Shown: positions 1-63,882 of the stretch, one piece after another
Layout of the letters: every line of letters begins with the position of its first letter
How positions within the stretch are numbered: position 1 is the first letter of the stretch
Program-made: the position numbers and the translations under genes
NCBI GenBank assembly: GCA_002753735.1
Contig: PEAN01000007.1
Location: forward strand, 1-63,882
Source: Magnetococcales bacterium DCbin4
GTDB lineage: Bacteria > Pseudomonadota > Magnetococcia > Magnetococcales > UBA8363
Direction: 5' to 3'
Length of the DNA: 63,882 bases
The notes under the pieces: model-generated
What the model saw: the letters and a program-made list of their open reading frames with translations, nothing else
Database searches by the model: none
Told to the model about the DNA's origin: nothing

Positions 1-48
1 TTCCCGCAAAAAGCACGCGGGAAGATCGCTTCGGGTGAAATGGCGCGT

Positions 49-127
49 AAAAAACAAAATCAAAATCAAAGTCAAAGTCAAAGTCCTGGGGGCAATCCCT
101 TAAGCCCCCTTTTTTCTTTCAATATTC
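49..127. repeat. Dispersed hexamer/hairpin repeat, copy A
   Basis: Copy A has a short tandem array of AAAATC/AAAGTC hexamers (about 53-86). A hairpin follows with stem GGGGGC/GCCCCC (about 89-110), then a run of T and the sequence CTTTCAATATT. The hairpin plus T run would act as an intrinsic terminator on the plus strand. The same modules recur at 41117-41245 (inverted) and 54340-54655 (two facing copies). Copy A ends immediately upstream of a recombinase that lacks its N-terminus. The element's biological class is unknown; calling it a MITE-like or REP-like repeat is inference. Confidence 0.8.
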
Positions 128-1096
128 CTATGCATATCAGTCAATTGCCTGCCATCCTCTCCAGTTAATGAATGTAACAAAGTAGAAATAAAAGCCATCA
201 AGGCAGATTCCAAACGCTTTGCCGATTGGTGCAGTGAACGGGGCGTTCCTTCTCTGCCTGCCGATCCGGACACCCTTCGAGCCTGCGTCGATTGGGGGGC
301 GGAAGAATTCAAACCGGCAACCGTCAAGCGGCATCTTGCTTCCATAGCCCACCTTCACCGGGCAGCTCGTCTTCTGGATCCCACCAAGGACAACAAAGTC
401 AGGTTGGCCGTCAAACGGATGAATCGGACCAAGGGCACGCGCCAGAAGCAGGCAAGGGGGTTGACCATGGTAGACGCTGCAATCATCAGGTCCAAGGTCG
501 AAGGAACGGTAAGAGATACCAGGGATGTGGCCATGATCTTGGTGGCTCGTGACATACTGGCTCGGTCAAGTGAACTTGTAGCCATGAACCGGGAAGATGT
601 CCAATTTGACGAAGATGGTGCTGGGACTGTTTTGATCCGCAAATCCAAGACAGACCAGGAAGGCATGGGGGCGCAACGGTGGATTTCTCCTGATACGGTG
701 CAGGCGTTGAAAAAATGGTTGCTGATCGCAGGAATTGACAAAGGGGCCATGTTTCAGGCGGTAACCAAGGGGGGTAACGTCAAGCGGGGAACCAGGCTTT
801 CCACCACTGACGTTTACCGATCAATCCAAAGGTTGGGTTCAATGGTCGGTCTTGATTTATCCGGTCATTCGTGCCGAGTGGGGATGGCCCAGGATTTGAC
901 CGACAACGGTGCCGAACTGGGGGCAATCATGCAGGCTGGCCGTTGGAAGAGTCCGACCATGCCCGCGCGCTATTCCGAACGCTTGGCAGCAGGTCGGGGG
1001 GCCGTGGCAGACCTTTACAAGAAAAAGGGGGTAGGGTTCAGGGAAGACAGCGAAGAGAGGAAGCCACTGCCCCCCGCACAGGACCGGCGACCGTAG
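104..1096 (+). pseudogene. 5'-truncated tyrosine recombinase/integrase
   Basis: The reading frame is open from a stop at 101-103 to 1096, but it has no ATG, GTG or TTG before a TTG at 404. Clear integrase similarity already begins near 180: a core-binding (SAM-like) domain including KRFADWCSERG and the stretch KPATVKRHLASIAHLHRAA. The catalytic domain looks intact, with the first Arg in ARSSELVAM, Lys in KSKTDQEG, the H-x-x-R in SGHSCRVG, Trp in AGRWKSP and the nucleophile Tyr in ARYSE. The usual first 20-30 residues are missing and the sequence there is repeat-derived. The gene is therefore probably a broken integrase, or one starting at a non-standard codon such as CTG at 149. It sits with BrnTA and a tRNA fragment, as in an integrated element. 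Confidence 0.75.
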
Positions 1097-1192
1097 AGAA
1101 CCGTCGGGATGCGGCCCGGTTCAATACGCTCAATTAAACGATACAAAAACGATTTGCTGAAGGCAAATTCAATGTTGCTGTCTGGTGGAGTT

Positions 1193-1480
1193 TTAAAGCG
1201 ATGACGCAACGTGAGCGTCCCGATACGCTTTCAAAATGGCGTTGATCTTGGTTTGATAGCCTTTTCCCTGGGATTTGAACCAATCCAAAACATCCCCATC
1301 AACGCGCACGCTCAACATTCTTTTTTTGGGGATTGGGTTTAATCCCTGTCTGACAACACCTTGGGCAAAGGCTTCCGGGGTCAATTCGGGAGCATCGGAG
1401 AAATCAATCTCCTCATCGCTCATCGAGTCAAGCCGATTCCAATCCGTCTGGGATTTGTGCAAAGTAGCTTCTTTGTTCAT
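1193..1480 (-). CDS. brnA: BrnA-like antitoxin (DUF4415 family)
   Basis: This encodes 95 residues if started at the ATG at 1480, which overlaps the 3' end of the brnT reading frame as is usual for this pair. The C-terminal half has the typical BrnA motif KKRMLSVRVDGDVLDWF followed by GKGYQTKINAILKAY, a ribbon-helix-helix-like DNA-binding segment. BrnA antitoxins bind the BrnT RNase and autorepress the operon. A longer frame runs upstream to 1552, but that part reads the brnT gene out of frame. Here the antitoxin looks intact while its toxin is frameshifted. Confidence 0.8.
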   Translation of the reverse strand: MNKEATLHKSQTDWNRLDSMSDEEIDFSDAPELTPEAFAQGVVRQGLNPIPKKRMLSVRVDGDVLDWFKSQGKGYQTKINAILKAYRDAHVASSL

Positions 1481-1725
1481 TTTTGGTTGCTTTCCTGGCA
1501 GATATGATGCGGATGTTGTCTTTTCGCTCCGTATGGATGACAACCATGACATGCTGCCGAACCATCCTAAGTGGAGATCAATCGCGCTTCTCCATAATCT
1601 CCAGGATCATCAATGGTGATGGTGTATCCCTCGAAAACAGCCTTGGCATCCTCAAAATCAATGCCATGTTTCCGGATGTTGATTGCACGTTTTTGCTCGT
1701 CCCATTCAAAGATCATGGCGTTCAT
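1428..1725 (-). pseudogene. brnT: BrnT-like toxin, frameshifted
   Basis: From the ATG at 1725 the minus strand reads MNAMIFEWDEQKRAINIRKH and continues GIDFEDAKAVF, the usual BrnT start, then reaches a TAG at 1567-1569 after about 52 codons. The expected remainder (MVRQHVMVVIHTERKDNIRI followed by ISARKATKNEQR) is present at once in another frame and stops at 1428-1430. A single-base insertion or two-base loss near 1567-1575 explains this. BrnT is a small RelE-fold RNase, and the catalytic half is separated from the start codon, so activity is unlikely unless frameshifting occurs. It lies directly upstream of brnA in the usual toxin-first order. Confidence 0.75.
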
Positions 1726-1948
1726 TGTATCTACATGATGTCAATACATCAACAAGAAAATACCTGGCCGAAGACAAGCCGTATTTTGACTTGGGATCTT
1801 GTGACCAAATTGTGACCAAAGCATCTGTTGGTCAGTTTGGGCATGGTTTGGCCAGGAGAACGGGAAGAATGGAAAATTTCCTTTTTGTTCCTGGTATTGG
1901 TTGGTATTTATGGGTGCTCTTGCGTTCGTGATGAAAAGGCTTCTGGCG

Positions 1949-1973
1949 GGTTCGAATCCCTGCTTCTCCGCCA
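1949..1973 (+). other. 3' fragment of a tRNA-Ser gene (probable att scar)
   Basis: The sequence matches the T-loop (GTTCGAATC), the 3' half of the T stem, the acceptor 3' strand CTTCTCC, a G discriminator and an encoded CCA, typical of tRNA-Ser. The 5' T-stem half does not pair with it and no acceptor, D or anticodon arm is found upstream. It is therefore not a functional tRNA. Such 3' tRNA fragments are the usual mark left by integration of a tyrosine-recombinase element into a tRNA gene. Serine is assigned from G73 and the CTCCGCCA end and is tentative. Confidence 0.65.
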
Positions 1974-2450
1974 TTTCAATCGTTTAATATCAAGGCTTTA
2001 AAAAACGTGCCGTCAGGTCTGGGACCGTGTTGTTGGCAGCGCGCATCCTGGCTCCACAGACCAGACTGGCGACCACTCTTTGGTGGGAAACCACTTCGTT
2101 TCCGGAAGAACCATCAAGACCATCTCACTTTTCCGCTTTTTTGCATCACAGCTTTTCTAATTCTACTTTGTCATATTTATTATCAGGGATTGTTGACACA
2201 GCGGACCTGTCCGCGTTGGAGGAGGGAAGCCTTCGCATCTTCGATGCCCGGTCCCTGGACGATGTTTTCTCGGACAGGCAATAACGCGACCGAGGAGATT
2301 TTTCGGCGAATTCTTTCGGTAACCGACTGATTGATCGGAATGGACGGACATTTCTCCATGGCCCGGGACCCCTGACTTTCGACGAACACTGGGGTAGGAT
2401 GGATGGCTGTTCCGCCTGCCATCGTTGATTGGATTACTGGGATAAAAGGG
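1974..2450. other. Gene-poor stretch in the island
   Basis: About 480 bases follow the tRNA fragment. Several open frames of 70-107 codons overlap here on both strands, but none has a recognisable motif, a convincing ribosome binding site or a consistent frame. I see no RNA gene or repeat. Confidence 0.4.
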
Positions 2451-2988
2451 ATGAATTATTCGGAAATCCTGCATGCCTTGCAAGGCGCCAGCCTGTTTGA
2501 TCTGTACCGTCTCCGGGTCGGAATTGACGGCATGTTGGATCAGCCGGAGCGGTTGTTGCCGGTCACTTCACCCCGGCATGGAGATCTCCTATTTCAGCGG
2601 CAAGGATAACAAGCAGGTTGATGCCGTGGTGGAAGGGGTTCACCGGGTCAGCGTTCATGTGCGGGACAAGGCCGATGGCAAAAAATGGAGCGTTCCTCTC
2701 TATGCGGTCAATCTCAGCGGGGCCAATACCGATATTCACCCACGTCAGGGACAGACCAGACTGGACAAAAACCTGTTGAAGGTCGGGGAATCGGTCGGCT
2801 TCCATGATCGTGACAACCGGGAGCGGTATGGGAAAATTCTCCAACTCAATCAGAAGACAGCATCCCTGCTGACCAATGATGGGATGCGTTGGCGGGTGGC
2901 CTATGGCCTGCTGTTCAAGGTCATGGAGGCTGAAGGATACCAGGAACCAGAGATCGGGTTGATTGAGGGCGAAATCATCAAGGAATGA
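2451..2988 (+). pseudogene. Frameshifted gene of unknown function
   Basis: The 5' part starts at ATG 2451 behind AAAAGGG and reads MNYSEILHALQGASLFDLYR with a helical look. At about 2562-2569 the sensible reading moves by one base and continues as HPGMEISYFSGKDNKQVDAV to a stop at 2988. That downstream part contains two similar segments: one around VEGVHRVSVHVRDKADGKKW and one around GRYGKILQLNQKTASLLTNDG (first residue approximate). They look like small KOW/Tudor-like beta barrels, a comparison made only from the pattern. Joined, the product would be about 178 residues. Function is not known. A sequencing error is the alternative to a real frameshift. Confidence 0.5.
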
Positions 2989-3005
2989 ACGGTGAACATC
3001 CTTAA

Positions 3006-3115
3006 ATAAAGATCGTCCTCATCGCATGAACGCCTTCTTTGCCGCTGTGGAGCGGAGGGATATCCGGCAGTGGCACGCCCAGGCCCTGGCCAGGGAAGCG
3101 GGTCTGCATCACCTG
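3006..3115 (+). pseudogene. Possible dinB (Y-family polymerase) N-terminal remnant
   Basis: The translation KIVLI followed by MNAFFAAVERRD strongly resembles the first residues of DNA polymerase IV (KIVLIDMNAFFAAVEQRD). One base is missing where the catalytic Asp codon should be, so the two halves are in different frames. Similarity fades after about residue 25, and topB occupies the opposite strand from 3162. This is at most a short relic; chance similarity is possible. Confidence 0.4.
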
Positions 3116-3161
3116 GATCGGTACCATTTTTGGGAATGGACTCCGGCTGGAAGAGTGATTC

Positions 3162-5393
3162 TCAATCTGCATGAGGCCGGGAGTAGTGACATTCTGGAAA
3201 ATTGCTGCACCCCGAGAAATGGCTTCCAGCTTTGACTCCTCTTCGGGCACGGCGTTCAACGAGCCATCCGGTTTTACACAGCGGGCAACGACCATTGATT
3301 CCGCCATCCCTATCTTCTCTTGGACCTGGATTCCCTTGGTTGTCAGGGACTGTTGTCGAACAGGTTGGATACGTGGAACACCCCCAAAAACTTCCACGTT
3401 TGCTTTTTCTCCGGACCATGAGCTTGCCGCAATCGGGACAGGTTTGAGAAGGGTCCGGGAGCGCCGCCGATTGCTGATCTGCGCCTTTGGGTGGAGAACG
3501 GCCAGGCCTCCCATGGTCAGTACCGGAGATGGACGGATCGGGAAGGTTCTTGAAGGGATTGATCCCCAATTCCTGCCGCTTCTTCACATTTCCGATCAGT
3601 TTGTTCAGCCACAGCTCGGATTTGTTCAGGAACTCATCCAGGGATCCGCTGCCGTTGGCGATGTCATCAAGGATCTGCTCCCAGACCGCCGTGGTGGCCG
3701 GGTCCGTTACGCTGTGAGGTAATGCATCGACCAACGCCCGGCCTGCTGGCATGCTGACGAGATTCTTCTTTCCTTCCTTCGCGAGCAGGCCCCGTTTGAT
3801 CAGCGTCTCGATGATGGCTGCCCGTGTTGCCTCCGTCCCGATACCTGAGGTGTCGCGAAGAATTTTGCGAAGACGAGGGTCTTCGACGAGTTTTCCCACC
3901 GACTTCATCGCCTGAATCAGGGTACCTTCCGTATAGCGGTTGGGGGGCTTGGTTTGTTTGGCGATCAACTCCGTCTTTTCCAGGCTGGCGTCTTCTCCTG
4001 TTTGAACATGGGGAAGACTTTGATCATCCTCTCCATTCTCCGAGTCCTTCTCCTTCCTTGTCTGCCCCAACGCCCGTTTCCAGCCAGGGGCCTGCTCAAC
4101 TCGGCCAGTTGCTCGGAAGGTCTCTGAGTTGACCAGGGTATCGATGATGGTGGCGTCGTATTCATGAGGTGGAAAAAACTGCGCCAGAAAGTGGCGGCGG
4201 ATCAGGTCGTAGACGTATGACTCTTCCCGGTTCAGCCCGTCAACCTTCACCTTGGCAGCGGTCGGGATGATGGCGTGGTGCGCCTTGATTTTCTTGTCGT
4301 TCCAGGCTTTGGACCGGGTCTTTGGGTTGGCGACATGGACCAACGGAGCAATTCCGGGATCACTGTCCGCAATGGCCTGAAGAACCTTCTGGGCATCCTT
4401 GAACTGCTCGGTCGGCAGAAATCGGCAGTCCGTTCGGGGATAGGTGACGGCTTTGTGCTTTTCGTACAGAGACTGAGCGATTTCGAGGGTTCTCTTGGCG
4501 CTCATATTCCACCGGCGGGATGCCTCCTGTTGCAGGGTGGAAAGTTCAAGAGGGAGCGGAGGGGGTTCGTTCACCCGTTTGGTCTCGGCCTTGGTTATCT
4601 TGCCGATCTGCCCCTGAACCTTCTGGGCGACCATTTCTGCGATTGTACGATCCAAACAACGCCCTTCATCATCTGCATGTTTTTTCGATGGCACCCACTT
4701 GGCTTTGAATTCGCCGTTGGCGACACGGAGGAGGGCAATGACGTCAAAGTAGTCTACCGGCTTGAAATTTTCTATCAGCCGGTCACGATCCACCACCAAC
4801 TTCAATGTGGGCGTTTGGACCCGTCCCACACTCAGCACCCCATTGTACCCGCCCTGGCGCCCAATGATCGTATAGGCACGGGTGAGATTCATGCCGACCA
4901 GCCAATCGGCTCGGGATCGACCCAGCCCCGCCTGGTACAAGGGTTCGGTTTTCTGCCCGGGCCAAAGGGAGGCAATGGCCTTGCGAATGCTGGCGTCATC
5001 CAACGCCGACAGCCAAAGCCGAGAGATTTTTCCTCGGTAACGGCATCGCTCAAGGATTTCACGTCCAATGGTTTCACCTTCCCGGTCAGCGTCGGTGGCC
5101 AAGATGACTTCATTTGCCCCCTTCAACAGGTCATTGATGATTTTAAACTGTTTGCCGCCTCGGCGAGTCAATTCCAGCTTCCATTCTTCAGGGACCATGG
5201 GGAGCGTATCCAATCGCCACTGCTTCCATTCCGGTTTGTAGCGATCCGGCTCGGTCATCTCCAGCAGGTGGCCGATGCACCACGTCACGCGAACGCCCAT
5301 GCCTTCAACATAGCCATCACGTCGGAACGTTGCGCCCAGAACTCGACCGATATCGCGGCCCTGAGATGGCTTCTCACAGAGGTAAAGAATCAC
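3162..5393 (-). CDS. topB: DNA topoisomerase III-type (type IA) topoisomerase
   Basis: The 743-residue protein starts at a GTG behind GAGGAGGG. It relaxes or decatenates DNA by single-strand passage. The TOPRIM domain begins MILYLCEKPSQGRDIGRVLG and includes ATDADREGETIGRE. The catalytic Tyr lies near residue 316 in TYPRTDCRF. The C-terminus carries two Cys4 zinc-finger modules, starting near residue 652 (CPDCGKLMVRR with GCSTYPTC) and near 700 (CPLCKTG with GCSNFPEC). Zinc-tailed TopB copies are common on integrative elements, which fits the decayed island to the left, though that link is inference. Confidence 0.93.
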   Translation of the reverse strand: MILYLCEKPSQGRDIGRVLGATFRRDGYVEGMGVRVTWCIGHLLEMTEPDRYKPEWKQWRLDTLPMVPEEWKLELTRRGGKQFKIINDLLKGANEVILATDADREGETIGREILERCRYRGKISRLWLSALDDASIRKAIASLWPGQKTEPLYQAGLGRSRADWLVGMNLTRAYTIIGRQGGYNGVLSVGRVQTPTLKLVVDRDRLIENFKPVDYFDVIALLRVANGEFKAKWVPSKKHADDEGRCLDRTIAEMVAQKVQGQIGKITKAETKRVNEPPPLPLELSTLQQEASRRWNMSAKRTLEIAQSLYEKHKAVTYPRTDCRFLPTEQFKDAQKVLQAIADSDPGIAPLVHVANPKTRSKAWNDKKIKAHHAIIPTAAKVKVDGLNREESYVYDLIRRHFLAQFFPPHEYDATIIDTLVNSETFRATGRVEQAPGWKRALGQTRKEKDSENGEDDQSLPHVQTGEDASLEKTELIAKQTKPPNRYTEGTLIQAMKSVGKLVEDPRLRKILRDTSGIGTEATRAAIIETLIKRGLLAKEGKKNLVSMPAGRALVDALPHSVTDPATTAVWEQILDDIANGSGSLDEFLNKSELWLNKLIGNVKKRQELGINPFKNLPDPSISGTDHGRPGRSPPKGADQQSAALPDPSQTCPDCGKLMVRRKSKRGSFWGCSTYPTCSTTVPDNQGNPGPREDRDGGINGRCPLCKTGWLVERRARRGVKAGSHFSGCSNFPECHYSRPHAD

Positions 5394-5648
5394 GGCTGTC
5401 CCTCCTCAACCGAACACATGACGCAAGAAAAATCTTACGATTCGTGATGATTTTTTTACGGCCTGTAGGTCATGAGTCGGTGCTCAGGTCATGCCTCCGG
5501 GTCTCACGATCCTCCACGCGGATTGCAAGGAAAATGCCTGAACCCGCAAGGTTGAGTACATGAAAAGTGTTGTATGGTACATATTTAAAAATTTTGTCTT
5601 GACGATGGGGCGTCCCTCATACAACTCTGTATTCCGGGAGGATCTTCC

Positions 5649-6872
5649 ATGCAAATGCGGTTTCGTCAAACAGTCTACCGCCCCTGCAACTGGCTTATTC
5701 TTGTTGCAACTTTGATTTTGGCTTTGATCCCAGCCCCGGGATGGGCCGGCGTGATCAAAGTCGGTATGAGCACCGCCCTGAGCGGACCGGCGATGGCGCT
5801 TGGTCAGGGAATGAAACTCGGGGTGGAGATCTACTTTGCCGAAATCAACAAAGCGGGTGGCGTTCATGGCAACTCATTACAGCTCATCGTTCTTGATGAT
5901 GGCTACGAACCCGGTCTGGCCGCCCCGAACATGCGTCATCTGATTGATCAGGAACAGGTGCTCGCGGTACTCGGTAACGTCGGTACCCCGACCGCCATTG
6001 TCACCGTTCCCATCGCCAAAGAAAAAAAGACCCTTCTGTTCGGGGCCTTTAGTGGATCCGACGTGTTACGTCATCAACCACCGGACCGCTATGTCATCAA
6101 CTTCCGTGCGAGCTATTCCGAAGAACTATCCACCATGATCGATGGCTTGTTGGGTGCGGGTATCAAACCCGAAGAGATCGCCTTTTTCACCCAAAACGAC
6201 GGCTATGGCGATGCGGGATACCGAGGGGGCGTTCAGGCGCTGACCCATCGGGGGTATGGACCTTTGATCGAACAGCTTGCCCATGGTCGTTATACGCGCA
6301 ATACCCTCAATATCGAAGATGGTTTGAGCACGATTCTGGAAGCAGAAATTGAACCCAAGGCCATCATCATGGTCGGTACGTACAAACCATGCGCCGTTTT
6401 CATTCAAACCGCGCGTGCCGATTTGCCCGATACCCTTTTTCTCAATGTCTCTTTTGTCGGCAGCATTCCGTTGCTCCAGGAGTTGGGTCCCCTCGGCGAA
6501 GGGGTGATCGTCACACAGGTGGTTCCCAATGTGACGAGCGATGTCGATGCCGTACGCCACTATCATCAGGCGCTCAAGGAATATCAACCGGACGCCCAGC
6601 CCGGTTCCATCTCCCTGGAAGGCTATCTGGTGGCGAAAATTTTTGTGGAGGGGGTGCGGCTGGCGGGTGAGAACCCCACTCGCGAGGGTTTGGTTGATGC
6701 CATGGAACGAATTTCAAATTTTGATCTTGGGACGGGCCAATCGGTTTCTTTCAGTCCGATGGAACATCAGGCCAGCCATAAGGTTTGGCCGACCGTCATC
6801 AACCATGGCCGATACGTCGATCTCGATTGGTCGACGATCAATCGTTCACCAAAACCTTCCAGCGCACCATGA
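5649..6872 (+). CDS. Periplasmic substrate-binding protein (Peripla_BP_6-like)
   Basis: The 407-residue protein has an N-terminal signal peptide with hydrophobic core LILVATLILALIPAPGWA. A type-I periplasmic binding fold of the branched-chain amino acid family follows: VIKVGMSTALSGPAMALGQG, LIVLDDGYEP, and ILGNVGTPT-like AVLGNVGTPTAIVT. A GGGAGGATC-like ribosome site precedes the ATG. No ABC permease or ATPase is next to it. Its TGA overlaps the ATG of the GGDEF-EAL gene (ATGA at 6869-6872), so the two are translationally coupled. It probably acts as the sensory partner of that membrane protein rather than in transport, which is inference from context. The ligand is unknown. Confidence 0.88.
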   Translation: MQMRFRQTVYRPCNWLILVATLILALIPAPGWAGVIKVGMSTALSGPAMALGQGMKLGVEIYFAEINKAGGVHGNSLQLIVLDDGYEPGLAAPNMRHLIDQEQVLAVLGNVGTPTAIVTVPIAKEKKTLLFGAFSGSDVLRHQPPDRYVINFRASYSEELSTMIDGLLGAGIKPEEIAFFTQNDGYGDAGYRGGVQALTHRGYGPLIEQLAHGRYTRNTLNIEDGLSTILEAEIEPKAIIMVGTYKPCAVFIQTARADLPDTLFLNVSFVGSIPLLQELGPLGEGVIVTQVVPNVTSDVDAVRHYHQALKEYQPDAQPGSISLEGYLVAKIFVEGVRLAGENPTREGLVDAMERISNFDLGTGQSVSFSPMEHQASHKVWPTVINHGRYVDLDWSTINRSPKPSSAP

Positions 6873-9800
6873 AACGGTTCGCCTTTACCCTTCATCACCT
6901 GCTGCTGTTCTGGTCGGTGGTGGGCCTGTTGTCCGTTCTGGTGCTTGGCGGTGCCGGGATCGTGGCCATCGACCGCCTGAAACAGGCTCAGGGAAAACTG
7001 CTCCAGATCGCCCTCCCCTTGGAAACGAGCAGCCTGAAAATCAGCCTGTTGGTCAACCATCTGATTGAAAATCAGAATGCAATGAATCAGGTTCGATCCC
7101 TCAAGGGGATCGACGCCACGGAAAAGGAATTGCAACAGGGGAAGGCATTTCAGGATCTTTTGGAAACCATCATGCCGATCCGGCGACATCTGGGGAGCTC
7201 TTTCGAACAATCGCTCCATGAACTTCGGGATTCCTTCGGGATTTTCCAGCACCAGCGCAAAAGGTTCATCACGATGATTCGGCGCGATCTGGAATTGCAT
7301 GAGCGATTGGCGCTCAACGCCTCGCTCATTGATCGCGCGATTGATGAAGTGTCCAAGGATGCGGAGCACATCCGCGGCAAAGTCCGGCTTGCAACGGTTC
7401 GGGAAAAGCGCCGGATTCGAAATGTCCTGAACGCGGAAAGCACGGAGGGCAATAACGAGGAACTGCGCCGTCTGTCCCGGAATCATCTCCTTGGCCATGG
7501 GGCGGTCATCTGGCAAACCGTGGTCCGGATCTCCTCCAGTGTTGCGACGCTCGGAATCCTGACCCGCCAGATCATGCTCGAAGAGAGCCCGGATGTGTTG
7601 ACCAGCATTCTTTACAATGAGATGACCCCGCTCATTCAATCGACCTACCGCACCTTGGATGATCTGGGGATTCAGGTTCGGGAATCGCCGACGTTGACCG
7701 AAACCGTTCAAAGATTGAAACGATCCTTTACCAGGTTGGATTCCCATTTGGTCATTGGGCCGGATTCGGCCTACGCTTTGCGCCGGGCGCGGTTGGCTTT
7801 GGATCGCCAGCGGATCCAGGTCCAGGAAAAAACCTCCAGGGCTGTGGCGGCTGTGACCAACAGTCTTGAAAAATTTTCCGATTTTGCTCTGCGCACCCGT
7901 GAAGAATCCGCGCTGCTCTCCGAACAGGTCGCAGCGACCAGTCAGACGCTGGTGTTCATGTTTGGCGGTTCCATGGCCATCTTCATGGTTGTTTTCGGCA
8001 TCCTGATGACCCGACGCATCATCCGTCCCATGGCCTTGCTTTCCCACACCCTGGTCGATCTTGAAAAGGAAGGGAATTTTTCGGTTCAGATCGATTATTC
8101 CCGCCAGGATGAAATCGGACAGGCCGTTGGGGCCATGAACCGGTTGCTCGGTAATCTGAAAACTGCCTTCTCCGATATCAAAAATTCTCTGGATTCGGCG
8201 GCGGAGGGAACGTTTGAACCTTGTAATACCGTCGTTCTGCAAGGGGACCTGAAAATCATCAAGAGCAACATCGACCGGCAGATCAATACACTGGGCAATA
8301 TCTACCGATCCCAGACGATCAACAACCTCCTTCTGGAAACCGCTCTTGAGCCCATGTCCCTGGAACAGCAACTGGATACGGTGCTGCGGATCATTTTTTC
8401 CACCTCCTGGTTTTCTTTCAAACCCAAAGGGGCCATCTTCCTGGTTGACGAACGAAGCGGTCATCTGGTCCTTTCCGCCCATCGCGGGTTCGATGACGAA
8501 CATCTCAAGGTCTGCGCCCGCATCCGTCCCGGCCAATGCTTGTGTGGCAAGGCACTGCAATCCAAAGAAATGCTTTTTTCTTCCTGCATCAACGATCTTC
8601 ACGAAATCCATCTGGAAAACATGCAGCCCCATGGTCACTACGTCGTTCCCATCATGGCCCGGGAGCAATGTTATGGTGTGATCAACCTGTATGTTGAAGA
8701 ACATCACGTGAAAACTCCGGAGGAAGAAGCTTTGCTCGTCGTCTTGAGCAATACCATCATCGGTCTGATTGACCGCCGGCGCATCGAAACCGCCCTGAAA
8801 CATCAGGCGGAATATGACAAGCTGACCGGTCTGCCGAATCGGGCACTGTTCCAGATCCGGCTCAGTCAGCATATGGCCATGGCGGCCAGGAGCGACCGCG
8901 AGGTGGTGGTCATGTTCCTGGATCTCGACCGTTTCAAGTGGGTCAACGACACCATGGGTCATGAGGCGGGTGATCAATTGTTGCGGGAGGCTGCGGCGCG
9001 TATTCAATCCTGTATCCGTCAGTATGATACCCTCTGTCGTCTCGGTGGCGATGAATTCACCATCGTTCTTCCGCAATTGACCCATGTCTATTATGTGGAA
9101 TTCGTGGCCCGGCGGATCCTTGAAGAGTTGGCCAAACCGTTTGCGCTGAAACAGGGGGAAGCCAACATCTCCGGGAGCATCGGCATCGCCATCTACCCGG
9201 GGGACGGCGAAGATTTGGAAAAATTGATCAAAAATGCCGATACGGCCATGTATCAAGCCAAAAGCCTGGGGCGCAACACGTTTCAGTTTTTCACCATGGA
9301 AATGCAGGCCCGGGCCGCCTCTCGGCTTTCCTTGGAGAAGGCTTTGCGGCAGGCGTTGGAACAGGGCGAGTTTGAACTTTACTATCAACCCAAACTCAAC
9401 CTGACCAACACTCGGGTGACCGGCATGGAAGCGTTGTTGCGATGGGCCAGGCCGGGATTCGGTTTGGTGCCGCCTACCGAATTCATCCCCTTGGCCGAAG
9501 AAACCGGGTTGATCATTCCCCTGGGTGCCTGGGTCATTAAAACTGCCTGCCAACAAAACAAATCCTGGCAGGATCAGGGATTTGCCCCGATGCGGGTGGC
9601 GGTCAACCTGTCTGCCCGACAGTTTCGGCAGACGGAGGATCTTTTTGTCACGGTGTTGGATGCCTTGAACGTTTCAGGGCTGGAGCCAGAATTCCTTGAA
9701 TTGGAGATCACGGAAAGCATGGTGATGGAGGATATGGAAAAGGCAATTCAAATCATGAAAGAATTGCAGGCCATGCGTATTCATATATCCATTGACGATT

Positions 9801-10129
9801 TTGGCACCGGCTACTCGTCTTTGGGGTCGTTGAGGCGATTCCCACTGAAAAGTTTGAAGATCGACCGTTCCTTTATTCATGATCTGGCGGGTAATTCGGA
9901 CGATGCCGCGATTACCCGTTCCATCATTTCCATGGCGCGGCAACTCAACCTCAACGTTATCGCGGAAGGGGTTGAAACCATGGAACAATGGAATTTTCTG
10001 AAAGAGAACGGTTGCAACGAGATACAGGGATTTTTTCTGTCGCGGCCCCTTCCGGTCCAGGAGTTTGGCCAATTCCTTGAAACGCATGACAATCGGATCC
10101 CGAGTTCCGATGATCTCCTTCAACGATGA
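6869..10129 (+). CDS. Membrane GGDEF-EAL c-di-GMP enzyme with HAMP and GAF domains
   Basis: The ATG at 6869 gives 1086 residues. Order: TM helix about 8-30, a periplasmic all-helical region, second TM about 360-380, HAMP from about 381, GAF about 489-640, GGDEF motif near residue 724 and EAL near 852. The GGDEF motif is canonical (RLGGDEF) with an RxxD product-inhibition site (RQYD) five residues before it. The EAL domain keeps EALLRW, DDFGTGYSSL and KIDRSF, so both synthesis and hydrolysis of c-di-GMP are possible. The GAF domain has the pair GQCLCGKA, shared with the histidine kinase at 58008. Coupling to the binding protein upstream suggests the periplasmic region reads its ligand state. 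Confidence 0.93.
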   Translation: MKRFAFTLHHLLLFWSVVGLLSVLVLGGAGIVAIDRLKQAQGKLLQIALPLETSSLKISLLVNHLIENQNAMNQVRSLKGIDATEKELQQGKAFQDLLETIMPIRRHLGSSFEQSLHELRDSFGIFQHQRKRFITMIRRDLELHERLALNASLIDRAIDEVSKDAEHIRGKVRLATVREKRRIRNVLNAESTEGNNEELRRLSRNHLLGHGAVIWQTVVRISSSVATLGILTRQIMLEESPDVLTSILYNEMTPLIQSTYRTLDDLGIQVRESPTLTETVQRLKRSFTRLDSHLVIGPDSAYALRRARLALDRQRIQVQEKTSRAVAAVTNSLEKFSDFALRTREESALLSEQVAATSQTLVFMFGGSMAIFMVVFGILMTRRIIRPMALLSHTLVDLEKEGNFSVQIDYSRQDEIGQAVGAMNRLLGNLKTAFSDIKNSLDSAAEGTFEPCNTVVLQGDLKIIKSNIDRQINTLGNIYRSQTINNLLLETALEPMSLEQQLDTVLRIIFSTSWFSFKPKGAIFLVDERSGHLVLSAHRGFDDEHLKVCARIRPGQCLCGKALQSKEMLFSSCINDLHEIHLENMQPHGHYVVPIMAREQCYGVINLYVEEHHVKTPEEEALLVVLSNTIIGLIDRRRIETALKHQAEYDKLTGLPNRALFQIRLSQHMAMAARSDREVVVMFLDLDRFKWVNDTMGHEAGDQLLREAAARIQSCIRQYDTLCRLGGDEFTIVLPQLTHVYYVEFVARRILEELAKPFALKQGEANISGSIGIAIYPGDGEDLEKLIKNADTAMYQAKSLGRNTFQFFTMEMQARAASRLSLEKALRQALEQGEFELYYQPKLNLTNTRVTGMEALLRWARPGFGLVPPTEFIPLAEETGLIIPLGAWVIKTACQQNKSWQDQGFAPMRVAVNLSARQFRQTEDLFVTVLDALNVSGLEPEFLELEITESMVMEDMEKAIQIMKELQAMRIHISIDDFGTGYSSLGSLRRFPLKSLKIDRSFIHDLAGNSDDAAITRSIISMARQLNLNVIAEGVETMEQWNFLKENGCNEIQGFFLSRPLPVQEFGQFLETHDNRIPSSDDLLQR

Positions 10130-10164
10130 AAGCCATGTCGGCGTCAACGTGATCATGTCCCCGG

Positions 10165-13100
10165 TTACAGGCGCCCTTCCGGCAGCGCCGTTGGGAAGCA
10201 GCCGGTGAATTCCTCACCGGGGTAGACGCATCCCTGGTGTACGAATCCCACCCGCGCCAGTCCCGCCGGGTTGCACGCCCCAACGCGGCCGTCCGGTAGG
10301 AGCACCACATATCCTCCATCCGCCCATCCCCACAAGGCCGCCATCTCCTGGCCGGTGGCCGCGTCCCAGATACGAATGTTTTCCCCGGCGCTGATGATCC
10401 GCCGCCCATCGGGGCTGAAGGCGACGGCGCGGACCCAGTCCTCATGACCTTGAAGTGTTTGAATGCATTTGCCGGAGAGCGGGTTCCAAAGTTTGAGGGT
10501 ATTGTCGTCGCTTCCCGAGACGATGGATTTGCCATCGGGGCTGAAGGCGACGGCTTGGACTGGGGCTTTATGACCTTGAAGCGTTTGAGTGTATTTGCCG
10601 GAGAGCGGGTCCCAAAGTTTGAGGGTATGGTCGTCGCTTCCCGAGAGGAAGGATTTGCCATCGGGACTGAAGGCGACGGCGAGGACAAAGTCTTCATGAC
10701 CTTGAAGCGTTTGAGTGCATTTGCCGGAGAGAGGGTCCCAAAGTTTGAGGGTATGGTCGAAGCTTCCCGAGAGGAAGGATTTGCCATCTGGACTGAAGGC
10801 GACGGCGCGGACTGAGTCTTCATGACCTTGAAGCGTATGAATGCATTGTCTGGAGCGTGTGTCCCAAAGTTTGAGGGTATGGTCGAAGCAGCCCGAGAGG
10901 AAGGATTTGCCATCGGGACTGAAGGCGACGGCGAGGACTGGGGCTTCATGACCTTGGAGTGTTTGAGTGCATTTGCCAGAGAGGGTGTCCCAAAGTTTGA
11001 GGGTTTTGTCTAAGCTTCCCGAGAGGAAGGATTTGCCATCGGGACTGAAGGCGACGGCGCGGATTGAGGCTTCATGACCTTGAAGAATTTGTGTGCATTG
11101 CCCGGAGTGTGGATCCCAAAGTTTGAGGGTTTTGTCGAAGCTGCTTGAGAGGAAGGATTTGCCATCGGGACTGAAGGCGACGGCGAGGACTGAGTCTTCA
11201 TGACCTTTGAGTGTTTGTATGCATTGTCCAGAGTGTGGATCCCAAAGTTTGAGGGTATGGTCTAAGCTGCCCGAGAGGATGGTATTGCCATCGGGACTGA
11301 AGGCGATAGCTTTGACCCAATAATCATGACCTTTGAGCGTAAGTATGCATTGTCCAGAGAGTGGATCCCAAAGTTTGAGGGTATCGTCGGAGCTTCCCGA
11401 GAGGAAGGATTTGCCATCGGGACTGAAGGCGACGGCGTGGACTGGGTCTTCATGACCTTGAAGCGTTTGTGTGCATTGTCGGGAGCGGGTGTCCCAAAGT
11501 TTGAGGGTGTGGTCATCGCTCCCCGAGAGGAGGGTGTTGCCATCGGGACTGAAGGCGACGGCGCGGACTGAGTTTTTATGACCTTTGAATGTTTGTATGC
11601 ATTGTCCAGAGCGGGGATCCCAAAGTTTGAGGGTATGGTCATTGCTGCCTGAGAGTAATGATTTGCCATCGGGACTGAAGGCGACGGCGTGGACTGATTT
11701 TTTATGACCTTTGAATGTTTGAATGCATTGTCCGGAGCGGGTGTCCCAAAGTTTGAGGGTGTGGTCGTGGCTCTCCGAGAGGAGGGTATTGCCATCGGGA
11801 CTGAAGGCGATGGCGTTGACTGAGCCTTCATGACCTTTGAGTGTTTGTATGCATTGTCCGGAGTGGGGATCCCAAAGTTTGAGGGTATGGTCGAGGCTGC
11901 CCGAGAGGATGGTGTTGCCATCGGGACTGAAGGCGACGGCGCGGACCGAGCCTTCATGACCTTTGAGTGTTTGTATGCATTGCCTGGAGTGGGGGTCCCA
12001 AAGTTTGAGGGTGTGGTCGTTGCTCCCCGAAAGGAGGGTATTGCCATCGGGGCTGAAGGCGACGGCACGGATGCCATCTCCATGGCCACTCTGGAGGCAA
12101 GGACTAAATGTGGAAAGGCTGACTGCGGCAGGGCGATCCCAGCGGGAACAGGCATCGAGGGAGGTTCCGGAAAGGCGATTCTCCTCCAATTCCGCCCATG
12201 CCAGGCGGGTTCGTGCCAGTTTTGCGTGAACAAGGAGGGCACCCCGCAGGTTGGCCCGTTGCAGGAAAGAGGAGGTCAGGGTGGCTCCCTCCAGTCGGCT
12301 GTGGGAAAGGTCCGCCCCCGCCAGATTGGCTGCGGTCAGGTCGCAGCCGGAAAGATCGCAGCCGGAAAGGTTCACCCCCGGGGCTTGAAGGTGGCGCAAA
12401 TCGGCCTTGTGTAATGTCCCCCTCAGCCGCGCCCCCGTGAGGTTGGCCCGGCTCAGATGGGCATCGGTTAAATCCACGCCCTCCAGTTGGATGTGGGAGA
12501 GATCCATCCCCTCCAACCTCCCTCCCGGCAGGTGCCATGCTTTGGGCCGGGGGGCGCTTTCCGGGCGCTCCCGCTGCCAGAGCAGGGCGAGGCGCAGGGC
12601 GTTTTCGCTTCCCCGGGGAATATAAGCCCCCTCCAGGATTCGGGTGATCGAGGCGGTCACTTTTCCTGGCCCGGAGGGATCCTGAAGATCCAGGAGAAAG
12701 CGCATCGCCTCCTGTGAAAGGGGGTTCAGCGCCAGCGCTTCCCCCCTCCCTTCGGCCAGTTCTTTGTTCAGGGTACGGGCCAGGAAAAATTCCAGGAACG
12801 AAGTGTGGGCGAAACGATAGTTTCCTTCCCCATCCCGGGACAGAAAGGAGGCGGTGCGCAGCAGGGTGTTGAGCCGTTCGTGCAACTCCTCGAAACCCGG
12901 CACCGGTGAATCCAGGGACAGGGTACGGGCATGGGCCATTTGCCATTCAAAGATTTGTTGGTGTGGGCAAGACTGTCGCTCCCGCTCCCAGAGCAGGCGG
13001 GCCATCGCTTCCATGGCCGGGGGGATGGTGTAGGAGAGGATCCCCATCTTTTCCCGGTCCCGTTCCAGCCAGTGTTCCACCACCCCTTCGTAGATGTCTC

Positions 13101-15624
13101 CGGCGGTCACCTTGGTGCCAGGTCGCGCCCGGCGCCGGATCCATTCCAAACTGTCGGTGATGAGTTGCAGCAGATAGGGGCGGGTGGCCAGGTCCAGCAG
13201 GTCATGGACTTCCTTGAACAGGGTCAAGGTGCGTTCCCCCTGGCCGGGGAGGATCCGTTCCAGATATTCCCGGATCCGTTCTTCATCAAAAGGGAGGAGG
13301 TAGAGGAGGCGAAGCTCTTCTGTCCGGAAGCCGTCCCGGGTGAGTCCCCGCCGCGCCCCGCCACCAATGCGTACCTCCTCGTCGCGACGGTTCAGAAAAT
13401 AGTGGGTGCGGCTGGTGATGAGCACTTTGCCCTGGGAGCCAGCTGGGGCCGCCCGCCGCATCTCCTTGAGTAGAAAATTGCCATCCTTGGCACTCATGGC
13501 GGCAGCCTTTTCGTCAAAGCCATCGAAGATGAGGCACAGATGGCCCGCCTGCACCATGGCCAACACCCCCTCCACTGGCAAATCTTTCATTTGTGCCCGC
13601 AAAAGGAGTTCTTCCAACATTTTTTCCAGCTTTGGAACCTTGCCGGACTCCCAGGGGACATCCCGCATGTCCAGATAGATCGGAAGGGGGGCACGGATGG
13701 GATTCTCCTTTGCGTTCCGCCGTTCGTGGACCAGGCGGGTGAACATGCGGCAGAGGAAGGTCTTGCCCATGCCCAGATCTCCCAGAACGGCGCAGAAGGG
13801 GCGGTTCGGCTCCTCCAACCAGTGGATTAAAAGATTGAGTGCGTTGGGGTTTTCCACCTCCCGCTCTTCCAGGATCTCCCTGGCCCGGGGGATGATCCAC
13901 CGTGTATCATCATAGACCTCCTGACGACCGGCGCGGGTGTGGCTGTTGCGGCTGACCTGTGCCCCCAGCCGCCAGACTGCCAGGAGTTCCGGCAGTTTTT
14001 TCAGGTCGCATTGACGGGACTGGTCGAATTCTTCTTGCAGGTGGTCGATGATCAGTATCCCCTGCTCCCTGTTCGTTGAGGGGATCTCTTGCCAGTCGGG
14101 TTCCGAACTGGTGGGAACCAGCAGCCGCAGGGGTTTGGCCTCCGCATGGGGCAGTTCACAGTCCATCCATCCCTGTTTGAAATGACATTTCATCCGTGCC
14201 AACACTTCAGCCGGGAGTTGTGTGTGGAGGGTTTGCATCATGCCGGCATAGAGGGGATTGGGAACCAGGATGAACCCACCCCCCTTTTTTTCCGGGGGGA
14301 ATTCCTTCAGGGAGACCAGCCATTGTTTCCAGTCGGGATTGGGTTCCAACCAGTGCCCTTGAACGTAAAGGGGATCCCCCTTGCGCCAATGTTGGGTCAG
14401 GAGGCGGAGATGCTCCTCCTTCTCCACCCCCTCAACGACCAAGGGTTTGCCGTCCAGGGAATGGCGCTCCAGGGTCCTGATCACTTCATCCAGGTGATGG
14501 TCGATCTTCTGCGCCAGGGGTTGGAACAGTTTGTGGGAAACCTTGGTCCAGAGGGCGAGGGATTCCAGGGTGACCCGGGGGTTATCGTGCCATTCGTTCA
14601 AATCATCCAGCACGATGGAGAGTTGCTCCCGTTGCACCAATGCCCTGATGGCATCGCCCTCATCGGGTTGCAGATCTTCGTTCACCTCCACCAGGATCTG
14701 CTCCTTGAAATAATCCCCGTAACGATCCAAAAAGCGGAGCAGCAGGTGGGAGTGGAGCATCTCCCGGTCCAGGTTGAGGGTGAAACGGAGTTGGGTGAAA
14801 TTTTTGATTCCCTGATAACGGGCCTGGTCCAGCAGGAAGCGGGCGGTCTCCACCCCCACCACCGCGAGGATGAATTTGACCAGGAGTTGCCGTTTTTTTT
14901 CCAAATCGGTCAGGGGCGGCGTTTGGGCCAAGTGTTCCGGCAGCCGGGCCAACTCCAGCACGCGGGGAAAGCTTTCTCCATTGGGGCCGATCCCCAGCAG
15001 CTCGAATCCGACCAGGGGCAAAGATCCCGTAAATCGCGGCCTGGCTTGCAGGATGGGGTCCAGTTTGGCACCCAGCCGGGCGAAGAAGCGTTGCAGCTCC
15101 TCCCCCAATCCCTCCCAGGTCGCCGCATCTGCGTGACGAGCGAAGCGTTCCACCTGTTGCGGAAAAGAAAGAAAGGGGATGTGGTCCGTGATCGCCGCCT
15201 GTAGGATGTAGTGTTCCGGTGGGGTGTCCCGGTGGATGCGATGGGCCTCCGACTCAACCCGTTTCATGATCTCCGGGTCATAGATCCGGGGTGCGGTGCT
15301 GGTCAGCCACACACGCTTTTCCGCCACGGGCCGGTTGTCGGTCTGGGAGCAGAGTTGTGACTGCCTGGACTTCAGATGCTGGTTGAGGTTTTTCTTGAAG
15401 TTGTTGCGGAAGCGGGTCATGGCATCACTGGCGGGCAGCCCGGGATAGAGCTGATCCAGCAGGGTGGCGAGGGGGAGGGTCTCTTCGGTGTGTCGTTCCA
15501 GGAGTTGGGTGTAAAGGATCACCTTTTCCCGAAAATCGGGGCGCAGTCCGGGCAGGATCTTTTGCAGCAGTTCCAGGGTTTCCTGCCGGGAGAGCGGCCG
15601 GTTGGCGGTCGGGGTCTGGTTCAT
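10165..15624 (-). CDS. NACHT/pentapeptide/WD40 STAND NTPase (NLR-like)
   Basis: This 1819-residue protein starts at ATG 15624 behind GGAGGAGG. Residues 1 to about 600 are an unrecognised region. A NACHT-type NTPase follows, with P-loop GDLGMGKT near residue 615 and Walker B LIFDGFDE near 698. Pentapeptide repeats (A/N-L-x-x-A/G type) fill about 1038-1165. From about 1170 to 1755 there are 14 WD40 repeats of 42 residues, enough for two seven-bladed propellers. STAND proteins of this build act as ligand-triggered switches, and several bacterial NACHT proteins are antiphage defences. No separate effector gene is adjacent, so any effector would have to be the N-terminal region. Defence is inference. 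Confidence 0.9.
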   Translation of the reverse strand: MNQTPTANRPLSRQETLELLQKILPGLRPDFREKVILYTQLLERHTEETLPLATLLDQLYPGLPASDAMTRFRNNFKKNLNQHLKSRQSQLCSQTDNRPVAEKRVWLTSTAPRIYDPEIMKRVESEAHRIHRDTPPEHYILQAAITDHIPFLSFPQQVERFARHADAATWEGLGEELQRFFARLGAKLDPILQARPRFTGSLPLVGFELLGIGPNGESFPRVLELARLPEHLAQTPPLTDLEKKRQLLVKFILAVVGVETARFLLDQARYQGIKNFTQLRFTLNLDREMLHSHLLLRFLDRYGDYFKEQILVEVNEDLQPDEGDAIRALVQREQLSIVLDDLNEWHDNPRVTLESLALWTKVSHKLFQPLAQKIDHHLDEVIRTLERHSLDGKPLVVEGVEKEEHLRLLTQHWRKGDPLYVQGHWLEPNPDWKQWLVSLKEFPPEKKGGGFILVPNPLYAGMMQTLHTQLPAEVLARMKCHFKQGWMDCELPHAEAKPLRLLVPTSSEPDWQEIPSTNREQGILIIDHLQEEFDQSRQCDLKKLPELLAVWRLGAQVSRNSHTRAGRQEVYDDTRWIIPRAREILEEREVENPNALNLLIHWLEEPNRPFCAVLGDLGMGKTFLCRMFTRLVHERRNAKENPIRAPLPIYLDMRDVPWESGKVPKLEKMLEELLLRAQMKDLPVEGVLAMVQAGHLCLIFDGFDEKAAAMSAKDGNFLLKEMRRAAPAGSQGKVLITSRTHYFLNRRDEEVRIGGGARRGLTRDGFRTEELRLLYLLPFDEERIREYLERILPGQGERTLTLFKEVHDLLDLATRPYLLQLITDSLEWIRRRARPGTKVTAGDIYEGVVEHWLERDREKMGILSYTIPPAMEAMARLLWERERQSCPHQQIFEWQMAHARTLSLDSPVPGFEELHERLNTLLRTASFLSRDGEGNYRFAHTSFLEFFLARTLNKELAEGRGEALALNPLSQEAMRFLLDLQDPSGPGKVTASITRILEGAYIPRGSENALRLALLWQRERPESAPRPKAWHLPGGRLEGMDLSHIQLEGVDLTDAHLSRANLTGARLRGTLHKADLRHLQAPGVNLSGCDLSGCDLTAANLAGADLSHSRLEGATLTSSFLQRANLRGALLVHAKLARTRLAWAELEENRLSGTSLDACSRWDRPAAVSLSTFSPCLQSGHGDGIRAVAFSPDGNTLLSGSNDHTLKLWDPHSRQCIQTLKGHEGSVRAVAFSPDGNTILSGSLDHTLKLWDPHSGQCIQTLKGHEGSVNAIAFSPDGNTLLSESHDHTLKLWDTRSGQCIQTFKGHKKSVHAVAFSPDGKSLLSGSNDHTLKLWDPRSGQCIQTFKGHKNSVRAVAFSPDGNTLLSGSDDHTLKLWDTRSRQCTQTLQGHEDPVHAVAFSPDGKSFLSGSSDDTLKLWDPLSGQCILTLKGHDYWVKAIAFSPDGNTILSGSLDHTLKLWDPHSGQCIQTLKGHEDSVLAVAFSPDGKSFLSSSFDKTLKLWDPHSGQCTQILQGHEASIRAVAFSPDGKSFLSGSLDKTLKLWDTLSGKCTQTLQGHEAPVLAVAFSPDGKSFLSGCFDHTLKLWDTRSRQCIHTLQGHEDSVRAVAFSPDGKSFLSGSFDHTLKLWDPLSGKCTQTLQGHEDFVLAVAFSPDGKSFLSGSDDHTLKLWDPLSGKYTQTLQGHKAPVQAVAFSPDGKSIVSGSDDNTLKLWNPLSGKCIQTLQGHEDWVRAVAFSPDGRRIISAGENIRIWDAATGQEMAALWGWADGGYVVLLPDGRVGACNPAGLARVGFVHQGCVYPGEEFTGCFPTALPEGRL
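10370..12110 (-). repeat. Tandem array of 126-bp WD40-coding repeats
   Basis: The 3' third of the NACHT gene is made of 14 tandem units of about 126 bp. Thirteen share nearly invariant VAFSPDG (or IAFSPDG) and TLKLWD blocks; the last unit is diverged (IRIWDAATG). Differences cluster at a few codons: the three residues after GH, the residue before A-V/I-AFSPDG, and short spots around the SGS and WDP positions. The homogeneity points to recent duplication or gene conversion. Confidence 0.9.
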
Positions 15625-15648
15625 GGTGCCTCCTCCGGTTGAGATGGT

Positions 15649-15676
15649 TCCCGAACGGTTCGCGAACTATTCGGGA
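15649..15676. promoter_or_regulatory. Palindromic operator candidate upstream of the NACHT gene
   Basis: Outer arms CCCGAA (15650-15655) and TTCGGG (15670-15675) enclose the perfect palindrome GTTCGCGAAC (15658-15667), all on one centre. Twelve of 14 base pairs match over 28 bp. It lies just after the -10 box and covers the expected transcription start, the position of a repressor site. The regulator is not identified. Confidence 0.6.
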
Positions 15677-15704
15677 TGATAACTCTGACAACAAATGATG
15701 TCAA
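15676..15704 (-). promoter_or_regulatory. Sigma-70-type promoter of the NACHT gene
   Basis: On the minus strand, TTGACA (15704-15699) is separated by exactly 17 bases from TATCAT (15681-15676). This is a near-consensus sigma-70 promoter about 50 bases before the ATG at 15624. A palindrome directly downstream suggests the strong promoter is normally repressed. Confidence 0.65.
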
Positions 15705-15860
15705 GCCTGCCATGGTGCAGCCTTCATTCTTTTTCAAGCCGAGGGCGAACCCGGGTTCCGGCATGCCTGCGACCCTCCAAACCGGTGCGACGCGACCGGG
15801 GAGATCAATATTATTTGCAAAATGATTGACAATCGTTCATGGTGACCGACAGGAGGAACT

Positions 15861-16823
15861 TTGGGAGCTGGAATTCAAGGGTGGGGTTGGTCGAAACCAG
15901 GGTTGGAGTTGGCGATGCTGGAAGGGGTTGATCTGACGGTAGTTGAATCCCGGTCATTGATGCACCGTATTGAAGTTGCCATGGTCAGCCATGATGAATG
16001 GTTGGCCGAACTGTATCGTGCGCTCATCTGTGGCGGTTCCCTGAGCGAGGAATATACCGCTTCGGATGCCTTTGAACGCTGCAAGTTCGGGCAATGGTTA
16101 CGGATGTTGTGTCAATACAACGAGAAGCTGGAAAGCCTGCCCCTGATCAAGGATATCGATTTCCTGCACCGGCGCATGCATCAGTCGGTCCAGGAATTGT
16201 TGATCTATCACGGTTCCAACAACGTGGATCGCACTGTCCTGGCGACCTTGTATGACGAGGTCATCGCGAAAAAGATGGCCTTCCGCTGGTTGGTGGCGGC
16301 ATTGGATCATCTGATCTGCTACCAGATCCTGCACACCGATCCCCTGACCAATACCCTCGGTCGCGAAAAACTGATTGCGACGCTCAATCGGGAAATTGCT
16401 GAAATCGCAAAGAATCCCGCGCGTGAATCCTTGATCGCCATGATCGATATCGATCATTTCAAAAATATAAACGATACGTTTGGGCATTTGGTGGGTGATC
16501 GCGTTCTCGTCGAGGTGACCCGGTTCGTCAAGGCCAATCTGCGTCCCACCGATCTGGTGTTTCGTTATGGGGGGGAAGAATTTGTCATCTTTCTTTCCGG
16601 CACCTCCCAGACCTGGGCGGGCACCTTGCTGGATCGTCTGCGCCAACGGTTGTCGCTCTATGAAATCACCACCTCTCCCGTGACCCTTCCGATCAATGTG
16701 ACCGCCTCCTTTGGCGTCACTCGATTGACCGGGAACGAAAGCGTTCAGGATCAATTGGAGCGGGCGGATCAGGCGATGTATCTGGCCAAGACGCAGGGAC
16801 GCAACCGGGTCGTGATCGCCTGA
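15861..16823 (+). CDS. Diguanylate cyclase with N-terminal CZB zinc-binding domain (DgcZ-like)
   Basis: The protein has up to 320 residues. The TTG at 15861 follows AGGAGG closely; ATG 15915 is an alternative start. The N-terminal half has the CZB signature: His in SHDEWLAELYRAL, Cys in CKFGQWL, and a later HRRMH. In E. coli DgcZ these residues bind zinc and inhibit cyclase activity. The GGDEF domain follows with GGEEF near residue 236 and an RxxD inhibition site (RPTD) five residues upstream. It is expected to be a soluble cytosolic enzyme making c-di-GMP under zinc control. It is transcribed divergently from the NACHT gene and convergently with korB. Confidence 0.9.
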   Translation: MGAGIQGWGWSKPGLELAMLEGVDLTVVESRSLMHRIEVAMVSHDEWLAELYRALICGGSLSEEYTASDAFERCKFGQWLRMLCQYNEKLESLPLIKDIDFLHRRMHQSVQELLIYHGSNNVDRTVLATLYDEVIAKKMAFRWLVAALDHLICYQILHTDPLTNTLGREKLIATLNREIAEIAKNPARESLIAMIDIDHFKNINDTFGHLVGDRVLVEVTRFVKANLRPTDLVFRYGGEEFVIFLSGTSQTWAGTLLDRLRQRLSLYEITTSPVTLPINVTASFGVTRLTGNESVQDQLERADQAMYLAKTQGRNRVVIA

Positions 16824-16830
16824 GAAAAAA

Positions 16831-16855
16831 AGCCCGAGGTCATGCCTCGGGCTTT
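16831..16855. terminator. Bidirectional intrinsic terminator
   Basis: The stem AGCCCGAGG/CCTCGGGCT with a four-base loop is flanked by an A run on one side and TTT on the other. It lies between the convergent DgcZ-like gene and korB and could end both transcripts. Confidence 0.8.
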
Positions 16856-16872
16856 GCCGCCCGATCTCAATC

Positions 16873-17751
16873 CTACGGGCGGTACTGGTCGATGATGCGA
16901 TTGATGTCGTAATCGGCACGGCCACCCACACCCTGGATGATCGCCTCCATCCGTTCATCCAGCGTCGGACGCGAAACCTGGTACAATAATCCCATGGGTG
17001 CCCGACCGCGACCGCTGTCATATGCCAGCGCCATGGCGCTCCCCAGATCGGTGACATCGTGTTCCTTCGGGATCGGCTCGACCATTTCCCGGTAGGATTC
17101 CACCGTGTCCATGCTGTTGAACGAAGGACATTGCGAATAAATATTGATATACGCAAATCCTTGATGCTCCAACCCCCCCTTGATCAGATCGGCACAAACC
17201 GAAGGCTTTCCGGCAAACCCCTGGGCAACATAGGTGGCACCATAGGTCAACATGTACAACAGCGGGTTCATCGGTAGTTCAGGCCCGCCATAAGGGGTGG
17301 TATAAGCCTTCATTTCCGGGCGTGAAGTCGGTGAATACTGCCCTTTGGTCAAGCCATAGATGCCATTGTCGAACAACACATAGGTCAGGTTGCAATTTTT
17401 CCGGGCCATGTGCGGCATGTGACCGCCACCGATGGAAAATCCATCACCATCACCGCCCAATACCATGACCGTCAGGTCGGAACGGGCCAACTGGGCACCC
17501 GTGGCCACCGGACCCGCCCGTCCATGCAGGGTATGCATTTTGTAGGAGTGGAGAAAATACGGGGTCCTGGACGAACACCCGATCCCCGAGATGCAGATCA
17601 ATTGGCTCGGATCGACCCCGGCCCCGGCCAGGGCACGATAGATGGCGTTGAGAATGCCGTAATGGCCGCACCCTGGACACCAGACAACAGGAACCTCCGA
17701 TTTGTAATCGGCGGGCTTCATGTCAACTTTGTTGTATGTTCCACAGAACAT
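16873..17751 (-). CDS. korB: 2-oxoacid:ferredoxin oxidoreductase beta subunit (KorB type)
   Basis: The ATG at 17751, preceded by AAGGAGATATTGTC, gives 292 residues; an upstream in-frame start at 17811 lacks such a site. This is the thiamine-diphosphate subunit: WCPGCGHYGIL at the start, the TPP/Mg motif GDGDGFSIGGGH and later FDNGIYGLTKGQYSPTS. With KorA it catalyses reversible CoA-dependent oxidation of 2-oxoacids with ferredoxin; 2-oxoglutarate is likeliest by overall resemblance. It overlaps the 3' end of korA by 34 bases, suggesting coupled translation. In a reductive TCA cycle it would fix CO2, a role not provable here. Confidence 0.92.
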   Translation of the reverse strand: MFCGTYNKVDMKPADYKSEVPVVWCPGCGHYGILNAIYRALAGAGVDPSQLICISGIGCSSRTPYFLHSYKMHTLHGRAGPVATGAQLARSDLTVMVLGGDGDGFSIGGGHMPHMARKNCNLTYVLFDNGIYGLTKGQYSPTSRPEMKAYTTPYGGPELPMNPLLYMLTYGATYVAQGFAGKPSVCADLIKGGLEHQGFAYINIYSQCPSFNSMDTVESYREMVEPIPKEHDVTDLGSAMALAYDSGRGRAPMGLLYQVSRPTLDERMEAIIQGVGGRADYDINRIIDQYRP

Positions 17752-19463
17752 GACAATATCTCCTTGATTTTTTTCATTATTTGATTCGGTGTGAATGGAA
17801 TGCCGCCGCAAATGGTAAAGGAAATGGGGTTGATTGCGGTTTCAGCACGAATGAAATGGGAAAGTTGTCCCTGATAATTGACCTCCGGAACCAAAATTTT
17901 GTGGCAGGTGCGGGCAAAATCTTCGTATTGCCGCACCGGCATGGGATACATCAGTTTGGGATAGAATCCTTTGACCTTGATCCCTTCCCTGCGCAACCTG
18001 GCAATCGCCTCGCGCACGACGCCGATGGTGCTGCCCCAGGCGATGACACCAACCTCTGCTTCTCCGTCGCCGTCCACCTGTGCCGGTGTGAAGGAATCAA
18101 CCACCGTGCTCAGTTTGCCAAACCGTTTGCGGTGCATCGCTTCATGATTGGAGGCGGAATAATTCGGCGCCCCCGTCGGTCCATGTTCCAGACCGGTCGC
18201 CACATGCATGGCCCCCGGTGTTCCCGGATCGGCCATGGGGGAAATGCCGTCTTCGGTTTGAAGATAGCGTTTGTACTCCCCCAGACCATCCCAACGTTTG
18301 CGATCCACGATCCTGACGGCATCCGGTTTGGGGGCGGGGACCGTTTGGGTGGAAAAAGCCAACGATCCATCCGAAAGCAAAATGACGGGACATTGATAGT
18401 GTTCGGCCAGATTGAGCGCCTCCACCGTCATGTGGATGCAATCGTTGACATCCTCGACCGACAATACGATCCGTGGTGCATCGCCATGGCTGCCATGAAT
18501 GGCCAGGAACAAATCCGACTGTTCATGCTTGGTCGGCATGCCGGTGGCCGGTCCGCCCCGTTGAACATCGACCACCAACACCGGCGTTTCGCTCATGGAG
18601 GCCATCCCCAACATTTCGCCCATCAGGGCCAGCCCCGGTCCCGAGGTGGCGGTCATCGCCCGTTTGCCCGCATACGAAGCCCCCAATACCTGAGAAATGG
18701 AGGCGATTTCATCTTCCGCCTGAATGAGAACCCCTTCGACCTTGGGAATGTGGGTGGCGACGAATTTGGCGATTTCGGTGGCAGGGGTGATGGGATAGGC
18801 GGAAAAAAACTTGAGCCCCCCCATGATCGCACCCAATCCCACCCCGGCGTTGCCGGAAATGATCAGAACATCCCTGGGCTCCACCGGATCGTCGATTTGC
18901 CACGGGTCGGTCTTGACCACCGTATCCATCAACCCCTTCCCCTTCTTGAAGGCGTTCAGATTGAACTCCAGGGCATTCCCCCCCTTCGACTCAAACTTGT
19001 CGGTCAGGACGGTGATCAGCGTCTCTTCGTCGATGTTGAACAAAACCGATAACGCCCCCAGGGCCACCATGTTTTTTGAACGATGGGAATTGAGTTCCTT
19101 GGCCGTTTTGGACATGGGGATGGGATAGGCATGGACCCCGTCCGGAATCACGGGGGTGAACCCATCGTCGGCATGGTCATAGACCAGGGCGGTTCCCGGA
19201 ACCAGCAGGTGACGGTTGAATTCAAATGCCTCTTCGTTCAATGCGCAAAGAATGTCGAACGAATCCCCGGGGTTGAATACCGGTTCCCGGGAAGTGCGCA
19301 CCTGATACATGGCATACCCTCCCTTGATCTCCGCCGGGAATGTTTTAAAGGTATAGACCTCCTGGCCGACCCGGGCACATGCGGCGGCGATGAAATCACC
19401 CATGGAGATCACCCCTTCTCCACCTTGCCCGGCAATTCTGATGACAAGATCTCTCTTTTCCAT
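17718..19463 (-). CDS. korA: 2-oxoacid:ferredoxin oxidoreductase alpha subunit (gamma-alpha fusion, KorA type)
   Basis: The ATG at 19463, behind AAAGGAGTGTTCG, gives 581 residues. Residues 1 to about 190 form the gamma domain (RIAGQGGEGVISMGDF, FKTFPAEIKGG). The pyrimidine-binding alpha domain begins near 200 with GNAGVGLGAIMGGLKFFSAY and includes SGPGLALMGEMLGMA and RGGPATGMPTKHEQSDL, which are diagnostic of KorA. It partners KorB, encoded immediately downstream. The gamma-alpha fusion is normal for this family. An in-frame start at 19490 lacks a good ribosome site. Confidence 0.93.
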   Translation of the reverse strand: MEKRDLVIRIAGQGGEGVISMGDFIAAACARVGQEVYTFKTFPAEIKGGYAMYQVRTSREPVFNPGDSFDILCALNEEAFEFNRHLLVPGTALVYDHADDGFTPVIPDGVHAYPIPMSKTAKELNSHRSKNMVALGALSVLFNIDEETLITVLTDKFESKGGNALEFNLNAFKKGKGLMDTVVKTDPWQIDDPVEPRDVLIISGNAGVGLGAIMGGLKFFSAYPITPATEIAKFVATHIPKVEGVLIQAEDEIASISQVLGASYAGKRAMTATSGPGLALMGEMLGMASMSETPVLVVDVQRGGPATGMPTKHEQSDLFLAIHGSHGDAPRIVLSVEDVNDCIHMTVEALNLAEHYQCPVILLSDGSLAFSTQTVPAPKPDAVRIVDRKRWDGLGEYKRYLQTEDGISPMADPGTPGAMHVATGLEHGPTGAPNYSASNHEAMHRKRFGKLSTVVDSFTPAQVDGDGEAEVGVIAWGSTIGVVREAIARLRREGIKVKGFYPKLMYPMPVRQYEDFARTCHKILVPEVNYQGQLSHFIRAETAINPISFTICGGIPFTPNQIMKKIKEILSCSVEHTTKLT

Positions 19464-20081
19464 CGAACACTCCTTTGTCATCCACGACATTCAATAAAAA
19501 ACAGGCCCCGGCCAGATACCGATCAACAGCCCTCCCAATACCGTACCGCTTGAAGACAGCTTGATGAATTAATGAACCTTTTCAGCACGCAACCAACCAT
19601 GATGATCCGATTCGTGCCGATGGTACACACTGCAACAACAAGATTGGGGCCAGATTGGATTATTATGTTATTTTTATGTAACATATTGTTTTAACAATTA
19701 TTTTATCAATGCCTCTCCAAGCCTGGACAAAGAGGGGAGAAAACGTGATGCTCCAGAAAGCTTAAAATACCGGCATGAACGCTGACTTTTAAGGCAGTTT
19801 GAAGATTTTGGGGGCAGGCGTGGTGTTTCATGGGAGCACCCATGAACTTCAACTGTCCCATTGATGGAGAAAACAATCCCTGTTTTCTGTATGGATTTGC
19901 ATACCAGAACCGAGTTCCTTTGCCGATTTGGTATCTATTCTGCCTATGAAACATTAAAGTATCTGATCATGCCCATGGCGATCTTGGAATAGATCATTTC
20001 TTGAGCAGGAAAAGGTCAATTCGTCTGAATGCGGCAGAAGGCTGCCTCATCAACAAGCAATCTGATTAAAGGATGCGCACC
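19464..20081. other. Divergent intergenic region with AT-rich inverted repeats
   Basis: About 620 bases separate korA (minus) and the ATP-grasp gene (plus). No credible gene is seen. An AT-rich segment at 19661-19700 holds two small inverted repeats, TATGTTA/TAACATA (19664-19685) and ATTGTT/AACAAT (19685-19698), possibly promoter or regulator sites. The rest shows nothing recognisable. Confidence 0.4.
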
Positions 20082-21557
20082 ATGTTGGCCATCGCAAACA
20101 GCACACCTCTTCCCAACGGTTTCTATCGTCCCCAAGGGGTCCACGATGAACTCGGTATGGGTTCCGACCAACGGCACAATGGCAATTCCCTTCTGTTGTC
20201 CTACCTGGATCAGCTGGGACAGAAGGAATTGAGCCGGCGGCAGGGGGTGGCGGAAATGGCCATCGTCAATTTCGGCATCACCTTCACCATCTATTCGGAA
20301 GGGGAGAACATCGACCGCGCCTGGCCGTTCGATATTATTCCCCGGTGCATCGCGGAAACGGAATGGCGGCGTCTGGAGTCGGGTTTGATTCAAAGGACTC
20401 AGGCGCTCAACGCCTTCATCAACGATTTGTATAACGGACAGAAGATACTCAAAGATGGCCGTTTTCCCGGTGAGGTGGTCTTGAACTCACGCAACTGGCG
20501 TCCCGAATTGTGCGGCGTATTGCCGAAATTCGGGGTATGGGCCCATATTTGCGGCAGCGACCTGCTGCGCGACAAGGATGGGGTGATGTATGTCCTGGAA
20601 GATAACCTCAGAGTCCCTTCCGGGGTCTCCTACATGTTGGAAAACCGGTTGCTCACCAAGCGGATCCTGCCCGAACTGTTCCGAAATCAAAGCATCCTGC
20701 CGGTCGATGATTATCCGAGTCAGCTATACGACATGCTCGCCTCGCTGTCGCCGCGTTCAGGCGACAAGGCGCGGGTGGTGGTGTTGACGCCGGGAATCTT
20801 CAATTCCGCCTATTTTGAACATGCCTATCTGGCACAACAAATGGGGGTCGATCTGGTCGAGGCGCGGGATCTGGTGGTGGATGAGACCGATACGGTCTAC
20901 ATGAAAACAATCCATGGCTTGAAACGGGTCGATGTGATCTATCGGCGGGTGGATGATGATTTTCTCGATCCCGAGGCGTTTCGTGCCGATTCGATGCTCG
21001 GGGTCCCGGGGTTGATCCGGGCCTGGAAACGGGGACGGGTCGGGTTGGCCAATGCCCCGGGAACGGGGGTGGCGGACGACAAGGTGGTCTACAGTTACAT
21101 GCCGGAGATCATCCGCTATTATCTGGATGAGGACCCCATCATTCCCAATGTGCCCACCTGGCGGTGCCACATCCCGGAAGAACGGCGACATGTGTTGGCC
21201 AACCTCGATCAACTGGTGGTCAAACCGGCCAATGAATCAGGGGGATATGGCATGCTCATGGGTCCGCACGCCACTCCTGGGGAGCGGGAAGAATTCATTG
21301 GCCTCATTCAGGCCAACCCGCGTAACTATATCGGTCAGAAAACGTTGACGCCATCGACGGTCCCCACGCTGGTCGATGGCAGGATCGAACCGCGGCATGT
21401 GGACCTGCGACCGTTCATCCTGAGCGGGAAACAAACCTGGGTGACGGCAGGGGGGCTGACCCGTGTCGCCCTGCGGCGGGGTTCCTTTGTCGTCAATTCA
21501 TCGCAGGGGGGGGGCAGCAAGGATACCTGGGTCATCGCCAATCGTGACAGGGGGTAA
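20082..21557 (+). CDS. Circularly permuted ATP-grasp protein (CP_ATPgrasp family, former DUF404/DUF407)
   Basis: This encodes about 491 residues. ATG 20082 has AAAGGA at a good distance, while ATG 20073 lies on top of it. Motifs match the family: GITFTIYSEGENIDRAWPFD, DNLRVPSGVSYMLENR, VVVLTPGIFNSAYFEHAYLA, YRRVDDDFLDPEAF and KPANESGGYGMLMG. ATP-grasp enzymes form amide bonds through acyl phosphates; this permuted subfamily was predicted to make short peptides or peptide tags. It is followed by the alpha-E gene, with the TAA overlapping the next ATG by one base. The substrate is unknown. Confidence 0.9.
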   Translation: MLAIANSTPLPNGFYRPQGVHDELGMGSDQRHNGNSLLLSYLDQLGQKELSRRQGVAEMAIVNFGITFTIYSEGENIDRAWPFDIIPRCIAETEWRRLESGLIQRTQALNAFINDLYNGQKILKDGRFPGEVVLNSRNWRPELCGVLPKFGVWAHICGSDLLRDKDGVMYVLEDNLRVPSGVSYMLENRLLTKRILPELFRNQSILPVDDYPSQLYDMLASLSPRSGDKARVVVLTPGIFNSAYFEHAYLAQQMGVDLVEARDLVVDETDTVYMKTIHGLKRVDVIYRRVDDDFLDPEAFRADSMLGVPGLIRAWKRGRVGLANAPGTGVADDKVVYSYMPEIIRYYLDEDPIIPNVPTWRCHIPEERRHVLANLDQLVVKPANESGGYGMLMGPHATPGEREEFIGLIQANPRNYIGQKTLTPSTVPTLVDGRIEPRHVDLRPFILSGKQTWVTAGGLTRVALRRGSFVVNSSQGGGSKDTWVIANRDRG

Positions 21558-22636
21558 TGATGCTTTCACGCGTTGCCGAAAATGTGTACTGGATGGCACG
21601 GTATCTCGAACGGGTCGAGGATACGGCACGTCTGGTCGTGGCCACCCATCACGCCATGCTGGATATGGCACCTGTCAACGATGTCCAGCCCATGAACTGG
21701 GAACAATTGTTGGCCATCACCGGCAGCCGGGAGGAATTCTTCAAACGAAACTCCCGTGCCGATGAACAGCAGATCACCAATTTTTTGATCCGGGACGATG
21801 AATATCCCGGTTCAATCCTGAAGGCGCTCCATTTCGCCCGGGAAAACATGCGTACCACCCGGGAATTGTTTCCCCGGGAAGGATGGGAATTCCTCAACCG
21901 TCTCTTCCTGGAAACGCGCTCCGCCGGCAGTCGCGATTTCCATGCCGCCAACCGGCTGGAATTTCTCGAACTGGTGATCAATGAATGTCTCCGGATGACC
22001 GGTCTTCTGGATTCGACCATGGTTCGAGACGAAACCTTCAGCATGTTTCGCCTGGGGCGGTATCTGGAACGGGCCGACATGGTGACCCGGATTCTGGACG
22101 TGCGTGGGGCGTTGATGCTGACGCGGCACGAGGATGTGGACCGGCCATTGCGTAATGCCTTGTGGTTGACGGTCCTGCGTTCGCTCTCGGGGGATCAGAT
22201 GTACCGGCGGCGGGTGCGGCCCCGGATCCGGGGGGTCGATGTATTGGCCTTTCTGCTCAAGGATCGAGCGTTTCCGCGGGCGTTTCGTTATGGGGTCAGC
22301 GGGGTGGCGCACTGTCTGGAATTCATCGGGGGTGCCCATGCGGCCCAGGGGATCATCGCCCGCATCGAGGAGCAATTGTATCTGGCCGATATCACCCGCC
22401 TGGCGGACAATACCGGCCTCCATGATTTTCTCGATGGCCTGCAAATCCTGTTGGGCGAATTGCATGCCACCATCAGTCGGACCTATTTCAATCAGGAGGT
22501 GGAAAAACCATCCCCAACCGATCTGGGGTCTTCCCCGGTCGGCATGTCATCCAGGGGTAGAACGTCCACCGCGACACTCAACCGGTGTTCACGACCACCG
22601 GTCACGACCCCTTTCACCGGGGGGACATCGGCATAA
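21557..22636 (+). CDS. Alpha-E domain protein (former DUF403)
   Basis: This 359-residue all-helical protein opens with MLSRVAENVYWMARYLERVE, the alpha-E hallmark, followed by REEFFKRNS and a later FRLGRYLERADMVTRILDVR. The family almost always accompanies circularly permuted ATP-grasp and transglutaminase-like genes and is thought to assist that peptide-forming system; its chemistry is unknown. Start codons at 21557 and 21560 are both possible. The last 48 codons lie antisense to the transglutaminase gene and have no family resemblance, so the 3' end extends beyond the domain into a convergent overlap. Confidence 0.88.
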   Translation: MMLSRVAENVYWMARYLERVEDTARLVVATHHAMLDMAPVNDVQPMNWEQLLAITGSREEFFKRNSRADEQQITNFLIRDDEYPGSILKALHFARENMRTTRELFPREGWEFLNRLFLETRSAGSRDFHAANRLEFLELVINECLRMTGLLDSTMVRDETFSMFRLGRYLERADMVTRILDVRGALMLTRHEDVDRPLRNALWLTVLRSLSGDQMYRRRVRPRIRGVDVLAFLLKDRAFPRAFRYGVSGVAHCLEFIGGAHAAQGIIARIEEQLYLADITRLADNTGLHDFLDGLQILLGELHATISRTYFNQEVEKPSPTDLGSSPVGMSSRGRTSTATLNRCSRPPVTTPFTGGTSA

Positions 22637-23430
22637 TCCCGGCCGACCGCCAGGACGATATGGCGCTGGCCCGCAGGGATGGCGTTGGTGGGATCGAAAC
22701 CGAACCATCCACTGCCGGGGAGATAGGTTTCAAACCAGGCGTGGGAGGCATCCGTGCCAAGGAGTCTGGATCGGCCGGGAGGAGGGGTGGTTTCAAGGTA
22801 ACCACTGACATACCGGGCGGCCAGTCCCTTGGCACGCAGGATACCGATGGCGACATGGGCGAAATCCTGACATACCCCTGCCTGTTGCCGGAGCACCTGG
22901 GTCAGGGGGGTCGTGACCGAGGTGGCCCCCGGGGCATAATGGAAGGAATCGTGAATCCGTTGCGTCAGATCGGTGACCGCCTCCAGAAATGGACGATCCG
23001 GGGTAAAGATTTGATCGGCCATCAGGGAGAGGTCGGGATGCGGCATGACAAGGGGTGAGGCGAGGGAAAAAAATACATTCCGCCGTGTTTCCGGACTGGG
23101 ATCGCCCCCCTGAATCTGACGGCATACCGTCTCCCAGGAGGGCGAGGGGATCGATGCATCTGCGGTATCGATCACACGGTTCACCTCGCTGTTGGCGGTG
23201 ATTTCCAACGTACCGTGGGGCCGGTGGATTTCAAAATAATGAATCCAGTTGCCGAAAAAGTCGCGAAAGGAACGGATCAGATGAGGCTCGGGACGCAGGC
23301 GCAAATCAAAATGAAGGCAGCGTTGATCCTCCCGTTCCACCGGTTGCAGCTGGACCCGGTTGTGACACAGGGAGACCGATTCGGGATAATGATAACAGGT
23401 GGTATGGCGGATGTGATAACGCACGGTCAC
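22492..23430 (-). CDS. Transglutaminase-like cysteine protease family protein
   Basis: This 312-residue protein starts at GTG 23430, overlapping the preceding TGA by four bases (GTGA). The N-terminal beta domain (YHIRHTTCYHYPESVSLCHN) is followed by a transglutaminase core with Cys in AGVCQDFAHV, His in DASHAWFETYLPG and Asp in GFDPTN, the full catalytic triad. Such proteins usually cleave or exchange amide bonds. It is co-transcribed with the ATP-grasp/alpha-E fusion. Its 3' end overlaps the convergent alpha-E gene by 145 bases. Confidence 0.9.
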   Translation of the reverse strand: MTVRYHIRHTTCYHYPESVSLCHNRVQLQPVEREDQRCLHFDLRLRPEPHLIRSFRDFFGNWIHYFEIHRPHGTLEITANSEVNRVIDTADASIPSPSWETVCRQIQGGDPSPETRRNVFFSLASPLVMPHPDLSLMADQIFTPDRPFLEAVTDLTQRIHDSFHYAPGATSVTTPLTQVLRQQAGVCQDFAHVAIGILRAKGLAARYVSGYLETTPPPGRSRLLGTDASHAWFETYLPGSGWFGFDPTNAIPAGQRHIVLAVGRDYADVPPVKGVVTGGREHRLSVAVDVLPLDDMPTGEDPRSVGDGFSTS

Positions 23431-25982
23431 CCTTCGGTTCTTGTCGTAAAAAGATGATGGGGAGAATCGGCATGGCGAAAATAGTTGTTGCTTGCGGTTT
23501 CGGAAAAAATGGGCAACAGATTGCGGATGCGTTCGGTCAATTGCATCAACGCTTCGCGCCGTCCGGTTTCAGGATCGATCCGGGCCAGGGTTGCGGCATC
23601 CGCCAGGCGGATGGCGGCCAGGCTTTCAAACACCGTCCGCCCCAGGGCGGTCCGATAAAGGGTGTGTCCCGTGGGGCGCGGGGTCTGACGGGCATGTTCT
23701 TCCATCAGGGTCAGTTGAAACACCAGGGAACGGGGATCGGTATCGTCCTGAAGCAGTTTGGCCAGGACCGGTTCCACTTCGAGACGGGTCTGGAAGTGCA
23801 GGCGAAAGCTTTCCAGGCCGTCGTTCAGTGCGAGCAGACGTTCCAACATCGCCATTTCATCGGCCCGGGTCGCCCCTTTGCCCAGGCAGGTTTCCAGGAG
23901 TTGGGCCAGAAACATGGCCCGTTCCAGCCGGCGTCCCAGATCGAGGAACAGCCAACCCAGATCACGGTTCATGTTTTCCCAGGTCAGCCCCGCCAGCGCC
24001 GTCAATCCCTGCAACAGCGGACCCAGATCCCACAGCAGATGGTTGATGTCATCCCCTCGTTGCCGTTGCCAGCGTCCCAGGTGGGTGCTGATGTTGTCCA
24101 GAATCCACCAGGTATCGGAGGAGAGGCGGTCGCGCAGGGAAAAACTGGCTTGAATCAACGCCTGGAGCGAATACGCAAGCGAACCGGTACGGGTCGGGTC
24201 GATCAGGACCGAACGCAGTTCATGATCGGGGTTGGACCAATGGGATTGGGCGTCGGGGTTGGTGAATCCGGGATAGGTGCCGGTGACATGGGTCAGGGTG
24301 GTCAGCAGGCGATGGCGGCAGTATTGCCGTTGTTCGCGGCCAAGCCCGATTTCCTCTTCCTCCCTCAGGGTGGTGGCTTCACGGAACAGACGGATCACAC
24401 TTTCGGCCCGTTCCGCATAGCGGCCGATCCAGAACAGATTTTCCGCAACCCGGCTGGGCAGACCCACGGGGGGGAGCGGCTCGTGGGAGGGAGCTCCCAT
24501 CAATTGTTCCGGCGGCGGGTGTCCCTTGCCGCCCATGACCCAGACATCCTTGGTCGAGCCCCCCTGGGCGGGGGAAAAGGAGGCATCTTCCACTCGGGAG
24601 GTGGTCGGCTCCGATTCCCGGGGTGGCGAAACCCGGGCCAGCCCGCCCGGCATGACCAGCGAGGTGTTGCCGTCGTGATGCAGAAAGGCACGCAGGAGCA
24701 GATGGCGTCGGCACATCCCCTGGGCATCGATTCCCGGCACGATGGAGGGGTGGATCAGGGGACGGGCGACAAAGCGGGCGGGGTGGGTGAGCAGTTGCCG
24801 ACGCAATGATTCATCGGGGAGCAGGCCGTTGAGGGGGAGGGATAATTCGGGTTGCAACGGGAGAATGGCCCAGGGGAAGGGGTCGTGGTTCCAGGATGAG
24901 AGAACATGGTTGCGTGCCGCTGAATCACCCAGCCACAGGGTTTCAGGGTTGTTCAGATGAAGATCTTCACCAAGGAAAAAGCGGCACAGTGCGGGAAGGA
25001 AAGGTTGCAGGCCAAGGTTTTCCAGGATGCCGCTGCCCAACGGATTGGCCATGACGGTATGCCCTTCGCGTTGCACCTGGGTCATGCCGACGACGCCGAG
25101 GAGCGAATCCCCGCGCAATTCCAGGGGATCGCACCAATCTTCATCCACCCGGCGCAGGACCACGTCTACCGGCAGGAGGCCGTTGAGGGTCTTTAGGCAC
25201 AGGCGGCCACCGCGGACGGTCATGTCGTTGCCCTGGGCCAGGGTCAACCCCATGGCATGGGCGAGGAAGGTATGTTCGTAATGGGTTTCATTGGCGGGTC
25301 CCGGCGTCATGAGGACGATATGCGCATTCTGGGCCGCCCGTGGGGTCAGTCGTACCCATCCGGTACGCATGGCCCGGTAAAAGGGTTGCAGCGGTTGAAT
25401 CGAACCGAAGGTCGAGCGTGCCGGATACAGACGGTTGGTCAGACGGCGGTTCTGGAGGACATAACCATGGCCCGAAGGGGCCTGGGTCCGGTCGGAGACG
25501 ACCTGGAAACGGCCATCGGCAAGGCGTACCAGATCGGCGGCATAGATGGGGAGGGTCAGTTTGCGGGTGGAACCGCTCCAGAGGGGAAACAGAAAACCCC
25601 CGTTGCTGAAGATCAGTTCCGGCGGGAGGATCCCCTCGGACAGAACCCGTTGCAGACCGTAGAGGTCGCGCAGGAGCAGCGTCAGGAGGCGATGACGTTG
25701 AATCATCCCCGCTTCCAGGCGTTGCCAGTCGGCATGATCAAGCAGCAGGGGAAGGGGGTCGAAGGGCCAGGAGCGTTGTTGGGTCGAACCGGGGCTTGGA
25801 ACCGCATAGACCGCTCCCGACTCCCGGAGCAGGTGGCGGGCCTCATCCCAAAGCCGTCCGGGCCGTTGGGGGCCTCCGGCATACAGGTGATCGAAAAATG
25901 ATCGCCAATGGGTTCGTGGTTCCGCCTGTCCGGCAAAGGCTTCATCGTAGGCGACCGAACCAGGTGCGGAAAAGACGGTCAC
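23427..25982 (-). CDS. CP_ATPgrasp/alpha-E fusion protein
   Basis: The 851-residue protein starts at GTG 25982 behind AGGAG. Residues up to about 480 are a second permuted ATP-grasp domain: SWPFDPLPLLLDHADWQRLE, a divergent FSNGGFLFPLWSG segment, HGYVLQNRRL, VLRRVDEDWCDPLELRG and QGGSTKDVWVM. From about 505 an alpha-E domain starts (PSRVAENLFWIGRYAERAES). It therefore carries in one chain what the 20082 and 21557 genes encode separately. Next gene downstream is the transglutaminase (4-base overlap). Both permuted ATP-grasp copies may act on different substrates or pair with different partners. Confidence 0.9.
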   Translation of the reverse strand: MTVFSAPGSVAYDEAFAGQAEPRTHWRSFFDHLYAGGPQRPGRLWDEARHLLRESGAVYAVPSPGSTQQRSWPFDPLPLLLDHADWQRLEAGMIQRHRLLTLLLRDLYGLQRVLSEGILPPELIFSNGGFLFPLWSGSTRKLTLPIYAADLVRLADGRFQVVSDRTQAPSGHGYVLQNRRLTNRLYPARSTFGSIQPLQPFYRAMRTGWVRLTPRAAQNAHIVLMTPGPANETHYEHTFLAHAMGLTLAQGNDMTVRGGRLCLKTLNGLLPVDVVLRRVDEDWCDPLELRGDSLLGVVGMTQVQREGHTVMANPLGSGILENLGLQPFLPALCRFFLGEDLHLNNPETLWLGDSAARNHVLSSWNHDPFPWAILPLQPELSLPLNGLLPDESLRRQLLTHPARFVARPLIHPSIVPGIDAQGMCRRHLLLRAFLHHDGNTSLVMPGGLARVSPPRESEPTTSRVEDASFSPAQGGSTKDVWVMGGKGHPPPEQLMGAPSHEPLPPVGLPSRVAENLFWIGRYAERAESVIRLFREATTLREEEEIGLGREQRQYCRHRLLTTLTHVTGTYPGFTNPDAQSHWSNPDHELRSVLIDPTRTGSLAYSLQALIQASFSLRDRLSSDTWWILDNISTHLGRWQRQRGDDINHLLWDLGPLLQGLTALAGLTWENMNRDLGWLFLDLGRRLERAMFLAQLLETCLGKGATRADEMAMLERLLALNDGLESFRLHFQTRLEVEPVLAKLLQDDTDPRSLVFQLTLMEEHARQTPRPTGHTLYRTALGRTVFESLAAIRLADAATLARIDPETGRREALMQLTERIRNLLPIFSETASNNYFRHADSPHHLFTTRTEG

Positions 25983-26086
25983 GAATCGAACACTCCTGGG
26001 GAAGATGGGAACAGGTCTTTGTACTGTTTCATCGGAAGGGTTTCGGAAAAGGTTGAACGGATCAAAAATAAAAAAGGAAGCTTTCC

Positions 26087-26860
26087 ATGACCTATTGTGT
26101 CGGCATTTTGTTGGATGATGGAATTGTCCTGGCTTCCGATTCCCGGACCAATGCGGGGGTCGATCATATCGCCTGTTATGCCAAGACCCATTCGTTCACC
26201 TGGGAGGGCAGGCGGCATCTGGCCCTTCTCTCCTCGGGCAATCTGGCGACCACGCAGGCGGTGATCAGTCGGTTGCAGCGGGAAATCCAGTTGAGCGAGG
26301 AGAAGGGACCTTCCCTGGCCAATGTTGGCAACATGGAAGAGGCGGCGCATCACGTCGGACGCACCAGCATCGCCGTTCAGGAACAGTACAGCAGCAAGGC
26401 CCATTCCGAGGCACGGTTCGATGCCACGTTCATCCTGGGGGGGCAGATTGCCGGGCAGCAGCCGCAACTGTTTCTCATCTATCCCGAGGGCAATCCGATC
26501 ATGCCGCCCCCCTACAGTCCGTTTCTACAGATTGGTGAGACCAAATACGGCAAACCGATCCTGGACCGGATCATCACCCCCAACCTTTCCCTGGAGAATG
26601 CGGCCCGCTGTGCCCTGGTGTCGATGGATTCGGCAATGCGTTCCAATCTTTCGGTCGGTCCCCCTTTGGATCTCCTGATCTATCGCCGCGATCAGATCGA
26701 TGGCGGCATTCATACCCGCTTTGAATCGAATACCCCCTATCTGGGTGCCTTGCGGAAAAGCTGGAACAACGGCCTGAAACGTTTGTTTCAAAGGCTTCCC
26801 GAATTCACCTGGGAACATGCAACCCGCCACCCCCCTGAAAATTCTGGAGAAGCCTCATGA
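26087..26860 (+). CDS. Anbu-type bacterial proteasome homologue (peptidase)
   Basis: The 257-residue protein begins MTYCVGILLDDGIVLASDSR; the Thr after Met is the expected N-terminal nucleophile of proteasome beta-type hydrolases, and ASDSRTN carries the conserved Asp. Length and sequence fit Anbu (ancestral beta subunit) rather than HslV. AAGGA lies eight bases before the ATG. Its TGA overlaps the ATG of the downstream transglutaminase-DUF2126 gene (ATGA), so they form an operon. Published Anbu structures show open helical or ring assemblies, but its physiological substrate is unclear. The neighbourhood of amide-forming enzymes suggests it trims or degrades their product, which is inference. 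Confidence 0.92.
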   Translation: MTYCVGILLDDGIVLASDSRTNAGVDHIACYAKTHSFTWEGRRHLALLSSGNLATTQAVISRLQREIQLSEEKGPSLANVGNMEEAAHHVGRTSIAVQEQYSSKAHSEARFDATFILGGQIAGQQPQLFLIYPEGNPIMPPPYSPFLQIGETKYGKPILDRIITPNLSLENAARCALVSMDSAMRSNLSVGPPLDLLIYRRDQIDGGIHTRFESNTPYLGALRKSWNNGLKRLFQRLPEFTWEHATRHPPENSGEAS

Positions 26861-29800
26861 CCCTCCGTGTTGCCGTGCATCACCATACCCATTATCGCTA
26901 TGATCGGTTGATCATGCTTTCTCCCCATGTGTTTCGCCTGCGGCCCGCGCCCCATTGTCGGACCCCCATCGAGTCCTTTTCCCTGAAGGTGCAACCTGAC
27001 ACCCATTTCATCAATTGGCATCAGGATCCGTTTGGCAATTTCATTGCCCGGATGGTGTTTCCGGAACGGTGTCGGGAACTGGTGATCGATGTGGAATTGA
27101 TCTTGAACATGGTGACCATCAATCCGTTCGATTTTTTCCTGGAGGAGTATGCCCGCACGGTTCCGTTCACCTACGAGAAGGGATTGTTGCGGGAACTGGC
27201 TCCGTATCTGGTCATCGATGAGGAGCGTTCGCTTCTTCTGGAATGGATGAAAGGGCTCAAACCGGAACCGGAAGAGGGGACCATCGATTTCCTGGTGCGG
27301 GTCAATCGCCGGGTCTGGCGGGAGATCAGTTATACCATCCGGTTGGAAGCGGGGGTGCAGAAGGTTGAGGAGACGCTTGCGAAAAAGACGGGATCCTGTC
27401 GCGACAGTGCCTGGCTGTTGGTGCAGATCATGCGGCAATTGGGGTTGGCGGCACGATTTGTTTCGGGGTATCTGATCCAGTTGACGGCAGATGAAAAATC
27501 ATTGGATGGGCCTTCGGGTCCGGAACAGGATTTTACCGACCTGCATGCCTGGTGCGAGGTGTTCGTTCCCGGGGCGGGGTGGGTGTTGGATCCGACTTCG
27601 GGGCTGTTTGCCGGAGAGGGGCATATCCCGCTCGCCTGCACGCCGCATTATGAAAGTGCCGCACCGGTCAGCGGTGTGACCGACCGGTGCGAGGTGAACT
27701 TCCGGTTCAAGAATTCGGTGCGCCGGATCAAGGAAACCCCCCGGTCCACCAAACCTTATTCGGATGCGCAATGGGAGGCCATCGATCATCTGGGGCAACG
27801 GGTGGATGCCGTGTTGCGGGAGGAGGGGATCGAACTGTCGATGGGGGGTGAACCGACGTTCGTCTCCATTGACGACATGGATGGTCCCGAATGGACGATT
27901 GCTGCCGATGGGCCACATAAACGACGGCTTGCTCAAGACTTGTTGCAACGATTGCGCGACCGGTTCGCCCCGGGGGGGTTGCTCCATTTCGGTCAGGGTA
28001 AATGGTATCCGGGAGAGGAATTGCCCCGTTGGCGTTACGGCTGTTTTTTCCGTACCGATGGCCGGCCACTCTGGAGCCGTCCCTGGCCAGAGGTGGAGGA
28101 GGTGACCACTGTGGCCGACATGGATCAGGGATACCGTTTTCTTCAGATGTTGGGGAAATTCATGGGGGGGGTCGAACGGTTCATCCTCCCCGCATATGAA
28201 GATGTGTTCTACCATCTGTGGCAGGAGGGGAATCTTCCGGTCGATGTCGATCCTTTGAAGTCGGATTTGAAGGATCCCCTGGAACGGCGGCGGCTGGCGC
28301 GCCTGTTGCGTGGTGATCTCGGGGCGCCGGTGGGGTATGTGCTGCCGTTGGATCATGATCAGGATTCCGGTTGCTGGATCAGTGGACCGTGGCGTCTGCG
28401 GCGGGATGCCCTGTTTTTGATTCCCGGGGACTCCCCCCTGGGATTGCGCCTCCCCCTGGGCAGTCTGGAGGCGGCGCCCGATGCGCTGCATGAAGCGGAT
28501 CCGGAACGTTGTCCGTTTGCCCCCGCCCCTCCGTTGCCCCATGGGTTTCAACCGGGGCGCTGGCGTCCGGGGTTCGTCCGTACCGCCATTTCCATCGAAC
28601 TGCGGGAAGGCCGTTTTCATCTGTTCCTCCCCCCCATGACCCGGCTGGAAGGTTTTCTCGCCCTGATCCAAGCAATCGAGGCGACCGCCAACGCAACCGG
28701 GATCGACCCGGTCCTGGAAGGGTATCCCCCTCCGGGGGATGAACGGTTGGAACGATTTTTCATCACCCCTGATCCGGGGGTGATCGAAGTCAACATCCAT
28801 CCTTCACGTTCCTGGGAAAGTCTGAAGGAAAAAACCATCGGTTTGTATCACGAAGCCCGGTTGGCGCGGTTGGGGACGGAAAAATTTCTCGTCGATGGTC
28901 GTCATACCGGGACCGGAGGGGGTAATCACATCACGGTCGGTGGTCCCTCGGCGGCGCAAAGTCCGCTGTTGCGCCGGCCCGATCTCTTGGCGAGCCTGGT
29001 CACCTGGTGGCAACATCATCCGGGGCTCTCCTACCTTTTTTCCGGGTTGTTCATCGGGCCGACCAGTCAGGCCCCACGGGTGGATGAGGCCAGGAGCGAC
29101 AGTCTGCATGAACTGGAAATCGCCTTGAGTCAGATTCCGGAAGGGCCGGTGGCCCAACCCTGGCTCGCGGATCGCCTGTTGCGCAATATTCTGGTCGATC
29201 TCACCGGCAATACCCATCGGGCCGAGTTTTGCATCGACAAGCTTTATTCCCCCGATTCCCCTTCCGGGCGTCAAGGGTTGCTGGAATTGCGTGCTTTCGA
29301 AATGCCGCCGCATCCCTGGATGAGTCTGGTGCAGGCACTGCTGTTGCGGACCTTCATCGCCTGGTTCTGGCGTCAACCCTATCGCAGGCCGGTGATCCGG
29401 TGGGGGACGGCGTTGCACGATCAGTTCATGCTCCCGTTCTTTGTTGAAGCGGACATGCGGCAGGTGGTCGATGAGCTGCGCTCGGCTGGGTTTGATTTTG
29501 ATTTCGACTGGTTGCAACCTTTTTTCTCGTTCCGTTTCCCCATTCTGGGTTCGGTCCGGTTCGGACCGGTCATCCTGGAACTGCGGCAGGGGCTGGAACC
29601 CTGGCATGTCCTGGGGGAGGAGACGACCCGCAATGGGACTGCCCGGTTTGTCGATTCTTCGGTGGAGCGATTGCAGGTTCGGGTTTCGGGTCTGATCCCG
29701 GAACGTCACGCGGTCGCCTGCAACGGCCATCGCCTGCCGTTGCGTTCCACCGGAGTGGAAGGGGAATTCGTCGCCGGGGTCCGCTTCAAGGGGTGGCAAC

Positions 29801-30165
29801 CCCCTTCGGGGCTGCATCCCCTCATGCCGGTCCATTCACCCTTGGTGTTCGACGTCATCGATCTGTGGAATCAGCGTTCGGTCGGCGGCTGTACCTATCA
29901 TGTGGTCCATCCGGGGGGCCGCAGTTATGACCGTTTCCCCATCAATGGGCTGGAGGCGGAATCCCGGCGCTTCAGTCGGTTTTGGGATCATGGTCATTCC
30001 ATGGGAATCTGGCAACCGGCTGCAATTCCCCCTGTCGGCGGTCGTTTCATCCCCGAAGGGAGTGGCCAGCCCCTGCTTCGGGATGATCCTTTGACGGTCA
30101 CCCGGGAACTGGTCACCACCCTGGATCTGAGGCGGGTACCGGGCACGCACAGTCTCCTCCAATGA
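26857..30165 (+). CDS. Transglutaminase-like/DUF2126 protein
   Basis: This protein has 1102 residues. The N-terminal beta domain (VHHHTHYRYDRLIMLSPHVF) leads into a transglutaminase core with Cys near residue 179 (GSCRDSAWLLVQ), His near 228 (DLHAWCEVFVPG) and Asp near 245 (VLDPTSG). DUF2126 starts near 325 (SMGGEPTFVSIDDMDGPEW) and runs to the end, with GGGNHITVGG, LRAFEMPPHPWM and LHDQFMLPFFVE. DUF2126 has been suggested to be a distant amidoligase-like (glutamine-synthetase-fold) module. The Anbu gene precedes it with a four-base overlap. It is the longest protein of the cluster and may combine bond making and breaking. Confidence 0.92.
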   Translation: MTLRVAVHHHTHYRYDRLIMLSPHVFRLRPAPHCRTPIESFSLKVQPDTHFINWHQDPFGNFIARMVFPERCRELVIDVELILNMVTINPFDFFLEEYARTVPFTYEKGLLRELAPYLVIDEERSLLLEWMKGLKPEPEEGTIDFLVRVNRRVWREISYTIRLEAGVQKVEETLAKKTGSCRDSAWLLVQIMRQLGLAARFVSGYLIQLTADEKSLDGPSGPEQDFTDLHAWCEVFVPGAGWVLDPTSGLFAGEGHIPLACTPHYESAAPVSGVTDRCEVNFRFKNSVRRIKETPRSTKPYSDAQWEAIDHLGQRVDAVLREEGIELSMGGEPTFVSIDDMDGPEWTIAADGPHKRRLAQDLLQRLRDRFAPGGLLHFGQGKWYPGEELPRWRYGCFFRTDGRPLWSRPWPEVEEVTTVADMDQGYRFLQMLGKFMGGVERFILPAYEDVFYHLWQEGNLPVDVDPLKSDLKDPLERRRLARLLRGDLGAPVGYVLPLDHDQDSGCWISGPWRLRRDALFLIPGDSPLGLRLPLGSLEAAPDALHEADPERCPFAPAPPLPHGFQPGRWRPGFVRTAISIELREGRFHLFLPPMTRLEGFLALIQAIEATANATGIDPVLEGYPPPGDERLERFFITPDPGVIEVNIHPSRSWESLKEKTIGLYHEARLARLGTEKFLVDGRHTGTGGGNHITVGGPSAAQSPLLRRPDLLASLVTWWQHHPGLSYLFSGLFIGPTSQAPRVDEARSDSLHELEIALSQIPEGPVAQPWLADRLLRNILVDLTGNTHRAEFCIDKLYSPDSPSGRQGLLELRAFEMPPHPWMSLVQALLLRTFIAWFWRQPYRRPVIRWGTALHDQFMLPFFVEADMRQVVDELRSAGFDFDFDWLQPFFSFRFPILGSVRFGPVILELRQGLEPWHVLGEETTRNGTARFVDSSVERLQVRVSGLIPERHAVACNGHRLPLRSTGVEGEFVAGVRFKGWQPPSGLHPLMPVHSPLVFDVIDLWNQRSVGGCTYHVVHPGGRSYDRFPINGLEAESRRFSRFWDHGHSMGIWQPAAIPPVGGRFIPEGSGQPLLRDDPLTVTRELVTTLDLRRVPGTHSLLQ

Positions 30166-31174
30166 ATCTGAATCATCATCAAGAATAGCGTCTGGTCCAT
30201 TTGCCTCATGATGTTCTCATGAACAAAGCATGACGTGTCGGCTTCTGGGTATCCGTTGAAAACATTGGAAACAGGATCCTCCTGTTTCCATGAAGCCTGT
30301 AGGCGGCAAGTGAATCGCATCTGGAACAATGTTCATTCACCGTGATTCCGGTACCCGCCGGATCACGGGTTTTCCTGGGTACATTTCTTTCTTGATTGGT
30401 AATTCCGAGAGATATCCTCTCTGTACTGAAAAAACTGACTGTAGACCGTTTTTTCAAATCCCAGTTGAAAGGTAACTGGATTAAATTTTTTGCTGTTGAG
30501 AAAATACGCTCTTCCGGCTTGATCCGGAAGGTCGCCATTGAGGCCATCACCTGGTATCCGGCCAAGTATTCCATATCATCGATCCTGTATCCTGCGTTCC
30601 ATCGATCCAACTGCCAATCGAGGTTTGCCTTCATCTCAAAGGCTCAGGGACTCATCTTGAACCAACGATGAAAAATGTTCCCAGCAAATCGCAGCCATCA
30701 TTGATTACATTCCAAGAAGGGGCTCGATCTTTCGGCCATCTTCCTGAATTCCTGGCGACAGCCATCGTAAACATTGGAATGGTTTTGTCATGCGTGGATT
30801 TCACTTTGCCTACAGTAGTTGGCAATAGGGTGTATCCAAAACGGCAACCTCTTTGGCTCATTTCTTCTTCAATGCCTTGTCTGTATTCGTATGTTCTACA
30901 GCTACCGCCCAATTAAATGTAGATGAAGTATATAACAGAATGTATCGAATGATCTCATCGCTGTAATCATAACGGAAAGGCAGGTGAAACACCTTGTCAT
31001 TATTTAGAGTTATGACTCAAAGTTATTAGTACATGATTTGCCCTTGACTTTTTTAAGAAGATGCCATACTTTCAATCAAGGGTGCGTTTATTAAATCTCC
31101 GTTCATTGATTCTGTCATTCGGACATTGAAAATAAAAGAGCTATTCTATTGATCGAATCGAGCAGAATGGCATC
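30166..31174. other. Long non-coding stretch with two strong hairpins
   Basis: About 1 kb without a credible gene follows the DUF2126 gene. A perfect hairpin GGAAACAGGA/TCCTGTTTCC lies at 30267-30289 and an 11-bp hairpin CCGTGAT..CCGG/CCGGATCACGG with one bulge at 30340-30368, followed by GTTTTCC; together they may end the Anbu operon. Open frames in the remainder show no family motif. The base composition is more AT-rich than flanking genes, as in decayed DNA. Confidence 0.45.
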
Positions 31175-31556
31175 CTGTTCGTTGTTTCCCGGGCAGACGT
31201 ATGCCCATGATGCCAAACGATCCGACGACTCGAACGTCTCCATCTCCACACCGATTCCGACAATGAACATGGCTGCGCCAGCTTCGTCGATTCCCGGCAT
31301 TGTCTGGATCAGATTGATGGCTCCATTCATCGATTTTGCGACCGGGAATCTTTTTGATATGGCGGGCATTGACTTCCAGAGCAATGATTCCGTTCGGTTC
31401 AAGGGCGGTGTAGGGGTTCCTCAATTAGATGCCGGTGCTTGCATGACGACAATCCCGGCTTCCCACTCCTCGACCCATTCCGCCAAGGCGCGACGATCCG
31501 GCTTGAAGCCGCTGAATTCCTTGGTTTCTGAATGGATGATCCTACCCATCGTTCTA
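31175..31556 (-). pseudogene. IS110-family transposase remnant
   Basis: Three collinear pieces of an IS110-type transposase are readable on the minus strand. The first is FSGFKPDRRALAEWVEEWEA with IVVMQAPAS, ending in a stop. The second is YTALEPNGIIALEVNARHIK with KIPGRK in another frame. The third is LIQTMPGIDEAGAAMFIV through SWAYVCPGNNE. The middle of the protein (including most catalytic residues after PGRKTD) and the tail after CPGNNE are missing. It is a dead, internally deleted element with at least one stop and a frame change. No terminal repeats were recognised. Confidence 0.7.
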
Positions 31557-31593
31557 CAATGACACAGGTGGTGATTAGCGGAGATTGAATGCC

Positions 31594-33066
31594 ATGCGAT
31601 TCATGTTCATCTATCCCAACATTACCCGGCCCAGAACACCGCAGATGGGTATTTTGGCATTGGGTTCCCATCTGAAACATCACGGAGTGGATGTTGCGGT
31701 ATGCGATCTGACCTTTCATGAAGTGGACCAGTGGGTGCGGGTGGTCATGGAAGAGATGGATCGATGGCATCCTGACATGGTTGGGATTTCATTGCGGACG
31801 CTGGAATTTTCTGCGGCACTGCCCATTCTGGAGGCGGTGGGGGACCGCAAGGGCAATACCCTTGTGGTGGCCGGGGGGCCTCATGCCACCTATGTTCCGC
31901 AGGAGGTGGCACCGCTGGTCGATTATGGGGTGATGGGCGATGGCGAAGATGCCTGTCTGGCCATGGCGCGGGTCATGGCTGAGGGGCGTGTGGAACGGAT
32001 TCGTGAACTGCCCAATGTTTTTTTCCAGCATCGGGAGGAACTGGTCAAAAATCCCGTCGGTCCGATGTTTGATCTGGCCCTCGCCCCCATCCCCCATTAT
32101 GAATTGTTCGATGAACGGCACTATACCGATCATTGTTTTCTGCGTCTGGTTCCAGGAGCCAAGGTCTGTGGCGTGTTTGAAGGGAGCCGCGGCTGTCCTT
32201 ATCTGTGTACCTATTGCAGCAATGCGGCCTTGATGGAGATCAACAAGGGGGCGGGTAAATGGCGGCGTGAAAAGAACGCCTTGCAGTTGCGGCGGGAAAT
32301 GGATGCGTTTTCATCCCGCTATGGGATGGATATGATGTATTTCATCGATGAGGTCGTCATGACTTCCGACAGACGGACCGCTGAATTGCGGGACCATCTT
32401 GGCGGAAAGCGGACTCCTTTCATTTTCATGGAGCGTCCCGAACTGATCCGCGAAAACCGGGTTCGCGACCTCAAGGAGGCAGGGGCCTGGTCCTGTTCCA
32501 TCGGAATTGAAAGCGGTGATGAAGAATTTCGCAAGCTGATCCTCAAACGCAACATGCCGGACCGTAAAATTCTCGACAGTTACCGTTTGATGCGGGAATA
32601 TGGGATTCGTACCCATGCGTTTGTGATGATGGGGATGCCAGACCAATCGGAAGCGGTGATGCGGGAAAGCATCCGCCTGTTGCAAACCATCCAGCCTGAC
32701 AGCGCTCAGGCCACGACCTTTTATCCCCTTCCTGCGACGCAACTGTATGGTCGGGTCATGGAGATGGGGCTGTTCGATCCCAAGGTCCGGCCCAGCAATT
32801 ATTACAGCCTTTCGGCCTTGAATTATTCTTCCAGTCACAAAGAGAAGATTGCCATGTACGCCGATATGGTCAATCTGGAACTTTGGCGCGATTCACCGAT
32901 TCATCGCCTGACGGTTCAATTGTGCATGATCATTCCCCAAGCGTTCAGACTGGTGCGTTGGTATCTGACCAGCCCCCGGGGTCATGTCCGTTACCAATCG
33001 ATCCGTAAGATGACCGCCAAACAATTTTTGCTCAAGATATGGGGGAAGGTGACGGAAAGGTTGTGA
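31594..33066 (+). CDS. B12-binding radical SAM protein
   Basis: From ATG 31594 (GGAG ten bases upstream) the protein has 490 residues; a TTG at 31585 is less likely. Residues 1 to about 130 resemble a cobalamin-binding Rossmann domain (FIYPNITRPRTPQMGILALG; VVAGGPHATYVPQE; DGEDA). The radical SAM core has C-x3-C-x2-C near residue 200 (CPYLCTYCSN), preceded by FEGSRG, and GIESGDEEFRKLILKRNMPD. Such BchE/methylase-like enzymes act on lipids, cofactors or natural products; the substrate cannot be told from sequence. It stands alone, downstream of an IS110 relic and upstream of tRNA-Gly. Confidence 0.88.
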   Translation: MRFMFIYPNITRPRTPQMGILALGSHLKHHGVDVAVCDLTFHEVDQWVRVVMEEMDRWHPDMVGISLRTLEFSAALPILEAVGDRKGNTLVVAGGPHATYVPQEVAPLVDYGVMGDGEDACLAMARVMAEGRVERIRELPNVFFQHREELVKNPVGPMFDLALAPIPHYELFDERHYTDHCFLRLVPGAKVCGVFEGSRGCPYLCTYCSNAALMEINKGAGKWRREKNALQLRREMDAFSSRYGMDMMYFIDEVVMTSDRRTAELRDHLGGKRTPFIFMERPELIRENRVRDLKEAGAWSCSIGIESGDEEFRKLILKRNMPDRKILDSYRLMREYGIRTHAFVMMGMPDQSEAVMRESIRLLQTIQPDSAQATTFYPLPATQLYGRVMEMGLFDPKVRPSNYYSLSALNYSSSHKEKIAMYADMVNLELWRDSPIHRLTVQLCMIIPQAFRLVRWYLTSPRGHVRYQSIRKMTAKQFLLKIWGKVTERL

Positions 33067-33092
33067 TCAAAAATTGATCCAGAGGGGGATAT

Positions 33093-33166
33093 TGGAGCGG
33101 GTGAAGGGAATCGAACCCTCGTCTTAAGCTTGGGAAGCTTAGGCCCTACCATTGGACGACACCCGC
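33093..33166 (-). tRNA. tRNA-Gly (CCC)
   Basis: A 74-base cloverleaf on the minus strand has acceptor GCGGGTG/CACCCGC, anticodon loop TTCCCAA giving anticodon CCC, T-loop GTTCGATTC and an encoded CCA. Confidence 0.95.
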
Positions 33167-33340
33167 ATGCCGTGACCACCAGCAGGCACATTATGTTGCG
33201 CATCATGGTTGCGGGTCAACCTTCGTTTGAGGGTTGGATGCAAATTTGTCCGAAAAAAGGTTTCCCCTGTCGGCGTCATGGGATAGAAAGGTAGAGGTTT
33301 ACTGGATTGCAACCTTCAATGACCATGATTGGCAAATATC

Positions 33341-33598
33341 ATGAAAGAAAACAAGTTACCATTATTCGCGATCATTGATCGGATTCCCTGGCTGCCATTG
33401 GTTGCCATCGCTTTTTTCATGGGCATCGCACCGGTTGCCCCGGAACCGCATCTTTGGGAGAAACTGAGGATGCTTGCCAATGGTACCTTGAGTCGTCCGC
33501 TCGATATTTTTGATCTGCTGATGCATGTCACCCCTTCGTTATTGGTTCTTATCAAGGGGATCCGGCAATTGCGCGCAGAGAAGGGGACTACTTCATGA
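33341..33598 (+). CDS. Small membrane protein, unknown function
   Basis: Eighty-five residues start at ATG 33341. Two hydrophobic segments (WLPLVAIAFFMGIAPVAP and LLMHVTPSLLVLIKGI) flank a short conserved-looking stretch EPHLWEKLRMLANGTLSRPL. Similar small proteins are often labelled RND transporter in databases, but it is far too short for one and no function should be assumed. Its TGA overlaps the ATG of the kinase-like gene by four bases (ATGA at 33595-33598), so they are co-translated. Confidence 0.75.
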   Translation: MKENKLPLFAIIDRIPWLPLVAIAFFMGIAPVAPEPHLWEKLRMLANGTLSRPLDIFDLLMHVTPSLLVLIKGIRQLRAEKGTTS

Positions 33599-34140
33599 AC
33601 CTGATTTTGATTGGGATGCGTGGTGCGGGTAAATCCAATCTTTCCCGCAGGCTTTCCATGTTGACCAAACGTCCGGTGATGTCTACCGATACGTTGATCT
33701 CCTACGAACATCAGGGCCGGACGATTCCGGAAATCCTTGCCGGCGTGGGTGGCGACTGGCGGGCCTTCAGGGATTTGGAAACCCGGGTCGTGCACAAGGT
33801 GGCGGCCATGGATGAGGTGATCATCGATACGGGGGGCGGGGTGGTGGTGGATCTGGATGATCAGGGCCGTGAAATCTACAGTCATCGTAAAATGGATGTG
33901 TTGAAAAAAAATGGTCGGATATTCTGGCTTGAAGGGGATATTTCCCGACTGGCTGCCAAGGTGACGGCCGATCCGCGCCGTCCGCCTTTGAGTGCGACGG
34001 AGCGTGAAGAGGTCATCATGCGTCGTCGTTTGCCCTTCTATCAGGAAGCGGCGGATCATGTGGTCAACATCGAAGGGATCCGGCGTGAAATCCTGGCGTT
34101 CAAAATTCGTTTGCTGGCCGATTTCTGGCCCATGTCCTGA
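33595..34140 (+). CDS. Shikimate-kinase-like P-loop protein
   Basis: The 181-residue protein has P-loop GMRGAGKSN, the FRDLETRVV segment that aligns with the shikimate-kinase FR..E element, and DTGGGVVVD matching the substrate-binding GGG loop. The acidic pair usually seen in DxD of AroK is reduced to STDTLI. It could phosphorylate shikimate, but the divergent motifs and pairing with a small membrane protein, away from aro genes, leave another small-molecule substrate possible. Confidence 0.75.
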   Translation: MNLILIGMRGAGKSNLSRRLSMLTKRPVMSTDTLISYEHQGRTIPEILAGVGGDWRAFRDLETRVVHKVAAMDEVIIDTGGGVVVDLDDQGREIYSHRKMDVLKKNGRIFWLEGDISRLAAKVTADPRRPPLSATEREEVIMRRRLPFYQEAADHVVNIEGIRREILAFKIRLLADFWPMS

Positions 34141-34334
34141 CGGGTGGATGTTGGTTCGGGCGGAGTGGTTGATTTTATTTTCGGGCTATGGATTGTTGTT
34201 TTCACTGTGGTCAGGTTCTATCATGAACCGGATACGGTTGGCCTGAGGATGCCATGGGGAAATCCCCTTTCAACTCCATGGACCGCCCGGGTTGATTGTT
34301 GAGTATCCAAATTTTTTGGAAACGAGCCGCTTTC

Positions 34335-35609
34335 ATGACCGCCAGCCAGGACTTTCTGTCATCACTGACCCTCCTTTATGTGGAGGATGACCCGGACATC
34401 CGCGTGCATATGGTCAAGTTTCTCTCGCGACGCATTGGCAATCTGGTGATTGCCGAGAATGGCCGTGAGGGTTTGGAACAATTCTACGCCATCAATCCCG
34501 ACATCGTCGTGACGGATATCATGATGCCGGAGATGGATGGATTGGTGATGGCCAAGGCGATTCGGGACAAAAGCCGGGACATCCCCATTGTGGTGATGAC
34601 GGCGCACAATGATGATGAATATTTCATCCGTTCCATCGATCTGGGGATTGACCGCTATGTGTTGAAACCAACCAATCCCCGGTTTCTGATCGAAGCGGTG
34701 GAAAAATGTGCGCAACTCCTGTTCAGCAACCGGCAAAAGGAGGAGGCCAATCGTTATGTCCGTTTTCTCCTCGATGCCCAGCCCAATCTGCTCATGGTCA
34801 TTACTGCGGGTTGTGTCGAATATGTCAACCATGCCTTTCTCGATTTTCTCGGGTTTTCTTCCATTGATCATTTCAATGAGGTGGTCAAGAACGCGGGCGA
34901 TCTGATGTTCAATGCCGAGGGTCGCAGCATCAATGAAGAGGGATATTGGCTGGACCTGTTGATGGGGACACCGGAAAAATTTTCCATCATCTATTTGAAA
35001 AACCAGCAATCGGAAATGCTGGTTCCTTTTGCGCTCAAGACCAATTCATTGCCGGAGCAGAATCGGCATTTGTTTTCCTTCATTGACATTACCCATATCG
35101 AAAATGAAAAACGGCAGTTGGAGACGCAGGCATTTACCGATGCCCTGACCGGGGTATGCAATCGCGCTCGGTTGCAGGGGGTTTTGGAGGCGGAGTTGCA
35201 TCGTGCCAGGCGGCACAACCTTCCCATTTCGGTGATTTTGGGGGACATCGATTATTTCAAGAAAATCAACGACACTTATGGTCACCAGGTGGGTGATGAT
35301 GTGTTGCGGAAATTTGCCAAAGTATTACGAGAGAATGTTCGGATCGAGGACATCGTTGCCCGTTGGGGGGGAGAGGAATTCATGGTGGTTTCTCCCCTCA
35401 ATGATGTGAATGCGACGTGCAAGCTGGCGGAAAAGTTGCGGCGATTGATCGAAAATGAGCGCTTTCCCAAGGTAGGGCGTGTGACGTGCAGTTTTGGGGT
35501 TTCACAGGCGAAACGGGAGGATTCCATCCGGACGTTGACCGAGCGGGCGGACAAGGCATTGTATGAAGCCAAGACCCAAGGTCGCAATCGTGTCGAAAAA
35601 TACATGTGA
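34335..35609 (+). CDS. Response regulator diguanylate cyclase (REC-PAS-like-GGDEF)
   Basis: The ATG at 34335 gives 424 residues. The receiver domain has the acidic pair ED-D in YVEDDPD, phospho-acceptor Asp61 (VVTDIMMPEMDG), Thr in VMTAHND and Lys in YVLKPTN. A PAS-like segment follows (about 150-265), then GGDEF with ARWGGEEF. An RxxD inhibition site (RIED) precedes it by five residues. The expected role is c-di-GMP synthesis switched by phosphorylation. No histidine kinase is adjacent; the orphan kinase at 58008 is a possible but unproven partner. Confidence 0.93.
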   Translation: MTASQDFLSSLTLLYVEDDPDIRVHMVKFLSRRIGNLVIAENGREGLEQFYAINPDIVVTDIMMPEMDGLVMAKAIRDKSRDIPIVVMTAHNDDEYFIRSIDLGIDRYVLKPTNPRFLIEAVEKCAQLLFSNRQKEEANRYVRFLLDAQPNLLMVITAGCVEYVNHAFLDFLGFSSIDHFNEVVKNAGDLMFNAEGRSINEEGYWLDLLMGTPEKFSIIYLKNQQSEMLVPFALKTNSLPEQNRHLFSFIDITHIENEKRQLETQAFTDALTGVCNRARLQGVLEAELHRARRHNLPISVILGDIDYFKKINDTYGHQVGDDVLRKFAKVLRENVRIEDIVARWGGEEFMVVSPLNDVNATCKLAEKLRRLIENERFPKVGRVTCSFGVSQAKREDSIRTLTERADKALYEAKTQGRNRVEKYM

Positions 35610-35636
35610 GTTGCAGTCAGCGAAAAACCTCAGGCC

Positions 35637-37139
35637 GTGCATTCGATGGAATTCATCCCCCTTTATTACCAGGATAAACTTGACCTGATCAATCCCGAGG
35701 GCGATGTCGGGATCGTTACGCTTTGGTCGCCGATCAAGGTGGTCAAGGACCATGTTGCCGCCGCCCACATCGACCTCGATCCTTCCACCTCCCGGATCGC
35801 AGTGATCGGAACCCTTTATGGGGAGGGATTGCCTGAGTTGTTGCGCAATCTTCTGTATAACCCGCAATTGAACCATCTGCTGCTGTTCGGGGTTGATCTG
35901 GGGCGGTCACGGGAACACCTTCTGGGTTTTTTCCAGCACGGATTGGAATTGACGACCTGCCTTGGGGCATCGGTCCATCAAATTGTCGGCACCTTGCACA
36001 AAATGGACGGTGCGATCCAGCCCTGGGATTTTCATGACCGGTTGAACATTGTGGATGGCGGGACTCCGGCGATGCCCGGGGCGGCGGCAAAAATCATTGA
36101 TTTCTTTGCCGGGTTGCCGCCGCAAAAGGTCATGGTTGGAGAACGGCGCTCGATTCCCATGCCGACCCTGGCACTGATACGGTTCCCTTCCGATCCGCGC
36201 AGTCACACCATTCTGGCCCATACCCCCATGGAAGCCTGGAAAGAATTGATTTTTCGACTCTACCGCTTTGGCCATCGGGTCGATCTGGGCCGGGGGGAAG
36301 AGCGTATCGAGTTGCAGACGGTGAAAGCCACCATCCTTCATCCCAGGGAAGAATCGGATGCGGTTCTCCGGGAGCATGGTTTTTCCCTGGGGCAGTTTCA
36401 GGAGTATCAACGCCGAATCCTCGATTCTGAACTCCCCCCCAATCAACATTACGGCTATGGACACCGGCTGCGTCGCTATTTTGGTCATGGAGACCCCACC
36501 CGCAATGCCGATACCCTGGCCCGGGCAATTGTCATGCTTCGGGACCATGCCGAATCCCGTCACGTCTATATCGCCCTGTGGGATACCGCCCGGGATCTGC
36601 TGATCCCCAACGAAGGTCATCCCTGTCTGGTTTCCCTGTTCTTTCGCAAATTTGACCAGCACCTGACACTGACAGCGGTGTTCCGTACCCATAACGCCCT
36701 GCGTGCCTGGCCCGAAAATGTGTACGGACTCATCGCCATCCAACGTCATGTCAGTCAGGCCGTCGCCATGGTCCCGGGGGCGATCACCCTCATCAGCCAT
36801 TCCATCAGTATCGATCCCCAGGGCAATGGTCTGGAACGGGCGCAGGCGATCTGTGAATTTCGCAATCGTGAACGGATGGACAGCGATTATTTCAAGCCCG
36901 ATCCTCACGGCGATTTTCTGGTATCGGTCGATGAAGAACAGGCCATGATCGTGGTGGACCATCGTTTTGAAGGGCAGCGTCTGCATCGTTATTCCGGCCA
37001 GAGCGCTGAAGCATTGGAACGGCAATTGGCGGCTGACCTGGCCCTTTCCGATATTGCCCACGCCCTCTATCTGGGACGGGAACTCGGTCGGGCTGAAGCC
37101 CGGCTGCAAAAACACCGGCGCCGTTCCGAAAAAACATAG
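35637..37139 (+). CDS. Thymidylate-synthase-like protein with N-terminal DUF4346/MtrA-like domain
   Basis: This encodes 500 residues from GTG 35637, or 497 from ATG 35646. The first 200 residues (VTLWSPIKVV, RIAVIGTLYGEGLPELLRNL, LLLFGVDLGRSREHLLGF) resemble the DUF4346/MtrA-like domain. The C-terminal half matches archaeal-type thymidylate synthases: YGYGHRLRRYFG, SRHVYIALWDTARDL, nucleophile Cys near residue 328 in EGHPCLVSLFFRK, then FRTHNALRAWPENVYGL. The Asp expected in R-S-x-D is Asn here (RTHNA), whereas the Asn in the later P-x-N position is kept. It may methylate dUMP or act on another pyrimidine. Two hairpins with a T run follow the stop. Confidence 0.75.
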   Translation: MHSMEFIPLYYQDKLDLINPEGDVGIVTLWSPIKVVKDHVAAAHIDLDPSTSRIAVIGTLYGEGLPELLRNLLYNPQLNHLLLFGVDLGRSREHLLGFFQHGLELTTCLGASVHQIVGTLHKMDGAIQPWDFHDRLNIVDGGTPAMPGAAAKIIDFFAGLPPQKVMVGERRSIPMPTLALIRFPSDPRSHTILAHTPMEAWKELIFRLYRFGHRVDLGRGEERIELQTVKATILHPREESDAVLREHGFSLGQFQEYQRRILDSELPPNQHYGYGHRLRRYFGHGDPTRNADTLARAIVMLRDHAESRHVYIALWDTARDLLIPNEGHPCLVSLFFRKFDQHLTLTAVFRTHNALRAWPENVYGLIAIQRHVSQAVAMVPGAITLISHSISIDPQGNGLERAQAICEFRNRERMDSDYFKPDPHGDFLVSVDEEQAMIVVDHRFEGQRLHRYSGQSAEALERQLAADLALSDIAHALYLGRELGRAEARLQKHRRRSEKT

Positions 37140-37169
37140 CCGTGAATATCTATGGCATGTCGATTGCTA

Positions 37170-37236
37170 GAGAGAAGGGTATTACCCCTCTCTCTCTCTG
37201 GCCCGATGGCTGTAGCTGCCGGGCCACTTTTTTTTT
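37170..37236 (+). terminator. Tandem hairpins with intrinsic terminator
   Basis: The first hairpin is GAGAGAAGGGT-ATT-ACCCCTCTCTC (37170-37194, one mismatch). The second pairs GGCCCG (37200-37205) with CGGGCC (37220-37225) and is followed by a nine-base T run. It ends the thymidylate-synthase-like transcript. Confidence 0.8.
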
Positions 37237-37305
37237 GTATTCCCTTGATGATTTCCTTGAATGTCGCTCACCTCTGGCAAGATTGAACGTCTGATTTTTT
37301 GTTCG

Positions 37306-37485
37306 TTACGAATTTCCGCCCAGCCAACGTCCCGTCATTAAATGGTAGAAAATGTGACAAATCGTCAGGATAATGACGCCCGTCAGCAACAGGTGCGGAG
37401 CGCCGTGGACCGCCACATGGAAGAGGAGGATTAAAAAAACGGTCAGGGCATTGACCTTATTGGAAGTTTGGTTTAAATAGCGCAT
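37306..37485 (-). CDS. Possible small membrane protein (59 aa)
   Basis: The minus strand reads MRYLNQTSNKVNALTVFLIL and continues with LFHVAVHGAPHLLLTGVIIL and TICHIFYHLMTGRWLGGNS. This gives two hydrophobic helices with several His residues, a plausible two-TM protein. No clear Shine-Dalgarno sequence precedes the ATG. Function is unknown. Confidence 0.45.
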   Translation of the reverse strand: MRYLNQTSNKVNALTVFLILLFHVAVHGAPHLLLTGVIILTICHIFYHLMTGRWLGGNS

Positions 37486-37769
37486 GAATGTTTATCGGGA
37501 AAGTCGGTCTTTATTATAAGAGACAATAATGGCCCGGTGTGACTTTTTGGTGGGGGGATCCGGATCTCTGGTTCATACTTCTTGATCAAAGATAAAAAAA
37601 GGGAGATATTTCCTTGAAGAGGTTTATGAACGCTTGCTAACTTTTTCCTGGATTGTGTATGATGTCACCATGGTGCTGTTTGCCGGATCGATCCCGATCA
37701 ATGAGTGGGAAAGGGCGATTCTGGATCGGCTTATAAATAATAAGAATTATAGAAGGCAGTGTAACCTCC

Positions 37770-37898
37770 ATGTTCAAGTGTAAAACCCCCTTGCAATGCC
37801 TCCATCGGCGGAAAATCATTTCCAATATTGTTTTAACGTTTGTGGCGGTTCTTGGTGGCTGGCTGGTGGTATGGGGCCTGATCAGCCAAACCCAATAA
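37770..37898 (+). CDS. Possible single-TM micropeptide (42 aa)
   Basis: Reads MFKCKTPLQCLHRRKIISNI followed by the hydrophobic helix VLTFVAVLGGWLVVWGLI and SQTQ. A basic N-terminus and one TM helix is the look of many bacterial small membrane proteins. The ribosome site is weak (AGAAGG 13 bases away). Unknown function; could be chance. Confidence 0.35.
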   Translation: MFKCKTPLQCLHRRKIISNIVLTFVAVLGGWLVVWGLISQTQ

Positions 37899-38066
37899 GG
37901 TCAAGCAACCATGGTGGGTTCCTGTGGTCTGGATGGGTGATCGACCCATTGAGTTGAACGAGGCGGTTTGACGGTAGGATTCATGAGGTGCGTCCGCTCT
38001 TTTGCCAACCTTGGGTTTTGTTTGGGCGGGGTCATGGTTTTTCAAAAATCCCAATGATTTGGAATC
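37899..38066. other. Intergenic remainder of the 37.1-38.1 kb gap
   Basis: Apart from the terminator and two small candidate proteins, nothing recognisable was seen between 37140 and 38066. The segment before the lhgO stop has no hairpin with a T run. Confidence 0.35.
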
Positions 38067-39278
38067 TCAGGTGTTTCCTGCCATCAGTGAGGCGATTCGA
38101 TCACACGCATGGCGGGCAAACGGAATGCTGCAGGTCAATCCTGGAGAAACCGCATTGAGGATATGAAACGACCGTTGATCGCCTTCAAAGTGAAAATCCA
38201 TCACCAGGGAATGATCGCCAAGGCGTATCAGTTGTGCCCGGATGCCTGCCGGTCCCCAGTGCCAGGCATCGATGGGTCCAGGAGGGATTGCCAATGCCGA
38301 GGCAAATTGCAGCATGGTCCGTTTGCTCATTTTTTTCATTTCTTGCAAGGCCAGATGACGGAACCCGAACCGGTTGTTCAGGAACAATCGTCCTTCGCGA
38401 ACAAGAATATCCATCATTTCAATGGGGTTGAACCCTGACCATCCCCGATAATGTTCGCGCCAGAGGGCGGGCAGGGCGGTGGGACCGATCTTGATGCCGC
38501 CATCGACCGTGACGGTATAATGGACCCCCAGAAAAGGGTTGTTCAAGTCGGGTACCGGATAGATATGGGTGCGGATTTTGTCCGGTTTCATCCCCAGTTT
38601 CAGATACAATCCCTTGAATGGAAGTATGGCCATGTCCTTGGAAAAACCGAAATTCCGGGCGATCTGATCGGCGTACAGACCGGCGGCATTGATGAAGTAA
38701 CCACATGTCATCACTTCGTGACCGATCCGGATTCCCGTTGCGGTACGGCCCCGGAAAGGGGCATGGAAAAAAAGTTTGATCCCCGCCGTCGCCGCTTGCG
38801 TCAACTGGCTTGCCATGACCGCCTTGGGATCGATCACGGCGGTTGCCGGGGCATACAATACCGCCAAAGGGTTTTGTAATGCCGGTTCCATTTTTTTGGC
38901 CGTGGCGGGATTCATGGATTCCAGGATCACCTGATTGGCCCGCGCCCGTTCCTTCAATTGTTCGACCCCCGCCAAATCCTGTTCCGATACCGCCACGACC
39001 AGCTTGCCGCATGGGTTGATGGGTAATCCATGTTCCAGACAATATTCCCGCATCAGGCGGTTGCCTTCACGGGTGAACCGGGCTTTCAGGGAGTCGGCAG
39101 GATAGTAGAAACCGGCATGCAGAACACCGCTGTTGCGACCACTGGCATGGTGGCCGGCACCCGCTTCCTTGTCGGCCAGAGCGATCACCGCGTTGGGGAA
39201 ACGCCGTCGCAACTCCAGCGCGATATTGATGCCGATGATTCCTGCGCCGACAATCAAATAATCAACCCTGATCGACAT
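38067..39278 (-). CDS. lhgO: L-2-hydroxyglutarate oxidase-like FAD enzyme
   Basis: From ATG 39278 the protein has 403 residues; ATG 39293 is an alternative whose AAGGA touches the start. The N-terminal Rossmann motif DYLIVGAGIIGINIALELRR binds FAD. Further family marks are HHASGRNSGVLHAGFYYPAD, NPCGKLVVA, INAAGLYADQIA, PFKGLYLKL and IYPVPDLNNPFLGVHYT. The enzyme oxidises L-2-hydroxyglutarate to 2-oxoglutarate, feeding electrons to the membrane quinone pool in characterised members. It is a single gene with no obvious operon partner. Confidence 0.88.
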   Translation of the reverse strand: MSIRVDYLIVGAGIIGINIALELRRRFPNAVIALADKEAGAGHHASGRNSGVLHAGFYYPADSLKARFTREGNRLMREYCLEHGLPINPCGKLVVAVSEQDLAGVEQLKERARANQVILESMNPATAKKMEPALQNPLAVLYAPATAVIDPKAVMASQLTQAATAGIKLFFHAPFRGRTATGIRIGHEVMTCGYFINAAGLYADQIARNFGFSKDMAILPFKGLYLKLGMKPDKIRTHIYPVPDLNNPFLGVHYTVTVDGGIKIGPTALPALWREHYRGWSGFNPIEMMDILVREGRLFLNNRFGFRHLALQEMKKMSKRTMLQFASALAIPPGPIDAWHWGPAGIRAQLIRLGDHSLVMDFHFEGDQRSFHILNAVSPGLTCSIPFARHACDRIASLMAGNT

Positions 39279-39429
39279 GGTTCTTTCGTCCATTCCTTAT
39301 TCGAACTGGAAAAGGGAAATATTTCACTTAAATAAATGTTCATTTTAAACCATTGTTTCTCACAGGTGCCGCGTAGTAGAATTTACTGATGGGATCATAA
39401 CATGCTTCTTCAGACATGGTGCGCCACCA

Positions 39430-41028
39430 ATGCTGAAATATCGTTTTTTGCGGAACAGTTTTCTACTCTCCCTGTTGGCAACGGTCATCGTACCATCCTA
39501 TGCTATTTTTATCTTGTTTCCCAATGTTACAACTTTGTTGCTGAAACAAACCGAACAGTCCGCAATCCGGATCGCCACGCACCTGCAACGATTGATTGTC
39601 GTTGATGGATCCGGCATTCACCCCCTTGCCGCCGCATTTGACGAAGAAATCATAAAAATTTCGAATGATTTCGGTCTATTCAAAAGTCGGTTGTTCGATG
39701 CCCGTGGCAAAATCATCCATTCATCGGATTTAAGTGAGATCGGTCAAGCCAACAAGCATGATTATTTTCATCAGGTCGTTGCCAAGGGAGAAATTTTGTC
39801 CAAGACGGTGATCAAGGAAAAGAACTCGATGGAAGGGGAACCGTTATCCATCAGTGTCGTTGAAACCTATGTTCCCATCATGATCGACAACCAGTTTCAG
39901 GGTGCGTTTGAGATTTATTTTGATATTACGGTCGAGACGGACAACCTGAACCGGATTCTCTTCCAGGGATCGATGATCATGGTGCTCTCCAGTCTGGCGC
40001 TGACTCTGATGATTTTGGTGGTGCGTCGTTCGGTGGTCCGGCCCATAGCCCGGGTGAGTGATGCCATGTCCCGCATGGCCCAGGGTGATCTCGATCACCG
40101 GGTTCCCGTCGCGGGACACGATGAAATTGGCGACATGGCGCAGATTTTCAACCAGATGTGTCAGCAGTTGAAGCATGCTCATTCGGGGCTTAAACAGGAA
40201 CGGGACAAATTGAATACCATTCTGCTCGGGGCACGCGAGGGGATTATTTCGACTGATTCCACGGGGGGTGTGGTGTTGGTCAATCCGGCGGCCGAGGTGT
40301 TGCTGGGGAAAACGCAGCAACAAATCGTCGAGGATGGTTTTACCCATATTTTGGACGATCCTGAATTTGTTGCCAGTTCGGTACAGCGTTCGAGCATCGA
40401 TATTCCAACGACCGTGGTCTACAACCAGAAGGTACTCAATATCCATGCCGCCACCATTCAGGATTCCCAGGGGAATTTGATTGGTTCCATGGCATTGTTG
40501 CGTGATGTGACGGCTGAAAAGCAACTGGAGGAGAAACTGCGCAACCTGTCGTATACGGATGCCTTGACCGGATTGCTCAATCGACGACGCCTGGATGAAT
40601 TGCTTCAAAGCGAGTTCAGCCGGGCAGATCGATATCGCCATAATTTTGGGTTCCTCATTATTGATGTCGATCATTTCAAACGGTTCAACGACCAGTATGG
40701 TCATGATCAGGGTGACCGGGTGTTGATCCACCTGGCCAAAGTGATGAAAAATCATTTTCGAGCCGTCGATAGCTGCTGCCGCTATGGGGGTGAGGAATTT
40801 GCAGTCATTCTTCCCAATACCCAACCGCAGCAGGTAATGGAGGCTGCCGAACGGTTTCGGCAGAAAATTTCCCAGATGGAAGTGGATGGGTTGCGGGTAA
40901 CGGTCAGTATTGGCATTTCCAATCACCAGCATTGTCCCACGCTGGATCATCTGGTCAAGGAGGCCGACAATGCCTTGTACAAGGTGAAGCAACAGGGGCG
41001 CAATGGGGTCCACATGTTCCATCCGTAA
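39430..41028 (+). CDS. Membrane diguanylate cyclase (periplasmic sensor-HAMP-PAS-GGDEF)
   Basis: The 532-residue protein has a TM helix at about 10-35 (LLSLLATVIVPSYAIFILF) and a periplasmic region with a Cache-like look (KSRLFDARGKIIHSS, YFDITVE). A second TM lies near 175-198, followed by HAMP (RRSVVRPIARVSDAMSRM), PAS (GAREGIISTDSTGGVVLVN) and GGDEF (CRYGGEEF). An RxxD inhibition site (RAVD) lies five residues before the motif. It would convert an extracellular signal into c-di-GMP. The gene is monocistronic and followed by repeat copy B. Confidence 0.92.
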   Translation: MLKYRFLRNSFLLSLLATVIVPSYAIFILFPNVTTLLLKQTEQSAIRIATHLQRLIVVDGSGIHPLAAAFDEEIIKISNDFGLFKSRLFDARGKIIHSSDLSEIGQANKHDYFHQVVAKGEILSKTVIKEKNSMEGEPLSISVVETYVPIMIDNQFQGAFEIYFDITVETDNLNRILFQGSMIMVLSSLALTLMILVVRRSVVRPIARVSDAMSRMAQGDLDHRVPVAGHDEIGDMAQIFNQMCQQLKHAHSGLKQERDKLNTILLGAREGIISTDSTGGVVLVNPAAEVLLGKTQQQIVEDGFTHILDDPEFVASSVQRSSIDIPTTVVYNQKVLNIHAATIQDSQGNLIGSMALLRDVTAEKQLEEKLRNLSYTDALTGLLNRRRLDELLQSEFSRADRYRHNFGFLIIDVDHFKRFNDQYGHDQGDRVLIHLAKVMKNHFRAVDSCCRYGGEEFAVILPNTQPQQVMEAAERFRQKISQMEVDGLRVTVSIGISNHQHCPTLDHLVKEADNALYKVKQQGRNGVHMFHP

Positions 41029-41116
41029 TTTATTATGATCAAGAAAAAAAAGGGCTCTTCTGGCGTTAAATGCGGGTAAATACATCGTTTCACTGCAATA
41101 TAATGATTTTAAATAA

Positions 41117-41245
41117 ATATTGAAAGAAAAAAGGGGGCTTGAGGGATTGCCCCCGGGGTTTTGACTTTGACTTTGACTTTGACTTTGTTTTACCTTTTCG
41201 CACTGGAGATCTGGGGAACGAAGTTTCCCGGGCCTTTGTTTTTTT
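41117..41245. repeat. Dispersed hexamer/hairpin repeat, copy B
   Basis: In inverted order relative to copy A: ATTGAAAGAAAAAAGGGGGC, a hairpin GGGGGC/GCCCCC, then four TTTGAC hexamers. About 40 bases later comes a second hairpin GGGGAAC-GAA-GTTTCCC with a T run. The first hairpin terminates on the minus strand, the second on the plus strand. It lies between the diguanylate cyclase and folD. Confidence 0.8.
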
Positions 41246-41372
41246 GATGGATATCTTTATGGCTGAAGGTGCCTGCCTTGCAAAATCTCAAGGATAAAAA
41301 ATAAAAACCTTTGGCGAATTCATCAGATCCATTTTTTTCTTGGTCATCATGATCACCAGACCCGGGGCAACC

Positions 41373-42218
41373 ATGGCACAGATTCTCGATGGAAAAAAGA
41401 TTGCCGCAGACCTTCGCGCCCGGTTGGCGGTGGAGGTTGCCACCCTGAATCAGAGCCGCCACATCGTTCCAGGTCTGGCGGTGGTTCTGGTCGGGAACAA
41501 TCCCGCTTCCGAGGTTTATGTGCGCATGAAGAAAAAGGCGTGTTCCGATGTCGGGATCGCCTCATTTTCACATGAACTCCCGGCCGACACCTCCGAGGAA
41601 ACGTTGCTTGAACAAGTCGCGCTGCTCAACCAGGATCCAAGGGTTCATGGCATTCTGGTCCAATTGCCCCTTCCACCCCGGATTCGTGAAGCGCAGATCA
41701 TCCAGGCCATCGCCCCGGAAAAGGATGTGGATGGTTTTCATCCCCTGAATGCAGGTCTCCTGGCCATCGGTCGTCCCGGTCTGCGTCCATGCACCCCCAT
41801 GGGGGTCATGGCTTTGATCGAAGCCGCGGGGGTGGACCCCGCCGGAAAACATGCGGTGGTCATCGGTCGTTCCAATATCGTCGGCAAACCGGTCGCCATG
41901 ATGCTTTTACAGGCGCATGCCACGGTGACCCTCTGTCATTCCCGTACCCATCAACTGGAAAAGGTCGTTGCCCTGGGTGACATCGTCGTCGCTGCGGTTG
42001 GTCGGCCCCGTTTCGTTCAGGGTTCATGGATCAAGAAGGGGGCGGTGGTCATCGATGTCGGTACCAACCGTCTGGCGGATGGTTCTCTGTGTGGCGATTG
42101 CGATTTCGCTTCGGTCCAACCCCGGGCAAGCGCCATTTCCCCCTCGCCCGGGGGGGTGGGTCCAATGACCATCGCCATGCTGTTGGCCAATACGGTTCAG
42201 GCGGCAAAACAATCTTAG
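41373..42218 (+). CDS. folD: Bifunctional methylenetetrahydrofolate dehydrogenase/cyclohydrolase
   Basis: From ATG 41373 (MAQILDGKKIAADLRARL) the protein has 281 residues, the normal length; in-frame starts at 41340 and 41349 would add a non-family tail. Motifs: VVLVGNNPASEVYVRMKKKA with the catalytic Lys, QLPLPPRI, VDGFHPLNAG, PCTPMGVM, VIGRSNIVGKPVAMMLL and SPSPGGVGPMT. It interconverts 5,10-methylene-, methenyl- and 10-formyl-tetrahydrofolate in the cytosol. Confidence 0.95.
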   Translation: MAQILDGKKIAADLRARLAVEVATLNQSRHIVPGLAVVLVGNNPASEVYVRMKKKACSDVGIASFSHELPADTSEETLLEQVALLNQDPRVHGILVQLPLPPRIREAQIIQAIAPEKDVDGFHPLNAGLLAIGRPGLRPCTPMGVMALIEAAGVDPAGKHAVVIGRSNIVGKPVAMMLLQAHATVTLCHSRTHQLEKVVALGDIVVAAVGRPRFVQGSWIKKGAVVIDVGTNRLADGSLCGDCDFASVQPRASAISPSPGGVGPMTIAMLLANTVQAAKQS

Positions 42219-42493
42219 AATTTCAAAAGTTTCTCCTACTTTCCCGTGGATGGCTCTGCTATGATGCCGCGTCATAAAGTTTGGGGAAACCTTTGGCGGA
42301 ATCCACTTGCCCGGTCCAATGGGTCGGGTTGCAGGATCCTGCATTGACTTTCTTTAATTTTTTGGTTATGCTTTCAATAATTGTCAGTGTTCATGTTTGG
42401 TGCGTTTTTTCAATGCCGCCCTGATCTTCCGGATGGCTCCCTCCGGTGCTTCATCTCAAGTGGTCAGGATCAAGAAATAGGAGTCAATCTGCC

Positions 42494-42838
42494 ATGCCTT
42501 CGATCGGTGAAATCTCAAGCCCCCTGTTGCAAAACTCTCATGGCCCAACCCTCAATTTTTACGCTGGTGGCGTTGGGCAATTGGCGAAAGGGACCAAAAT
42601 CGCCAATAACGAAGCCCGTGTGACGCCACGGGACAAGGCGGATGAAATTCAGCAGGCAAGCCGTAATCCCCGGACGACGCCACCCAAATTGGCTGGGGAG
42701 ACGCTTCGGTTCAGCCGTAACGCCCATTTCACGCCGCCTCAGGATTCGGCGGAAATCCGTGCCAATGCACGTGCTGCCCGCAACCCCCCATCCGTTCCGG
42801 GTGGCCCACATCTTGGCAGCGTGGATATCCTTGCTTGA
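42494..42838 (+). CDS. Hypothetical protein, polar, unknown function
   Basis: ATG 42494 has AGGAG ten bases upstream. The 114-residue product is rich in Asn, Arg, Pro and Ala (TPRDKADEIQQASRNPRTTP), without TM segment or known domain. Its composition suggests an unstructured protein. Coding status rests on the ribosome site and uninterrupted length only. Confidence 0.45.
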   Translation: MPSIGEISSPLLQNSHGPTLNFYAGGVGQLAKGTKIANNEARVTPRDKADEIQQASRNPRTTPPKLAGETLRFSRNAHFTPPQDSAEIRANARAARNPPSVPGGPHLGSVDILA

Positions 42839-43154
42839 AGAATGATCATGGTAAAAGTTTCCGTTTCCGCGGTAATGAAAAAGAATTGTTCCCAAGGTTT
42901 TGATCTTGATTGTGCATCCCTTCGCTGGACGGGGGAGGGATGCAGCCTGCCAGGGTGTTGATTTTTCTGCCTGAATGGCACTTTGTTCCAAGAATGCGTA
43001 CCATCGATTTCATTCCGGGTTGTCCATGGGGCGGCCCGGATGATGCCACGCCAAGCCGGAGGAATCACCGTCAACGGGGCACGAGACGGTTGAAAAGCCT
43101 GTTCCGGAAGGTTATTCTGATTTTCCCAGCAACGATCAGCCAAAGCATGAATAC
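42839..43154. other. Intergenic region before tig
   Basis: About 315 bases with no recognisable gene, hairpin or repeat. The tig promoter must lie here, but no clear consensus boxes were found. Confidence 0.35.
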
Positions 43155-44480
43155 ATGGAAGTCACCATAGAAGAGAAAGCCACATTTGATCGGGAACTCA
43201 AATTTGTCCTGGCGGCGGTCGAAGTGGACCGGCGGATCGATCAGGAACTGTCCCGGTTGTCAACCACGGTCCGTTTGCCCGGGTTTCGTCCCGGCAAGGT
43301 TCCCAAAAAAGTTTTGGAAGCCCGGTTCAAGGATCACATCACCAGCACCATCGCCGAGGCGTTTTTTCGGGAAAGTTTTCCCGAAACATTGTCTAAACAT
43401 GAGCTCAATCCGGTGGATCAACCTGAACTGGTCTTTGGCAAGCTGGAACGGGGGCGGGATTTTACCTACAGCGCCAGTATTCAGATCTATCCCAAGGTCG
43501 AACCGACGGGATATACCGGACTGGCACTGACGCAACCCAAGGTTGACATCACCGAGGCGGACATTGACAAGGTTGTGGAGGAAATCCGCAACAGTCACAG
43601 CCGTTTTGAAACGACTCCCGGACGCGAAGCGGCCAAGGGGGATCAGGTGGTGATGGATTTCGAGGGGTTTGTCGACGGCACTGCGTTTGAAGGGGGCAAG
43701 GCGGAGAAGTATGTCCTTGAACTTGGGAGCGGTCAGTTCATTCCCGGTTTCGAAGACCAGATCATCGCCGCCAAGGGGGGTGATGCGCGGGAGGTGAAGG
43801 TGACTTTTCCCGCCGACTACGGCAAGCAGGATTTGGCGGGCAAGGATGCGGTGTTTCAATGCACCATTCACGAAGTTCGTGCCCGGATTCGCCCCGAATT
43901 GGATGATGAACTGGCCAAGAAGGCGGGTGTGGTCGAAGGGGGGGTGGTCAAGCTGCGCGAAATGATCCGGGAACGTTTGGAACGGGACGCGTCGGTTGAT
44001 TCGGAAAAGAAGGTGCAGAAAGCGGTGTACGATGCCTTGTTGGCGGCCAACGTTTTTGAAATTCCCAGCCGACTGGAACAACGCGAACGGCAAAACATGC
44101 TGGCGCAAATGAAACGGGAATATCAGGCACGGAGGATCGATGTCTCCAAGATGGGGGTCGATGACGAACAGCTGCTCAAATTGTTTGGCCAATCGGCGGG
44201 AACACAGGTTCGTCTTGAACTGGTGTTGGCCAGCATTGCCGACAAGGAAAAAATTGAGGTGGATGAGGCCCTGGTCGAGGAACGTTTGAATGAAATGACG
44301 GTGGCGTTTGGGGATCGGGCTGCCGAGGTACGGCGCATGGTACGTCAAGACCAGGAGCGGATGGAAAGTTTGCGCCATACGGTACTTCAGGAGATGGTGG
44401 TCGATTGGATCATCAAGAACAGCACCGTGACCCTGGAACCATGCAGCTTGGATGAATTGATCGGTGGGCAAAAAGCATGA
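43155..44480 (+). CDS. tig: Trigger factor (ribosome-associated chaperone)
   Basis: The 441-residue protein has the ribosome-binding N-terminal domain including RLPGFRPGKVPKKVLEARF (the ribosome-binding loop). An FKBP-type PPIase domain (KGDQVVMDFEGFVDGTAFEG, GSGQFIPGFEDQI) and a helical C-terminal chaperone domain follow. It binds nascent chains at the exit tunnel. It heads the tig-clpP-clpX-lon-hup order common in proteobacteria. Confidence 0.96.
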   Translation: MEVTIEEKATFDRELKFVLAAVEVDRRIDQELSRLSTTVRLPGFRPGKVPKKVLEARFKDHITSTIAEAFFRESFPETLSKHELNPVDQPELVFGKLERGRDFTYSASIQIYPKVEPTGYTGLALTQPKVDITEADIDKVVEEIRNSHSRFETTPGREAAKGDQVVMDFEGFVDGTAFEGGKAEKYVLELGSGQFIPGFEDQIIAAKGGDAREVKVTFPADYGKQDLAGKDAVFQCTIHEVRARIRPELDDELAKKAGVVEGGVVKLREMIRERLERDASVDSEKKVQKAVYDALLAANVFEIPSRLEQRERQNMLAQMKREYQARRIDVSKMGVDDEQLLKLFGQSAGTQVRLELVLASIADKEKIEVDEALVEERLNEMTVAFGDRAAEVRRMVRQDQERMESLRHTVLQEMVVDWIIKNSTVTLEPCSLDELIGGQKA

Positions 44481-44654
44481 AGTGGGAAGATCCTGCCGGG
44501 CTGACACTTTTTGTTCCGCTTTAGTGGTATTTCTGGCCCCATGGAACGTTTCCGACATGATGCCTTTTGGCAGATCTCTTTGAAAGACAATAAGTTGCGG
44601 TCTTGTGTCTCCTTTGGTTTGAATCCTGCATTTGGAACAATGACGAGGTGATGG

Positions 44655-45254
44655 ATGAATTTGGTTCCAATGGTGGTGGAAACCACCAACCGCGGAGAGC
44701 GTGCCTATGACATCTACTCCCGTCTCCTGAAAGAGCGTTTGATCTTTCTGATCGGCAGCATCGATGACAACGTTGCCAACCTGGTGATCGCGCAACTTTT
44801 ATTTTTGGAGTCGGAAAACCCGGAGAAGGATATTCATCTGTATATCAATTCTCCAGGTGGGCATGTCACAGCCGGTCTTGCCATTTACGATACCATGCAA
44901 TTCATCCGTCCCCATGTCAGTACGTTGTGTCTGGGTCAGGCAGCGAGCATGGGGGCGGTGTTGTTGGCCGCCGGCAGTCCGGGAAAGCGGTTGGTTTTGC
45001 CCAATTCACGGGTGATGATTCATCAACCTTTGGGTGGTTATCAGGGGCAGGCGACCGAAATTGAGATTCATGCCAGGGAAATGGCAAAAGTTCGGGAACG
45101 TTTGAACGGCATTCTGGTCAAGCATACTGGCCAACCCATGCGGAGAATCGTCAAGGATACGGAGCGGGATTATTTTTTGAGTGGGCAGGAAGCCTGCGAA
45201 TATGGACTGGCGGACAAGGTGATTGAAAAAAGGGAGGTGCCACCGGATCAATGA
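44655..45254 (+). CDS. clpP: ATP-dependent Clp protease proteolytic subunit
   Basis: The 199-residue serine peptidase has nucleophile Ser near residue 98 ([14 protein letters not shown]) and His near 122 ([14 protein letters not shown]). It carries the usual start [20 protein letters not shown]. Fourteen subunits form the barrel that ClpX feeds. It is 175 bases downstream of tig and 69 upstream of clpX. Confidence 0.97.
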
Positions 45255-45323
45255 TTTGGGTGGTGCCGTGTTCAACGCCCAAGTCTGAAGATAGAAGACG
45301 GTACTTTCAGATCGAGAGAAATC

Positions 45324-46595
45324 ATGGCAAAAAAAAGATCGGAATCAGGAAGCGTTCTTCATTGTTCCTTCTGCGGCAAGACACAGCATGAGGTACGTAA
45401 ACTTATTGCCGGGCCGTCGGTATTCATATGCAACGAATGCGTGGATCTTTGCCAGGATATCATAAAGGAAGAAAAAGGTCCCGGGGCTGAAGGCAAGCAA
45501 AAGGGAGGTATTCCCACACCACAGGAAATCAAGGAAATCCTTGATGATCATGTGATCGGTCAGGATCATGCGAAGAAGGTTCTGTCGGTCGCGGTTTATA
45601 ATCATTACAAACGGTTGGGTCCGGGCAACAGCAGCAGCAATGATGAGGTGGAAATCGCCAAGTCCAACATATTGCTGGTCGGTCCCACGGGTTCGGGCAA
45701 AACCTTGTTGGCCCAGACCCTTGCCCGGATTCTTGATGTCCCCTTTACCATCACCGATGCCACGACCCTGACGGAAGCGGGGTATGTGGGTGAGGATGTG
45801 GAAAACATCATTTTACGTTTGCTCCAGGCGGCGGACAATGATGTCGAGAAAGCGCAGAAGGGGATCGTCTTCATTGATGAAATCGATAAGATTTCCCGCA
45901 AGTCGGACAACCCTTCGATCACCCGGGACGTGTCGGGCGAAGGGGTGCAACAAGCACTGTTGAAGATCATCGAGGGGACGATTGCCAATGTCCCGCCCCA
46001 GGGAGGCCGGAAACATCCGCAACAGGAATACCTCCAGGTTGATACCACCAATATTCTGGTGATTTGCGGTGGTGCATTCAATGGTTTGGGCAAGGTGATT
46101 GAACGTCGTTCCAACAAGCATCATGGGATCGGGTTTGGTGCCGAGGTCAAGTTTACTGCGGGTGATCGGGAGATCAATGATCTATTGCCGCTCCTGGAAC
46201 CCGAGGATTTGATCCAATTTGGTTTGATTCCGGAATTTGTCGGTCGGCTGCCGGTGATTGCCACGTTGACCGATCTGGATGAAGCGGCGTTGATCCGGAT
46301 CCTGGAAGAACCCAAGAGTGCATTGATCAAACAATATCGTAAACTGTTGGAGTTGGAAGGGGTACGACTGACGTTTACCGCAGAAGCGGTGAAGGCGGTT
46401 GCAGCCAAGGCGGTGAAGCTGAAAACAGGGGCCCGTGGCTTGCGGGCGATTTTGGAAACGGTATTGCTGGATGTCATGTACAACATACCTTCGCTGCCCG
46501 ATGTTCGGGAAGTGGTGGTCAATCAGGAAGCAATCGACAACGAAGCCGAGCCTCTGCTGATCTACGAAGAGCGACAGATGGAGGCCCAGGCTTGA
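45324..46595 (+). CDS. clpX: ATP-dependent Clp protease ATPase subunit ClpX
   Basis: The 423-residue protein has an N-terminal Cys4 zinc-binding domain ([11 protein letters not shown] with CNECVDLC), Walker A GPTGSGKT near residue 119, Walker [11 protein letters not shown] and the IGF-like GIGFGAEV loop that docks on ClpP. The N-domain binds adaptors such as SspB, also encoded in this window at 62.4 kb. Confidence 0.97.
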
Positions 46596-46611
46596 GAAAG
46601 GCCACACCACC

Positions 46612-49053
46612 ATGAGCATGTCACTCGGCGCATCGGGCAACACCGTCAGGATTGCGGTGCTGCCCTTGCGCGATATCGTTGTCTTTCCGCAGATGATCGT
46701 GCCGCTGTTTGTGGGGCGGGAACGGTCGATCCGAGCCTTGGATGCCGTGACCGCCAAGGAGGAGGATCGGCGCATTCTGCTGGTTACCCAGAAAAATCCT
46801 GCAACCGACAATCCTGAAGAAGCGGATATTTACGACATCGGCGTTGAAGGTTCCATCCTTCAGGTATTGAAATTGCCTGACAACACGGTCAAGGTGTTGG
46901 TAGAAGGCAATCGGCGCATGCGCATCAAGCGTTATGTGCAGATGGATCCGTTTTTCCAGGTGGAAGCGGAATATATTCCAACGCAGCAGGGCGACCTGAC
47001 CGAGGCGCGTGCGATCATGCGCACGGTGGTGGCCCAGTTTGAAGCTTATGCCAAGCTGAATAAAAAGCTGGCACCCGAAGTGTTGATGACGTTTCAATCC
47101 CTGGAGGATCCGGAGCGTCTGGCCGACATTGCCGCAACCCACATCAATCTCAAGGTTCCCGACAAGCAGGAACTGTTGGAACTGGATACGGTTTATGACC
47201 GCCTGGAGCGGTTATTGCTGGCGTTGGAACAGGAAATCGATGTCTTGCAGGTTGAAAAGCGGGTGCGGGGCCGGGTCAAACGGCAGATGGAGAAGAGTCA
47301 CCGGGATTATTATCTCAACGAGCAGATGAAGGCGATTCAAAAGGAGTTGGGAGACCGGGATGATGACAAGGATGAGCTGAACGAACTGGCCAATCGCATC
47401 AATGAAGTTGGGATGACCGAAGAGGCCAAGACGAAGGCGGAAGGGGAGCTTAAGAAGCTCAAGCAGATGGCGCCGATGTCGGCAGAAGCCACAGTCGTGC
47501 GCAATTATGTGGATTGGTTGGTGTCGCTCCCCTGGAGCAAGTCAACCGAACTCAAGCATGACCTCAAGGAGGCGGAAGCCATTCTTGAGGAAGATCATTG
47601 GGGATTGGAAAAGGTCAAGGAACGGATTCTGGAACAGTTGGCGGTGCAACAGAAGGTCAAGAAGATCAAGGGTCCGATCTTGTGTCTGGTGGGGCCTCCG
47701 GGTGTCGGCAAGACCTCTCTGGCCAAATCGATTGCCCGCGCTTCGGGGCGGGAATATGTTCGCATGTCGCTGGGTGGCATTCGTGATGAGGCGGAGATTC
47801 GCGGGCATCGTCGAACCTACATCGGCTCGCTTCCTGGCAAGATCATCCAGTCGATGAAAAAGGCGGGTTCCAACAATCCGCTGTTTTTGCTTGATGAAAT
47901 TGACAAGGTCGGTTCCGATTATCGGGGGGATCCTTCTTCGGCATTGCTGGAGGTGTTGGATCCGGAACAGAACAATACCTTCAATGATCATTATCTGGAG
48001 GTTGATTATGATCTGTCACAGGTGATGTTCCTGACGACCGCCAACAGCTTGAACATCCCCCGGCCGTTGCTTGACCGCATGGAAGTCATTCGCCTGGCGG
48101 GTTATACCGAACAGGAAAAATTGCGTATTGCGCTGAAATATCTCATCCCCAAGCAGATGGAAGCCCATGGTCTATCCGAAGGGGAATTCCACCTTTCCGA
48201 GGGGGGAATCCTGGACATCATCCGCTACTACACCCGGGAGGCGGGGGTCAGAAATCTGGAGCGGGAAATTGCCAGCCTGTGCCGCAAGACGGCGCGCATC
48301 CTGTTGACCGAGGAGGGACGCGAAGGATTGAGCATCGGTGCCAAGGGATTGGGCAAATATCTGGGGGTCAAGAAATATCGCTTTGGTTTGGCGGAAGAGA
48401 CCGACTTGATCGGCGTGACCACGGGATTGGCCTGGACCGAGGTGGGTGGCGAGCTGCTTTCCATCGAGGCTTCGATTTTGGATGGCAAGGGCAAGTTGAC
48501 CATCACCGGCAAGTTGGGTGATGTCATGCAGGAATCAGCTCAGGCGGCCATGACCTATGCCCGTTCCCGGTCACGGGATTGGGGCATGAATGCCGAGGAC
48601 TTTTTTCAAAAGCATGATTTTCATATTCATGTCCCTGAAGGGGCGACGCCCAAAGATGGCCCTTCGGCAGGCATTGCCATCACCACCACCATCGCCAGTA
48701 TTCTCACCGGCATTCCGGTGCGCAAGGATGTGGCCATGACAGGCGAAATCACACTGCGGGGTCGGGTTTTGGTGATTGGTGGACTGAAGGAAAAACTGCT
48801 CGCCGCCCATAGGGCGGGGATTCGACATGTGTTGATTCCTCATGAAAACGTTAAGGATTTGAAAGAAATTCCTTTGACGATTCTCAAGGATATCGAGGTC
48901 CATCCCGTCAGTCACATGGATGAAGTGTTGAGAATGGCGTTGATTCGCGAGATTTCCACGGATAAAAAAGAAGCTCAGGAGGAAAAGGTCGCTCCGGCGG
49001 CGGTTCTTCCCGAAGAAATTGCCCGTGTGGAGCCTCCTTCCATCACCCATTGA
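46612..49053 (+). CDS. lon: ATP-dependent protease Lon
   Basis: The 813-residue LonA has an N-terminal substrate domain ([20 protein letters not shown]), Walker [14 protein letters not shown] near residue 360, and a C-terminal peptidase with catalytic Ser in [13 protein letters not shown] near 683 plus the downstream Lys. It begins 16 bases after clpX, indicating one operon. The end has a polar tail rich in Glu and Ala. Confidence 0.97.
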
Positions 49054-49062
49054 AAAAGAAAC

Positions 49063-49090
49063 TTGACACTGCGCGCGCTTGCGTCATATA
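49063..49090 (+). promoter_or_regulatory. Sigma-70-type promoter of hup
   Basis: TTGACA at 49063-49068 is followed after 16 bases by CATATA at 49085-49090. It lies between lon and the TTG start of the HU gene, giving HU its own promoter. The 5' leader would be over 100 bases. Confidence 0.6.
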
Positions 49091-49204
49091 CCAAGCGATG
49101 TACAGGGTTTGCGTGGGCTTTTCCGGTATTTGCACATTCGGATCAAACCAAGGGCTTCGTCTGGGGGCCATATAATCAAGACCAAACATGGGGAGGGTAG
49201 TCCT

Positions 49205-49477
49205 TTGAACAAAACCGAACTCGTTGATGCCGTAGCATCCAAGACAGGTCTGACCAAGGTTCAATCGGCGGAAGCCATCGATGCTGTTCTGGTCGCGATT
49301 GAGGGGGCTTTGAAAAAAGGGGATCAAGTCAGTCTGGTTGGATTTGGAACATTTAGTGTTTCGGAGCGGGCGGCGCGTACGGGACGCAATCCACGGACCG
49401 GTGCTGAAATTCAAATTCCCGCTGCCAAACAGCCAAAGTTTCGTCCAGGGAAGGGATTGAAGGACGCTGTTGCTTGA
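49205..49477 (+). CDS. hup: DNA-binding protein HU
   Basis: The 90-residue protein starts at TTG 49205 behind GGGAGGG; the frame is open further upstream, but HU homology begins exactly at MNKTELVDAVASKTGLTKVQ. Typical HU marks are VGFGTFSVSERAARTGRNP and the DNA-contacting PKFRPGKGLKDAV end. It is a nucleoid protein of the cytosol, placed after lon as in many proteobacteria. Confidence 0.95.
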   Translation: MNKTELVDAVASKTGLTKVQSAEAIDAVLVAIEGALKKGDQVSLVGFGTFSVSERAARTGRNPRTGAEIQIPAAKQPKFRPGKGLKDAVA

Positions 49478-49505
49478 TTGGATATTCATGTTGGCAACAG
49501 AGTCG

Positions 49506-49581
49506 GGGCGGGTAGCTCAGCTGGGAGAGCATCGGCCTTACAAGCCGGGGGTCACAGGTTCAAGCCCTGTTCCGCCTACCA
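49506..49581 (+). tRNA. tRNA-Val (TAC)
   Basis: A 76-base cloverleaf with acceptor GGGCGGG/TCCGCCT, D arm TAGCTCAG, anticodon loop CTTACAA giving TAC, T-loop GTTCAAGC and encoded CCA. Confidence 0.95.
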
Positions 49582-49678
49582 TTCCATAAACTTTATCAAC
49601 AACGGTGTATGAAAATCGAACGATTGAGGGTTTTGGCCTTGCAGAACCTTGGGTTCGCGGTTATATTCTCCAATCAAC

Positions 49679-49755
49679 GGGGGCGTAGTTCAGCTGGTTA
49701 GAATGCCGGCCTGTCACGCCGGAGGTCGCGGGTTCAAGTCCCGTCGCTCCCGCCA
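49679..49755 (+). tRNA. tRNA-Asp (GTC)
   Basis: A 77-base cloverleaf with acceptor GGGGGCG/CGCTCCC, anticodon loop CTGTCAC giving GTC, T-loop GTTCAAGTC, G discriminator and encoded CCA. Confidence 0.96.
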
Positions 49756-49781
49756 TTAAATCATATCGTGTTATTGGAAAG

Positions 49782-49816
49782 CGGGCGGGCTGATCATGGG
49801 CGTGCCCGTTTTTTTT
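49782..49816 (+). terminator. Intrinsic terminator after the tRNA pair
   Basis: CGGGC (49782-49786) pairs with GCCCG (49804-49808), followed by eight T residues. It ends the hup/tRNA transcript just before dcd. Confidence 0.7.
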
Positions 49817-49838
49817 GAGGATTCATAAAAGGTTGTCT

Positions 49839-50417
49839 GTGCGTTTATCCGACCAGGACATTCTTGCGGCCATGAATCAAGGTCGGATTGTCATCGATCC
49901 GATCCCTTCCGACGATTGCTTTGGATCGTTTTCGGTTGACGTTCGTTTGAGCAACGTGTTCCAGACCTTCCGCCATGTCAAAATGCCCTACCTTGATCTT
50001 TCTGATCAGGAAAGCCTTTATTCGGTGTCAGAAGCATGCATGGAACCGTTGGTCATTGGTGCGAATGAACAATTTTTTCTGCACCCCGGTGAATTCGCCC
50101 TGGGGATGACTCAGGAACGGATCGGGATCGCCGATGATCTGGTTGGTTGGCTGGATGGACGCAGCAGTCTGGCCCGGGTCGGGTTGATGGTACACATTAC
50201 GGCCCATTCCATTGATCCGGGTTGGGACGGACATATTACATTTGAATTTTTCAATGCAGGGCGCCTTCCTTTGGCGCTCAACCCGGGTTTACGTATTGGG
50301 GCGATCTCCTTTGAGACGCTCTCTTCCAGGACGACGCGTCCGTATGGGAGCAAGAAGGGGGCAAAATATTTCCGTCAGGATGCACCCCTTTCCAGTCGGA
50401 TCCACCAGGAAAGGTGA
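49839..50417 (+). CDS. dcd: dCTP deaminase
   Basis: From GTG 49839 (MRLSDQDILAAMNQGRIVID) the protein has 192 residues. Motifs GSFSVDVRLSN, GRSSLARVGLMVHITAHSID and GWDGHITFEFFN carry the substrate and catalytic residues of the dCTP deaminase/dUTPase fold. It makes dUTP from dCTP for thymidylate synthesis. An earlier in-frame start at 49815 falls in the terminator and is unlikely. Confidence 0.93.
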   Translation: MRLSDQDILAAMNQGRIVIDPIPSDDCFGSFSVDVRLSNVFQTFRHVKMPYLDLSDQESLYSVSEACMEPLVIGANEQFFLHPGEFALGMTQERIGIADDLVGWLDGRSSLARVGLMVHITAHSIDPGWDGHITFEFFNAGRLPLALNPGLRIGAISFETLSSRTTRPYGSKKGAKYFRQDAPLSSRIHQER

Positions 50418-50424
50418 TTGCCCT

Positions 50425-50466
50425 CAGAGTTTTGATGTTGGTCAACCCATGAAGATCAAAACTCTG
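50425..50466. terminator. Bidirectional hairpin between dcd and the NeuB-like gene
   Basis: A perfect 12-bp stem, CAGAGTTTTGAT/ATCAAAACTCTG with an 18-base loop, lies between convergent genes. A T run occurs 13 bases further on the plus strand. Confidence 0.6.
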
Positions 50467-50499
50467 GAGCGACACCAAAGATTTTTTTGACCCAATGAT

Positions 50500-51186
50500 T
50501 CAGGCACCGACACCCAAATATCGTGCAATCCCACGTCCAAGGGTCACCATCCGCGCAAACTCCTCGGGTGTGGCACTCAGGGCATGATCGCGAATATGGG
50601 TGTCTGACTTGTCCAGGGTAAAATGTTTTTCAATCACCCTGGCCCCCCGGCTGATCGCCAATAGCGGGCATTCGATTCCCAACGTATGGTCGGAATAGCC
50701 AATGAAAGGCGAGGTTGTAAAATCCTTGGGCATTCCTTTCACGTCCCACGGAGCGGTGGGATATTTTGAAACACACCAAAGATAATGCAAATTATGGGTG
50801 GGCGGAAACGGCAGCCCCTCCTGATTCCAAAAGCCCAGAGAAACAAACGTTTCCTTGCCGGTTGCCAGGATTTGCCGTACCAGATCGGGGTAATCTATGA
50901 CCGTGCGTGAAGCAACCTTGTAACGTGGCAGATCAAACGGTTGAAGCATGGTGAACGCTTCGGGAACAATCACCGAAAACATCAAATCAATTTCGATGAA
51001 ATCGGCCCATCGTTTAAGTTCGGTAATGATCTCGGGAGTAATCTGGTTGATTTCTCCCGGCCCCCACCGCCAGCCCAATTGAAACTTGACAATATCGGCA
51101 CCGACCTCCTTGGCCTGGCGGATCAGTTCGTAGGCGACGGCAAAATTACCATTATGATTCATCCCCGCTTCGGCAATGAACAACAT
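50500..51186 (-). CDS. NeuB-family sialic/nonulosonic acid synthase-like protein (short)
   Basis: 228 residues start at ATG 51186, with GGAG nine bases before. The TIM-barrel part of NeuB is clear: FIAEAGMNHNGNFAVAYELI, VGADIVKFQLG, YKVASRTVIDYPDLV, WCVSKYPTAPWDV, IGYSDHTLGIECPLLAI and VIEKHFTLDKS. The usual C-terminal SAF/antifreeze domain of the roughly 340-residue family is absent. It would condense PEP with a sugar or a related aldehyde. It is 24 bases downstream of a GT2 gene. Confidence 0.82.
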   Translation of the reverse strand: MLFIAEAGMNHNGNFAVAYELIRQAKEVGADIVKFQLGWRWGPGEINQITPEIITELKRWADFIEIDLMFSVIVPEAFTMLQPFDLPRYKVASRTVIDYPDLVRQILATGKETFVSLGFWNQEGLPFPPTHNLHYLWCVSKYPTAPWDVKGMPKDFTTSPFIGYSDHTLGIECPLLAISRGARVIEKHFTLDKSDTHIRDHALSATPEEFARMVTLGRGIARYLGVGA

Positions 51187-51210
51187 GCGCTGTACTCCAA
51201 TCCTTGGGGG

Positions 51211-51879
51211 TTACGATTTCTGTAATTGATCATCGAAATGTCGTACCGTTTCTTCGTTCTTGGTGCGATTGGAGTCATGCATCCGATAGCGGTAGAACGG
51301 AAATTCAAGACGAGCGATTCGATATTTGAGTTCAAAACGTTTGCGCAACTCATGCCCTTCACGCATTTTGAAGGATTCATTATACAACCCGATGTCAAAC
51401 AGGCATTCTTTACGAAACATGATGCCGCAGGCAATTTTTTCCTCAAAACAATTGAATCGACCGATCACCTGTTCTTGCCTGTTGACTTTCAGGAAGTCGC
51501 AGGCAACGGCTTGATAATCCCGATTCATATCGAGAAACAATTTCATGATATACAAAAAGTTGCGTTGCACATAGTCATCGGCGTCCACCCGGACAATATA
51601 ACGACCCAGGGCATGCTGAATGGCATGGTTGAGTGAATTGGGCAAGCCCTGGTTTTTCTCATGAATGATCGCGCGCAAATTACGCAAGATGCTCAGGTTG
51701 GCAATGATGTCACGCGTATGATCGGTACTGCCATCATCGATGACTAAAATTTCAAATGCTTCGGGTTCCAAGCCGTTTTGATGGCTGATGCTGCGGATAC
51801 AGCGTTCCAGCCATTGGCCCTGATTGTAACAGGAGACGATGACAGAAATATCCGGAAGATAATCACGTTTTTCCATCAT
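51211..51879 (-). CDS. Family 2 glycosyltransferase
   Basis: About 222 residues from ATG 51879; a TTG at 51909 adds ten residues. The GT-A fold is shown by [36 protein letters not shown] and the metal-binding RVDADDYV. It is expected to transfer a nucleotide-sugar residue during cell-surface glycan synthesis. It is co-transcribed with the NeuB-like gene downstream. Confidence 0.9.
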
Positions 51880-52337
51880 GACGGGCGGTGTTCCGGGTTC
51901 AAGGGTCAAGGGAGGGGTCTCTCAGTAAAGAACCGTCTCTATCCGCGATCCAAACATGTTAAAGATATACTTGGTTCATGGGGCCTTCAAGGGGGATTTC
52001 CTACCCATGGTTTCAAAGGTTGGGAAGTGTCCAAAGGGATGGGGGGGAACTGCGGGCGTTACGGACCCCGTTGATGTTCCGACAAACCCCCGTTTGAATG
52101 GACCGTTCGTACATTGATCCGTTGTTTACGGGTTCAAGGGCAGTTGCCTTGATCTTGAAACATCTACTGATGATTTTCAATATGATTTCGCTGTTGACTT
52201 TTTGTTCTCAAGGGGCATCATGTTCTACAGATACGTCTGTTTCCGGAGTGATCCAACGGCAATGAGGGAGGATACGGGGAATTTCACGCCTGGCCGATCC
52301 ATATCAACAGGAAGACATCGACAGAAGGAGGAGCATC
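51880..52337. other. Divergent intergenic region upstream of the aldehyde dehydrogenase
   Basis: About 460 bases. A possible -35 TTGACT occurs at 52194-52199 without a convincing -10. No gene, repeat or strong hairpin is seen. Confidence 0.35.
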
Positions 52338-53855
52338 GTGCTTTCCAGCGCCATCGACAAGGTCAAGACCATCGGTTTCAAGACGCGTTACGACAACTAT
52401 ATTGGGGGGAAATGGGTTCCGCCGGTCAAGGGACGCTATTTTGAGAATATTTCTCCCATCAACGGGGAACCGCTGTGTGAAGTGGCCCGATCAACAGCGG
52501 AGGATATTGAAAAAGCCCTGGATGCCGCTCATGGTGCGGCAGATGCCTGGGGACGAATGCCAGCCGCCGGGCGGGCCGCCATCCTGTTGAAGATCGCTGA
52601 TCGGATGGAGGCCAATCTGGAGGCCCTGGCCCATGCCGAAACTCTTGATAATGGAAAACCCATCCGCGAAACCTTGGCGGCGGACATGCCGTTGGCCATC
52701 GATCATTTTCGATATTTCGCCGGATGCGTGCGTGCCCAGGAAGGGAGCATCTGTGAACTCGACCCCACGACGGTTGCCTATCATTTTCATGAACCCCTGG
52801 GGGTTGTCGGACAGATCATTCCATGGAACTTCCCTGTTTTGATGGCTGCTTGGAAACTGGCTCCGGCCCTGGCGGCCGGCAACTGTGTGGTGCTCAAACC
52901 GGCTGAACAAACACCCATGGGGATCATGGTCCTGATGGATCTGGTGGGCGATCTGCTGCCTCCCGGCGTTTTGAACGTGGTCAACGGTTTCGGTACCGAG
53001 GCGGGCAAGCCTTTGGCGTCCAGCGCCCGCATTGCCAAGATCGCCTTCACCGGAGAGACCACCACCGGTCGGTTGATCATGCAGTATGCCTCGGAAAACA
53101 TCATTCCCGTGACTTTGGAATTGGGTGGCAAGTCACCCAACATTTTTTTCGCCGATGTCATGGCTGAGAACGATGCGTTTTTGGACAAGGCTTTGGAAGG
53201 TTTTGCCATGTTTGCCCTCAACCAGGGTGAGGTCTGCACCTGTCCTTCCCGCGCCCTGGTCCAGGATTCAATCTATGACGCCTTCATGGAGAAGGCCATC
53301 GAACGGGTTCGGAAGGTCAAGCAGGGCAACCCATTGGTTTCCGATACCATGATCGGCGCCCAGGCTTCCTCCGACCAGTTGGAGAAGATCCTGTCCTACA
53401 TCGATACCGGCAAGCAGGAAGGTGCCCAGTTGCTTCTTGGTGGCAAGCGGGCCAGGTTGGGTGGCGGCCTTGATAAAGGGTATTATGTGGAGCCCACGGT
53501 CTTTGCCGGCAACAACAAGATGCGCATTTTCCAAGAGGAAATTTTTGGGCCGGTGCTGTCGGTGACCCGATTCTCCACGGAGGAGGAGGCGCTCGCCATC
53601 GCAAATGACACACTGTACGGCCTGGGGGCCGGCGTATGGAGCCGTGACGGCAATCGTGCCTACCGCATGGGCCGGGGGATCAAGGCAGGCCGGGTCTGGA
53701 CCAATTGCTACCATCTCTATCCGGCCCATGCCGCGTTCGGTGGCTACAAACAGTCGGGCATCGGTCGCGAAACCCACAAGATGATGCTCGACCATTATCA
53801 GCAGACCAAAAACCTGTTGGTCAGTTATAGCCCCAACGCCCTTGGTTTCTTTTAA
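52338..53855 (+). CDS. NAD-dependent aldehyde dehydrogenase
   Basis: The 505-residue protein starts at GTG 52338 behind GGAGGAG. Family signatures: [20 protein letters not shown], general base Glu in [10 protein letters not shown], nucleophile Cys in [11 protein letters not shown] and EIFGPVLSV. It resembles the ExaC/AldB acetaldehyde dehydrogenase group. It oxidises aldehydes to acids with NAD(P)+. The DUF779 gene follows, a frequent partner. Confidence 0.93.
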
Positions 53856-53927
53856 ACAAAGCAGAAGGCGGAACCACTTCGCCCTCCGATCATCTGTGGT
53901 CGGGGGGCGGGGATCCGACGATGTTTC

Positions 53928-54305
53928 ATGGATACGCGACGCGTTGTTCTCACCTCTGCGGCCGAGAAGTTGATCGACACGCTGAAGGAGGTTCACGGCC
54001 CATTGATGTTTCACCAATCGGGCGGCTGTTGTGATGGCAGTGCTCCCATGTGCTATGTGGCGGGCGAGTTCAAGGTTGGCGGTCGGGATCTGCTTTTGGG
54101 AGAAATCGCCGGCTGCCCTTTTTACATGGGTGCTGCCCAGTTTGATTATTTCAAATTTTCCCAATTGATCATCGATGCCGTTCCGGGGCGTGGCGGTGGC
54201 TTCTCCTTGGAAGCCCCCGAGGGGATGCGTTTTTTAACCCGGTCCCGCCTTTTTACCGAAGAGGAATTGGCTGGGTTGGTGGATCCCCGACCGGTGGTTT
54301 CTTGA
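53928..54305 (+). CDS. DUF779 family protein
   Basis: The 125-residue protein has a conserved Cys cluster in HQSGGCCDGSAPMC and a later GCPFYM, suggestive of metal or redox chemistry. DUF779 genes are habitually linked to aldehyde dehydrogenases like the one 72 bases upstream. Biochemical role unknown. Repeat copy C begins right after the stop. Confidence 0.85.
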   Translation: MDTRRVVLTSAAEKLIDTLKEVHGPLMFHQSGGCCDGSAPMCYVAGEFKVGGRDLLLGEIAGCPFYMGAAQFDYFKFSQLIIDAVPGRGGGFSLEAPEGMRFLTRSRLFTEEELAGLVDPRPVVS

Positions 54306-54339
54306 AATTTGATGGCTCGGCTGTGCCGTCATAATAATT

Positions 54340-54655
54340 ATTGAAAAAAAAAAGGGGTCTGGGGGATTGCCCCCAGGGTGTTGGTTTTGATTTTGATTTT
54401 GATTTTGGTTTTACAGCCCCCACAGGGGGTGTGGGGGACGAATGCCCCAAGGTTTTGTTTTTTCTTTTCCCGAAGGGATTTATCCTGAAACCAAAACCAG
54501 AATCAAAACCAAAATCAAAACCAAAACCAGAATCAAAACCAAAACCTGGAGGACTTCGTCCCCCACACCCCCTGTGGGGGCTGTAAAACCAAAATCAAAA
54601 TCAACACCCTGGGGGCAATCCCCCAGACCCCTTTTTTCTTTCAATAATTCTATTG
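54340..54655. repeat. Dispersed repeat, copy C: two facing copies forming a large inverted repeat
   Basis: The left half runs from an A-rich run and hairpin with CTGGGGGATTGCCCCCAG through TTTTGATT-type hexamers to a GC-rich stretch ACAGCCCCCACAGGGGGTGT and GGGGGACGAA. The centre holds further AAAACC/AGAATC/AAAATC hexamers. The right half is the same in reverse, ending in CTGGGGGCAATCCCCCAG and a T run. Each outer hairpin with its T run terminates outward, so the element can end both the DUF779 transcript and the opposing NeuA-like transcript. Frames through it encode low-complexity FDFDF or KPKSKP peptides and are not real genes. Confidence 0.85.
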
Positions 54656-54689
54656 AATGTCAATAGTCCCTGGAAAATGGAATGAGTCG

Positions 54690-56420
54690 TCAGGCATTCT
54701 TCTCTGGAGCAAGGGTGTGCAGGATGGCGTCAAACGCGAATCTGGCGGCCTTGTATTCTGAATCCACCGTCAATCCCGCAATGTGCGGGGTCACCACCAG
54801 GTTTTCATGGGAACGGGCATGGCGTAACACCGGGTGCTGGCGTTTATCGCTCAAATATTCGTCGCTGATGACATCCAGCGCCGCCCCGGACAGATGACCC
54901 CGATCCAAGGCGTCCAACAGCGCCGCTTCATCGATGATCTCGCCGCGCGATACGTTGACGAACACCGCCCCCCGTTTCATGGCGGCATACCACTCTTTGG
55001 TGACCATGCCGCGGGTGGAATCGTCCAGATGGACGCTGATGAGCACGCAATCCGCCGCACGCAGCACCTCTTGGGCGGAATGGACCTGGAGCACCCCCGT
55101 TTGCGCAATGGTCTTGTGGGGATCGAAGGCGAGAATGTTCATGCGAAAGGCCTGGGCATAACGGGCGATGTTGCCGCCAATGCGTCCGAAACCAATGATT
55201 CCCATGGTCTTCCCGTGAAATTCCACCGTCCGTAATTCATTTTCCACGTCACGCCAATAATTTTGTCGTACCCGGGCAATGGCCATGTGGACACGGCGCA
55301 TGATGGTCATGATCAGCGCCCAGGTGAATTCGGAAGAGGCATAGATGGTGTTGACGACTGCGGTATCTTTCAGGCAAGCGACCGGGATCCCTTTTTTTCG
55401 GCACCATTCCATGTCGATGTGATTGCTGCCGGTCGAAGGGGTGGCCAAAACTTTCAAACGGGTGGCGAGTTCAAGCAGCGGACCGTCCATCAGGTAGGGG
55501 GGGACCGGGGAACACAGCCAGGCATCGATATCGGGGAGGATGTCCACGATGGTCTGGCGGTTGGCACCGTAGGCAAAGATGCAATCGACGACCCGGGCCA
55601 TCTCCGTGCGCATGTGCGGCAGAAACGACATGTTGACCGTGACCAGCACCAGGGGACGCCCCCCCTGAATGTGTCGCTCGATGATCACCTGCTCTTTTTT
55701 TGCCGGTCGGTTGCCACTGTGACCATCACGCAAAAGGCTTTCGACCATTTGCATTTCCCACGGTTCACGAACCAGCACCGCGCGTTGCGGTGGAATGAGG
55801 GTGATGTGCGGATCCAAACCGCAACGTTGCCGTTGTTCGATCAGCAGGTTGCGACGCATGGCGAACAGGGTACCATTGAGGATGAACCGTGGCTTCCGGT
55901 CTCCCGATGGTGCCGGCAGGGTGTCGGGATTGCCGCTGATTTGTTGACCACCAGGGGTCAAGGCCACCGCAACCGGTGGTGCGGCTGCGGGGGAAACCCC
56001 AACCACGGAATGGACTTCAGCATGCGACAATCGTTCCAGTGCATGATCGATATCGCTGCCATCGCGTAATGGGGCGGTGAACGGCAGTTCCACGATGATG
56101 TCGGGCTGCCTGCCATGAATCCGTTCCCAGGTCGTGACGGCCAGGGCGAGCATTTCCGCGGCGGTGGTTGGTTGCCGGTGCGGTTCTTCTGGAAAAGGAA
56201 AGAGAACCTCCGCGCCATATTCTTTGGCGATGTCGGCGATCTCGGCACGGTTGGTCGCAACGATCAGGTGATCGACCTGCTTGGCATCCTGGGCTGCGCA
56301 AATCGACCATGCCAACAAAGGATGACCCAGGAGTGGGTGTAACGGGGCAGGGAAATGATCGCTTTCCAGGGCGTGAATGATGGCCAGAACAGATGGACGA
56401 TGGGATACGGTCGCCGACAT
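54690..56420 (-). CDS. NeuA-like nucleotidyltransferase fused to D-2-hydroxyacid dehydrogenase
   Basis: ATG 56420 with GAGG upstream gives 576 residues. Residues 1 to about 225 resemble acylneuraminate cytidylyltransferase (PLLGHPLLAWSI, VDHLIVATNRAEIADIAKEY, PDIIVELPFTAPLRDGSDID). The N-terminal nucleotide-binding motif R-x-G-S-K is replaced by HALESDHFPAP. From about 270 a dehydrogenase of the SerA/GyaR type follows, with NAD motif GIIGFGRIGGNIARY, catalytic Arg in VNVSRGEIIDEAAL and His in VVTPHIAGLT. It is 16 bases after the DUF4910 gene. The fusion is unusual; the first domain may bind rather than activate a sugar. Confidence 0.82.
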   Translation of the reverse strand: MSATVSHRPSVLAIIHALESDHFPAPLHPLLGHPLLAWSICAAQDAKQVDHLIVATNRAEIADIAKEYGAEVLFPFPEEPHRQPTTAAEMLALAVTTWERIHGRQPDIIVELPFTAPLRDGSDIDHALERLSHAEVHSVVGVSPAAAPPVAVALTPGGQQISGNPDTLPAPSGDRKPRFILNGTLFAMRRNLLIEQRQRCGLDPHITLIPPQRAVLVREPWEMQMVESLLRDGHSGNRPAKKEQVIIERHIQGGRPLVLVTVNMSFLPHMRTEMARVVDCIFAYGANRQTIVDILPDIDAWLCSPVPPYLMDGPLLELATRLKVLATPSTGSNHIDMEWCRKKGIPVACLKDTAVVNTIYASSEFTWALIMTIMRRVHMAIARVRQNYWRDVENELRTVEFHGKTMGIIGFGRIGGNIARYAQAFRMNILAFDPHKTIAQTGVLQVHSAQEVLRAADCVLISVHLDDSTRGMVTKEWYAAMKRGAVFVNVSRGEIIDEAALLDALDRGHLSGAALDVISDEYLSDKRQHPVLRHARSHENLVVTPHIAGLTVDSEYKAARFAFDAILHTLAPEKNA

Positions 56421-56436
56421 TTTTATCCTCGAATGT

Positions 56437-57768
56437 TCAGATACGGGCTGGTTGAAGTGGTTCATGGCGTCTTAAAGGGTCGGGGACGACTTCGAGCAAA
56501 CCTTGATGCTTTAAGTCGGAGACGATGTCCAGCAATTCCCACATGGGTTGTCCGATCAATTCAGCAATGGTCAATAAATCTTTCTTTCCATTGGCATAGA
56601 CCAATATATGGCGCATGTTTTGAATGTACGCCCCTTTATTTCGCGTGTAAAGTGTGGGATAGAGTCCGCGTTTGCCCAACTGGGGTTCGCATAAGACGGT
56701 ATTGCGTAATGTTTCATTATGTTCAAGACAAAGAATGGCGCGTTGAAATGCCTGGTAGGAACCGTACAATCCTTCAGGGCTGATCAGATCAAGATTGTCC
56801 AGGGAGGTATGGTATTCCGGATATTTGCCATAGGCACTCCGGAGCATGCAAACGATGGGGAGTTCGATCCTGGCGTTGCAATATTGCCGTTCATCGCTGC
56901 CGCGGTTGAGAAAGGTGTAGTGATTGTATGTGGGGGTATGATGTTTGAGTACATGGCGGGCAATGCGGTCGGCCAGGGTGTCGCCACTGCTGGAAGGAAT
57001 CAATGAATAGCACCGATCATCGCCAACGCAGGATACAACGAAACCACTGATGACATGTTCTTGCAGGTGTTGCAGATGTTGGCTCAGATAATAGATCGAA
57101 CCGATGGTTTCCGGGAGAAAAAGTATTCGATAGGTATGATGGCGCTCTTTCAATTGCATCAGCCACCGGGCCAGATGCGTGACCACCACCGGTCCGGAAA
57201 GTTCATTGTTGGCCATGGAGGGATGGCAAATATTGGTCGAGAATAGAACTTCTTTATTTGATCTCCCCGGCAGGATCCATTCGGCAAACGTCATGGATCC
57301 CGGACCGAGATCACTGTCGATGACAACCCGATAGTCTCCCTGTTCAAGCTGACTTCTTTGGGTATGGGGGAGACAAAATCCCCAGGTTCGGTGGTAGTAG
57401 CTGGTGACATAGGGGATGGCATCAGGAAGGTCTGGAAGCGAGTGGAGGTGGGGTTGCAACGCCTCCAGGGAGAGGATTTTGTCTTGAGGTTCCGAATATC
57501 CTACGACATGAAGATTGCTGCATTGATAGTCGATGATTTTCTTTCCCCTTGGATCCAGAACATAGGCATCCCGTATATTCCACTCGTCCGGTACCGTCCA
57601 GTCGAAGCAGGGTGTACCCGTGGGGACTTCGTGAATATTCAAGTCAGGCAGGTATTCCTTGATGATTCCCAAGGTTTCCCGAACACCCTGACCTGTCAGG
57701 CTGCGACCCATCGGAAAGAGCCTTTTCGCCAAATCGTACATTTGATCAGCCAAGGACAAATCGGTCAC
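56437..57768 (-). CDS. DUF4910/aminopeptidase-like protein (M28-type fold)
   Basis: The 443-residue protein starts at GTG 57768 behind TTGAGG. It opens DLAKRLFPMGRSLTGQGVRE, the mark of this family often found in polysaccharide loci. Likely metal ligands are His in STNICHPSMANNELSG with the acidic residue of NELSG, Glu in LPETIGS and His in YHTSLDNLD. A winged-helix-like tail is possible at the C-terminus (IGQPMWELLDIVSDLKHQ). It may deacylate or hydrolyse an amide on a glycan precursor, which is inference. Confidence 0.82.
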   Translation of the reverse strand: MTDLSLADQMYDLAKRLFPMGRSLTGQGVRETLGIIKEYLPDLNIHEVPTGTPCFDWTVPDEWNIRDAYVLDPRGKKIIDYQCSNLHVVGYSEPQDKILSLEALQPHLHSLPDLPDAIPYVTSYYHRTWGFCLPHTQRSQLEQGDYRVVIDSDLGPGSMTFAEWILPGRSNKEVLFSTNICHPSMANNELSGPVVVTHLARWLMQLKERHHTYRILFLPETIGSIYYLSQHLQHLQEHVISGFVVSCVGDDRCYSLIPSSSGDTLADRIARHVLKHHTPTYNHYTFLNRGSDERQYCNARIELPIVCMLRSAYGKYPEYHTSLDNLDLISPEGLYGSYQAFQRAILCLEHNETLRNTVLCEPQLGKRGLYPTLYTRNKGAYIQNMRHILVYANGKKDLLTIAELIGQPMWELLDIVSDLKHQGLLEVVPDPLRRHEPLQPARI

Positions 57769-58007
57769 GGGAATACCTCAACGGTGAAATTTGACTTGTG
57801 TTAACAAGTCCAAGGCTACATTTCCTTCATGTTCAAGTAAAGAGAAGATCTTTCTCCTTGTCTCGGGATTGAGCGGGACGTTCAATGGTGATGATCAGGA
57901 AGAACCATTAAAATATTCATTGCCTTTCCTTTTCCAACTGGCCCAGAATCACCAAGGGTTCAAAATGGCAATGATCACCTTTCGGGTTGCAATGTTCAGG
58001 GATATTC

Positions 58008-59333
58008 ATGACTCAGACGATTGAACGCGCATCGGCCTCAGAGGGTTCTTCGGAAACCACCATGACGGTGCAACAGATCAATGTGATCATCAACCGGCTG
58101 TTGCAATTGTCTCTGGAACCCCTTTCCCTGAGCGAATATCTGGATGAAGTCATCTATCTGCTGACCGCCGCTCCCTGGTTGCCCATTCAAAACAAGGGGG
58201 CCATTTTTCTGTGGGATGAACAGGCGGGTTGTCTGCAAGTGATGGCGCATGTCAACCTGAGTCCCGATCATCTGGCGTTATGTCAAAACATCGACCTGGG
58301 ACAATGTCTGTGTGGCCTGGCGGCGCGATCACGGAAAATCATCATTTCCGATGGCGTGGACCAACAACATCAACTCCATCCCCTTGGTTTGGAGGAACAT
58401 CGGGATTGTTGCATTCCTCTGTACACCGAGGATCGCATCCTGGGGGTGCTGCATCTTTATCCGATACCCGATCATGTCTTCAATGAACAGGATCTGACGT
58501 TTTTCCGCGCCATTTCCAGTACCCTTGCCAGTGCCATCATCCGTTTTGGCCAGGAAGAGGCGCTCAAATCAGCCAAGGCCAAGGCGGAGGAGGATGCACG
58601 TCGGTTGATCCTGCAGCATGAAGAATTGTTGGCGGCGGATCGGTTGCGGGCTTCGGTGGAGCATATTACCCGCCATGATCTGAAAACCCCTCTGGCGGGA
58701 ATCGTCAGTTTTGCCGACATGCTCCTTGAACAGCCCGACCTGGATGACACTACGAGGAAAGGATTGGCAATCATTCTGGAAAGCGGTTACCGCGCCCTGC
58801 ATATGGTCAATCTGTCTTTGTATCTGTTCCAGATGGAGCAGGGAACCTATCAGTTGAATCAGGAACCCATCGACATGGTGTCCGTGATCAACAAAATCCT
58901 CAGAGAGTTGGCGCAACAGATCGAACGGGCGCGCACGCCCATCAAGATTTTCCTTCAGGACCACCCCCTGGAGAAGGGAAACCGTTTCTTTTTCCTGGGA
59001 GAGGAGCTTTTGGCGTACTCCATGATGGCCAATCTGATCAAAAATGCGGTGGAGGCGTCCAAACCGGGGCAGACGATCACGATCAGGATGCTCCCGACGC
59101 CTCCATGGGCGCGGATCGAGATTCATAATGTTCAACCGGTCGATCCGCGGATTCGCGACCGGTTTTTTGAAAAGTTTGTCACATCCGGGAAAAAGTTCGG
59201 TACCGGCTTGGGGACCTATTCGGCCAAATTGATCGCCGAAACCTTGAAGGGATCCATCACCATGGTCAGCTCTGAGACGGAAGGGACGACCTTGACCATC
59301 GTCCTTCCCATTCCGGGTTCGATACCGGCATGA
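58008..59333 (+). CDS. GAF-domain sensor histidine kinase
   Basis: ATG 58008 has AGGGA six bases upstream and gives 441 residues. The GAF domain at about 25-190 contains GQCLCGLAA, as in the GGDEF-EAL protein at 6869. The HisKA box has phospho-acceptor His near 222 (ITRHDLKTPLAGI). The ATPase has the N box (NLIKNAVEAS) and G box (GTGLGTYSAKLIAE), but a clear D-x-G box is weak. No TM segments, so cytosolic. No response regulator is adjacent. It converges on the HD-GYP gene. Confidence 0.9.
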   Translation: MTQTIERASASEGSSETTMTVQQINVIINRLLQLSLEPLSLSEYLDEVIYLLTAAPWLPIQNKGAIFLWDEQAGCLQVMAHVNLSPDHLALCQNIDLGQCLCGLAARSRKIIISDGVDQQHQLHPLGLEEHRDCCIPLYTEDRILGVLHLYPIPDHVFNEQDLTFFRAISSTLASAIIRFGQEEALKSAKAKAEEDARRLILQHEELLAADRLRASVEHITRHDLKTPLAGIVSFADMLLEQPDLDDTTRKGLAIILESGYRALHMVNLSLYLFQMEQGTYQLNQEPIDMVSVINKILRELAQQIERARTPIKIFLQDHPLEKGNRFFFLGEELLAYSMMANLIKNAVEASKPGQTITIRMLPTPPWARIEIHNVQPVDPRIRDRFFEKFVTSGKKFGTGLGTYSAKLIAETLKGSITMVSSETEGTTLTIVLPIPGSIPA

Positions 59334-59334
59334 A

Positions 59335-60393
59335 TCATGGTGCATCGTGGGGCAGGTGGGTTGCAGGATCGATCTGCCATTCTTCAGGGTGTTCACTGGA
59401 GACAATGGTATAACCTTGCTGCTTGTCCTTCCATTCCATCAAATCGATCTCCCGGGGTCCGATCTTTTTGCCATCGCGACCGTCCAACAACAAACGAATC
59501 CTGGGATGAAGCAATTGGTTCCGGTTGGTTTGGATGACGACACCGATCAACTGGTTTTCCAGGCGAACCAAAGATCCCACGGGATAAATGCCGATGTGAC
59601 GAATAAAGGTCTGGACCAGGTCGGCATTGAGTTGATGCTTGCTTGCCATTTCATGGATTTTTCTGAGGGCGTTGGTGGCGGACCAAGCCTTGCGGTAAGG
59701 GCGATGGGAAGTCAAAGCATCGTAAATATCGACGATGGCGGAGAGTTGTTGGAACTGGTTGTCCTTGCCGGGAAGATTGGTCAACGCATATCCGGAACCA
59801 TCCAGACGCGAATGATGCGCCCCGACAATGATCAAGGCGGTTTCTGGGACTCCAGGGGTGCGGACCAACAATCGATGGCCGAGTTCGACATGTTTTTGCA
59901 CCTGCCTGAGTTCATATTCCGTCAGTTTTGAGGGTTTGTTATAAATTTCCTCCGGGATCCGCACCATGCCGATATCGTGCATCATGCCTCCGATACCGGC
60001 GGCGATGACGGCCCCTTCTTCAAATCCGAGTGAACGGACGACCGCCATCAAAAAGATGCCGACGTTGACGGAATGTTGCAGAAGATAGTCATCCCGACGC
60101 TTGATCAAACTGAGGTTGAGCAGGGCGTCATCGTTGTTCAACAACGATTCCATCATCCTTTGGCTGATGTCGTGAATGGGTTTCATGGCAACCTGCCGTC
60201 CCATCCGCACATCTTCCAGGGCGTTGGCGACCAGTTTTTTTGCCAGTTTCTTGATTTCCGCCGCTTTATTCTGCTCTTCCCCTATATGGACATTGGGAAC
60301 GGAAAAGGGTTTGCTTTCCGATTCGTCCAATAATTCTTTAAGTTGCGCTTCAAGCTGTTGCTGAACATCGACGTCGATGGGTGTTGTTTCCAT
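59335..60393 (-). CDS. HD-GYP domain phosphodiesterase-like protein
   Basis: The 352-residue protein has an N-terminal helical region, then the HD-GYP domain: HSVNVGIFLM, HD in MMHDIGMVRIP near residue 140, and HHSRLDGSGYA near 195. The last motif lacks the Pro of GYP. Metal ligands (H, HD, H, HH, D in IVDIYDALTS) are kept, so c-di-GMP hydrolysis to GMP remains plausible. It ends one base from the convergent histidine kinase stop. Confidence 0.9.
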   Translation of the reverse strand: METTPIDVDVQQQLEAQLKELLDESESKPFSVPNVHIGEEQNKAAEIKKLAKKLVANALEDVRMGRQVAMKPIHDISQRMMESLLNNDDALLNLSLIKRRDDYLLQHSVNVGIFLMAVVRSLGFEEGAVIAAGIGGMMHDIGMVRIPEEIYNKPSKLTEYELRQVQKHVELGHRLLVRTPGVPETALIIVGAHHSRLDGSGYALTNLPGKDNQFQQLSAIVDIYDALTSHRPYRKAWSATNALRKIHEMASKHQLNADLVQTFIRHIGIYPVGSLVRLENQLIGVVIQTNRNQLLHPRIRLLLDGRDGKKIGPREIDLMEWKDKQQGYTIVSSEHPEEWQIDPATHLPHDAP

Positions 60394-60677
60394 ATCTTCG
60401 GGCTCTTGGCTATATTCATTCGCATATTGATTCAGATTACATGAAATGTCTTTCCTTCAGAATGTTTTTTAGGGCATGGCGTCGATTTTCCCCTGCCGTT
60501 TTTTTTTTGACCCGCATGACCGCCTCGAAGTATTCCAGGTCTTCCCCATGAGGCCATGAATATTCATGTGTTGGCTTGATGATTGCATGATGGAACGGGG
60601 TCACACCTGATTTTGTTGTTTTGCCCGTAAGGCATCCCGTTCCAAGGGGGTCATGGCGACCTTCATCTTTTTAGGAT

Positions 60678-61502
60678 ATGAATGTGATGAAACAATATCC
60701 ACTGATTTTTCAGGCAACCATATCGGCGATCATGTTGGGGATGATTTTTGCGGCGGCGGCCAAGGCCAGTCCGGTGCATCGCAAGGGATGCGAATTCCCC
60801 TATACCGGGGTCGAGGTGTGTTGGGAGGCGACTGCGGGTTTGGGGACCAGTTTTGCCCCTTTTGACGAATTGCATGTATTACCCATTTCCCGGACGGTCG
60901 CAGGACAGGAAGAAATCCTGGAGTCTTATACGCGTGATGTGTTCAAGCAACTTTTACCGGGAAACCTGGCGGAATACCTGGTTCCGGAGTGGGTCCCCGT
61001 CTATAATCTGGAACAGGCCCTGGCTCAAAGCCGCGAAGCGGGTTGGCCGGCCGTGTTGTGGATTTCCCCCCGCATCCTGAAAAACAGCAGTGCTGCCGGG
61101 CCGGGGGTGGTGGATTGGGATGTTTATCTGTTGGCGCGTGGGCAGTTGATCAGAAACCTCCGTATCCGGGTCTCTTCCGATCCGATCCCGCGGGATGACG
61201 CCGTGGAAAAAGGGATGACCATGGGGACGATCATGGTTGCTTCGGGCGCCGCTTCCTCGGGTGGATTCATTGGTGCCGCTGCGGCAACCGCCGCAATTGT
61301 GGGTACTGCCAACGCCAAACCTCCTGAAACGGGAAAACCCTTGGAACTGATGACGGAATTGGCGACCAGACAGCTTCTTTTCCTGGCGCAGTATCCGATT
61401 GAAACCTTGAATTATCCGGGTGCGCCATTGCCACCCAAGGATGATATGCCTGCCATGGATCGGGTTCATGGCTGGTTCAAAAAGGCTTTTGCCGCCAAAT
61501 AA
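60678..61502 (+). CDS. Secreted/periplasmic protein of unknown function
   Basis: 274 residues from ATG 60678; ATG 60687 is equally good. A signal peptide (FQATISAIMLGMIFAAAAKA) is followed by a probable cleavage before SPVHRKG. Two Cys (GCEF, VCWE) lie early in the mature part. A glycine/alanine-rich hydrophobic stretch (ASGAASSGGFIGAAAATAAI) near 190-215 may insert in a membrane. I recognise no family. The exonuclease gene follows after 24 bases. Confidence 0.7.
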   Translation: MNVMKQYPLIFQATISAIMLGMIFAAAAKASPVHRKGCEFPYTGVEVCWEATAGLGTSFAPFDELHVLPISRTVAGQEEILESYTRDVFKQLLPGNLAEYLVPEWVPVYNLEQALAQSREAGWPAVLWISPRILKNSSAAGPGVVDWDVYLLARGQLIRNLRIRVSSDPIPRDDAVEKGMTMGTIMVASGAASSGGFIGAAAATAAIVGTANAKPPETGKPLELMTELATRQLLFLAQYPIETLNYPGAPLPPKDDMPAMDRVHGWFKKAFAAK

Positions 61503-61526
61503 TCACCCGGCTGACAGGCGATATTC

Positions 61527-62390
61527 GTGTTCAGATCGATCAAAAATCTGGTGTGGGTGTTCGATGCGGAATGGATTCCCGATCCTCAGGCGGGAAGAAC
61601 GCTTTATGGTCTGGCATCGGATCTGGATGATCGATCGGTGATGCAGGAAATGTGGCGCCGCAATGGGGCGACCGAGGAAGATCCGACGCCGTATTTGAAA
61701 ACTGTGATGTGCCGTCTGGTTTCCATCGCCATGGTGCAACGGCAGAGTCACCGTGATGGCCGTGTCCAGTTGCGGTTGTTGACCTTGCCGAAAACAGAGG
61801 TGGGTCGGATCACCGATGTGGGTGAACGCAATCTGGTCGAAACCTTCCTGGGTGCTTTGGGTGATCGTCAGCCGCAGTTGGTGGGATTCAATTCCCTGGG
61901 CGCCGATCTCAGAATTCTGGTGCAACGTGGCATCATCCATGGATTGCATCTCCCCAATTTTGCCCGCCGTCCCAATAAACCATGGGAAGGGGTCGATTAT
62001 TTCGTCAAGGGGGGGGAATGGCATGTGGATCTCAAGGACCATGCCGCACCGGGATGGGGGCCGGGAACGCCATCGTTGCACGAGTTGGCGGTATTGTCGG
62101 GGATCCCGGGGAAGATGGAAACCCATGGACAGGATGTCCCCCAGCTATGGTTGGAAGGAAAGTTGGATGCCATTATCGCCTATAACGAATTCGATGCATT
62201 GACCACCTATCTGATCTGGTTGCGCATGTGTCACTTGATCGGCCTGTTCGATCAAACGCAATATGATGAGGAACAGGAACGGGTTCGTGCCTTGATTCGG
62301 GAAGAAGCGAGTGGTAAACCCCATCTGTTGAACTATCTGTCGGAATGGAATCGCCTGTCGCAACAGGGTGACCGTGTGGGTCGGGCCTGA
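61527..62390 (+). CDS. Predicted 3'-5' exonuclease related to the PolB exonuclease domain
   Basis: The 287-residue protein starts at GTG 61527. DnaQ-like acidic motifs are visible: FDAEWIPD (Exo I), GFNSLGADLRIL (Exo II) and YNEFDALTTYLIWLR (Exo III). It matches the family of stand-alone exonucleases with a PolB-like proofreading domain. It should remove 3' nucleotides in the cytosol, with an uncertain repair role. Confidence 0.85.
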   Translation: MFRSIKNLVWVFDAEWIPDPQAGRTLYGLASDLDDRSVMQEMWRRNGATEEDPTPYLKTVMCRLVSIAMVQRQSHRDGRVQLRLLTLPKTEVGRITDVGERNLVETFLGALGDRQPQLVGFNSLGADLRILVQRGIIHGLHLPNFARRPNKPWEGVDYFVKGGEWHVDLKDHAAPGWGPGTPSLHELAVLSGIPGKMETHGQDVPQLWLEGKLDAIIAYNEFDALTTYLIWLRMCHLIGLFDQTQYDEEQERVRALIREEASGKPHLLNYLSEWNRLSQQGDRVGRA

Positions 62391-62449
62391 GGAAACAACG
62401 ACCGCCATGCATCGAGGTTGGTCCATGAAAGGGTGATGGATTTCTGGTG

Positions 62450-62986
62450 ATGAAAGACAATTCTTCGATGGACAAGGCCAGGGTGGTGCAACGTCTGCTG
62501 GAGCATGAAGGCCGGGTGATGTTGTGTCTGGATGCCACCTGTCAGGGAGTGGAGGTGCCACGCCGCTTCGCTTCTGATCCGGGGTTGATGTTGGTGATCA
62601 ATGTCAACATGCCTCAGGCCATTGAAATCGGGCCGGTGGCCATCGAATCGGAATTGCGCTTCGGTGGCATGCCTCATTATTGCATCATCCCCTATACGGC
62701 CCTTTGGAGTGCATTCAATCCCGATTCCGGACATGGGGTCTTGTGGCAGGATTCCATTCCGCCAATCATCCGTCAGCAACACGGCGCTTATCCGACAGGA
62801 CCGCTCAAACCTTTGCCCGACGATGATCAGTGGCCTTTGCTCGGCAAACCCCAAAAGCCGATAACGGGTCAACCCGATCCCCGAAGTGGTGTCCCTGCGT
62901 TCAAGGTGATCGAGGGCAACAGCGAAGCGCCTCCGCCAGAACCGGGGCCGGGTCGTTCCCGACCCAAACTCAGGGTGGTCAAATAG
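62450..62986 (+). CDS. sspB: SspB-like ClpXP adaptor (stringent starvation protein B family)
   Basis: 178 residues from ATG 62450 (GTG 62447 and ATG 62468 are alternatives). The folded core has VMLCLDATCQGVEVPRRFAS and ELRFGGMPHYCIIPYTALW, which binds the ssrA-tag in known SspB. A long Pro-rich linker ends in RPKLRVVK, matching the ClpX-binding tail of SspB. It should deliver tagged proteins to the ClpXP encoded at 44.6-46.6 kb. Confidence 0.92.
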   Translation: MKDNSSMDKARVVQRLLEHEGRVMLCLDATCQGVEVPRRFASDPGLMLVINVNMPQAIEIGPVAIESELRFGGMPHYCIIPYTALWSAFNPDSGHGVLWQDSIPPIIRQQHGAYPTGPLKPLPDDDQWPLLGKPQKPITGQPDPRSGVPAFKVIEGNSEAPPPEPGPGRSRPKLRVVK

Positions 62987-63030
62987 ATCCGGTTGCCGTC
63001 GCTTCCGTCAAACCCGACCCCCTTTCGTTC

Positions 63031-63882
63031 ATGACCCGGGAAAAATCCAAACAACAATTTTTTTGTGAATCCTGCGGTGCGGCATCCTTGCGCTGGGAAG
63101 GGCGTTGTGGTGCGTGCGGTGCCTGGAACACCATCAAGGAATTCCGTCCTGCGCGTTCGGGGGGGGGCAAACGTGCGTCGGGTGGCGGTGTTGTGGTGCA
63201 ACCGCTGTTGTTGTCCGAGGTCCAACCCGATCTTCCCTCCCGGCGTTTGATGGGTGTCGGATCGGAGTTGAACCGGGTGCTGGGGGGAGGACTGACGCCT
63301 GGTTCGGTGGTGTTGGTGGCGGGGGATCCCGGGATTGGCAAATCGACGTTGCTCATGGAGACGTTGGCCGGTTTTTCCCATTCCTGGCCGGTGTTGTATG
63401 TTTCGGGTGAAGAGTCGGTGGCGCAGTTGAAGCAACGGGCCGACCGTCTGGGCGTGCGGGGTGACCGGTTTCCCGTATTGATGGAAAATCGTCTGGAGGT
63501 CGTGTGTCAGGTGGTGGAGGAGGTCGGGCCGGAAATTTTGGTGGTCGATTCGATCCAAACCTTGGGCAGCGAATCATCCCCTTCGGCGGCGGGGACGGTC
63601 AATCAGGTGCGTGAGTGTGCCGGTCAGTTGATTCATTTGGCCAAAACCCGCAACATGGCGGTTTTTCTGGTGGGACATGTCACCAAGGATGGCCAGATCG
63701 CAGGTCCTCGGGTTTTGGAGCACATGGTGGATACGGTGCTTTATTTCGAAGGGGAACGTGGGCATGACTATCGCATTTTGCGGGCGGTGAAAAATCGATT
63801 CGGCCCTTCCAATGAAATCGGCGTCTTTGAAATGTGTCAAAGTGGTCTGAAGGAGGTTGCCAATCCTTCGGAATTGTTTTTG
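63031..63882 (+). CDS. radA: DNA repair protein RadA/Sms, partial (runs off the window)
   Basis: The 5' 284 codons are present. An N-terminal Cys4 zinc finger (CESCG with CGACG), Walker A GDPGIGKST, Walker B ILVVDSIQT and the RadA-specific KNRFGPSNEIGVFEM are all visible. RadA is a RecA-like helicase promoting branch migration in recombination. The C-terminal Lon-like domain is outside the window. The start is the first ATG before the zinc finger. Confidence 0.95.
   Translation, partial: MTREKSKQQFFCESCGAASLRWEGRCGACGAWNTIKEFRPARSGGGKRASGGGVVVQPLLLSEVQPDLPSRRLMGVGSELNRVLGGGLTPGSVVLVAGDPGIGKSTLLMETLAGFSHSWPVLYVSGEESVAQLKQRADRLGVRGDRFPVLMENRLEVVCQVVEEVGPEILVVDSIQTLGSESSPSAAGTVNQVRECAGQLIHLAKTRNMAVFLVGHVTKDGQIAGPRVLEHMVDTVLYFEGERGHDYRILRAVKNRFGPSNEIGVFEMCQSGLKEVANPSELFL

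Follow-up and report, generated by a model that had tools for sequence, protein, structure and literature searches.

The three hairpin-bearing loci found in the window (the whole stretch of 63,882 nucleotides that was analysed) belong to a several-hundred-member family of short, hairpin-bearing intergenic repeats common to this bacterium and its relatives, and they are probably copies of a non-autonomous, REP/BIME-like short palindromic family in which a GGGGTC head replaces GTAG or CGTC. The repeated part, the A-unit, gave approximately 405 genome-wide matches to its pattern (up to 3 mismatches, 4.5-Mb genome) compared to 0 for a reversed-pattern control, and so copies are not restricted to the three loci. 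A profile HMM made from sampled copies found 127 A-units in 828 kb and 0 in the reversed sequence; this 828-kb sample, 18% of the genome, is the source of the HMM count and of the statistics on placement and pairing. A generic stem alone was at chance level in the window (22 matches with up to 3 mismatches, 22.3 expected).

In outline the A-unit is ATTGAAAG, an A-run, GGGGTCTGGGGG, a loop and CCCCCAGGGTTTTGA, or in a fuller reading ATTGAAAGAA-AAAAGGGG-TC-TGGGGG-ATTG-CCCCCA-GGGTTTTGAYTTTG, its parts being, in order, an A-run, the GGGGTC head, a GC hairpin and a TTTTGA (hexamer) tail. The hairpin has two forms: form 1, the commonest, is CTGGGGG-ATTG-CCCCCAG with a T-run lying 5 nt (ACCCC) off the stem, and form 2 is GGGGGC-(10 nt)-GCCCCC, folding at about -13 kcal/mol, with a T-run (T6) that abuts the stem. 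Genome-wide there are also 72 copies of a second hairpin, B (CCCCCACAGGGGGTNTGGGGGACGAAGTCCCCC). Rfam thresholds were reached by tRNAs only and the A family matches no known RNA family; a phage origin was rejected, there being no exact match in viral contigs, and searches of the open-access literature brought up no earlier account of such repeats in Magnetococcales. The parts of the three loci, in window coordinates, are as follows.

1-47, minus strand: remnant of inner module C (hairpin TTCCCGC...GCGGGAA at 1-23 plus CGCGCCATTTCACCCGAAGC), cut by the start of the contig and window; from the sequence
53-86, minus strand: locus 1 hexamer spacer (TTTGAC/TTTGAT units on the minus strand); hexamer search
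74-125, minus strand: locus 1 A-unit, form 2 (GGGGGCTTAAGGGATTGCCCCC), with its T-run on the plus strand; nhmmer E = 2.4e-15
167-187, plus strand: outer module AATGAATGTRACAAAGTAGAA, found beside A-units in 9 of 10 sampled copies elsewhere
41030-41055, plus strand: decayed A-flank (ATGATCAAGAAAAAAAAGGG), left border of the locus 2 mosaic; from the sequence against the flank consensus, below the HMM threshold
41116-41168, plus strand: locus 2 A-unit, form 2, stem GGGGGC 41133-41138 and GCCCCC 41149-41154; nhmmer E = 6.2e-16, fold -13.6 kcal/mol
41160-41189, plus strand: locus 2 hexamer spacer, TTTGAC four times then TTTG; sequence and hexamer search
41210-41232, plus strand: locus 2 decayed B hairpin TCTGGGGAACGAAGTTTCCCGGG, followed by a T-run and terminator-like on the plus strand; fold
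54336-54388, plus strand: locus 3 A-unit, form 1 (CTGGGGG-ATTG-CCCCCAG); nhmmer E = 1.8e-16
54381-54411, plus strand: locus 3 hexamer spacer (TTTTGR/TTTGAT); hexamer search
54412-54455, plus strand: locus 3 B-unit CCCCCACAGGGGGTGTGGGGGACGAATGCCCCA; pattern match, 3 mismatches
54490-54546, minus strand: locus 3 central hexamer array; sequence and hexamer search
54547-54580, minus strand: locus 3 inverted B-unit; pattern match with 1 mismatch, fold -22.2 kcal/mol, z = -2.04
54586-54606, minus strand: locus 3 hexamer spacer of the inverted arm; hexamer search
54597-54649, minus strand: locus 3 inverted A-unit, form 1, closing the palindromic mosaic; nhmmer E = 7.3e-17

The four A-units in this list were recovered by nhmmer with E values of 1e-15 to 1e-17 (reversed control 0), confirming the three loci with related hairpins that a first-pass annotation had described, and at every locus TTTGAY/TTTTGR hexamers accompany a GGGGG/CCCCC hairpin and an A- or T-run. 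The GGGGGC/GCCCCC hairpin which that annotation gave to all three loci holds as a GGGGG/CCCCC pairing in each but not as one sequence, locus 3 having form 1; its T-run is likewise present as an A- or T-run at each locus but stands away from the stem in form 1; and its GGGGAACGAAGTTTCCC-like second hairpin is found at locus 3 and, as a decayed B with an A-T pair in place of a G-C pair near the loop, at locus 2, but is absent from locus 1, where the contig end truncates the element and the inner module is C instead of B. The module C remnant folds at -14.6 kcal/mol, but with a z of only -0.78; module C matched at window position 20, and each of its 3 sampled copies lay near A-units. The stretch from 54340 to 54655, previously taken as one unit, is actually an inverted pair, A-hexamers-B...B'-hexamers-A', and locus 3 as a whole, taken as single-stranded DNA, forms a long and almost perfect hairpin (-127.8 kcal/mol, z = -19.7). 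The outer module AATGAATGTRACAAAGTAGAA also occurs at window position 2161 on the minus strand and may be a separate repeat acting as an outer border.

The wider sample shows the same mosaic construction, with 25 inverted pairs and 48 single units among 76 clusters. In most inverted pairs the two starts are 95-155 bp from each other; the pairs enclose interchangeable inner modules (the B double hairpin, a GGTTTCCATGC module or module C); the inner module AAAGGTTTCCATGC has 26 copies, all next to A-units, and several outer modules also recur at A-unit borders. The earlier proposal that hairpins are conserved while interiors vary is supported. The tail of the A-unit runs into TTTGAY/TTTTGR hexamers, which form a T-rich spacer between A and the inner module, but "hexamer-array repeat" is a poor definition of the family, as long arrays are uncommon, with 9 counted in 828 kb and 3 in its reversed control, and the majority of copies contain just one or two hexamers. 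The hexamers were rejected as an independent repeat because every array found adjoins an A-unit. Arm identity within inverted pairs was no higher than in shuffled pairs (P = 0.95 inner, 0.21 outer), and since the arms do not covary beyond chance the long hairpin itself carries no sign of selection; selection on a long-range hairpin was therefore rejected.

The A-unit was present in all 8 genomes of the genus, at 16-405 copies each. Its core, GGGGTCTGGGGG-N3..10-CCCCCAG, was found in 26 of the order's 48 genomes, reaching 308 copies (all controls 0); among approximately 350 other genomes of a phylum sample only roughly a dozen had it, with 1-5 copies each. The order in question is probably Magnetococcales, as no second order of its class occurred in the phylum sample; FolD relatives gave no name for the organism, the best hits being mixed and only about 60% identical. 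Many copies in families f7, f11 and f13 retain both flanks, an A-run ahead of the hairpin and a ggttttga-like tail behind it. As the search pattern fixed the head and the core stem, covariation could be followed in the apical part only, using a list of loops compiled by hand from the listed order- and phylum-search matches: 26 of 30 distinct loops form further pairs compared to 14.4 expected, giving 43 extra pairs compared to 19.9 expected, a number reached in 0 of 5000 shuffles, and apical stems thus covary across the order. Other genomes of the order hold tandem arrays of different hairpins (L265, L266, L249 and L250), several of them after GGGGTC (GGGGTCCAGGGGCAACGCCCCTGG, GGGGTCTGGGGCGAAGCCCCAG), which suggests from sequence that this head may be common to several hairpin families; in the searches that gave GGGGTC-headed units in other families of the order, the head was fixed in the pattern.

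The sampled A-units are strongly intergenic (119 of 127, at a coding density of 0.86; binomial p about 3e-90, with gene calls from a simple ORF scorer). Among spacers of at least 60 nt a unit was held by 22 of 59 convergent (37%), 45 of 232 co-directional (19%) and 7 of 83 divergent ones (8%), the convergent and divergent occupancies differing significantly (Fisher p = 4e-5), and the median distance from a unit to the upstream stop was 34 nt. This pattern of placement is that published for REPs (PMC3733652).

Comparison of nine syntenic sites with the congener G006 found no element there at 6 and a different or shorter hairpin at 3, window locus 2 being among the 3, and this presence and absence at orthologous sites shows that the family turns over, in keeping with the mobility or turnover suspected at first pass. 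At the GGDEF-folD site the element is absent in G001 and G005 too. An element lies between glyQ and glyS (L142:6201-6457, contig C139), genes which are nearly adjacent and element-free in G006, and elements occur twice inside a PqiA-PqiA-MlaD-ABC_trans_aux run that is tightly packed without them in G006; beyond the window, at position 66560 of contig C65, a called gene runs into an element which supplies its stop codon. Loss in the sister might explain some of the empty sites, and since no autonomous partner was recognised, movement is read from presence and absence. No target-site duplication was clear by eye in the flanks of inverted pairs. Although 33 of the order's 48 genomes have RAYT/Y1 genes, mobilisation by RAYT was rejected because none of 31 PF01797 loci examined in the order, this genome's own included, had an A-type hairpin within about 1.5 kb, in a neighbourhood search limited by fragmented assemblies. 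This genome has a single Y1/RAYT-like transposase match, a partial and weak one to PF01797 that looks frame-shifted by eye (L176:1368-1800, G000:C26); the sequence upstream of it resembles, by eye, a group II intron maturase.

Bidirectional intrinsic terminators comprise an A-tract, a GC hairpin and a T-tract, all of which the A-unit has, and the units could be dispersed terminators of this kind, with A and B hairpins and T-tracts on both strands ending flanking transcription and being kept for it. The bias to 3' ends and convergent spacers, the short median distance from the upstream stop, the flagging of hairpins of loci 2 and 3 by a terminator scan, and the form 2 stem, which abuts T6 and has the canonical terminator shape on one strand, all fit. 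Against this, single co-directional units have no orientation bias (15 with the hairpin first in sense compared to 11 with the T-run in sense), the single units of the HMM set even leaning away from the T-run in sense (16 compared to 3); in form 1, the commonest, the T-run stands off the stem; the scan total was near the shuffled expectation (25 compared to 20.1); and the family, unlike such terminators, turns over between species and is inserted inside gene runs that are tightly packed in the sister. The terminator dispersal suggested by the first-pass annotation is thus weakly supported, its proposed comparison of orientation with genes, made on sequence, having found no bias toward the T-run in sense, and we consider it unlikely. 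Classical MITEs, derived from a DDE insertion sequence with the same terminal inverted repeats, would account for inverted ends of about 45-60 bp, unrelated interiors and typical MITE sizes, but 48 of 76 clusters are single units, the hairpin and not the tip is conserved, and target duplications were not clear by eye. One inverted pair was 567 bp apart, and two at 3.4 and 5.4 kb were taken as chance neighbours; apart from the latter two, none of the inverted pairs in the 828 kb was recognised as flanking a candidate transposase ORF. An autonomous parent was set aside on this 18% of the genome, and a MITE origin appears distinctly improbable.

A further reading is that the repeats are intrastrand-triplex (PIT/TM-type) motifs kept for DNA structure, with a G-run, 3-nt loop, G-run, loop and C-run. 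The A-unit (GGGG-TCT-GGGGG-loop-CCCCC) and B (CCCCC-ACA-GGGGG-TNT-GGGGG) follow the purine/pyrimidine block order of the class I/II motifs, with the 3-nt loop between G-runs, and the published motifs are also intergenic, some of them in inverted pairs, and are tied to local instability (Holder et al. 2015, PMC4666352). However, the ITxF criterion is three blocks of at least 6 triads with loops of 1-6 nt (PMC4666352), compared to which the window copies have only 4 (A) or 5 (B), the B consensus 7 with one mismatch, and a TMECO control 9. Form 2 yields no triads, the conserved flanks are broader than in the published motifs, and copies that differ at the stem base still have TC in front of the stem (GGGGTCCAGGGG), a feature not required by a triplex; this reading is very improbable.

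The REP/BIME-like reading draws on likeness to two described groups. With REP, BIME and REPIN elements and their RAYT (Nunvar 2010, PMC2817692; Bertels & Rainey 2011, PMC3116915) the family shares a short GC palindrome, an unpaired 5' head, more than 100 copies per genome, intergenic location and frequent inverted doublets and mosaics. It differs in its head, which in A-units of this genome is GGGGTC or a close variant such as the GGGGGC of form 2 and never GTAG, where the group has GTAG (or GTGG), in its longer A-rich and T-rich flanks and hexamer spacer, in that no RAYT was found beside A repeats and in that pair arms do not covary. With the mostly alphaproteobacterial CGTC-tagged REPs (Di Nocera 2013, PMC3733652) it shares the absence of a known dedicated transposase, a prevalence of dimers, the convergent/unidirectional bias and a tag directly before the stem, but it has GGTC there rather than CGTC, TGTC or CCTC, stems of G/C homopolymer runs (T-A then G-C pairs) that do not begin with AT, and a tail GGGTTTTGA (GGG) in place of CCA. 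Its behaviour matches REP/BIME elements while the GTAG tag, the CGTC tag, flanking RAYT and, in the window copies, the triplex threshold are all lacking, and it is best called REP-like. Tentatively, and with rather less confidence, the GGGGTC head could mark REP-like palindromes of a third tagged superfamily, mobilised by machinery of their own other than RAYT, the hairpin being conserved across an order and the loops, tails and partner modules being exchanged to give spreading mosaics.

For the REP-like family we propose, by analogy with IS200/RAYT on REPs, that copies may spread because the hairpin is recognised in trans, as single-stranded DNA, by some nuclease or transposase, and that they would persist mainly 3' of genes because insertions in promoters and coding sequence are purged. 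Any effect on mRNA 3' ends would be secondary and copy-dependent; since some elements are inserted within gene runs, it is doubtful that every copy terminates transcription strongly, and thus non-autonomous spread is ranked first and a transcript effect second. Perfect hairpins can also come from template switching, without selection, which counts against this explanation.

Many contig ends of this genome (C11, C29, C36, C47, C66, C101 and others) lie within about 150 bases of an A-unit, and the family may therefore cause assembly breaks, contributing to the fragmented assemblies of these genomes, with its copy number possibly underestimated. The A family adds to the REP-like repeats one whose lineage and head sequence are not described in the papers cited here, and the related species, with their 16-405 copies and empty sites, offer a set for testing what moves REPs that lack a RAYT.
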